Source: a virus. From it: a DNA stretch of 30,735 bases. Location: the IMG/VR virus record IMGVR_UViG_3300042465_002487, positions 1 to 30,735 of that record, one strand, 5' to 3'. The notes under the pieces were generated by a model, which saw only the letters and a program-made list of their open reading frames with translations, made no database searches and was not told where the DNA came from. Below, one piece after another: positions 1-30,735 of this stretch; positions within the stretch are counted from its first letter, which is position 1, and each line of letters starts with the position of its first letter. Position numbers and translations under genes: made by a program.

Positions 1-38
1 CATACACAGAAACAATTGAAATACCACAAGAGGCATGA
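1..38 (+). CDS. C-terminal end of the large distal-tail protein (partial)
   Basis: This is the last dozen codons, ending in TGA at 36-38, of the gene that lies complete at 28253-30646. It appears here only because the window ends overlap. It is not a separate gene. Confidence 0.9.
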   Translation, partial: YTETIEIPQEA

Positions 39-127
39 TAAAGCAAATAATTGAACTACTAAAAGTAGATAAGTTTTACGGGATTAGTGAAACTATCGAC
101 TTCGCAAAAGGGAAGTACAAAATTGAG
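1..127. repeat. Terminal direct repeat, copy 1 (circular-join overlap)
   Basis: These 127 bases are identical to 30609-30735 at the other end of the window. Reading across the join keeps the 797-residue tail gene and the following 52-residue gene intact, so the contig is circular with a unique length of 30,608 bp. The exact length of 127 matches a common assembler k-mer size, so the overlap is most likely an assembly artefact of a circular or circularly permuted genome and not a biological terminal repeat. Confidence 0.95.
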
Positions 128-193
128 GATAGTATTCTTAAGATGTACGAGCAAAAAAAACGAGTGTATAAATTGAAAAATAAAGCGGAGTAA
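35..193 (+). CDS. Small hypothetical tail-operon protein (52 aa)
   Basis: A short lysine-rich, mostly helical protein starting MIKQIIELLKVDKFYG. I do not recognise it and it has no visible signal peptide or membrane segment. Its ATG overlaps the stop of the upstream large tail protein (ATGA), and its TAA shares a base with the start of the tape-measure gene (TAATG), so all three are probably translationally coupled. The position directly before the tape measure suggests a tail-assembly role, but that is inference from location. Its 5' part is present again at the right end of the window. Confidence 0.7.
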   Translation: MIKQIIELLKVDKFYGISETIDFAKGKYKIEDSILKMYEQKKRVYKLKNKAE

Positions 194-2046
194 TGGCAGA
201 AACTAAAACAATAAACTTAGAAGTAAATGCAGATTTAAAAAGTCTTAAGCAACAATTTAAGGAAGCACAAAACGAAGTAAATGCACTTAGTGAAAAGTTT
301 GGAGCTACATCTAAGGAAGCGGTAAAGGCAGCAAAAGCGGCTGCGGATTTAAAGGATAGGATAGGAGATGCAAAAGCGTTAACAGATGCCTTTAATCCAG
401 ATGCTAAATTCAAATCTTTAACGGCTTCGATTGGTGGTGCTGCTGGTGGGTTTTCTGCTTTTCAAGGCGCTATGGGATTGGTAGGCGCTGAATCGAAAAA
501 CGTAGAAGCTGCATTGTTGAAAGTTCAAAGTGCAATGGCATTATCTCAAGGTTTGCAACAACTAGGAGAAGCTAGAGATTCTTTTAAACAATTGGGGGCG
601 GTTGCTAAATCGGTGTTTACTGGAATGAAAGGAGCGATTGCAGCAACTGGAATCGGTGTGTTATTAATTGCATTGGGTGCAATAGCAGCAAATTGGGATA
701 GTATTAAGGGTGCAATCGGTGGGGTTACTGAGAAACAACAAGCACTAACAAGAGAAACGCAAAAAGATTTAGATTTACAAAAGAGTAAACTAGCAAGACT
801 TAACCAACAAGATAATGCACTACGTCTACAAGGTGCAACAGAACGAGAAATTTTAGTTTTAAAAATTGCACAAACTAAACAAGTTGCAGACGCTGGATTA
901 AAACAAATAGAAGCAGCGAAAAGAAATAGAGATGAACAAATTGAAGCTACTGCAATAAGTAGAGAAAATTTAAGTAATATTTTAAAGTTTATTGAATATC
1001 CTATAACTACTATTTTAAAGGCGGTTGATAAGGTTCGTTCTGTAATGGGGCAAAAATCAACACTATCAAAAGACTTTACAGATTTCCAAGCAGGTTTAAT
1101 ATTCAATGAAGAAAAAGTAAGAAAAGAAGCTGATAAAGGTATTCGTGCAATAAGAGAAGAGAATCAAAAAGTAATAGCAGAACAGCAAGCATTAGAAGTA
1201 CAATTAAGAGGAATAGACAAACAAGCCGCTGCAGATAGGTTAGCTATTAAGAAACAAGCTACCTTAGATTTAGAGGCTCAACGTGCAGACGAAGCCGAAA
1301 AAAATCAACTAGCGTATCAAAATAAAGTAGCAAGTGACATCTTTGAAGAAGAGCAAATGAACGCTTTAAATCAAAGAGAAATAGATGCAACAAAAGCAAA
1401 GAATGAAGCAAAGTTAAAGGACGAAGATGACGCTCGTATATTCTTAAACGGTATAAAAGCAAAACAAGAAGCGGATGACATAGCAAATGCAGAACGTGAA
1501 AAGGCAAGACTATCAAAACAAAAAGAGGATAGGTATAACGGTGTTAAAAATGGGTTAGCAGCTATTAACGACCTTACATTCTTATTTGCAGGTAAATCAT
1601 TGGCACAACAAAAGAAAGCGTTTCAAGTACAAAAAGCGGTTAGCATTGCACAAACATTAATTGATACTTATAAAAGTGCTACAGCTGCATTTTCATCTTT
1701 GGCGGGAACAGGACCACAAGGAGTTGTATTGGGTGGTATCGCTGCGGCTGCTGCAATTGCTTCGGGATTAGCAAACGTTAAAAGAATTTCAGCTACTCAA
1801 TTTGACAGTGGAGGCGGAGGTGGTGGTTCTACTCCATCTACTGGTGGTGGCGGTGGCGGTGGTGGCGGTGCGCCAACTTCGGGAAGTGTTACAAATACCG
1901 TTACTCCTAATTTTAATATTGTAGGAGCGAACGGACAAAACCAATTGAACGGAGCAATGCAACCAATACAGGCGTATGTAGTAAGTTCGGATATTACAAC
2001 ACAACAACAACTAGACAGAAATAAAATAAGAAACGCAACACTATAA
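193..2046 (+). CDS. Tail tape-measure protein
   Basis: This 617-residue protein is predicted to set tail length and to be carried in the tail lumen. The N-terminus (MAETKTINLEVNADLKSLKQ) and the following helices have the heptad-like, Ala/Lys/Glu/Gln-rich composition of tape measures. A hydrophobic segment at about residues 147-168 is typical of the part that enters the host membrane. Long charged coiled-coil stretches follow at about 180-450, a second hydrophobic region lies at about 490-530, and then come two poly-glycine runs (about 535-560). At roughly 0.15 nm per residue, 617 residues imply a tail near 90 nm, which is on the short side for a siphovirus. The gene follows distal-tail genes and precedes the capsid genes. 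The family call rests on composition, length and context, because tape measures have weak sequence conservation. Confidence 0.82.
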   Translation: MAETKTINLEVNADLKSLKQQFKEAQNEVNALSEKFGATSKEAVKAAKAAADLKDRIGDAKALTDAFNPDAKFKSLTASIGGAAGGFSAFQGAMGLVGAESKNVEAALLKVQSAMALSQGLQQLGEARDSFKQLGAVAKSVFTGMKGAIAATGIGVLLIALGAIAANWDSIKGAIGGVTEKQQALTRETQKDLDLQKSKLARLNQQDNALRLQGATEREILVLKIAQTKQVADAGLKQIEAAKRNRDEQIEATAISRENLSNILKFIEYPITTILKAVDKVRSVMGQKSTLSKDFTDFQAGLIFNEEKVRKEADKGIRAIREENQKVIAEQQALEVQLRGIDKQAAADRLAIKKQATLDLEAQRADEAEKNQLAYQNKVASDIFEEEQMNALNQREIDATKAKNEAKLKDEDDARIFLNGIKAKQEADDIANAEREKARLSKQKEDRYNGVKNGLAAINDLTFLFAGKSLAQQKKAFQVQKAVSIAQTLIDTYKSATAAFSSLAGTGPQGVVLGGIAAAAAIASGLANVKRISATQFDSGGGGGGSTPSTGGGGGGGGGAPTSGSVTNTVTPNFNIVGANGQNQLNGAMQPIQAYVVSSDITTQQQLDRNKIRNATL

Positions 2047-2049
2047 CAA

Positions 2050-2631
2050 ATGGAAAAAAGACAATGTATCGAGATGCTAATAGATAGTGAATATAATGGA
2101 GTATTTGCTATGAGTTTGGTAGATAAACCTGCAATTGAAGAAGATTTTGTAAAGTTATCAGAGCAAAGGATCGAATTAAAGATTGTAGACGAAGAGAAAA
2201 GAATCGTAATAGGGTTTGCGCTTGTTCCAGATAAGAAGATTGTTAGACGTACAGACAAAGGTACTGAATACGACATCATGTTTTCTAAACAAACGGTTGT
2301 ACAAGCTGCTGAATTATTCATGAAGAACTTAAAAGGTAATGAATTTACTTTAAATCATGATGAGAAAACAAGCGGAGTAAGTGTTATTGAAAGTTGGATA
2401 GTTGAAGACGCTAAAAACGACAAATCTAATATTTATAAACTAGGCGCAAAGGGAGGTGAATGGTGCTTAATTTCTAAAATCTACGATGATAAAGTATGGG
2501 AGGACGTTAAAATGGATAAGTACAACGGTTATTCTTTGGAGGGTAAATTTAAAGGTAGTGAGGACATCCTAGAAAAAACCAAAGATAGCGAAGAGATGAA
2601 AGCGATTAAAGAATTATTATCTAAAATATAA
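2050..2631 (+). CDS. Prohead protease, XkdF-like
   Basis: A 193-residue protein resembling the XkdF-type putative prohead proteases of Bacteroidota phages. The N-terminus carries the family signature around SLVDKPAIEEDFVK (residues 18-31), followed by a beta-rich core with FALVPDKKIVRR and the segment EFTLNHDE that supplies a candidate catalytic His. ESWIVED comes next, and NGYSLEGKF near the C-terminus contains a candidate nucleophilic Ser. Such enzymes process scaffold and capsid N-termini during head maturation. The location fits: scaffold candidate and major capsid lie within 2.3 kb downstream. The assignment of individual catalytic residues is inference from the order His then Ser. Confidence 0.7.
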   Translation: MEKRQCIEMLIDSEYNGVFAMSLVDKPAIEEDFVKLSEQRIELKIVDEEKRIVIGFALVPDKKIVRRTDKGTEYDIMFSKQTVVQAAELFMKNLKGNEFTLNHDEKTSGVSVIESWIVEDAKNDKSNIYKLGAKGGEWCLISKIYDDKVWEDVKMDKYNGYSLEGKFKGSEDILEKTKDSEEMKAIKELLSKI

Positions 2632-2636
2632 TTAAC

Positions 2637-2828
2637 ATGATTAAAACAGTAAGCAAAACAAGCCCAAAGGGTGGCAAACGTGGTTGTCTATGCGATGACG
2701 GTACGTATAAAAAAGAATGTTGTACTGGTGAATTGCAGAATCAGGGTATTGGCGCAACAGTTTCACAATCTACAGCAACATACACAAACACGAACAACGG
2801 CACAACAACAGTAACTCAACGAGGTTGA
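2637..2828 (+). CDS. Small Cys-rich conserved phage protein (63 aa)
   Basis: The N-terminal half has a dense cysteine cluster (CLCDDGTYKKECC, residues 17-29) preceded by SKTSPKGGKRG. The C-terminal half is rich in Thr, Asn, Gln and Ser (residues 40-60). I recall similar short proteins between protease and capsid genes in Bacteroidota phages, but no function. The four cysteines could bind a metal or form disulfides. It sits 5 bp after the protease gene. A minor virion protein is possible but not shown. Confidence 0.75.
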   Translation: MIKTVSKTSPKGGKRGCLCDDGTYKKECCTGELQNQGIGATVSQSTATYTNTNNGTTTVTQRG

Positions 2829-2875
2829 AAATGTTACAATTAACAAAGTAATTAATTATAATAAAAAAAGTAAGT

Positions 2876-3244
2876 ATGAACGACAAGCAAAAAAAAGCAC
2901 TAGAGGGTTATAATCATTTTATCTCTTTAAGAAGTCATAATCTTGAATTAGGTTTAGTAGATGAAATAAAAGCAGGTTTACAGCAATACACAGCATTAAA
3001 AGGTGGTATTGATAAAGTAAAAAATAATGCTAAAACTGCTGTAATTAAATATGCAGATTCAGTAAAGGTTGCAGCACAAAATGCTAATAATGTAATAGCT
3101 TCTATTGTAGAGTTGGATAAGAAAGCAAAAGATTTAGGATTAGCAGATGTTGGTTATGCAGGTTATAAAAAAGAAATGACAGCAAAAGCTAATGAGTACA
3201 AAGCCTTATTAGCTACAATTGATAAAATTTACGCATCAATTTAA
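2876..3244 (+). CDS. Helical hypothetical protein in head operon (122 aa)
   Basis: An almost entirely helical, Ala/Lys-rich protein without cysteines or membrane segments. Repeated patterns such as KVKNNAKTAVIKYADSVKVA suggest a helical bundle or coiled coil. I do not recognise the family. It lies between the Cys-rich protein and the scaffold candidate, so an internal head protein or assembly factor is plausible. The ATG follows an A-rich leader. Confidence 0.75.
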   Translation: MNDKQKKALEGYNHFISLRSHNLELGLVDEIKAGLQQYTALKGGIDKVKNNAKTAVIKYADSVKVAAQNANNVIASIVELDKKAKDLGLADVGYAGYKKEMTAKANEYKALLATIDKIYASI

Positions 3245-3254
3245 ATAAACAAAT

Positions 3255-3860
3255 ATGAATAAAAATGTAAAACAAGCCTTAAACACTATTAAAGTGTATT
3301 TAGGTATGGAAGTTAAGCTAGAGCAAATGATGCTAGTTGATGGTGTTACTATGATACAAGCGGATATGTTTGAACAAGGTAACGCTGTAAGTATTATGAA
3401 TGAGGATGAATTAATTCCTTTGCCAATCGGTGAGTACGAGCTAGAAGATGGTCGTATGTTAGTCGTAGTTGAAGAGGGTGTTATTTCTGAGATTAAAGAC
3501 AAAGAAGAAGAAGTTGAAGAGGTTGAAGAAGTTGCAACTCCTGCAGTTGAAGAAATGGAAACGGAAGTTAAACCATCTACACAAGCTGTAAAAAAAACTA
3601 TCAAGTCTGTAATTGAAGAGCAACACTTTAGCGAAATCGAAGAACTTAAAAAAGAAATCGAATTGTTAAAAACTGAAAACACAGAGTTGAAATCGGTAAC
3701 AGTTGAAGAGGTAGTAGAAGTTGTAGAATTGGAAGAAGTTAAACCAATCGTGCCAAATCCAGAAAGTCAAGCAGAACGAGTTGAGTTCAAATTTGGTCGT
3801 AATGGATTTCAATCTATGGAGGATAAAATTAGAGAAAAATTAAACAATTTAAATAAATAA
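3255..3860 (+). CDS. Candidate capsid scaffolding protein
   Basis: A 201-residue, strongly acidic protein. Residues 1-80 form a beta-rich region with an EYELEDGRMLVVVEEG segment seen in scaffold-like proteins of Bacteroidota phages. Residues about 80-110 are a Glu/Val-rich linker, and about 125-170 form a predicted coiled coil (FSEIEELKKEIELLKTEN). The C-terminus is basic and helical (SMEDKIREKLNNLNK), as in scaffolds whose C-terminus contacts the coat protein. It lies between protease and major capsid, the usual scaffold position. The role is inferred from composition and position. Confidence 0.55.
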   Translation: MNKNVKQALNTIKVYLGMEVKLEQMMLVDGVTMIQADMFEQGNAVSIMNEDELIPLPIGEYELEDGRMLVVVEEGVISEIKDKEEEVEEVEEVATPAVEEMETEVKPSTQAVKKTIKSVIEEQHFSEIEELKKEIELLKTENTELKSVTVEEVVEVVELEEVKPIVPNPESQAERVEFKFGRNGFQSMEDKIREKLNNLNK

Positions 3861-3862
3861 AC

Positions 3863-4273
3863 ATGGCAACATTTAGTAGAGACATTCTAACAACGGTTAG
3901 ACCTCAATCAACAGTAACAGCTACCGTAACATTAACAGAAGCTGATTGCGGCAAAGATTACAACGTGGCAACAGATGCATTAGTAATTACACTACCATTA
4001 ATTGAAGAAGATAATATCGGTATTGAATTTCTATTTAGAAACACTGGAGCAAACGCTAATAACATTATTACACTTTCACCAAATGCAGCAGATTCAATCA
4101 ATGGTAGAATTTCAACAGCAGCAGCAGATTCAACAGCAGGAGGAGTAGTAAACAAAGACTTTGTAAACACTAAAGCAACTGCTAAAAAAGGCGATTTTGT
4201 AAGATTGGTTGCGGTATCATTAACAGCATGGTACATTGTAGACGGTCAAGGAGTTTGGGCATCAGAAGCATAA
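3863..4273 (+). CDS. Small beta-rich head protein, decoration-like
   Basis: A 136-residue Thr/Ala/Asn-rich protein with alternating hydrophobic residues typical of beta strands, and no membrane segment. It starts 2 bp after the scaffold candidate and ends 36 bp before the major capsid gene. A capsid decoration or stabilising protein is a common occupant of this slot, but I see no diagnostic motif. The segment LITLPLIEEDNIGIEFLFRN (residues about 41-60) resembles beta-sandwich repeats also found in phage fibres, so a minor structural role elsewhere is an alternative. Confidence 0.6.
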   Translation: MATFSRDILTTVRPQSTVTATVTLTEADCGKDYNVATDALVITLPLIEEDNIGIEFLFRNTGANANNIITLSPNAADSINGRISTAAADSTAGGVVNKDFVNTKATAKKGDFVRLVAVSLTAWYIVDGQGVWASEA

Positions 4274-4309
4274 TTAATTAAGTAAACAATAATTTAAAAA
4301 TAAAAACAA

Positions 4310-5263
4310 ATGGCAACTAGCACATCAGTAAGTACAACATACGCTGGAAAATTCTTAGCAGAATATATCGGAACAGCGTTATTATCAGCACCAACTTTAG
4401 ATAAAGGATTGGTTACGATTAAAGCAAACATTAAACACAAAGAAGTAATTAAAAGAGTAGCAACGGGTACTTTGTTATCAGATGCAACTTGCGACTTTAC
4501 AGCGAGTGGTTCTATCGCATTAACTGAAAGAATCCTTGAGCCTAAAGAATTAGATGTTAATCAACAAGTTTGTAAAAAAGACTTTAGAGGTGATTGGATG
4601 GCAGAAGATATGGGTATCTCAGCATTCGATAATCTATCTAAAACTTTCGCAGATTTTATCTTGACACGTTATGCAGCAGGAGTAGCAGCAGAAAATGAAA
4701 TCTCATTCTGGAGAGGTGCGCAAGGTACATCAGGTCAATATGATGGTATTTGTACGCTTATTGCTTTAGATGCAGCTTTACCATCAGCACAAGAGGTTGC
4801 AGGTACAACTGTTACAGCTTCTAATGTATTGGTTGAGTTAAGAAAAGTACACGCAGCAATTCCTGCTACTATCTTAGCAAAAGAAGATTTATTCATCTAC
4901 GCACCAACAAATGTATACTATGCTTATATTTCTGCATTGGGTGGATTCGGAGCGTCTGGATTAGGTGCAAATGGTGTTGGTGGTGCAGGTACTCAATGGT
5001 ACTCTAACCAAGCATTATCTATTGACGGTGTTAAGATTGTTTTAGCAGAAGGATTAGCGTCTAACGTTATGATTGCAGCGCAAAAATCTAACTTGTATTT
5101 CGGAACTGGTTTACTTTCTGATTACAACACAGTTAAGTTGATTGATACTTCTGAAACATTAGGAGATGATAATGTAAGAATCGTTATGAGAATGACTGGA
5201 TGCGCAAACTACGGTTTTGCTTCTGAAATCGTTACATACGGTATCACAAATTCAGCTAATTAA
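4310..5263 (+). CDS. Major capsid protein
   Basis: A 317-residue protein, called the coat protein from length, composition and position after protease and scaffold candidate. Features compatible with the HK97 fold include an N-terminal arm (residues 1-45), an extended-loop region with ERILEPKELDVNQQVCKKDF (about 75-94), a long helical spine region around MAEDMGISAFDNLSKTF, and a C-terminal domain with beta strands ending in FASEIVTYGIT. No long N-terminal delta domain is visible, so the separate scaffold candidate would supply that function. A 36-bp A/T leader precedes the ATG, and a strong hairpin terminator follows within 20 bp, as for a highly expressed gene. Confidence 0.78.
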   Translation: MATSTSVSTTYAGKFLAEYIGTALLSAPTLDKGLVTIKANIKHKEVIKRVATGTLLSDATCDFTASGSIALTERILEPKELDVNQQVCKKDFRGDWMAEDMGISAFDNLSKTFADFILTRYAAGVAAENEISFWRGAQGTSGQYDGICTLIALDAALPSAQEVAGTTVTASNVLVELRKVHAAIPATILAKEDLFIYAPTNVYYAYISALGGFGASGLGANGVGGAGTQWYSNQALSIDGVKIVLAEGLASNVMIAAQKSNLYFGTGLLSDYNTVKLIDTSETLGDDNVRIVMRMTGCANYGFASEIVTYGITNSAN

Positions 5264-5280
5264 TAATTAAAAATTAATCA

Positions 5281-5316
5281 AAAAAAAGGGGTGGGTTTTG
5301 CCTATCCCTTTTTTTT
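5281..5316 (+). terminator. Intrinsic terminator after major capsid gene
   Basis: A7-GGG on the left pairs with CCC-T7 on the right through a long stem that includes G-U wobbles (GGTGGG against GCCTATCC), with a loop of about three T. A run of eight T ends the structure. The A-run on the left could also serve as a terminator for the opposite strand. No TAnnTTTG promoter follows it, so it probably reduces read-through into the tail-tube and portal genes and does not end the operon. Confidence 0.85.
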
Positions 5317-5333
5317 ATAAAAATTAAAAACAA

Positions 5334-5876
5334 ATGTGTGATATAGCAAAAGGAAGAGCAGAGGTTTGTAAAGATACGGTAGGAGGTTTAGATGCAATCT
5401 ACTTTATCAATCATCAAATCGTTTCTGGGGATTTAACGTACGGAGCTACGGACAATTCAGATACATTAACAGCAATTACAAACGTAGATGTTTTGTACAA
5501 ATATGAATTAAGAGGTGAAAACTCTTATGACGAAGAGTTTAAGTCAGACCGTAATAACGGGACAACTATGGTAGAACAAAAACTATCAGTTAAGTTGAAA
5601 AAACAAGATATTGCAACAACTAAACAAGTTAAATTGTTAGTTATGGGACGTCCTCACGTAGTTATCAAAACTAGAAACAACGTGTTTATGTTGGCAGGTC
5701 TTCAATACGGCATGGAGATAGGAGCAACTTTGTCTAGTGGTACTGCAATGGGTGATTTTAACGGTTACGCTTTATCTTTAGTTGGGAATGAGAAAATAAA
5801 TGCAAACATTTTGAACGCTTCTACGGAGGCTGCTATGTTGGCTTTATTTACATCAGCGACTATGATTTCAGCATAA
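5334..5876 (+). CDS. Major tail (tube) protein
   Basis: A 180-residue protein matching in pattern a family I recall as the tail-tube protein of Bacteroidota siphophages. The N-terminus MCDIAKGRAEVCKDTVGGLD leads to IYFIN and to YKYELRGENSYDEEFKSDRN. NNGTTMVEQKLSVKLKKQD follows, and the C-terminal part has GLQYGMEIGATLSSGTAMGD and a GYALSLVGNEK-like beta strand. The central EQKLSVKLKKQD / VKLLVMGRPHVVIKTRNN strands fit the tube-forming beta sandwich. The gene is bracketed by two terminators, consistent with separate, high expression. No sheath gene is visible, which argues for a non-contractile tail. Confidence 0.7.
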   Translation: MCDIAKGRAEVCKDTVGGLDAIYFINHQIVSGDLTYGATDNSDTLTAITNVDVLYKYELRGENSYDEEFKSDRNNGTTMVEQKLSVKLKKQDIATTKQVKLLVMGRPHVVIKTRNNVFMLAGLQYGMEIGATLSSGTAMGDFNGYALSLVGNEKINANILNASTEAAMLALFTSATMISA

Positions 5877-5893
5877 TAATATCTACTACTACG

Positions 5894-5926
5894 AAAATGC
5901 GTATCTTAATCGGTACGCATTTTTTT
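5894..5926 (+). terminator. Intrinsic terminator after tail-tube gene
   Basis: AAATGCGTA pairs with TACGCATTT around a 10-base loop, and the 3' side runs into seven T in a row (5920-5926). It lies 17 bp beyond the tail-tube stop. No recognisable promoter follows before the gene at 5960. Confidence 0.85.
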
Positions 5927-5959
5927 GTTACAAAAACTTAACTAATTGATTATAATAGT

Positions 5960-6292
5960 ATGGTAATATTAACAACTTCGGGAAGTGCGCAAACGTTTGA
6001 GTTCACACCTCGTGCAACTTCTTATAATACTATGATTGTAACCAACGAAGCAACCAACACACCTGTAACAGTTACAATAAGTTCTAGTGCAATATCTACA
6101 TACTATCATACAATTACAGCTACATTCTCATTATTAGAGGGTAATTACTACACAATAGTTTTAAAACAAAATAGCACGATAGTATGGAAAGGTAGAATGT
6201 ATTGCACAGACCAAACTACTTTATCACAATACACCGTTAATAGTGGGGTTTACACTTCGCAATCATCCACTAATCAATATGTAATTTTATGA
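5960..6292 (+). CDS. Small beta-rich hypothetical virion protein (110 aa)
   Basis: A Thr/Ser-rich protein with short alternating-hydrophobic strands and no cysteine-rich or membrane segment apart from one Cys in YCTDQTT. It has the look of a single Ig-like or beta-sandwich domain, such as a head- or tail-surface protein. It overlaps the start of the portal gene by 4 bp (ATGA), so translation is coupled to the portal. I recall similar short proteins near portal genes in Bacteroidota phages but no known function. Confidence 0.65.
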   Translation: MVILTTSGSAQTFEFTPRATSYNTMIVTNEATNTPVTVTISSSAISTYYHTITATFSLLEGNYYTIVLKQNSTIVWKGRMYCTDQTTLSQYTVNSGVYTSQSSTNQYVIL

Positions 6293-8046
6293 GCGAAAAT
6301 AAAACACCGAATATCCATGTACTTAGTTTAGCGCAATATGAGAAACCTCAAATTAGCGAGAGCAAAAAAGGTGAATGGGTACAATACGGAGAAAACAATA
6401 ATTACTATAAATTCTTAATAGAAAGATACGCTAATTCTACGACTAATAACGCTGTAATTAATGGAATCAGTAGATTGATTTACGGAAAAGGATTGAGTGC
6501 ATTAGATGCAGCGAGAAAGCCAAATGAATACGCTCAATTTATTACGATGTTTAAAGCCGAAGAAGTTCGTAAATTCGTAACAGATTTAAAAATGCTAGGT
6601 CAATGCGCTATCCAAATTACATACAAAGGAAAGCTAATTGATAAAGTTACTCATTTACCTATTCAAAACCTTTGTCCTGAGAAGTGCGACAAAGACGGAA
6701 AGATTAATAGATGGTATTATAGCGACAATTGGAACGATATTAAAGACTTTCCACCTACTCCAATAGATGTATTCGGTAACGGTGCAAATAGAGAGGTTTT
6801 AATAGTACAACCTTACAGCGTTGGAATGAAATACTTTTCAAATGTTGACTATCAAGGAGGTTTACCGTATGCAACTTTAGAAGAAGAAATAGCACAATAT
6901 TTAATAACTGAAACACAAAACAGTTTTAGTGGTACAAAAATCGTAAATGTTAACGGTGGTAGATATACAGATGAACAACAAGACGAAATTAGCGCAAAAA
7001 TAAACAGCAAATTAACGGGTTCAAAAGGTCAAAAGGTAATAGTTGCATTTAATGAAAGTGCGGAACTATCTACTAAAGTTGAAGATATACCTTTGAATGA
7101 TGCACCAGAACACTACCAATATTTAAGTACTGAAAGCAGAGATAAAATCTTACTTTCTCACAACGTTACAAGTCCATTGATTTTTGGAATTATTACGGGT
7201 ACGGGATTCTCATCAAATAGCGAAGAGTTAAAAACTGGTTTTACAATATTTGACAACACAATCATACGTAACTTTCAAGATATTTTAATAGATGCTTTTA
7301 ACAGAATTTTAGCAGTTAACGAAATTTCTTTGAAGTTGTATTTTAAAACTCTTAATCCTTTTGAAAGTAAAATTGAAGAGGTGCAAGATGTTGCGGATAG
7401 TGAAACGACTTTAAGCACTCAAAAAACGTTATTAGACGAAATCCTTGAATCATGCGAAGACGATACTCAAGAGGGTTGGAAAGTAATTGACGAAAGAGAT
7501 GTTGAATTGGAAGACGAGGACGAACTTAATAACCATATCAATAAGTTAAATAACAACGGTAAACTTTCATTAGTTGATAAAATAGTAAATCTAGTAAGTA
7601 CTGGAACTGCAAGACCTACGGCAATTTCAGCACAAGATAAATTAGTAAAAGAAAAGTACTTTAAAGTACGTTACAAGTATGTTGGTAATCCATCACCAGA
7701 CCGTGAATTTTGCAATAAGATGTTAAGTGCAAATAAATTGTACCGAAAAGAAGACATTGATAGGATGAGTTCGGAGGTTGTAAATAAAGGTTTTGGAGAG
7801 TTCGGAGCAGATAAGTACGACATATTTAAATTTAAAGGCGGTGCGAGATGTAAACATAAATGGATCAGAGTTACAATGATGTTAGACCTTAACGAAGACA
7901 GCGAGAAATTCAAGGAAATTGGAACGGCTGCAGCTTCGGTAAAAGGGTTTAAAGTTACCAATCCATACCAAGTTAGTATCTACCCTAATAACCTACCTTT
8001 AAAGGGATTCAGTCCAAATAATAAAAACCTACCTAGCGACGTATAA
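6289..8046 (+). CDS. Portal protein with C-terminal MuF-like domain
   Basis: A 585-residue protein. Residues about 1-390 look like a portal protein: an N-terminal region with GEWVQYGENNNYYKFLIERY, a stem and crown region with TGSKGQKVIVAFNESAEL, and the helix-rich stretch with SPLIFGIITGTGFSSNSEEL. Residues about 455-530 resemble the Mu gpF/SPP1 gp7 minor-head family: RYKYVGNPSPDREFCNKML, then YRKEDIDRM, then GGARCKHKWIRVTM, with Cys and His residues placed as in those domains. In most phages these are two genes, and here they are one reading frame with no internal stop. The product would form the DNA entry vertex and probably place the MuF-like part inside the head. Confidence 0.78.
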   Translation: MSENKTPNIHVLSLAQYEKPQISESKKGEWVQYGENNNYYKFLIERYANSTTNNAVINGISRLIYGKGLSALDAARKPNEYAQFITMFKAEEVRKFVTDLKMLGQCAIQITYKGKLIDKVTHLPIQNLCPEKCDKDGKINRWYYSDNWNDIKDFPPTPIDVFGNGANREVLIVQPYSVGMKYFSNVDYQGGLPYATLEEEIAQYLITETQNSFSGTKIVNVNGGRYTDEQQDEISAKINSKLTGSKGQKVIVAFNESAELSTKVEDIPLNDAPEHYQYLSTESRDKILLSHNVTSPLIFGIITGTGFSSNSEELKTGFTIFDNTIIRNFQDILIDAFNRILAVNEISLKLYFKTLNPFESKIEEVQDVADSETTLSTQKTLLDEILESCEDDTQEGWKVIDERDVELEDEDELNNHINKLNNNGKLSLVDKIVNLVSTGTARPTAISAQDKLVKEKYFKVRYKYVGNPSPDREFCNKMLSANKLYRKEDIDRMSSEVVNKGFGEFGADKYDIFKFKGGARCKHKWIRVTMMLDLNEDSEKFKEIGTAAASVKGFKVTNPYQVSIYPNNLPLKGFSPNNKNLPSDV

Positions 8047-8048
8047 AC

Positions 8049-8549
8049 ATGGCAATAGCACTTTTAATAAAACCTTTAGACGTTGTTAAGCATACGTCGT
8101 TGAGCGGTGCAATAGATACCGATAAGATTATACAGTTTATTGAGATAGCACAAGATATACACTTACAAAGTTATACTGGAACAAAGCTATTAAACAAGAT
8201 TAAAGCCGATGTAATTGCAGGAACTTTAGGCGGTAACTATTTAACGTTAACTACGAACTACTTAAAACCTATGTTGATACATTGGACAATGGTAGAGTTT
8301 TTACCGTTCCATGCTTACATGATTAGTAACGGTGGGATAGGTAAACACACAAGTGAAAATTCTGAAACAGTAAGTAAATTTGACGTGGATTTTTTGGTTG
8401 AAAAACAAAGAAGTTTAGCAGAAAGTTACAGTTCAAGATTTGTTGATTATATTTGTTATAATCAAACTTTATTTCCAGAATATAACACGAATACAACAAG
8501 CGATATTTATCCAAAAAATGATACTAATTTAGGAGGTTGGAGATTATGA
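8049..8549 (+). CDS. Head-tail connector / head-completion protein
   Basis: A 166-residue, largely helical protein located 2 bp after the portal gene, the standard slot for a gp6-like adaptor. The segment TDKIIQFIEIAQDIHLQSYT followed by GTKLLNKIKADV fits the Bacteroidota connector family that I recall, and a C-terminal helix carries YSSRFVDYICYN. It would form the ring below the portal. The family call comes from these patterns and position. Confidence 0.65.
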   Translation: MAIALLIKPLDVVKHTSLSGAIDTDKIIQFIEIAQDIHLQSYTGTKLLNKIKADVIAGTLGGNYLTLTTNYLKPMLIHWTMVEFLPFHAYMISNGGIGKHTSENSETVSKFDVDFLVEKQRSLAESYSSRFVDYICYNQTLFPEYNTNTTSDIYPKNDTNLGGWRL

Positions 8550-8623
8550 AAGACTACAAACCAAAAGAGGAAAATATAATTAAGTTACAAATTTACGTAC
8601 AAACAAAGCAAAATGGCAAATAA
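8546..8623 (+). CDS. Possible 25-aa micro-protein
   Basis: The ATG overlaps the stop of the connector gene (ATGA) and the frame runs 25 codons (MKDYKPKEENIIKLQIYVQT...) into the start of the next gene, overlapping it by 11 bp. It is Lys/Gln-rich and unrecognised. Coupling by ATGA supports translation, but the length alone is weak evidence. It may only bridge ribosomes to the next gene. Confidence 0.35.
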   Translation: MKDYKPKEENIIKLQIYVQTKQNGK

Positions 8624-9071
8624 AAAACTATCAGAATATGCAAGTAACGGAGCGAGTCCTGCTGCATTGGATTTGATACCGATGCTATTTTGGACTGGTT
8701 CTGTGTACACTAATAAAACTTTCACGGGTGCGCACTTAGAAACTTATGTAAGAGCATTAGCACCAAGCGTGCAAACCGTTACAAGTAGCGCAACTGTAAC
8801 TGCTGTAAGTACAAACGACTTAGTAGATATTACATCGTTGGCGGTAGGTGTAACTTTAGCGAATCCTACGGGTACATTTGCAAACGGTCAAATATTAACT
8901 TATAGAATAAAAGATAATGCAACAGCGCAAACGATTGCATTTGGTTCTAAGTTCAAAGGGTATGGAAGAGCATTACCAACAACAACAACAATAAGCAAGT
9001 ATATTGAAATTTCAGCAATGTACAATAGTGTTGCAGATACGTTTAGCGTAGTTTATATTGTAGAATTATAA
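8613..9071 (+). CDS. Fibre/baseplate-like beta-rich protein
   Basis: A 152-residue protein beginning MANKKLSEYASNGASPAALD, an opening often seen in phage fibre and baseplate proteins (a short 'KKISEL...DLIP' leader). It is followed by a beta-rich body with GTFANGQILTYRIKDNATAQ and FGSKFKGYG. This body pattern is common in tail-fibre and needle-like surface modules. It lies upstream of a lectin-like gene and the lysis cassette, so a role in host attachment is plausible. No enzymatic motif is seen. Confidence 0.55.
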   Translation: MANKKLSEYASNGASPAALDLIPMLFWTGSVYTNKTFTGAHLETYVRALAPSVQTVTSSATVTAVSTNDLVDITSLAVGVTLANPTGTFANGQILTYRIKDNATAQTIAFGSKFKGYGRALPTTTTISKYIEISAMYNSVADTFSVVYIVEL

Positions 9072-9088
9072 TTAAAAAATAAATAGAT

Positions 9089-9358
9089 ATGAGTTTAATA
9101 AATTTAGATAGGTTAGTAGCTGCACAAGGCACTTTCGTAGTAAACAACACAACTGCAAAAACTACTTCTTTTGTAGGGTTATTGGTATTGGAAGATACTG
9201 TTTTTAGTGCATTAAGAGTTGATGGTAGTGATGTGAAAAGTACATACATTGCAGCTACTGGAACAGCTGTAAAAGCAGGTGCATTGATTACGGGGCAAGG
9301 TGTAAAGTTTAGCGGTGTAACGTTAACAAGTGGTTCAGTAGCTTTAATTTTAGGATAA
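9089..9358 (+). CDS. Small hypothetical structural protein (89 aa)
   Basis: A Val/Thr/Gly/Ala-rich beta protein, for example GALITGQGVKFSGVTLTSGS near the C-terminus. There is no signal peptide or catalytic motif. Its TAA shares a base with the ATG of the lectin-like gene (TAATG), which suggests that the two products work together, perhaps as part of a fibre complex. Function unknown. Confidence 0.65.
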   Translation: MSLINLDRLVAAQGTFVVNNTTAKTTSFVGLLVLEDTVFSALRVDGSDVKSTYIAATGTAVKAGALITGQGVKFSGVTLTSGSVALILG

Positions 9359-10074
9359 TGTACGGTTACGGATATGGTGCGTTTAGGCACGGTATAATGG
9401 GTAGTGGTGGCTCAGCACCAGCCTACCCCGCTTCTTTAAAAAATTTCATCGATCCTGGCAATCCTTCAAGTTATTCTGGTAGTGGAACGACAGTTGTAGA
9501 TTTAACGGGTACTCAAAACGGAACACTTATTAACGGTGTTGGTTACTCAGCTGCAAATGGCGGTGTGTTTGTTTTTGATGGGGTTAATGATTATATTGAT
9601 TTCACCACTAATTCAGCTATTCAACCAAACGCAGCAAGGACAGTTTCAACTTGGGTTTTTGTTGAATTAATAGGCGGTAACGCTATGATATATTGTGGTG
9701 GTGACATGGTTACTCAGTTTAAAACAGTAAGTACTTTTCATGTGAATTTCGCTAATTATTTAGCTTTAGGAAGTGACACAGCAACGCAGTATCTTACTCC
9801 TGGTCCAATGGCAAAAGGGGCTTGGATAAACGTAACAGCTAGATTCAACGGCACGACTATGCAATTATATTATAATGACGTTCTACAAGCAACAGCTGCA
9901 CAAACTGTTATACCTACAACATCTTCGACTATATCTGTAAAATTAGGAGCTTATAATGGAGTAGGTTATTACTTACAAGGTAAAATGGGAGTTCATAGGG
10001 TGTATGATGAATATAGAAGTACAACAGATATGACAGCAGATTTTAACGAATTTAAAGCAAGATATGGATACTAA
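9358..10074 (+). CDS. LamG/concanavalin-like lectin-fold protein, candidate adhesin
   Basis: A 238-residue protein. After a Gly-rich N-terminus (MYGYGYGAFRHGIMGSGGSA) comes a jelly-roll domain at about residues 40-230. Hallmarks are GGVFVFDGVNDYIDF, TVSTWVFVELIGG, WINVTARFNGTTMQLYYNDV and GKMGVHRVYDEYRS, the order seen in LamG/laminin-G-like carbohydrate-binding domains. In phages this fold often binds glycans on the host surface, so receptor binding is the leading guess. It precedes the lysis genes. No secretion signal is present, as expected for a virion protein. Confidence 0.7.
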   Translation: MYGYGYGAFRHGIMGSGGSAPAYPASLKNFIDPGNPSSYSGSGTTVVDLTGTQNGTLINGVGYSAANGGVFVFDGVNDYIDFTTNSAIQPNAARTVSTWVFVELIGGNAMIYCGGDMVTQFKTVSTFHVNFANYLALGSDTATQYLTPGPMAKGAWINVTARFNGTTMQLYYNDVLQATAAQTVIPTTSSTISVKLGAYNGVGYYLQGKMGVHRVYDEYRSTTDMTADFNEFKARYGY

Positions 10075-10300
10075 TATTTATAAAATAACCAATTCGCAAA
10101 GGGACATTTTAGTTAATTCAGATAATGGAGTAATTGTATTTCGACCTATTCAAGACATAAACGGTAGCTATTTAATATCTGAAAAGGAATTTAATATAGT
10201 TAATAATTTAGAAGATTGTCCGAGTGATTTACTTTTTATTAAGTCGTTAACTTCATCTATTTACGAACCTAGCGAGCCTACAATTAACTTAGAATTATGA
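10064..10300 (+). CDS. Hypothetical protein (78 aa)
   Basis: Overlaps the lectin-like gene by 11 bp and the next gene by 4 bp (ATGA). It is acidic and mixed alpha/beta (MDTNIYKITNSQRDILVN...) with no recognised motif. It could be a fibre chaperone or an accessory of the lysis cassette. Only position supports either idea. Confidence 0.65.
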   Translation: MDTNIYKITNSQRDILVNSDNGVIVFRPIQDINGSYLISEKEFNIVNNLEDCPSDLLFIKSLTSSIYEPSEPTINLEL

Positions 10301-10596
10301 ACAACATAACAATTATAGCGATTTTAGTAGGTGTTGTAGGTTTCTTTCTGCGGGACTTACATACACGTCTTAAACAAGCTGAAAACGATATTCAGAAAGG
10401 TCATGACGGTCTAATAGAATTGAAGAGCGAAAATAAAGAAATGCGGATTTCTCAAAACTCGGGTTTTTTACATATTGAACAACTATTCGACGAACGATTA
10501 AAACACTTTGAAATTAAAATTGACCACATGAGCGCAAACATTAAAAGCAGTCATGATTTATTTGCAATAATAATTAAACAACAACAAGAGAAATGA
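10297..10596 (+). CDS. Membrane-anchored coiled-coil protein, lysis-cassette candidate
   Basis: A 99-residue protein with one N-terminal hydrophobic segment (residues 4-18, ITIIAILVGVVGFFL) followed by a charged helical region (RLKQAENDIQKGHDGLIELK and beyond). That is the architecture of XhlA-like or holin-accessory proteins. It is coupled by 4-bp overlaps to genes on both sides and is followed by a small two-segment membrane protein and the endolysin. A role in lysis timing, or as an inner-membrane spanin part, is inference. Confidence 0.55.
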   Translation: MNNITIIAILVGVVGFFLRDLHTRLKQAENDIQKGHDGLIELKSENKEMRISQNSGFLHIEQLFDERLKHFEIKIDHMSANIKSSHDLFAIIIKQQQEK

Positions 10597-10793
10597 CAGT
10601 AATTGAAAAACTAAAAGCTAAGACAAGTCCAAAGAATAGAAGAGATGGACGTATATTAACAGCAATTAGCGGTGCTTGTGCTACTATCTTAGCTAGTGGA
10701 CTTGTAAGCAATCCAATAGCTATAACTGTAATAACTGCAATCGGTGGGGTTACTGGAATCATGGCAGGTAAACGAGCGTTAAAAACTGTTTAA
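10593..10793 (+). CDS. Holin candidate
   Basis: A 66-residue protein with a basic N-terminus (KLKAKTSPKNRRDGR) and two hydrophobic stretches (about 21-36, LTAISGACATILASGL, and 39-58) separated by a short turn, ending in basic residues (KRALKTV). Small size, two membrane segments and position directly before the endolysin (2 bp gap) are typical of phage holins. No family-specific motif is visible. Confidence 0.6.
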   Translation: MTVIEKLKAKTSPKNRRDGRILTAISGACATILASGLVSNPIAITVITAIGGVTGIMAGKRALKTV

Positions 10794-10795
10794 GT

Positions 10796-11248
10796 ATGAT
10801 ACTTATAACACCACATTTAACACTTGCAGAAGTTACTCGTACAAGTGCAAAAGCTCCCAACGTTCCTACTCCTTTACATTTAGAGAATATTAAACTACTT
10901 GCTGAAAAGGTATTTGAGCCACTTAGAGCGCTTGTGGATGCACCAATTACTGTAAATAGTGTATACCGTTCAAAAGAAGTAAATGCACTTACTAAAGGCG
11001 CTAGTTTAACTTCACAACATTGTAAGGGGCAAGCTATGGATATTGAGGGTACAAATGTAAGCAATGCTACATTAGGTAGATTGATTAAAGATAATTTAAC
11101 TTTTGACCAATTAATTTTTGAAAAGCCAGTCAATGGAGAACCTAGTTGGATTCATGTTAGTTACTCAAATACTAGAAACCGTAAACAAGTATTAATATTT
11201 GTAAATAATAAATATATTCCTTTTAATACGAATCTAATTAACAAATAA
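10796..11248 (+). CDS. Endolysin, M15-type peptidase
   Basis: A 150-residue peptidase of the M15 family (M15_3-like), predicted to cleave peptidoglycan cross-links at the end of infection. The zinc-site signature is complete: SQHCKGQAMDIEG supplies His75 and Asp82, and SWIHVSY supplies His120. NSVYRSKEVNAL upstream matches the substrate-side segment before the first ligand. There is no signal peptide, so export probably relies on the holin candidate upstream. It is the last gene before a strong terminator and ends the late run. Confidence 0.9.
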   Translation: MILITPHLTLAEVTRTSAKAPNVPTPLHLENIKLLAEKVFEPLRALVDAPITVNSVYRSKEVNALTKGASLTSQHCKGQAMDIEGTNVSNATLGRLIKDNLTFDQLIFEKPVNGEPSWIHVSYSNTRNRKQVLIFVNNKYIPFNTNLINK

Positions 11249-11308
11249 TACTTACATTTACACATTCATAATTTTTCTATTAGGTATCCAGAGATAACTG
11301 AAAACACT

Positions 11309-11336
11309 AAAACCCGTTGCGCCCGTAACGGGTTTT
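11309..11336 (+). terminator. Strong intrinsic terminator after the lysis cassette
   Basis: A perfect 10-bp stem, AAAACCCGTT paired with AACGGGTTTT, around an 8-base loop. The T-tract is formed by the 3' stem end plus TTCTT. It lies 60 bp past the endolysin stop and just before the accessory-operon promoter, so it is the natural end of the late transcript. Confidence 0.9.
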
Positions 11337-11337
11337 C

Positions 11338-11360
11338 TTATTTAGAATGAATATAAATAA
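11338..11360. promoter_or_regulatory. Inverted repeat upstream of promoter (copy 1)
   Basis: TTATTTA and TAAATAA flank a 9-base centre. The same element occurs at 19643-19665 with two mismatches in the centre, again just upstream of a TAnnTTTG promoter. It could be an operator or an upstream promoter element. The overall AT-richness lowers the weight of the palindrome, while the shared centre (GAAT, then TA) raises it. Confidence 0.45.
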
Positions 11361-11381
11361 CAATTATTTTTAATAAAAGTG

Positions 11382-11411
11382 TTGTTTATTAATAAAAGTT
11401 ACTTATATTTG
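11382..11411 (+). promoter_or_regulatory. Bacteroidota-type promoter for the accessory operon
   Basis: TTG at 11382-11384, a 19-bp spacer, then TATATTTG at 11404-11411, matching the TTG / TAnnTTTG pattern of the Bacteroidota primary sigma factor. Transcription would start near 11418, about 33 bp before the ATG at 11451. It follows the late terminator directly. Confidence 0.8.
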
Positions 11412-11450
11412 CATCATGCAACGAAGCATAAATTTAAAATAAGAAAAGTT

Positions 11451-11747
11451 ATGAAAAATTTAATTGGTAAAAAAGTAATTGTTAGAGCTGATAGAGCTGG
11501 GGTTTTTTACGGTACATTAACATCTAAAGAAGGTAGTGAAGTTACATTAGAAAATGCTAGAAAGTTATATTATTGGACAGGGGCAAATGCAATAGAAGAA
11601 ATTGCATTAAGTGGCGTTAAAAAAGCTAGTAATTGTAAATTCACAGTTGTTAATAAAGAAATTACAATCAACAACTGGATTCAAATAAATCCATGCACAG
11701 AGGAAGCTATTAATAACATTGAAAGCGTAGTAGAATGGAAGAATTAA
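11451..11747 (+). CDS. Conserved phage protein resembling DUF6948
   Basis: A 98-residue protein starting at the ATG at 11451. A longer reading frame exists upstream but would run through the promoter, so I reject it. The pattern (GKKVIVRADRAGVFYGTL, TLENARKLYYWTGANAIEEI, NWIQINPCTEEAINNI) matches a conserved domain of unknown function that I recall as DUF6948, common in phages of Bacteroidota and other anaerobes. It looks like a small beta barrel followed by helices. It is the first gene of the operon and overlaps the Gly-repeat protein by 13 bp, a pairing that I recall from other phages. Function unknown. Confidence 0.7.
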   Translation: MKNLIGKKVIVRADRAGVFYGTLTSKEGSEVTLENARKLYYWTGANAIEEIALSGVKKASNCKFTVVNKEITINNWIQINPCTEEAINNIESVVEWKN

Positions 11748-12436
11748 TAAAAAACTTTTTAACCGTAACAAGTAATTCTGGTGATGGTTCTGGTTATGGT
11801 TATGGTTCTGGTGATGGTGATGGTTCTGGTTATGGTTATGGTTCTGGTGATGGTGATGGTTCTGGTGATGGTTATGGTTCTGGTTATGGTTATGGTTCTG
11901 GTGATGGTTATGGTTCTGATGATGGTTATGGTTATGGTTCTGGTTATGGTGATGGTTATGGTTTAAAATCATTAAACAACCAAAAAGTAAATTCAATTGA
12001 CGAAGTACCTACAATAATCAAATCAGTTAAAAACAACATTGCAAAAGGATTTATAGTACATAATGATTTGACATTAACAAAGTGTTTTATTGCTAAAGGA
12101 GAAAATCAATTTTCACACGGAGAAACATTGGAAGATGCGTTAAATTCATTACAAGAAAAGTTACTGCTAAATAAACCAATCGAAGAACGAATAGAAGATT
12201 TTAAAACAAACTTTAATAATTTAACAGATGAATACCAAGCTAAAGAATTTTATAAATGGCACTTTCTTTTAACTGGTAGTTGTGATTTAGGTCGTAAATC
12301 ATTTGTAAACGATAAAAAAATAGACTTAGAAAATGACAAGTTTAGTGTTTTAAAGTTTATTGATTTAGTTCAAAACTCATACGGTAGTGATATTATTAGA
12401 CAATTAAAAGAATCCTATGAAGTTAATCGAGCGTAA
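11735..12436 (+). CDS. Gly-Asp-Ser-Tyr repeat protein with conserved C-terminal domain
   Basis: A 233-residue protein in three parts: a short N-terminus (MEELIKNFLTVTSNS), a Gly-X repeat at residues 16-76 where X is Asp, Ser or Tyr, and a folded C-terminal domain of about 155 residues. The C-terminal domain has NIAKGFIVHNDLTLTKCFIA, FSHGETLEDALNSLQEKLL, FYKWHFLLTGSCDLGRKSF and ends IIRQLKESYEVNRA. I recall the same repeat-plus-domain architecture in other phages but no function. The Trp/His/Cys-containing LTGSCDLGR motif is the best candidate active or binding site. The repeat could be flexible or surface-binding. It overlaps the neighbouring genes by 13 and 20 bp. Confidence 0.75.
   Translation: MEELIKNFLTVTSNSGDGSGYGYGSGDGDGSGYGYGSGDGDGSGDGYGSGYGYGSGDGYGSDDGYGYGSGYGDGYGLKSLNNQKVNSIDEVPTIIKSVKNNIAKGFIVHNDLTLTKCFIAKGENQFSHGETLEDALNSLQEKLLLNKPIEERIEDFKTNFNNLTDEYQAKEFYKWHFLLTGSCDLGRKSFVNDKKIDLENDKFSVLKFIDLVQNSYGSDIIRQLKESYEVNRA
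11780..11962 (+). repeat. Hexanucleotide-based tandem repeat inside a gene
   Basis: About 30 units of six bases, each GGT followed by GAT, TCT or TAT (one unit has GAT in place of GGT). The first 36 bp (12 residues, GDGSGYGYGSGD) are repeated exactly at 11816-11851. The unit keeps the reading frame, so slippage would change repeat length without breaking the protein. Confidence 0.9.
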
Positions 12437-12557
12437 CGCTGGAAGAAAGAAAGTATTAAACGGTAAGAAAATACATCTTACCGTTAATGCAGAAAAGGAA
12501 AAGGAAATAAGAGCCTTTGCGAAATCAATAACAACATACGAAACTAAGAAATTATGA
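12417..12557 (+). CDS. Small ribbon-helix-helix-like protein (46 aa)
   Basis: Starts inside the end of the repeat protein (20-bp overlap) and overlaps the next gene by 4 bp (ATGA). The pattern GRKKVLNGKKIHLTVNAEKE followed by KEIRAFAKSI resembles an Arc/MetJ-type ribbon-helix-helix domain: basic N-terminus, one strand (KIHLTVN), then a helix. Such small proteins are often phage transcription regulators. A full second helix is not obvious, so the call is tentative. Confidence 0.5.
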   Translation: MKLIERNAGRKKVLNGKKIHLTVNAEKEKEIRAFAKSITTYETKKL

Positions 12558-12712
12558 GAAAGAAAGAAACAACAACAGAAAATCAGTACATCACACCGCC
12601 TTTAGGTATCATGGTTAGATGGTGGAAAGGCAAGAAATTTAGAGATGCCAAAGGTAACGGAAGTTTTAACATCGATTTGTATCACAGATATTTAAACGCT
12701 ATTACAAGATGA
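12554..12712 (+). CDS. Hypothetical protein (52 aa)
   Basis: A basic protein with a Trp pair (MVRWWKGKKFRDAKGNG, residues 20-36) and no recognised motif. ATGA overlaps on both sides place it firmly in the operon. The basic, aromatic centre could contact nucleic acid, which is speculation. Confidence 0.6.
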   Translation: MRKKETTTENQYITPPLGIMVRWWKGKKFRDAKGNGSFNIDLYHRYLNAITR

Positions 12713-12909
12713 GAGAAATGACAGTAATTATATTCTTAAACAATATTGATTTAAGATGTACAATAGAAGTAAACGACACAAACTACGATAACGGTTTTGA
12801 GATAGTTTCAGCCTATTTAAGCGACTCAAATATAAACATAGCAGATTTGTTAGACGAAGTTGAATTGAGCAAAGCAGTGTACATTAAATTAAAACTATCT
12901 GAATTATGA
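12709..12909 (+). CDS. Hypothetical acidic protein (66 aa)
   Basis: An acidic alpha/beta protein (MREMTVIIFLNNIDLRCTIE, later ADLLDEVELSKAVYIKLKL) coupled by 4-bp overlaps to both neighbours. Not recognised. Small acidic phage proteins of this kind sometimes inhibit host enzymes, but there is no specific evidence here. Confidence 0.6.
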   Translation: MREMTVIIFLNNIDLRCTIEVNDTNYDNGFEIVSAYLSDSNINIADLLDEVELSKAVYIKLKLSEL

Positions 12910-13112
12910 GAGAGGCAATAAAATACAAAGGAGTTGAAATGGAGGTTATATTTGACTACCAACCAGAAGAGCCTAGCACACACGACTATCCTGGTTGTGG
13001 TGCTGAAATATGTATAAACGAAGTAATCGTGAAAGGAGTTGATATATTTGAATTGCTAGATCACGAACTAGAGCAAATAGAAGATTATTTATACAATAAT
13101 TATAATTACTGA
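12906..13112 (+). CDS. Conserved small phage protein (68 aa)
   Basis: Contains the pattern FDYQPEEPSTHDYPGCGAEI followed by INEVIVKGVDIFELL and acidic C-terminal helices. I recall similar short proteins from many phages (strand, Pro-rich turn with YPG, strand, then 'DI..LL'). Function is unknown. It shares one base with the next start (TGATG). Confidence 0.65.
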   Translation: MREAIKYKGVEMEVIFDYQPEEPSTHDYPGCGAEICINEVIVKGVDIFELLDHELEQIEDYLYNNYNY

Positions 13113-13414
13113 TGACTAAACAACAAAGCAAAATAGAGGCGTTAAAACGTCAATCTGATTACATAGCTAACAAAGATTATTATAACCATCGTATAGCTAC
13201 CATAATGACAATGACACCGTTATTCTTAGAACACTTTGAAGAGTTGAATGCTATAATGCCCCAGTTCTTTACAAGTAACGTTTTAAAGACAATAGAACAG
13301 TTTAGCAATAGTTTGTACTACAAGCAGTCACAAGAGGATTTAGGGAGCGTTGCAGACGAGCAAATTAATAATACAGAAGAGTTAAGAAAGTTTTTTATTG
13401 ATAGTTTAAAATAA
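13112..13414 (+). CDS. Hypothetical helical protein (100 aa)
   Basis: A helical protein (MTKQQSKIEALKRQSDYIAN...) with MTPLFLEHFEELNAIMPQFF near the middle and an acidic C-terminal half. There is no recognised motif or membrane segment. It is the last gene of the tightly overlapping block that starts at 11451. Confidence 0.65.
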   Translation: MTKQQSKIEALKRQSDYIANKDYYNHRIATIMTMTPLFLEHFEELNAIMPQFFTSNVLKTIEQFSNSLYYKQSQEDLGSVADEQINNTEELRKFFIDSLK

Positions 13415-13454
13415 AGGTTCGGCAATAAATATTAATTAGTGCCAAAATATAAAC

Positions 13455-13628
13455 ATGAAAAAAAGAATCCTATTCGTCAACCTAACAGTCACCGAAAACA
13501 ACAAACCTAAACACTTCAATAAAGTAGTAATCACAGAGGGCAATACACATTATAAGCGTTTACCGATTACTAAGATTGAGATAATTAAACACGTAGGTTA
13601 TTGTAATAGTAATAAATCCAGTTCTTAA
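13455..13628 (+). CDS. Small hypothetical protein (57 aa)
   Basis: Starts MKKRILFVNLTVTENNKPKH after a 40-bp gap, with an A-rich leader (ATAAACATG). It is basic with alternating strands and has a single Cys near the end. I recognise no family. Its TAA lies in the loop of the terminator at 13614-13647, so the gene and terminator form the end of this transcription unit. Confidence 0.6.
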   Translation: MKKRILFVNLTVTENNKPKHFNKVVITEGNTHYKRLPITKIEIIKHVGYCNSNKSSS

Positions 13629-13647
13629 TTGAGCTGGATTTTTTTTT
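13614..13647 (+). terminator. Intrinsic terminator ending the accessory operon
   Basis: AATCCAGTTC pairs with GAGCTGGATT (one G-U pair) around loop TTAATT, and an extra A-T pair and a run of nine T complete it. The stop codon of the 57-residue gene lies in the loop. Confidence 0.88.
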
Positions 13648-13714
13648 GTGTTAAAAAAATGATAATTTACAATTAATTTTTCATACATACAAATAAAAAT
13701 ATTACTTTAGTTGT

Positions 13715-14833
13715 ATGGTAGAAAACATTAACCGAATCATGGAGCTTTATTCCGAGAATGGAAACAAAGCCAAAACAAGCCGAATAATATGCAAAGAAAT
13801 CAACATCGAATGGAACGATAACCAGCGCAGAATTATAACTAAGCTAATTTCTAGGCGTGAAAATAAAGGTATTTTTAACGAGTGTGAATCCGTTGGCATT
13901 GATTTTGAAAAGGTAAAGCATTATTGGTATAAGGGCAAAAATTACTCGATAAATGTTAAAGGTGAAAATGAAGTTTTTAAGTATGAAGATTTCAAAGAAG
14001 ACTTTATAGGTACGGTAAAAGACTTAAGACCTAACCATATTCAAATTATTAGAACCGAATCAGATGAAGAATCGCACTGCTTACTTATAGACCCTGCAGA
14101 TTTGCACGTAAATAAGCTATGTGACGCATTTGAAACGGGTGAAGAATATAACTCACAGATAGCAGTACAAAGATGTAGAGATGGAGTTGCTAGTATAATT
14201 CAAAAATCAAAAGGTTTTAATATTGATAAGATTATATTAATTGTGGGTAATGATGTCTTAAATACAGACAACACAAAAAGCTCAACTACTAAATTTACCC
14301 AACAAGATACTCATTTGAAGTGGTTTTCTGCGTTTTTAATGGCAAAACAATTATACATAGATGTAATTGAAACACTAGTATCTATTGCTAACTTAGAAAT
14401 AGTTTACAACGTATCTAATCATGATGAGATGAGCGGGTTTTTTCTCATGGACAGTTTGTACTCATGGTATAATCAACACCCTAATATCGAATTTAATAGA
14501 AGTCCTGCACACAGAAAATACACAACATACGGAAAAAATTTAATTGGGACAACACATGGCGATGGTGCTAAACAAAATGATTTACCTTTGCTTATGTGCC
14601 ATGAGGCATCTAATCATTGGCACGAATGTAAACATCGATATTGGTTCACTCACCATATACACCATAAAACGAGTAAAGATATTATGTCGGTTCAGATTGA
14701 ATCGTTAAGAAGTCCATCCCCTGCAGACAGTTGGCATCATAAAAGCGGTTACCAACATTCACCTTTAGCAATTGAGGGCTTTATATTCCACAAAGAACAC
14801 GGACAAGTAGCAAGATTAACAACTTTATTTTAA
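13715..14833 (+). CDS. Metallophosphoesterase-like protein
   Basis: A 372-residue protein with the ordered metal-binding motifs of calcineurin-like phosphoesterases: D129-x-H131 (DPADLHVNK), G178-N-D180 (VGNDVLN), N235-H236 (SNHDEM), H281 (GTTHGDG) and H313 with H316 (THHIHH). The first 60 residues are helical and may form a winged-helix-like domain (MELYSENGNKAKTSRIICKE). Related Bacteroidota phage proteins are often mislabelled oxidoreductase. A nuclease or phosphatase acting on DNA or nucleotides is likely, but the substrate is unknown. The ATG at 13715 is used here. If the weak promoter-like TACTTTAG at 13703 is real, the ATG at 13739 would be the start. Confidence 0.75.
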   Translation: MVENINRIMELYSENGNKAKTSRIICKEINIEWNDNQRRIITKLISRRENKGIFNECESVGIDFEKVKHYWYKGKNYSINVKGENEVFKYEDFKEDFIGTVKDLRPNHIQIIRTESDEESHCLLIDPADLHVNKLCDAFETGEEYNSQIAVQRCRDGVASIIQKSKGFNIDKIILIVGNDVLNTDNTKSSTTKFTQQDTHLKWFSAFLMAKQLYIDVIETLVSIANLEIVYNVSNHDEMSGFFLMDSLYSWYNQHPNIEFNRSPAHRKYTTYGKNLIGTTHGDGAKQNDLPLLMCHEASNHWHECKHRYWFTHHIHHKTSKDIMSVQIESLRSPSPADSWHHKSGYQHSPLAIEGFIFHKEHGQVARLTTLF

Positions 14834-14836
14834 AAT

Positions 14837-15052
14837 ATGGGAAAGATAATACTAGAGTTCGACGATATAGAAGAACGAGACGATGCAATTAGCGCAATTA
14901 ACGGTATAAGATGGAAGTCTACTTTATGGGAGTTAGATCAACATTATCGAAGTATCGCGAAACACTCGGAAGTTGGTAGCGAAATTGAAGAGGCGGAACG
15001 AGTTAGGCAGAAAATAAGAGAAATTTTATTTGATAATGAATTAATTTTGTAG
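14837..15052 (+). CDS. Small acidic conserved phage protein (71 aa)
   Basis: Begins MGKIILEFDDIEERDDAISA. GIRWKSTLWELDQHYRSIAK contains the W..LWELDQ pattern that I recall from a family of small phage proteins found near replication or nuclease genes. It is a helical protein with a beta start. It begins 3 bp after the phosphoesterase and ends just before the origin region. Function unknown. The ordered placement suggests a partner of the phosphoesterase or a replication accessory. Confidence 0.65.
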   Translation: MGKIILEFDDIEERDDAISAINGIRWKSTLWELDQHYRSIAKHSEVGSEIEEAERVRQKIREILFDNELIL

Positions 15053-15058
15053 AATAAA

Positions 15059-15419
15059 CGTAAAAAGTTAAACCAAAACGTAAAAAGTTAAAATAAATGT
15101 TTTTACGGGTTTTAGTACTGAAAATCAACTACTTACAACAAATCGTAAAAAGTTGAATCAACTAATAAAAATGTTTTTACAGCCTATAAACCAATGATAG
15201 CAAAGGTTTACATTAAAAACGTAAAAACATTTTTAAAAACACCTACTTATTATAGATATAAAAATACAGTAAAACGCTAATTTTTATTTTTTTTATTTTT
15301 CACTAAAAAAACATCTAAAGTTTTTACAGTTGATAGCTAAAGCTTTACTACCATTGACTTAAGAGCCGTAAAAAGTTGCGTAAAAAGTGCGTAAAAACAC
15401 CGTAAAAACCCGTAAAAAC
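15059..15419. other. Candidate replication origin with CGTAAAAA iterons
   Basis: Within 361 bp there are nine copies of CGTAAAAA on the + strand (starting at 15059, 15079, 15144, 15220, 15367, 15379, 15390, 15401, 15411) and three inverted copies (15099-15107, 15173-15180, 15320-15327, the last two matching eight of nine bases of the extended site). The first two are 20 bp apart, and the last five are spaced 12, 11, 11 and 10 bp, close to one helical turn. Early copies continue as AGTTAA/AGTTGA and later ones as ACA/ACC. The array directly precedes the SF3 helicase genes, as in initiator-helicase replicons. The initiator is inferred to be one of the two downstream proteins. No gene of useful length lies here. 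Confidence 0.75.
15274..15318. other. AT-rich tract, candidate DNA-unwinding element
   Basis: A long T/A run (TTTTTATTTTTTTTATTTTT, then CACTAAAAAAACATC) sits between the outer and the tandem iterons. Easily melted DNA next to iterons is the normal site of initial strand opening in iteron origins. The assignment rests on composition and position only. Confidence 0.5.
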
Positions 15420-15437
15420 ATTTTATTAATTTATTTG

Positions 15438-15467
15438 TTTGTGATATTAAAAATTTTACTATATTTG
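15438..15467 (+). promoter_or_regulatory. Bacteroidota-type promoter for the replication genes
   Basis: TTTG at 15438-15441, an 18-bp spacer, and TATATTTG at 15460-15467. Transcription would begin near 15473, just before the first arm of the interleaved inverted repeats. The upstream end lies only 19 bp past the last iteron, so binding of the initiator to the array could also repress this promoter. Confidence 0.75.
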
Positions 15468-15472
15468 TAATC

Positions 15473-15580
15473 AGGTAAGCCTTGGAACTTCCTTAAAGAA
15501 ATTAATTTAAAACCCATTTGTTAAAAGTCATCCAAGGCGCTTTTTTCAAATGGGTTTTGTCATTTAACAATATTAAATTT
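15473..15580 (+). ncRNA. Structured leader RNA: interleaved inverted repeats
   Basis: From the predicted transcription start to the next ATG there are two interleaved perfect repeats. GCCTTGGA (15479-15486) matches TCCAAGGC (15531-15538). AAAACCCATTTG (15509-15520) matches CAAATGGGTTTT (15547-15558). The second can be extended inside by AAAAG/CTTTT (15523-15527 with 15540-15544), which places TCCAAGGC in the hairpin loop. The order 1-2-1'-2' is that of a pseudoknot or of competing hairpins. The AAAACCC...GGGTTTT arms resemble the late terminator at 11309-11336, so attenuation or a free-standing RNA of about 90 nt is possible. Confidence 0.55.
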
Positions 15581-15871
15581 ATGTGTACAAAATTTTGGAG
15601 TGAAAAACATTTAGGAGGTTATTATATTGATGATGGACTATTTAATTTGTTTTTAAAAAGTAATGGTTTCTTTAAAAGAAGATATTTAAATACTTATGAA
15701 ATTGTTGTAAAGGAAAATGACATAATAAAAGTTATACATTTATTTGAAATGAAATACTTTGTTATTAAATACTTAATTGATAATAATGTAAGTAAATATG
15801 TTTTTTCTGTAATAGATAAAAAGAAGTATTTTAATATTAACCTACTAACTGAAATTGAAAATGAACAATAA
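15581..15871 (+). CDS. Mini-protein duplicating the N-terminal domain of the SF3 helicase
   Basis: A 96-residue protein from the ATG at 15581. An upstream in-frame extension to 15518 would run through the leader hairpin, so I reject it. It aligns with residues 9-102 of the next gene: both have FW near the start, then FL..(S)(N/G)GFFK, then a D/K-rich strand, then KYFVIKYLIDNN against KDFVLDYVLDNE, then a similar spacing to the end (LLTEIENE against FLSQIVSKE). It therefore appears to be a tandem duplication of that domain, expressed alone. It could bind the iterons, regulate the helicase, or be a decaying copy. It overlaps the helicase start by 11 bp. Confidence 0.7.
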   Translation: MCTKFWSEKHLGGYYIDDGLFNLFLKSNGFFKRRYLNTYEIVVKENDIIKVIHLFEMKYFVIKYLIDNNVSKYVFSVIDKKKYFNINLLTEIENEQ

Positions 15872-17276
15872 TAATTTAGAACCATTTTGGAGAATAAGCC
15901 AAGACGGAAAACCATCACTAAGTATTTTAGGATTTAGAAGATTTTTAGAGGGTAGTGGATTTTTTAAAAATAGACCTAATGAAAACAGTACATTTAATTT
16001 GATAAAAAAAGAGGGGATATTTTTAGAGATAAAAGATGAAACTGATATAAAGGATTTTGTACTAGATTACGTTTTAGATAATGAAGATAATGAATCAGTT
16101 TATAATTTAATGGCTGGAAAGACAACTACATTTAAAAGAGATTTTTTATCTCAAATAGTTAGTAAAGAAATCAAAGTTTTAAAAGATACAAAAGAAACAG
16201 CTTATTTGTTTTATGAAAATGGAATATTAGAAGTTAAAAAAGATAGTAAAACTCTTAAAAATTATAGTGATTATGGAGTTTCAATATGGAAAGACCAGGT
16301 TATTAAAAGAAAATATATTGAAAGTGATCATCATGAAAGCGAGTTTAGAACTTTTATTTGGAAAATTAGCGGTGAAAATGTAGATAGGTACAATACTTTT
16401 CAGACTGTTATAGGTTATTTAATACATTCATACAAATCAAAAGTTGATAATAAGGCTATAATTTTAAATGATGAAATGATAAGCGACGAGCCAAACGGTA
16501 GAAGTGGAAAGGGTTTACTTTGGAATGCTTTGGGATTAATGAAAAGGGTACAATCTTTAAACGGTAAATCATTTTCTTTTTTAGATCAATTCCCTTATCA
16601 ATCTATTAAAACAGATTGTCAGATACTTGTTTATGACGATGTAAAACCAAACTTTGCTTTTATAAATCTATTCTCAATGATTACAGAAGGGATGGAAATT
16701 ACTTATAAAGGACAAAATACTATCAAGTTACCAGTAGAAGATTCCCCAAAGATATTGATTACTACAAACTACGTTATTAAAGGAACTGGAGGTTCACACG
16801 ATGCTAGAAAGTTTGAAGTTGAGTTAAGTTCTTTTTTTAATGCTAATCATTCCCCTCAAGATTTCTTTGGACACATGCTATTTGATGACTGGGATATTAA
16901 AGAGTTCGCTAGATTTGACTGCTACATGATTGAATGTATTAAAAAGTATTTAAATTTTGGTTTAATGAAATATAATAGTATTTCTTTACCGTTTAAAAAG
17001 TTAGAGGTTGAGTTAACCAAAGAGTTAATGGAATGTTTAGTAGGTTTAATTTCTAATGAATGGTATGAATCAAAGTGGTTTTATGATTTTTACGAAAGCC
17101 AATTGATTAATAAATTTGATAGAAATAAATTAACAAAAAATAAGGTTTCAATTTGCATTAAAAAGTATTGCGAATTTTATAATTATGAATATGAAAGTGT
17201 TTCACCTGGTGGGATTAAAAAATTTAAAATAAATAAAACTAATGTAAATCCTAAAACTTTGGAAAAATGGAATTAA
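15861..17276 (+). CDS. SF3-type replicative helicase (P4/D5-like)
   Basis: A 471-residue protein counted from the ATG at 15861. A TTG two codons upstream is also possible. The C-terminal ATPase has Walker A NGRSGKGL (212-219), Walker B QILVYDD (254-260), motif C KILITTN (297-303) and a downstream Arg (DARKFEV, about 316), the order of superfamily 3 helicases of P4 alpha, D5 and related phage/plasmid replication proteins. Residues 1-105 form a separate domain that is duplicated in the preceding mini-gene. No primase-type zinc or TOPRIM motif is evident, so priming may depend on the host. The protein would unwind the adjacent iteron origin. It overlaps the next gene by 10 bp. Confidence 0.85.
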   Translation: MNNNNLEPFWRISQDGKPSLSILGFRRFLEGSGFFKNRPNENSTFNLIKKEGIFLEIKDETDIKDFVLDYVLDNEDNESVYNLMAGKTTTFKRDFLSQIVSKEIKVLKDTKETAYLFYENGILEVKKDSKTLKNYSDYGVSIWKDQVIKRKYIESDHHESEFRTFIWKISGENVDRYNTFQTVIGYLIHSYKSKVDNKAIILNDEMISDEPNGRSGKGLLWNALGLMKRVQSLNGKSFSFLDQFPYQSIKTDCQILVYDDVKPNFAFINLFSMITEGMEITYKGQNTIKLPVEDSPKILITTNYVIKGTGGSHDARKFEVELSSFFNANHSPQDFFGHMLFDDWDIKEFARFDCYMIECIKKYLNFGLMKYNSISLPFKKLEVELTKELMECLVGLISNEWYESKWFYDFYESQLINKFDRNKLTKNKVSICIKKYCEFYNYEYESVSPGGIKKFKINKTNVNPKTLEKWN

Positions 17277-17626
17277 CTAAACCAACTGGAATAATACTTT
17301 GCACTCCTTTTATTTCTATAAATAAGGAATTGGAAAAGCAATACATTCAACTATCGGAACATGAAAAGATAAACGGTAATTTAAGAACTGAAATAGATAT
17401 TAATACAGCTTATCATTATCTTAAGAATTTAGCATTTAGAACGGAGGCTACGATATTGAAACAAGAGCAAAAGGAAATAGACACAACACTTGCAGAAAAC
17501 ACGTTAAAACGCTTGTTATTTATACAGTATCAATTTAGTAGATTAGACGTTGATATACAAACTTTGAAACGTGAGAATCAATTGCTAGAAGAAAAGTTAA
17601 ACTATTTTAAACAGAATTTCAAATGA
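17267..17626 (+). CDS. Hypothetical coiled-coil protein (119 aa)
   Basis: A 119-residue protein whose second half is a clear coiled coil (LDVDIQTLKRENQLLEEKLN). The first half is helical and polar with IILCTPFISINKELEKQYIQ near the N-terminus. It is coupled to both helicases by short overlaps, so it is probably an accessory of replication, for example an adaptor or loader. No family is recognised. Confidence 0.65.
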   Translation: MELTKPTGIILCTPFISINKELEKQYIQLSEHEKINGNLRTEIDINTAYHYLKNLAFRTEATILKQEQKEIDTTLAENTLKRLLFIQYQFSRLDVDIQTLKRENQLLEEKLNYFKQNFK

Positions 17627-19017
17627 TAGTTTTAAGAGATTACCAAAATGAATATATCAATAAGATAAAAGATTCTTTTAAATTAGGTAATAAAAGATTA
17701 ATACTTTGTTCAGCAACTGGAAGTGGTAAAACTATAATGTTTAGTTACATGACTTTAGAGGCTATAAATAAAGGTAAAAAAGTTTTAATACTTACAGACC
17801 GTAAAGAATTATTTACACAGTCTACAAGTTCACTGTTTAAAATGGGTTTAAATGCCTCAGAGATTAAACCTAAGAACGATGTAAACGAAAGTAATACTTT
17901 GCACGTTGGAATGATGCAGACAATAGTTAGAAGATTAGATAAACTTAAAGACTATTTAGATAGTTTAGATTTAATAATAATAGACGAGGCGCACAAAACC
18001 ATATTTGATAAAGTATTTGATTACATAAATCCTAAAACTTTTGTAATTGGCGCAACTGCTACACCACATCGAGAGGGTAAACAAGACAGTTTAAAGCACT
18101 TTTATACCGATTTAATACAAGTTATTGATACGCCTGATTTAATTAAGCTAGGTAATTTGTCAAGTCCTGAAAGTTATGGAGTGCCAATAAACTTAAAAGG
18201 AGTAAAATTAAAAGGTGGTGACTTTGATGAGAAAGCACAAGCGAAAAGGTTTAGTGAAATACAATTGTTTCACGGAGTTTATGACAACTACCAAAGATTA
18301 ACACCCAGTAAAAAAGCGTTGATATTTGCGCCAAACGTTGAAAGTAGTATTGAATTAGTGGAAAGTTTTAATAGTAAAGGTTTAGAGTGTAAGCACGTTG
18401 ATTGCTACATGACAGATGAAGACAGGAAACAAACTTTAAAATGGTTTGAAGAAACACCAGGAGCAATATTATCGAACTATGGAATATTAACAACTGGTTT
18501 TGATTGTCCGAGTATTGAGGTTGTAATACTTTACAGAGCAACAAAAAGTTTACCTTTGTTTCTTCAAATGGTTGGTAGAGGTTCAAGGGTTACACCAACA
18601 AAAAACGCTTTTACTATTTTAGATTTTGGTAATAATATTAAAACACATAACTACTGGGAAAGTAAAAGAGAATGGACTTTAGATAAAAAAGAAAAAAAGG
18701 AAGATTCAGCACCATTAAAAGAATGCCCTAGTTGTTATTTTATAAACTCAAATACTGCTAGTGAATGTATTAATTGTGGTTTTGTATTTAAGAAAACAGA
18801 AAAGGAGCTAGAAGAGGAAATAATTATAGAACTGCAAAAAATGAATAAATGGCAAACAATGGATTTTTTAGCAGATGCATCTTTTAAAGATTTAGAACTT
18901 TATGCAATTGCAAAAGGGTACAGTAAGAACTGGATAAAACACCAATTAAAAACAGAAAAAGATTTTTACGATTATGGAGAATATAAAGGATACAAAAGAG
19001 GGTGGCACAAGTACTGA
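17623..19017 (+). CDS. SF2 DEAD/DEAH-box helicase with zinc ribbon
   Basis: A 464-residue helicase of the UvrB/type I restriction-like SF2 group. A Q-like LRDYQ motif (residues 4-8) precedes Walker A ATGSGKT (31-37). IIIDEAHKT (motif II) and GATATPHREG (motif III) follow, and motif VI is QMVGRGSRVTP in the second domain. A four-Cys zinc ribbon (CPSC...CINCG) follows, then a helical tail. It would translocate on or unwind branched DNA during replication or recombination. It overlaps the nuclease gene by 44 bp, and the two may act as one machine. Confidence 0.88.
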   Translation: MIVLRDYQNEYINKIKDSFKLGNKRLILCSATGSGKTIMFSYMTLEAINKGKKVLILTDRKELFTQSTSSLFKMGLNASEIKPKNDVNESNTLHVGMMQTIVRRLDKLKDYLDSLDLIIIDEAHKTIFDKVFDYINPKTFVIGATATPHREGKQDSLKHFYTDLIQVIDTPDLIKLGNLSSPESYGVPINLKGVKLKGGDFDEKAQAKRFSEIQLFHGVYDNYQRLTPSKKALIFAPNVESSIELVESFNSKGLECKHVDCYMTDEDRKQTLKWFEETPGAILSNYGILTTGFDCPSIEVVILYRATKSLPLFLQMVGRGSRVTPTKNAFTILDFGNNIKTHNYWESKREWTLDKKEKKEDSAPLKECPSCYFINSNTASECINCGFVFKKTEKELEEEIIIELQKMNKWQTMDFLADASFKDLELYAIAKGYSKNWIKHQLKTEKDFYDYGEYKGYKRGWHKY

Positions 19018-19342
19018 AAATAAGATACAACAACAAATGTTTGTATGGTTTCAAAACAATTACAGTCTAAAGGATAATGTAAAAGGATTATTTGCCAGTA
19101 TTCCAAACGATTCAAAGGATGCTAAAGAGCAAATGAGAAAAAAAGCTACTGGTATGAAGGTAGGTCATTCAGATTTTAACATTTACATGAATGGTAAGTG
19201 TTATTTCTTTGAAGTTAAAACACCTACTGGGGTGCAAAGTGATTCACAAAAGAGATTTGAAAGCGAGGTTAAAAGTTTAGGTTTTGAATATTACATCGTG
19301 AGGTCATTGGAAGAGTTTAAACAAAAAATAAAAAAGTTATGA
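18974..19342 (+). CDS. VRR-NUC domain nuclease
   Basis: A 122-residue protein with the pattern of VRR-NUC (PD-(D/E)XK) nucleases: STENKIQQQMFVWFQNN at the start, then ASIPND, then GMKVGHSDFNIY with the catalytic Asp, then CYFFEVKTP (the E-x-K), then SDSQKRFESEVKSLGFEYYI with the conserved Gln. The start at 18974, 44 bp inside the helicase gene, is required because the later ATG at 19038 would remove the conserved ENKIQQ region. Phage members resolve or trim branched DNA. It is coupled to the SF2 helicase. Confidence 0.85.
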   Translation: MENIKDTKEGGTSTENKIQQQMFVWFQNNYSLKDNVKGLFASIPNDSKDAKEQMRKKATGMKVGHSDFNIYMNGKCYFFEVKTPTGVQSDSQKRFESEVKSLGFEYYIVRSLEEFKQKIKKL

Positions 19343-19638
19343 AAGATATGAGTATAGAAGCAATACAAGATAAGTTAATGGATGGAATATTAACTCAATA
19401 TCAGAATAAAATTAATAATCTATTCAAAGAAGGGTTAAAAAGAAAAGGATTTGAATTTGAAAATGAATCAGATTATTTAAGTTTTATAAGCATAAATTGC
19501 AGAGGTTTTAGTAAAGGAAATGAAACAACATATTACGTAAATAATATACCTTTCTTTTTTTATGTAACTCCTGTATTTAATAATAATTTCGATATATTAA
19601 ACCCTTCTTATGATTTTGGAAAATATAGTTTTTTGTAG
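19339..19638 (+). CDS. Hypothetical protein (99 aa)
   Basis: Begins MKDMSIEAIQDKLMDGILTQ. The second half is rich in Phe, Tyr and Asn (TYYVNNIPFFFYVTPVFNNN). It overlaps the nuclease by 4 bp and is the last gene before the next promoter. No family is recognised. The aromatic C-terminal half may form strands. Confidence 0.6.
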   Translation: MKDMSIEAIQDKLMDGILTQYQNKINNLFKEGLKRKGFEFENESDYLSFISINCRGFSKGNETTYYVNNIPFFFYVTPVFNNNFDILNPSYDFGKYSFL

Positions 19639-19642
19639 ACTC

Positions 19643-19665
19643 TTATTTAGAATCATTATAAATAA
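19643..19665. promoter_or_regulatory. Inverted repeat upstream of promoter (copy 2)
   Basis: TTATTTA and TAAATAA with a 9-base centre that differs from the copy at 11338-11360 at two positions. It is followed immediately by an isolated CGTAAAAAG at 19666-19674, the same sequence as the origin iterons, and then by the promoter. This may be a regulatory site read by phage DNA-binding proteins. Confidence 0.45.
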
Positions 19666-19676
19666 CGTAAAAAGTA

Positions 19677-19706
19677 TTGTCAATTAAAATAAGTTTGTTA
19701 CATTTG
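19677..19706 (+). promoter_or_regulatory. Bacteroidota-type promoter for the recombination operon
   Basis: TTG at 19677-19679, a 19-bp spacer and TACATTTG at 19699-19706. Transcription would start near 19713, 16 bp before the ATG at 19729. The -7 element is embedded in an inverted repeat (see 19697-19710). Confidence 0.8.
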
Positions 19707-19710
19707 TAAC
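19697..19710. promoter_or_regulatory. Operator-like inverted repeat over the -7 box
   Basis: GTTACA and TGTAAC separated by TT overlap the -7 box. A protein bound here would block the promoter. No other copy of this 14-bp site was noticed in the window, so its regulator is unknown. A ribbon-helix-helix protein from the phage (12417 or 21612) is one candidate. Confidence 0.45.
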
Positions 19711-19728
19711 ACATTAAAACGAAAGATT

Positions 19729-19890
19729 ATGACAGAATTAGAATTAGAAGAATTAATTAAGAAGTTTGAAGTTAGAATAAAGATTTCAAACGACATGCAG
19801 CAAACACCATTTTTTGAAGGAGTTAGATCAATGAGTGAATTTGCAATAGCAGAATTAAAATTAATATTATCAAAATGGGACACGTTATGA
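19729..19890 (+). CDS. Small acidic hypothetical protein (53 aa)
   Basis: The first gene of the promoter-driven block, starting MTELELEELIKKFEVRIKIS and ending ELKLILSKWDTL. It is helical and has no recognised motif. It is coupled by ATGA to the annealing-protein gene, so it may be a small partner of recombination. The short coding length makes the function call impossible. Confidence 0.65.
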   Translation: MTELELEELIKKFEVRIKISNDMQQTPFFEGVRSMSEFAIAELKLILSKWDTL

Positions 19891-20558
19891 GTAATGACAA
19901 TTTAAACCTTTGGCATAGTGTTGAGAAAACAAATCCAAAGTATACTAAGAAAGCAAAAGTTGGAGGCAATCAAATTACATCTATTTCCCCACAGTATCAA
20001 ATAATGAACGTGACTGAGAAGTTTGGCACTTATGGTTCAACATGGGGATTTAAAAATATTGAGTTAGATTATAGTTTAGTAGGAGCTACGTTTAAAAAAG
20101 ACAAAACAGAGGGGTTTTATCCAAATGTAAAAGTAATAGGCAAAGAAGATGCTTGTATGGGTTTGGTGGTTTTTAAAGCTACATTCTTTTATCCTAATGG
20201 TGAATTTCCAGTTATCAATTCAATTAGTTTGTTTACAAATAATGAAATGAGTAAGTTAGATGATAACTTTGCTAAGAAAGTAGAAACCGACGCATTAACA
20301 AAAGCTATTTCAAAACTAGGATTTAATGCCGATATTTTTCTAGGCAAGTTTGATGATGTTAGATATGTTGAAGCAATGAATAGCGAATTTAATCCAGTTG
20401 CGTCACAAGTTAAAACATTGCCATACATAAATGAAAAATCATTTAATCAAGCGTGTGAGCGTATAGTTAAAGGCGAGAAAGATTTGATTACAAAATTACG
20501 TGAATCATTCGTGTTCACAGCACAACAAGAACTCGAGATAAAAGAAATACTAGGATAA
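19887..20558 (+). CDS. Rad52/Sak-like single-strand annealing protein
   Basis: A 223-residue protein taken from the ATG at 19887, which overlaps the preceding stop. An ATG four codons earlier is less likely. The N-terminal NLWHSVEKTNPKYTKKAKVG and QITSISPQYQIMNVTEKFG match a family that I recall from Bacteroidota phages as Rad52/Sak-like recombinases, with GSTWGFKNIELDY as the core strand region. The helical signature FAKKVETDALTKAISKLGFN followed by ADIFLGKFDDVRY matches the Rad52-superfamily loop. It would anneal complementary strands during recombination-dependent replication. The call is on patterns and context, since these proteins are divergent. Confidence 0.65.
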   Translation: MSNDNLNLWHSVEKTNPKYTKKAKVGGNQITSISPQYQIMNVTEKFGTYGSTWGFKNIELDYSLVGATFKKDKTEGFYPNVKVIGKEDACMGLVVFKATFFYPNGEFPVINSISLFTNNEMSKLDDNFAKKVETDALTKAISKLGFNADIFLGKFDDVRYVEAMNSEFNPVASQVKTLPYINEKSFNQACERIVKGEKDLITKLRESFVFTAQQELEIKEILG

Positions 20559-20842
20559 TGGAAAATTTTAACGACCAAGATATGGAGCAAGTAGAATACT
20601 ACAACAGTGTTCCACAAGAGTCAAAACCAGCGCAAGAGCCAGTGCAAGTAATTGACTACTCAAAATTAGTTTATTGTACTGTTTCATGGAAGCGTGGGGT
20701 TTACAAACAAGTAATTAAAAAATTCAATGATGAAAAGCACTTTGAAAATTGGTATGACTTCATATCTAAAAGAGGTGGTGACGTTATAGGAATAGACCAG
20801 CCAAAAGAAGACGATACATACACTTTAAAAACTAAAAGATGA
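20558..20842 (+). CDS. Hypothetical protein (94 aa)
   Basis: Shares one base with the annealing protein gene (TAATG) and overlaps the next by 4 bp. The N-terminal third is acidic and Pro/Gln-rich, and the rest has a strand-rich core (YCTVSWKRGVYKQVIKKFND, FENWYDFISKRGG). It may be a partner of the annealing protein. No family is recognised. Confidence 0.65.
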   Translation: MENFNDQDMEQVEYYNSVPQESKPAQEPVQVIDYSKLVYCTVSWKRGVYKQVIKKFNDEKHFENWYDFISKRGGDVIGIDQPKEDDTYTLKTKR

Positions 20843-21027
20843 GATACCAAGACGAGCAACAGATTAACGAATTGGAAAATATGTTTAAAAGGTTAATTGT
20901 TTGGTTAGCTGTATTATTCGGATTAATCATATTAATCACAATACTAACAGTAAAAGGGTGCAGTAATACGGTTGCACCCGTTCACTTCAAAGAGAGTTAC
21001 ACACCGACAAAATTTAATAAGCTATGA
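20839..21027 (+). CDS. Single-pass membrane protein (62 aa)
   Basis: An N-terminal polar segment, then one hydrophobic helix at about 19-38 (LIVWLAVLFGLIILITILTV), then a short tail with Cys41. The Cys follows the hydrophobic stretch, but the N-terminus is too long for a lipoprotein signal, so a membrane anchor is more likely. It is coupled by ATGA to another membrane protein. Confidence 0.65.
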   Translation: MRYQDEQQINELENMFKRLIVWLAVLFGLIILITILTVKGCSNTVAPVHFKESYTPTKFNKL

Positions 21028-21176
21028 GATATGTTGTATTAGGACTTGTATTATTGTTTATACAAGCGTTGATAATAAGTAAACTATTAGATGAAGACAT
21101 AGATAACTCAATGATTCTTAGTTTTTGGTTAGGTATTTTTTATTTAATAGTATGGTTCACAATTTCATTTTGGTAA
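21024..21176 (+). CDS. Two-helix membrane protein (50 aa)
   Basis: Starts MRYVVLGLVLLFIQALIISK with a hydrophobic first segment, a short acidic loop (LDEDIDNSM) and a second hydrophobic segment (ILSFWLGIFYLIVWFTISFW). It follows the single-pass protein by a 4-bp overlap. Small membrane pairs in early phage operons can exclude other phages or alter the host membrane. They can also be holin-like, but the lysis cassette lies elsewhere. Confidence 0.6.
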   Translation: MRYVVLGLVLLFIQALIISKLLDEDIDNSMILSFWLGIFYLIVWFTISFW

Positions 21177-21191
21177 TTAAATAGAAAAGTT

Positions 21192-21608
21192 ATGATAACA
21201 AACGATTGTTTAGTAGGTTGCACAAGTAAAGCACATCATAAGAATTGCAACGGAGCTTATCAACCGTTCCATTTAGACGCAACTAGATACGAGCGTATTG
21301 AGGATGAAATGTACGAGCAATTGCAACCAGAGTCACAAGACGAACGAGCGATTGATATTGAAAGAGTAATCACAGATTTTGATCTAAACACTATTGTAAA
21401 GCACAAAGAGTATTACGAAAAGTATTTTTTAGTAAACTTTGCAGTTAAAGAACTAGGAGTAACGATTAATAAAATGGGTGAGTTGCTAAAAGTAAACAGT
21501 TCAAAAATTAAAGCGTATCTTAACTCTCACAAAGCAGTTGAAGAGTGCCACTGGTATCACATAAAGACCAATAAAATAGAATCAGTATTAAAATCAATTA
21601 AAGGATAA
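21192..21608 (+). CDS. Hypothetical protein with Cys/His cluster (138 aa)
   Basis: The N-terminus has DCLVGCTSKAHHKNCNGAYQ (residues 5-24), a Cys/His-rich stretch that could bind zinc. The middle is acidic, and the C-terminal part has helices with VNFAVKELGVTINKMGELLK and SKIKAYLNSHKAVEECHWY, compatible with a helix-turn-helix. A small DNA-binding or regulator protein is possible. I do not recognise the family. Confidence 0.6.
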   Translation: MITNDCLVGCTSKAHHKNCNGAYQPFHLDATRYERIEDEMYEQLQPESQDERAIDIERVITDFDLNTIVKHKEYYEKYFLVNFAVKELGVTINKMGELLKVNSSKIKAYLNSHKAVEECHWYHIKTNKIESVLKSIKG

Positions 21609-21611
21609 AAC

Positions 21612-21767
21612 ATGGCACAAAATAGAATAGAACTAGATGAGGAACTTTTGTACAAGTTGAAATTGTACGCAATTAATAAGGGACTTCCAACAAGGAATCA
21701 GGCAATAGTTAACTTAGCGATGAAGTTAGCGGTTGAAAGTATTGAAAAATTAAAACTAGAGAAATGA
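21612..21767 (+). CDS. Ribbon-helix-helix regulator candidate (51 aa)
   Basis: NRIELDEELLYKLKLYAINK followed by GLPTRNQAIVNLAMKLAVES fits the CopG/Arc-type fold: a short strand (RIEL), helix A, a turn with GLPTRNQAI and helix B. Small proteins of this kind usually act as dimeric repressors. It is coupled by ATGA to the next gene and is the best candidate for the operators near 19697 or 19643. Confidence 0.65.
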   Translation: MAQNRIELDEELLYKLKLYAINKGLPTRNQAIVNLAMKLAVESIEKLKLEK

Positions 21768-21892
21768 GATTTAACAGAGTAATAGAGCAACCGAGAGCAT
21801 TAATTATGCGAAACAAACATTTTCGTAAAGATGTGAGGGATTTTAACAAAGTATTGAGTACTTTAGAATGGTTTAAAAATAATGAAGAATGA
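21764..21892 (+). CDS. Small basic hypothetical protein (42 aa)
   Basis: A basic protein with a cluster MRNKHFRKDVRDFNK in the middle. It overlaps both neighbours by 4 bp (ATGA), which supports translation despite the short length. No motif is recognised. Confidence 0.5.
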   Translation: MRFNRVIEQPRALIMRNKHFRKDVRDFNKVLSTLEWFKNNEE

Positions 21893-22041
21893 TTGAATAT
21901 TTACAACTTACAGATGAACAAGTACTCCAGATAGTACAGGAGTGGAACAAAGACCAACCTATAGTATTTAAGTGTGGTGAAATGACAGTTGATGACTACG
22001 TTGAAATGGAACTGGATGTAATTAGATTGTGTAATTTATGA
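21889..22041 (+). CDS. Small acidic hypothetical protein (50 aa)
   Basis: An acidic helical protein (MIEYLQLTDEQVLQIVQEWN, then FKCGEMTVDDYVEME). It has 4-bp overlaps at both ends and no recognised domain. It is the last confidently placed gene before the sigma-like gene's promoter. Confidence 0.5.
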   Translation: MIEYLQLTDEQVLQIVQEWNKDQPIVFKCGEMTVDDYVEMELDVIRLCNL

Positions 22042-22151
22042 GCAAAGTAGAATTATTCCAAGTTATACATTCAAAAATATATTACAATTATCATTGCATT
22101 GAATATAAAAATTATATCTTTGCAATAAGTAACTTATATTGCATGAATTAA
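22038..22151 (+). CDS. Possible 37-aa open frame across the sigma-gene promoter
   Basis: An ATG overlapping the previous stop begins a 37-codon frame (MSKVELFQVIHSKIYYNYHC...) ending in TAA at 22149-22151, one base into the ATG of the sigma-like gene. The coupling pattern suggests translation, but the frame runs through a good promoter (22094-22122) and its composition is AT-driven. I list it only as possible. Confidence 0.25.
   Translation: MSKVELFQVIHSKIYYNYHCIEYKNYIFAISNLYCMN
22094..22122 (+). promoter_or_regulatory. Bacteroidota-type promoter for the sigma-like gene
   Basis: TTG at 22094-22096, an 18-bp spacer and TATCTTTG at 22115-22122. Transcription would start near 22129, about 22 bp before the ATG at 22151. 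It would let host polymerase make the regulator that precedes the packaging and structural genes. Confidence 0.75.
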
Positions 22152-22663
22152 TGAGTAAAAAAGTCCTTGAAATATTAAGTGAGAATCATAAGGAATGGTG
22201 TACAGTTGTGCGTTCATTTGGAGAGGTTGACAATTACGAGGACATTGTGCAAGATATGTATATTCGTGTTAGTGGTTACGAAATAGAAACGAGTAAATTA
22301 ACAAAACCTTATGTTTGGATGATACTTAGGAATATGTATTATGCACAACAAAATAAGAAGAATAAAAACATAGAAATTAGATTAGGGAAAGACCACGAGA
22401 TGGCGCAAGTTGAAAGCTGCAGTTCTCATGGTCTTTTTTTGTTTTTAGAAAAGTATCAAAGTGAATTAGAATCATGGCATTGGTATAGTCGTACAATATA
22501 CGAGTATTCAATTACATCGAGTGCTAGAAAGATTGCAAGAGAAAGCGGAGTATCTTTGAGGTCAATATGCTACGAAATAAACAAGTGTAAAAAAAGATTG
22601 AAAGAAGTACTAAGCGAAGATTACGAGGATTATTTAAATGGGGATGTAGAATTAATAAAATAA
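22151..22663 (+). CDS. Sigma-70-like transcription factor, late-gene regulator candidate
   Basis: A 170-residue protein taken from the ATG at 22151. A TTG at 22139 is an alternative. Region-2-like residues include NYEDIVQDMYIRV and KPYVWMILRNMYYAQQNK (polymerase contact and -10 recognition). Region-4-like residues near the end are SARKIARESGVSLRSICYEI followed by NKCKKRLKEVL, a helix-turn-helix for promoter binding. Length and two-domain layout fit ECF-type sigma factors. It sits immediately upstream of the terminase and structural run, so control of late transcription is likely. The inter-domain stretch has a CSSHGLFLFLEKYQSEL linker. Confidence 0.65.
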   Translation: MSKKVLEILSENHKEWCTVVRSFGEVDNYEDIVQDMYIRVSGYEIETSKLTKPYVWMILRNMYYAQQNKKNKNIEIRLGKDHEMAQVESCSSHGLFLFLEKYQSELESWHWYSRTIYEYSITSSARKIARESGVSLRSICYEINKCKKRLKEVLSEDYEDYLNGDVELIK

Positions 22664-22665
22664 AG

Positions 22666-23064
22666 ATGTGTAAATTAAATAATATAAAGGACAAAGTTTT
22701 TACTCTTTACCATATTCAAGATGAAAATTATATTGGAATTACTACAAACTTGCATAAAAGATTATTAAAACATAAAAGTAAAAGTAATTTTAATATAAAT
22801 AATACTATTGTTTTACATACTTTTACAAATTTAGATACTGCATTAAGTTTTGAATTAGCTTATCAAAAATTATTTAAATGCTCAAAAGGTGTAAGAAATC
22901 AAGATGGTAAAAAAAATCCTTCAGCTAAGGAAGTATTATGTTTAAAACATGGTGTATTTTACGATACAATAAAAGAAGCGTGCGAATCATTGAATTATAA
23001 TTACTCTTCAGTTAGAAGAGAAATAAAAAATGTAAATAATAAATTTTTATTAATCAAAGTTTAA
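22666..23064 (+). CDS. GIY-YIG homing endonuclease with NUMOD1-like tail
   Basis: A 132-residue protein. The N-terminal nuclease has a relaxed GIY motif (TLYHI, Tyr15), YIG at 22-24, TTNLHKRLLKHK with Arg32, and ALSFELAYQKLF with Glu63, the catalytic set of GIY-YIG enzymes. The C-terminal part (GVFYDTIKEACESLNYNYSS then VRREI) matches NUMOD1-like DNA-binding modules. It starts 2 bp after the sigma-like gene and is visibly more AT-rich than its neighbours. It is a free-standing mobile endonuclease, with no intron boundary visible. Confidence 0.8.
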   Translation: MCKLNNIKDKVFTLYHIQDENYIGITTNLHKRLLKHKSKSNFNINNTIVLHTFTNLDTALSFELAYQKLFKCSKGVRNQDGKKNPSAKEVLCLKHGVFYDTIKEACESLNYNYSSVRREIKNVNNKFLLIKV

Positions 23065-23069
23065 GTAAA

Positions 23070-23432
23070 ATGGCAAAGAAAAAAGTAAGTGAAGGATTAG
23101 GAGATAGCGTAGAGAAAGTTTTTAAAGCTACGGGTATTGATAAAATAGCTAAATTTGTTTTAGGTGAAGATTGTAATTGCGAAGAGCGAAAAGAAAAACT
23201 AAACGCATTATTTCCATACGGTAGAAAAAAAGCAGAATGTTTGACAGAAAACGAGTATGAGATATTACACGGTTTTTTCAGTGAAGTTAGAGAGCAAATA
23301 AGTCCAATTGAACAACAGGCATTATTGAGAATAAACAACAGAGCATTTAACGATACACAAGAGCCAACAAACTGCGATTCATGTTGGAGAGATATAGTAG
23401 CAAATTTAAGAAAATTGTATGAAACTTATTAA
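23070..23432 (+). CDS. Conserved Cys-containing phage protein (120 aa)
   Basis: Opens with KKVSEGLGDSVEKVFKATGI, then FVLGEDCNCEERKEKLNALF and, near the end, TNCDSCWRDIVANL. I recall the same pattern upstream of terminase genes in Bacteroidota phages. The four cysteines in two pairs could form a zinc site. It may be a packaging or terminase accessory, but that is inferred from position. It overlaps the lipoprotein gene by 14 bp. Confidence 0.7.
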   Translation: MAKKKVSEGLGDSVEKVFKATGIDKIAKFVLGEDCNCEERKEKLNALFPYGRKKAECLTENEYEILHGFFSEVREQISPIEQQALLRINNRAFNDTQEPTNCDSCWRDIVANLRKLYETY

Positions 23433-23664
23433 ATACATATTACTGCTTACATTATTTGTAGGTTGTAAAAAAGAAAATCCACAGCCAAAGGTAGAAGAGG
23501 TTTGTAATTGTGGTTTAGTTCAATCAGATGACGTTAACGATTACTCGGTAGTGATTAAAAACAGTTGCTCTGGTAACAATAAGAAGTTTTACTTACAACA
23601 AGGTGATTGGATGAACGCTTATGTAGGTAGTAATTACTGTATAACAAACGTTACAAGTTGGTAA
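23419..23664 (+). CDS. Small phage-encoded lipoprotein
   Basis: An 81-residue protein with a lipoprotein signal peptide: MKLIKYILLLTLFVGC, with lipobox LFVGC and lipidated Cys16. The mature part has four further cysteines (CNC, SC, NYC), probably disulfide-bonded in the periplasm. Phage lipoproteins commonly act in superinfection exclusion or as outer-membrane spanins. No spanin partner is adjacent, so exclusion is the better guess, though unproven. It lies before the terminase genes and not in the lysis cassette. Confidence 0.75.
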   Translation: MKLIKYILLLTLFVGCKKENPQPKVEEVCNCGLVQSDDVNDYSVVIKNSCSGNNKKFYLQQGDWMNAYVGSNYCITNVTSW

Positions 23665-23686
23665 TCGTTTAAACAAAACAAAAACA

Positions 23687-23974
23687 ATGGCTGGAAAAGG
23701 TGGAGCTATACCTGGTAACGGTAGGAAGTCAAAAGACGAAGAGAAAAGAATTAGAGATTTAACAAGTCCTTATGCACCAGGAGCGATTGAATGTGTTGTA
23801 CGTATTATGTGTGACGATAATGCAAAGGGTGGGGATAGGATAGCAGCAGCAAAATTAATACTTGCTTATGCTTATGGCAATCCAACAAATCATGTAGACC
23901 ATTCGACTATGGGAGAAAAGTTGCAGAACATTATTAATTTAGGAGTAGGAGTTAATCCAGAAGAAAACAAATAA
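23687..23974 (+). CDS. Terminase small subunit candidate
   Basis: A 95-residue protein with GGAIPGNGRKSKDEEKRIRD at the start (a basic loop typical of small terminases), then TSPYAPGAIECVVRIM and GGDRIAAAKLILAYAYGNPT. The last element is the recurrent helix followed by YG.P that is seen in small terminases with a helix-turn-helix. It would bind the packaging site and load the large subunit. It lies 170 bp before the large terminase gene. Confidence 0.7.
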   Translation: MAGKGGAIPGNGRKSKDEEKRIRDLTSPYAPGAIECVVRIMCDDNAKGGDRIAAAKLILAYAYGNPTNHVDHSTMGEKLQNIINLGVGVNPEENK

Positions 23975-23975
23975 G

Positions 23976-24149
23976 ATGGAAGTTACACAAACGGAAGTAA
24001 TGATTATTACAGCGCAAATATCCTTTTTAAAATGGGTAGGTTTAAATCGTTTTAGGATGCTTAAAGATGGTAGTTGGAAGTCTAGTAAGTTAGATAAAAA
24101 AGCGATGGGTACGGATGAACTTTTGATAATGTATTTGGAGCAAATTTGA
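23976..24149 (+). CDS. Hypothetical protein between terminase genes (57 aa)
   Basis: A short protein starting MEVTQTEVMIITAQISFLKW and containing RFRMLKDGSWKSSKLDKKAM. It sits between the terminase subunit genes and overlaps the large subunit start by 4 bp (TTGA). Not recognised. It may be a packaging accessory. Confidence 0.6.
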   Translation: MEVTQTEVMIITAQISFLKWVGLNRFRMLKDGSWKSSKLDKKAMGTDELLIMYLEQI

Positions 24150-25447
24150 AACTTTTAATTAAGCAGGAACACGCAACGTATTATCTAAATGATAGTAGTA
24201 CGAGCGAGATACTTTACGGAGGAGCTGCAGGAGGTGGTAAATCCGCTTTTGGTTGTTTGTGGTTAATTTCAATGTGCCAAAAATATCCATCCACTAGATG
24301 GTTAATGGGTAGGGCAAAACTAAAGACGTTAAAAGAAACAACTTTAAACACATTCTTTGAATTAAGCAGTAAGTTAGGTTTGTCAGATGAGTACAACTAT
24401 AACGCTCAATCGAATATAATAACTTTTACAAATGGAAGTGAAATAGTTTTAAAAGATTTATTTTTGTACCCATCAGATCCAAATTATGATAGTTTAGGTT
24501 CTTTAGAGATAACAGGAGCTTTTATAGATGAGTGTAACCAAGTTGTGTACAAAGCATGGCAGATTGTAAAATCTAGGATAAGATACAAGTTAAACGAATT
24601 TAATTTAATCCCTAAGATTTTAGGAACGTGTAATCCCGCAAAGAATTGGACATACAAAGAATTTTACAGTCCACATAAGACAAATACACTACTACCTTAC
24701 AGAAAATTTATACAAGCACTACCAAGTGACAATCCACACTTACCAAAAAGTTATCTTGAAAGTTTACTACAATTAGATAAGAACTCTAAACAAAGGTTGT
24801 ACTATGGTAATTGGGAGTATGACGATGACCCGAGTACATTAATAGACCAAGATTCAATACAAGATTATTTTAACGGTAACCATGTAAAAGGTGAAGGACT
24901 TAAATACATGACTATTGATGTTGCGAGAATGGGGAAAGATAAAACCGTTATCCGTGTTTGGCATGGTTGGTTAGTGATTGATAGGTTCGAGATTGCAAAG
25001 AGTGGATTAGATGAAGTTGTAAATAAGATATACGACCTACAAAGAAAACATGGAGTAAGTGCGAGTAATACCATAGCAGATGAGGATGGTGTTGGAGGGG
25101 GTTTAATTGACTTCACAAGACCAAAGATAAATGGATTCGTAAATAACAGCAAAGCATTAAACAATGAAAACTACGACAATCTAAAAAGCCAATGTTCAAT
25201 CTTAATGGCTAAAAAAATAATGCTTAGAGAAGTTGGCGAGGTTTGCAATGATGGAAGTGTTCGAGATATTACGAGCGAAGAGATGGAACAAATTAAGATG
25301 AAAGACATTGATAAAGATGGTAGGTTGTCTATTATTCCAAAGGATAAGATTAAAGAAATGATAGGACGTTCACCCGATGAATGGGATAGTATAATGATGA
25401 GATATTGGTTTGAAGTTAAACCTCGTGGAAATTACGGTATAAAATAG
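24146..25447 (+). CDS. terL: Terminase large subunit
   Basis: A 433-residue packaging motor. The ATPase half has Walker A GGAAGGGKS (25-33) and Walker B ITGAFIDE (122-129, with Asp128 and Glu129). The nuclease half has TIDVARMGKDKTVI with the first catalytic Asp (about 255), ADEDGVGGG (about 310) and DEWDSIMMRY near the C-terminus. The start is TTG at 24146, overlapping the upstream TGA. No ATG lies before Walker A in this frame, so the TTG start is required. The closed circle with no fixed terminal repeat is compatible with headful packaging, but the sequence alone does not prove it. Confidence 0.92.
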   Translation: MKLLIKQEHATYYLNDSSTSEILYGGAAGGGKSAFGCLWLISMCQKYPSTRWLMGRAKLKTLKETTLNTFFELSSKLGLSDEYNYNAQSNIITFTNGSEIVLKDLFLYPSDPNYDSLGSLEITGAFIDECNQVVYKAWQIVKSRIRYKLNEFNLIPKILGTCNPAKNWTYKEFYSPHKTNTLLPYRKFIQALPSDNPHLPKSYLESLLQLDKNSKQRLYYGNWEYDDDPSTLIDQDSIQDYFNGNHVKGEGLKYMTIDVARMGKDKTVIRVWHGWLVIDRFEIAKSGLDEVVNKIYDLQRKHGVSASNTIADEDGVGGGLIDFTRPKINGFVNNSKALNNENYDNLKSQCSILMAKKIMLREVGEVCNDGSVRDITSEEMEQIKMKDIDKDGRLSIIPKDKIKEMIGRSPDEWDSIMMRYWFEVKPRGNYGIK

Positions 25448-25479
25448 CAACAAAAAGAACATAATTTAATTATAATAGT

Positions 25480-26172
25480 ATGAAGATTGACATAACAATT
25501 CCAAGCGGTGCGCACGAAATGCCTTTACACATTTACCAAACTTTTGTTGAGGTAGTGGAAGAGAAAGGTAGCGATGCACATATCGACTTTGAAGCAGAAC
25601 AAATGATTGAGTTGTTTTGCGGTATTAGTCAAGACAAGATTAAGTTAATGACGTTGGATTCATTCAATAGTCTTAAACAACATTTTATAACTATCCTACA
25701 AAAGAAATTACCAATACAAAAAGAATTTACTTTAAACGGTATTAAATTTGGCATGATTCCAGACCTTGAGAATATAAGTTATGGTGAGTATATCGATTTA
25801 GAGGAGAATATTAAGCATTGGTCAACTATGCACAAAGCAATGGCGGTACTTTACAGACCAATTGTAGAAACAAAGAAAGATAAATACTTAATTGAATCAT
25901 ACGAAGGTAGCGCAAATTATAGCGAAGTGATGAGATACGCGCCATTATCTATTGCATTAAGTAGCACGGTTTTTTTTTGGGATTTAGGGAGGGAATTATT
26001 ACTCGCTACGATAGCCTTTTTGGAGATGGAGATGAAGAAACTAGCGAAGACTTCTCGATGGAGGGACAGTTCAGCAGAAAGTGGGGATGGTATCAAAGCA
26101 TCTATACTATTGCTCAAGGACGACTTGAAAGATTTGATGCCGTTACCCGTCTTTCCTTACATGAATGTTTAA
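25480..26172 (+). CDS. Tail assembly chaperone, unshifted form (gpG-like)
   Basis: A 230-residue protein. Residues 1-165 form the common domain (MKIDITIPSGAHEMPLHIYQ ... FTLNGIKFGMIPDLENISYG). The C-terminal part beyond the T-run (FFWDLGRELLLATIAFLEME) ends with GDGIKASILLLKDDLKDLMP, which itself resembles known chaperone tails of Bacteroidota phages, so both frames appear real. The unshifted product should predominate. It binds the tape measure during tail assembly. Confidence 0.72.
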   Translation: MKIDITIPSGAHEMPLHIYQTFVEVVEEKGSDAHIDFEAEQMIELFCGISQDKIKLMTLDSFNSLKQHFITILQKKLPIQKEFTLNGIKFGMIPDLENISYGEYIDLEENIKHWSTMHKAMAVLYRPIVETKKDKYLIESYEGSANYSEVMRYAPLSIALSSTVFFWDLGRELLLATIAFLEMEMKKLAKTSRWRDSSAESGDGIKASILLLKDDLKDLMPLPVFPYMNV

Positions 26173-26240
26173 CATATTTATCATTTGAGAAAGACAAAAA
26201 TAGAGTTGAAGTAGCACAAATTAACAAAGCAAATAAATGA
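25480..26240 (+). CDS. Tail assembly chaperone, -1 frameshift fusion (gpGT-like)
   Basis: Same start as the gpG-like form, then a -1 shift at the run of nine T (25970-25978). In the unshifted frame the codons are GTT TTT TTT TGG. After slippage on T TTT TTT the ribosome continues with TTG GGA TTT AGG and an 87-codon extension. The product is 253 residues. The new C-terminus has GQFSRKWGWYQSIYTIAQGR and FDAVTRLSLHECLTYLSFEK, the pattern I recall for the T part of the chaperone. The extension lacks a good start of its own, which argues that it is made only by frameshift. The arrangement matches lambda G/GT. Confidence 0.75.
25970..25978 (+). promoter_or_regulatory. -1 ribosomal frameshift site
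   Basis: A run of nine T read as GTT TTT TTT TGG contains the slippery heptamer T TTT TTT in the right phase (25971-25977). Slippage by -1 links the two chaperone frames and both open frames overlap here by almost 200 bp. A GGGAGGG stretch lies about 12 bp downstream, but I did not identify a stimulatory stem. Confidence 0.7.
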
Positions 26241-26689
26241 AGTCATTTTATTACGTAATTGATAAGTTAAAAACAGAACTGTTAACGATACCATTTGTTA
26301 ATACGGTTACAGAGGGTGCAATTAATGATGTTGATTTGGCTAAGCAAACTATTTATCCACTTAGTCACATCATGGTAAATTCAGCACGTTTAACGAGCAA
26401 CACAATTGTTTTTAACGTATCTATACTTTCAATGGATATAGTCGATTACAGCAAAGAATTAACCACTGATATATTTATAGGTAACGACAACACTCAGGAT
26501 ATTCTAAATGAACAATTGATTGTACAAGCTAGGTTAATTAAAAGCATTTCAACGGGTGATTTATCAGAATATTTAGAGCTGTTAGGCGAAGCAACTAGCG
26601 AACCTTTTAGTGATAGATTTGAGCATACACTTGCAGGATGGACGTTGACATTTGATGTTGTTATACCTAACGAGATGAGCGTATGTTAG
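26237..26689 (+). CDS. Tail completion/terminator-like protein
   Basis: A 150-residue protein resembling a family I recall in Bacteroidota siphophages beside the chaperone. MKSFYYVIDKLKTELLTIPF opens it, then DLAKQTIYPLSHIMVNSARL, then TDIFIGNDNTQDILNEQL, and it ends with PFSDRFEHTLAGWTLTFDVV. The pattern and size match proteins that cap the tail tube. It overlaps the frameshift extension by 4 bp (ATGA) and the next gene by 7 bp. The functional label is inferred from size and position. Confidence 0.65.
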   Translation: MKSFYYVIDKLKTELLTIPFVNTVTEGAINDVDLAKQTIYPLSHIMVNSARLTSNTIVFNVSILSMDIVDYSKELTTDIFIGNDNTQDILNEQLIVQARLIKSISTGDLSEYLELLGEATSEPFSDRFEHTLAGWTLTFDVVIPNEMSVC

Positions 26690-27201
26690 AAAAGGAAAAC
26701 TTACAAAAGGCATTGGATAGATTTAAGAATCATGTAATAAAAGAATCAAAATCTAATTTAACAAAGCTAAAAAAGAATAGTTCTAAGAAACTTTACAACA
26801 GTATCAAAGGCACTGTAAAGGTAAATGAAAACTCTTTTGAGATGGATTTTACTATGGAAGATTACGGACAATTTCAAGATAAAGGAGTAAGCGGTAAAAT
26901 TACTAAATATCCAAACACTCCGTACAATTATAAATCTAAGATGCCACCACCAAGCGCATTGGATAAATGGATAGTTAGAAAAGGAATAGCACCGAGAAAT
27001 GACAAAGGACAATTGATTAGTAGAAAATCTATTCAGTTCTTAATCGCTCGTAAAATATTTTTGCACGGTATTAAACCGACTTTATTTTTTACAAAACCTT
27101 TTGAAAAAGCATACAAAAATCTACCGAATGAATTAGTAAAAGAGTTTGGTTTGGACGTAGATAATCTATTCAATTTTTCAATTAAACAACCAACAAAATA
27201 A
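26683..27201 (+). CDS. HK97 gp10-like head-tail joining protein
   Basis: A 172-residue protein. The middle has EDYGQFQDKGVSGKITKYPN, then PPPSALDKWIVRKGIAPRND and IQFLIARKIFLHGIKPTLFF followed by KPF, the pattern of HK97 gp10-like neck and tail-completion proteins. The N-terminal half is helical and basic (NHVIKESKSNLTKLKKNSSK). It shares one base with the next gene. It probably acts at the head-tail junction. Confidence 0.7.
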   Translation: MLEKENLQKALDRFKNHVIKESKSNLTKLKKNSSKKLYNSIKGTVKVNENSFEMDFTMEDYGQFQDKGVSGKITKYPNTPYNYKSKMPPPSALDKWIVRKGIAPRNDKGQLISRKSIQFLIARKIFLHGIKPTLFFTKPFEKAYKNLPNELVKEFGLDVDNLFNFSIKQPTK

Positions 27202-28256
27202 TGGCTAATATATTCGCACGAAGTCCTTTTATTATTTCAGTAAATGAAGCGTTACAAACGTCTAGTAAGATTGAGGTTTTTTTATGGAATGGTAGTGGTT
27301 CAGCACCAACATCACCAACATACACGATTAGTAAAGCAATACCAAGCAGCACTAATTTAAACTGTTTATACAACATATCTAACTACATTCGAGAATACAT
27401 ATCGTTTAACCAATTAATTATTAATTACGATACTGTAAATCCAAACACAAGCACTTCTCAATGGTGCAATGTTAGAGTAAAGAGATACAAAAATACATCT
27501 ACTTTATTAGATACCACAGATTACAAAGCATTTGATGGTTACGCTTTTTATTCAGATGGTGCAAATTATGATGTAAGCAAATACTTATTAGCAGAGGGTA
27601 CATATTACTACCATTACGATAGTGCCACAACAATAGACTTATTAAGAACTGGAACAGTTACAGTAGATTGGACAGCAGGATACAAGGTGAGATATACAAA
27701 CTTAGTTACGGCTGCGGTTGATACTTACACAATAGCTAGTGCAGGAGTATACGACTTATTTAGAGTGAATCAAACTTATTGGAGTGCAGGAAATAAACTA
27801 GAGATTTTAACGGGTGCAAATGCAGTTGTAAGAACTTACTATTTTAGACCTATTACAGAATGCAAATACACACCCGTAACAATTGATTTTGTAAATAGAT
27901 TTGGAGCGTGGCAACGTGAATTTTTCTTTAAGGCAACACAAAAGAATTTTAACGTAGAATCGAAAGATTATAATCTACTACAAACAAATATTACTTCATA
28001 CAATCAAAAACAAGGACAAACAAAACGTTTCAATGTCAATGGACGTGAAACAGATGTTTATAATAGTGGATGGGTTGACGAATCATTTAAAAATACCATC
28101 AAAGAAATTATGCTATCTGAAAAGATATTGGTTGCAGGAACTGTTAGAACATTGGCAACTAAATCAATGAAGATGCAAACGAGTTTAAATGATAATAATA
28201 TTAATTACACGTTGGAGTTCACAGATGCTTTCGACACAATGAGTAATGTTTTATGA
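27201..28256 (+). CDS. Distal tail structural protein (351 aa)
   Basis: A beta-rich protein that begins MANIFARSPFIISVNEALQT and has a conserved C-terminal part with CKYTPVTIDFVNRFGAWQRE followed by FFFKATQKNFNVESKDY. I recall this architecture from Bacteroidota phage and prophage tail operons where it is annotated as a structural protein. It may be the distal-tail (Dit-like) component, since it lies before the largest tail protein. It overlaps that gene by 4 bp. No enzymatic motif is visible. Confidence 0.65.
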   Translation: MANIFARSPFIISVNEALQTSSKIEVFLWNGSGSAPTSPTYTISKAIPSSTNLNCLYNISNYIREYISFNQLIINYDTVNPNTSTSQWCNVRVKRYKNTSTLLDTTDYKAFDGYAFYSDGANYDVSKYLLAEGTYYYHYDSATTIDLLRTGTVTVDWTAGYKVRYTNLVTAAVDTYTIASAGVYDLFRVNQTYWSAGNKLEILTGANAVVRTYYFRPITECKYTPVTIDFVNRFGAWQREFFFKATQKNFNVESKDYNLLQTNITSYNQKQGQTKRFNVNGRETDVYNSGWVDESFKNTIKEIMLSEKILVAGTVRTLATKSMKMQTSLNDNNINYTLEFTDAFDTMSNVL

Positions 28257-30646
28257 CTAGAACGGTACAGATATTTATTGAAGCAATTGCAGGAAGTGGA
28301 AACTATAAGCAAATTGAGTTATTTAAAGATGAGAAAATTAATACTTCTTTGTCTACTCAAAATATTGCAGATCTTAGCAAGATATACACAGACTTTACAC
28401 AGTCTTTTACAGTACCTTGTTCACCAATAAACAACGCTATATTTAAGCATTTTTATAATGGAGATTTAGATGTAGCAGAAGATTTTGGGGTTCGTAGAAA
28501 CGCTTATATTGAGATTGACTACACACCGTTTAGAAGTGGGCGCATTCAATTAGAGGATAGTGTATTAACTAACAATAGACCAGAATTTTATACTATTACT
28601 TTTTACGGTGATATTTTAAGTTTAAAGGATACGTTTCAAGATGATAAGTTAAACTCATTAGATTACACTAATCTACTTGTTCCTAGTGATGGCATTGAGA
28701 TAAAGAATAGGGTTACAGATGGAGCTACAAACTACGATGTAAGGTTTCCGTTAATTAGTTCTAAAAGGTTGTGGAGTTATGGAGATGCAGCCAATACAGA
28801 TGTAAGTACAATTGCAGGAGCGATTAGCTACCAAGAGTTAAGTCCTGCTGTAAAAGTTAGTAAGATATTTGAAGCAATAGAAACAAAATATAATATTGAT
28901 TTTCAAGGTTTATTTTTAACTAACAAGCGATTTACTAATTGTTTTCTAGAGTGTAAGAATGGAGATAAACCACAAGCCGATGGTGAAGTAAGGATAGTTG
29001 ACTGGGACGAGTTAGCAACACAAGAAGAGGACGGTGGTATGAACGGCGCATCTTTTGGATTTATAAATGGTTCATGGGACACACCTTTAAACCAATTAAC
29101 TTATGGGCATCATCCTACATTCTCATTAGGTAGTGAACATATTTTAACTATAAGAGTAAGTGTTATTGAACCTACTGCGTTATTTACTGTTGATGTTTAT
29201 GACAATGGAGCGTATAGTCATTCTATTACTGGTAATGGTTCTAATGATAATGTGGATATTATTGTTTTTAGTGATTTAAATTCATTATCTATAAGTAGAA
29301 GTGTAAAGTTTACAATTAGAACAGACATAGCGTCAAATGTAGCAGTAGCTTTAGACTATAAAATATACGGTCATATTAATGCTTTAGGAGTTAGTTTAAA
29401 CGAAACTTTTTACATGACGGATGCTGTAACTAATTTTATACCATCTACTATAAACTTTGATTTAGCTATGTTGATGCCAGATATGACTATAATAGATTTC
29501 TTTAGTGGTGTCTTAAAACAATTTAATTTAACTTGTTACGCTATCGGAGTAGATACATTTCAGATTGAACCACTAGACGATTGGTATAATAAGGGTGCAA
29601 TTAGAGATATTACACAATATGTAAGTGAAGACAGTATTACAATCGAACGAGTAAAAAGATACAAGACCGTTTCATTTCAAAAACAACCGAGTGAATCATT
29701 TATGAATAGACAATACAAAGAACTATTCAATGAGGAGTATGGGGATTTAATGAGTAGCTATCCAGAGGGTGAGGGTGAGTATAATGTTAGCGTACCATTT
29801 GAAAATCTAATGTTTCAAAAATTCACGGGTACAAATTTACAAGTTGGTTACTGTTTAACAAAAGCACCAGATTTTAAACCGTATGTACCAAAGCCAATTT
29901 TATTGTACATGTACGATTCTCAAGCGTGTTCATTCAAGTTTTTTGATGGAACAAATTACGTTACTATTTCTAACTACCAACCATTTGGGCAAGACGTATT
30001 GCAAAGTGGAATTAAGTACTCATTAAATTGGGGAAGTAACACAAGTACTTTACATTTAACACCTATTGATAATTCAATATTTAAAGTTTATTACAGCGAG
30101 TATTTAAAAGCAATATTTAACAAAAAAAATAGGTTAGTAAAAGTAAATGCAATCTTTCCGATTAGCTTAATTACTAAGTTACGATTGAATGATAGGTTAA
30201 TAATTAGAGATATACGCTACATCATAAACGAGATTAATACAGACATCACAAGCGGAGATGTTAAGCTAGTTTTGATAAAGGATTTTAGAGCCGTTAAACC
30301 TGCTGGAAAAGTATTTGGTAAGATTCCAAAAGGTGGTGGTTCAATTGGTGTTTCTGTAATGAAGCCCAACAAAGTAAAAAGTGCTACATTGTCAACGGCA
30401 ACTACAGGAGTAACTTTATCAACAGCATCTATTACAGCAGATACAGAAGTAATAGTTACAGCTGTAACTAATCCAGACCCTTTAGATAATTTAATAGGTG
30501 AAGATTCTAGCGAGTTGATTGGTGAAACATTAGCAACTTTAAGAAGTGAAAACGGAACGGATATTAATATTTTGATTGACGTAGTTTACACACAAGACGA
30601 CGACACGACATACACAGAAACAATTGAAATACCACAAGAGGCATGA
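28253..30646 (+). CDS. Large tail-tip/baseplate protein (797 aa)
   Basis: The longest protein in the genome. The N-terminal domain has IADLSKIYTDFTQSFTVPCS followed by PINNAIFKHFYNGD, then NAYIEIDYTPFRSGRIQLED and ITFYGDILSLKDTFQDDKLN, a pattern that I recall from large tail proteins of Bacteroidota phages. A central module (about 300-370) looks like a beta-sandwich, possibly a carbohydrate-binding insertion. The region around MPDMTIIDFFSGVLKQFNLT and FQIEPLDDWYNKGAI is baseplate-hub-like (Tal-like). The C-terminal 100 residues are low-complexity Thr/Ser/Ala with acidic ends. It is the likely tail-tip hub. The gene runs across the circular join. Confidence 0.7.
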   Translation: MTRTVQIFIEAIAGSGNYKQIELFKDEKINTSLSTQNIADLSKIYTDFTQSFTVPCSPINNAIFKHFYNGDLDVAEDFGVRRNAYIEIDYTPFRSGRIQLEDSVLTNNRPEFYTITFYGDILSLKDTFQDDKLNSLDYTNLLVPSDGIEIKNRVTDGATNYDVRFPLISSKRLWSYGDAANTDVSTIAGAISYQELSPAVKVSKIFEAIETKYNIDFQGLFLTNKRFTNCFLECKNGDKPQADGEVRIVDWDELATQEEDGGMNGASFGFINGSWDTPLNQLTYGHHPTFSLGSEHILTIRVSVIEPTALFTVDVYDNGAYSHSITGNGSNDNVDIIVFSDLNSLSISRSVKFTIRTDIASNVAVALDYKIYGHINALGVSLNETFYMTDAVTNFIPSTINFDLAMLMPDMTIIDFFSGVLKQFNLTCYAIGVDTFQIEPLDDWYNKGAIRDITQYVSEDSITIERVKRYKTVSFQKQPSESFMNRQYKELFNEEYGDLMSSYPEGEGEYNVSVPFENLMFQKFTGTNLQVGYCLTKAPDFKPYVPKPILLYMYDSQACSFKFFDGTNYVTISNYQPFGQDVLQSGIKYSLNWGSNTSTLHLTPIDNSIFKVYYSEYLKAIFNKKNRLVKVNAIFPISLITKLRLNDRLIIRDIRYIINEINTDITSGDVKLVLIKDFRAVKPAGKVFGKIPKGGGSIGVSVMKPNKVKSATLSTATTGVTLSTASITADTEVIVTAVTNPDPLDNLIGEDSSELIGETLATLRSENGTDINILIDVVYTQDDDTTYTETIEIPQEA

Positions 30647-30735
30647 TAAAGCAAATAATTGAACTACTAAAAGTAGATAAGTTTTACGGGATTAGTGAAA
30701 CTATCGACTTCGCAAAAGGGAAGTACAAAATTGAG
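30609..30735. repeat. Terminal direct repeat, copy 2 (circular-join overlap)
   Basis: Identical to bases 1-127. See copy 1. Only one copy exists in the circular genome if the repeat is an assembly overlap. Confidence 0.95.
30643..30735 (+). CDS. 5' part of the 52-aa tail-operon protein (partial)
   Basis: The first 31 codons of the gene listed complete at 35-193, cut by the window end. Its ATG overlaps the stop of the large tail protein. It is not a separate gene. Confidence 0.85.
   Translation, partial: MIKQIIELLKVDKFYGISETIDFAKGKYKIE

Follow-up and report, generated by a model that had tools for sequence, protein, structure and literature searches.

Genomic context and parts of the leader

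The window, which is the whole stretch of DNA analysed (30,735 nt, or 30.7 kb), is the record of a virus of Flavobacterium-like bacteria and contains genes for terminase, portal, and tape-measure proteins. The leader under study lies downstream of an exonuclease region, in which the exonuclease gene has matches among Flavobacterium phages, and upstream of a phrog_28855 replication gene (E 2e-83; positions 15861 to 17276, + strand), the second gene of the operon, whose product we take to be a D5/VirE-type helicase; its homologue in MW202828 carries the label "vire al domain". The first gene after the leader (15581 to 15871, + strand; ORF in frame from the ATG at 15581) encodes 96 aa with similarity to residues 10-101 of the protein encoded next (27% identity, E 2e-7), and by this similarity it is read as a partial duplication of the N-terminal domain of the replication protein. 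An ORF from TTG 15518 was rejected as separate coding and is merely a 5' extension of the gene starting at ATG 15581. Directly upstream of the leader promoter, CGTAAAAAGTT-like repeats pointing either way form an AT-rich array from 15056 to 15424, and several relatives (L003, L005, L009, L015-L019) have an array with another repeat unit at the same place. The array is possibly an origin or operator array.

All parts of the leader lie on the + strand. The promoter, read from the sequence, is of the Bacteroidota type (15439 to 15467; TTG at 15439-15441, 18-nt spacer, TATATTTG at 15460-15467); an earlier note on this DNA had placed a promoter here, and it is present in a form that is invisible to a sigma-70 scan. 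It is followed by a hairpin, P0 (15473 to 15493; MFE fold and covariation), in which AGG(T)AAG at 15473-15479 pairs with CTTCCT at 15488-15493 around a loop at 15480-15487. In the window P0 is weak and imperfect, and its loop is the first kissing strand K5 (GCCTTGGA, 15479 to 15486), the first G of which also closes P0. The conserved linker AAAGAAATTA (15495 to 15504) recurs in leaders whose helices share no sequence. The terminator-like hairpin P2 (15509 to 15558) pairs AAAACCCATTTG at 15509-15520 with CAAATGGGTTTT at 15547-15558, and it encloses the inner helix P3 (15523 to 15544; AAAAGT at 15523-15528 with GCTTTT at 15539-15544), both being derived from the MFE fold and covariation. The loop of P3 contains the second kissing strand K3 (TCCAAGGC, 15531 to 15538), as assigned by sequence, swap test, and covariation. 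The next start codon, ATG 15581, lies 22 nt past CAAATGGGTTTT.

The four arms that the earlier note had listed were confirmed as exact and unique in the window (GCCTTGGA at 15479, AAAACCCATTTG at 15509, TCCAAGGC at 15531, and CAAATGGGTTTT at 15547), in the order 1-2-1'-2'. In the window, interleaved perfect repeats of this kind (one of 8 bp or more and one of 12 bp or more, spanning no more than 110 nt) occur once; 4 of 300 dinucleotide-shuffled versions also contained such a pair, and the pattern by itself is thus a hint and no proof. The likeness of the hairpin arms to the terminator at 11309 was likewise borne out; the latter (11307-11335) is a plain terminator, AAAACCCGTTG...CGGGTTTT, after a gene ending at 11248, and it scored at chance level in both covariance models described below. 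Model matches on the reverse strand of the window and at 11270 were rejected as palindrome echoes or a plain terminator.

Homologous leaders in other phages

Relatives of the phrog_28855 replication protein are encoded at 80 viral loci. Upstream of them the same 1-2-1'-2' layout was found with other letters, for example ACGGTCAAA/TTTGACCGT, GGGCAG/CTGCCC, and ACGTCGAAAA/TTTTCGACGT. A covariance model (R1; 14 leaders, P2 and P3 only) matched a leader in most of the 80 loci, on the coding strand and upstream of the gene. About 65 further leaders came from a second model (R2, based on 39 leaders) and from searching IMG/VR with a promoter-plus-linker pattern that was independent of any gene. The first seeds were chosen partly for a visible K pairing, and leaders obtained by the pattern search necessarily contain the promoter and linker. 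P2 and P3 form part of the models, P0 and K of neither, and most leaders were gathered without regard to P0 or K. Four low-scoring or K-less entries (L216, L277, L291, and L265:2634) were kept out by hand when a set of 105 was assembled, and the non-redundant set consisted of 86 leaders with <95% identity from IMG/VR contigs and cultured Flavobacterium phages; because the leaders are related, these are not 86 independent events.

The layout common to the 86 loci comprises a Bacteroidota promoter, P0 with loop K5, a AAAGAAATTA-like linker, P2/P3 with loop K3, and a start codon. Besides the promoter, the linker is the only well conserved sequence. The cultured carriers are the Flavobacterium phages snork6-1 and its relatives, 11b, and FCL-2. 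One leader copy is shared by 34 records (snork6-1 relatives), and snork6-1 has two. Phage 11b (L300, 33621-33729) and FCL-2 (L302, 37475-37591) each have an unannotated leader immediately upstream of a hypothetical gene. Two leaders occur together in five contigs (L027, L129, which is snork6-1, L150, L184, and L208), each copy before its own gene and with a different K.

No leader match was obtained in MW202828, Leef_1, BT-TP2, phi10:1 (50 of 53.7 kb), or MT835542, and the match in phage 6H was at chance level only. With strict filters, 395 cellular Bacteroidota genomes gave two weak matches (L087 and L088) and essentially no leaders; L087 was rejected as an ordinary terminator without K. A Phage_integrase gene, the only recombinase family searched, was detected in 1 of 43 RNA-bearing records, which are often fragments, and was absent from the window.

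Covariation and the kissing contact

K5 and K3 pair in 84 of the 86 RNAs, with a median of 8 nt and with 68 different K5 sequences. A pairing of at least 7 nt was observed in 85% of the RNAs, as against 6.6% with partners swapped. Both P0 and P3 were found in 81/86 RNAs, with 54 different P0 5' arms, and the loops often consist of exactly the paired 6-7 nt, as in L176, where GGGA[ATGCAG]TCCC faces GTG[CTGCAT]CAC. In an alignment of 16 leaders, 93% of the paired cells were complementary (70% when shuffled, and 34-54% when partners were slid), and 85 cells showed double changes compared with 29 in the shuffled alignments, a result reached in 0 of 500 shuffles. Four separate helices covary in this alignment. 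The K helix alone was 100% paired in the 16 leaders, with 19 double changes (5.2 when shuffled; 0/500) and no single-side change. The partner-swap test and covariation, both over all helices and for K alone, rule out a chance origin of the pattern. Dozens of related viruses have the leader although hardly any of its letters are the same, and it is thus the pairing itself that evolution has kept.

The earlier note had explained the interleaved repeats by an H-type pseudoknot in which the inner AAAAG/CTTTT pairs open. In such a fold a loop pairs with a single-stranded flank, whereas both K strands lie inside the closed hairpins P0 and P3 in 81/86 RNAs, and complementary loops of two hairpins are kept by covariation. 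The inner helix P3 is likewise conserved and covaries, and the two closed hairpins therefore meet loop to loop; by sequence comparison the leader RNA is thus a kissing complex and not an opened-stem pseudoknot. The note had overlooked the 5' hairpin AGG(T)AAG/CTTCCT, also covarying, which places arm 1 in a loop, as well as the conserved linker. Its structured leader ahead of replication genes was supported, and so was its expectation that related phages would preserve both complementary pairs, as 84 of the 86 leaders do; the opened stem was the part that failed.

In 70/86 leaders, the predicted fold of the coding-strand RNA is more stable than that of the reverse complement. The length of the linker correlated negatively with that of P2 plus P3 (-0.32), and an intramolecular length constraint is therefore unsupported. 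K diverges about 1.2-1.7 times as fast as the remaining RNA (0.11 vs 0.05-0.10, 0.21 vs 0.10-0.15, and 0.24 vs 0.15-0.20). This divergence and the different K in two-copy contigs fit a specificity code, without proving it, and neutral compensatory drift could also give such an excess. In one subclass of leaders (L022, L026, L176, and others), an invariant AGUA stands opposite GAA between P2 and P3 (alignment A4 columns 64-68 and 80-82), which is the signature of a bulged-G (loop E/sarcin-ricin) internal loop.

Transcription signals and downstream genes

The promoter motif TAnnTTTG recurs in the homologous leaders, and TTG was present in the -33 zone of 48/86 leaders compared with 11/86 in a control zone. 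P0 begins a median of 5 nt past the motif and hence lies at the expected 5' end of the transcript. At the other end, a mean of 5.9 T was counted in the 8 nt past the last G/C of the 3' arm (86 homologues; background 29% T), so that a stable hairpin with a U-tract upstream of a gene is present across the homologues, as in an intrinsic terminator or attenuator, and termination is predicted. The terminator-like nature that had been proposed for the second hairpin is supported, and the separate RNA of about 90 nt is plausible, the predicted length having a median of 88 nt. In the window, just TTTTG follows the G/C part, and the hairpin was not called by the terminator scan, whose loop limit is 8 nt. 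An ATTTAA-like stretch after the terminator-like hairpin was seen in many otherwise unrelated leaders, for example at 15562-15567 of the window (CATTTAA region).

The start codon of an early or replication gene lies a median of 20 nt downstream of the hairpin. TAnnTTTG was found between hairpin and start codon in none of the leaders, and the gene is therefore transcribed through the hairpin, either from the leader promoter or from further upstream. The first genes belong to unrelated families, including phrog_28855, replication initiation, ParB-like, DNA methyltransferases, and HNH and homing nucleases.

A third copy of the loop sequence at the start codon

K5 recurs (at least 6 nt) between the hairpin and the start codon in 22 of 84 leaders; in 20 of these, the copy, K5'', ends no more than 4 nt from the start codon. 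When each leader was instead compared with the K5 of another, the count averaged 0.8 and reached at most 5 (2000 trials). The K3:K5'' energies were bimodal, with 25 leaders at -10 kcal/mol or stronger and the others at -6 or weaker; the strong ones are similar to K5:K3, for which the mean was -13 kcal/mol. In L002, L008, L229, and L136, the only differences of K5'' from K5 are ones that still allow G-U pairing with K3. The window RNA has no K5'' copy near its start codon, and because the same is true of about 70% of the relatives, start-site blocking cannot be the family-wide function. Among the matches listed, K5 matches elsewhere in the genomes were chance-like and none stood before a start codon, so trans targets beyond the leader itself are not visible there.

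Proposed mechanism and alternative explanations

Comparative analysis established the structure and position of the leader, and from these we infer trans action and a regulatory direction, and with them the existence of a switch and its trigger. The best explanation, in which we place about half of our confidence, is that the leader is a structurally new base-pairing regulator of leader read-through and translation that works like P4 CI RNA and P1 c4 RNA, in phages that mostly lack an integrase. Transcription from the promoter at 15460 would make P0 at once, with its loop K5 complementary to the K3 loop. P3/P2 would then form an intrinsic-terminator-like stem whose end lies some 20 nt upstream of the first replication-operon gene; some nascent transcripts would terminate as an RNA of about 88 nt, and others would continue into the operon. 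K3 may serve as an antisense seed, and K5 as the upstream partner that holds K3 by kissing. In relatives with K5'', translation may be blocked when K3, from the same or another molecule, binds over the start site. Overall, the dosage of the replication genes would be controlled by RNA base pairing alone.

The main alternative, a possibility to be taken seriously although it is less than probable, is a leader acting in cis only, in which the kissing pair makes the leader compact and this fold is recognized, perhaps at AAAGAAATTA, by a phage replication protein or a host factor, and nothing happens in trans. Once bound, the protein would determine read-through or translation, in the way that T4 gp32 acts on its own pseudoknot leader. 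This agrees with the conservation of the linker, with the median distance of 20 nt from hairpin to start codon, with the variety of gene families behind the leaders, and with the lack of trans targets among the matches listed. However, the first genes belong to unrelated families, so no single gene product can be the sensor, and K5'' is more natural as an RNA-pairing partner.

A further step from the favored base-pairing regulator is suggested tentatively, and we consider it rather doubtful: the terminated RNA, holding both a target (K5) and an antisense (K3), would pair in trans with new leaders and with K5''. If so, the RNA would accumulate with genome copies and turn the replication genes off in mainly virulent phages, the diverging loops would be a specificity code separating co-infecting phages and co-resident copies, and the leader would constitute an RNA incompatibility system in lytic phages.

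That the terminated transcript of about 88 nt is itself the product, as a free structural or host-directed RNA with possibly intermolecular kissing and an incidental neighbour gene, is unlikely. Such an RNA would have its own promoter and a terminator-like end, as observed, and fully complementary loops of 6-8 nt are typical of intermolecular kissing; however, an early or replication gene follows at a median of 20 nt with no promoter between, across unrelated genes, and K5'' links the RNA to the next start codon. Very unlikely is a processive antitermination RNA of the HK022 put or Bacillus EAR type, whose hairpins bind RNA polymerase so that later terminators are passed: the leader does stand at the very start of early transcripts, but the element itself ends in a U-tract, its loops vary freely with complementarity alone kept, unlike sequence-specific polymerase contacts, and K5'' is left unexplained. 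A feature at the DNA level (operator or origin repeats, a cruciform) or chance beside an ordinary terminator, to which the upstream repeat array and the 4 positive shuffles might point, can hardly be correct, given that four separate helices covary, the coding strand folds better, and the GU-type changes in K5'' stay pairable with K3.

The proposed mechanism is directly testable in cultured phages (11b, FCL-2, and the Moomin phages). The three-way complementarity, in which loops diverge without losing their pairing, is a natural source of orthogonal RNA switches and perhaps a path to RNA-based exclusion among virulent phages.

Comparison with known RNA regulators

In plasmid copy control (ColE1 RNA I/II, IncFII CopA/CopT, and the IncI pseudoknot), loop-loop pairing of 6-8 nt occurs near a replication gene. 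There the antisense is a separate transcript of the opposite strand, whereas here both loops are on one strand of one transcript. A search of the 4227 Rfam families gave no covariance-model match at gathering score in the window or in nine homologous loci; relaxed matches such as mir-722 were rejected as hairpin look-alikes far below their cut-offs. No description of this leader family was found in the literature searched.

The P4 CI RNA is an antisense RNA from an untranslated leader that pairs with seqA upstream and seqC downstream, which leads to termination and turns the P4 replication genes off (PMC4825925). The order seqA-CI-seqC is that of K5-K3-K5'' in the relatives; the upstream copy is present in 84/86 leaders, and the downstream copy in about 30% of the relatives and not in the window. 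Here, however, K5 and K3 are in the closed hairpin loops of one RNA of about 88 nt that starts at the promoter, K5'' is at the start codon and is absent from about 70% of members as well as the window, and most carriers have no integrase and do not appear temperate by this mark. Because an integrase was found in just 1/43 contigs, most carriers are unlikely to use the RNA for lysogenic immunity in the manner of P4 or P1.

The c4 RNA of P1/P7 carries antisense hairpin loops derived from the leader of its own target, and a loop occludes the ribosome-binding site; the loop sequences vary and set specificity (PMC5320573). In our set, a loop able to pair with the ribosome-binding site of the following gene was absent from the window and present in 22/84 relatives by exact match, or in 25 by energy. 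The leader has two hairpins compared with three stem-loops in c4 (RF01695), and, judging from its signals, its own promoter and terminator-like end in place of trimming by RNase P. RF01695 gave no match at gathering score in the window and nine homologous loci, nor at relaxed E-value in the window. In the IsrK system of prophage Gifsy-1, one promoter gives rise to a short RNA by termination and to a longer mRNA by read-through, and the former acts on the latter (PMC4825925); this isoform logic is like that proposed for the kissing leader, although IsrK activates translation through another structure.

In summary, the leader is not filed under P4 CI, c4, or IsrK, because Rfam gave no match, the window lacks the downstream copy, and an integrase was present in only 1/43 records. 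Rather than a member of those families, the kissing-hairpin leader is an undescribed, widespread RNA family, placed where replication switches on in a large and poorly studied group of phages of Flavobacterium and its relatives.
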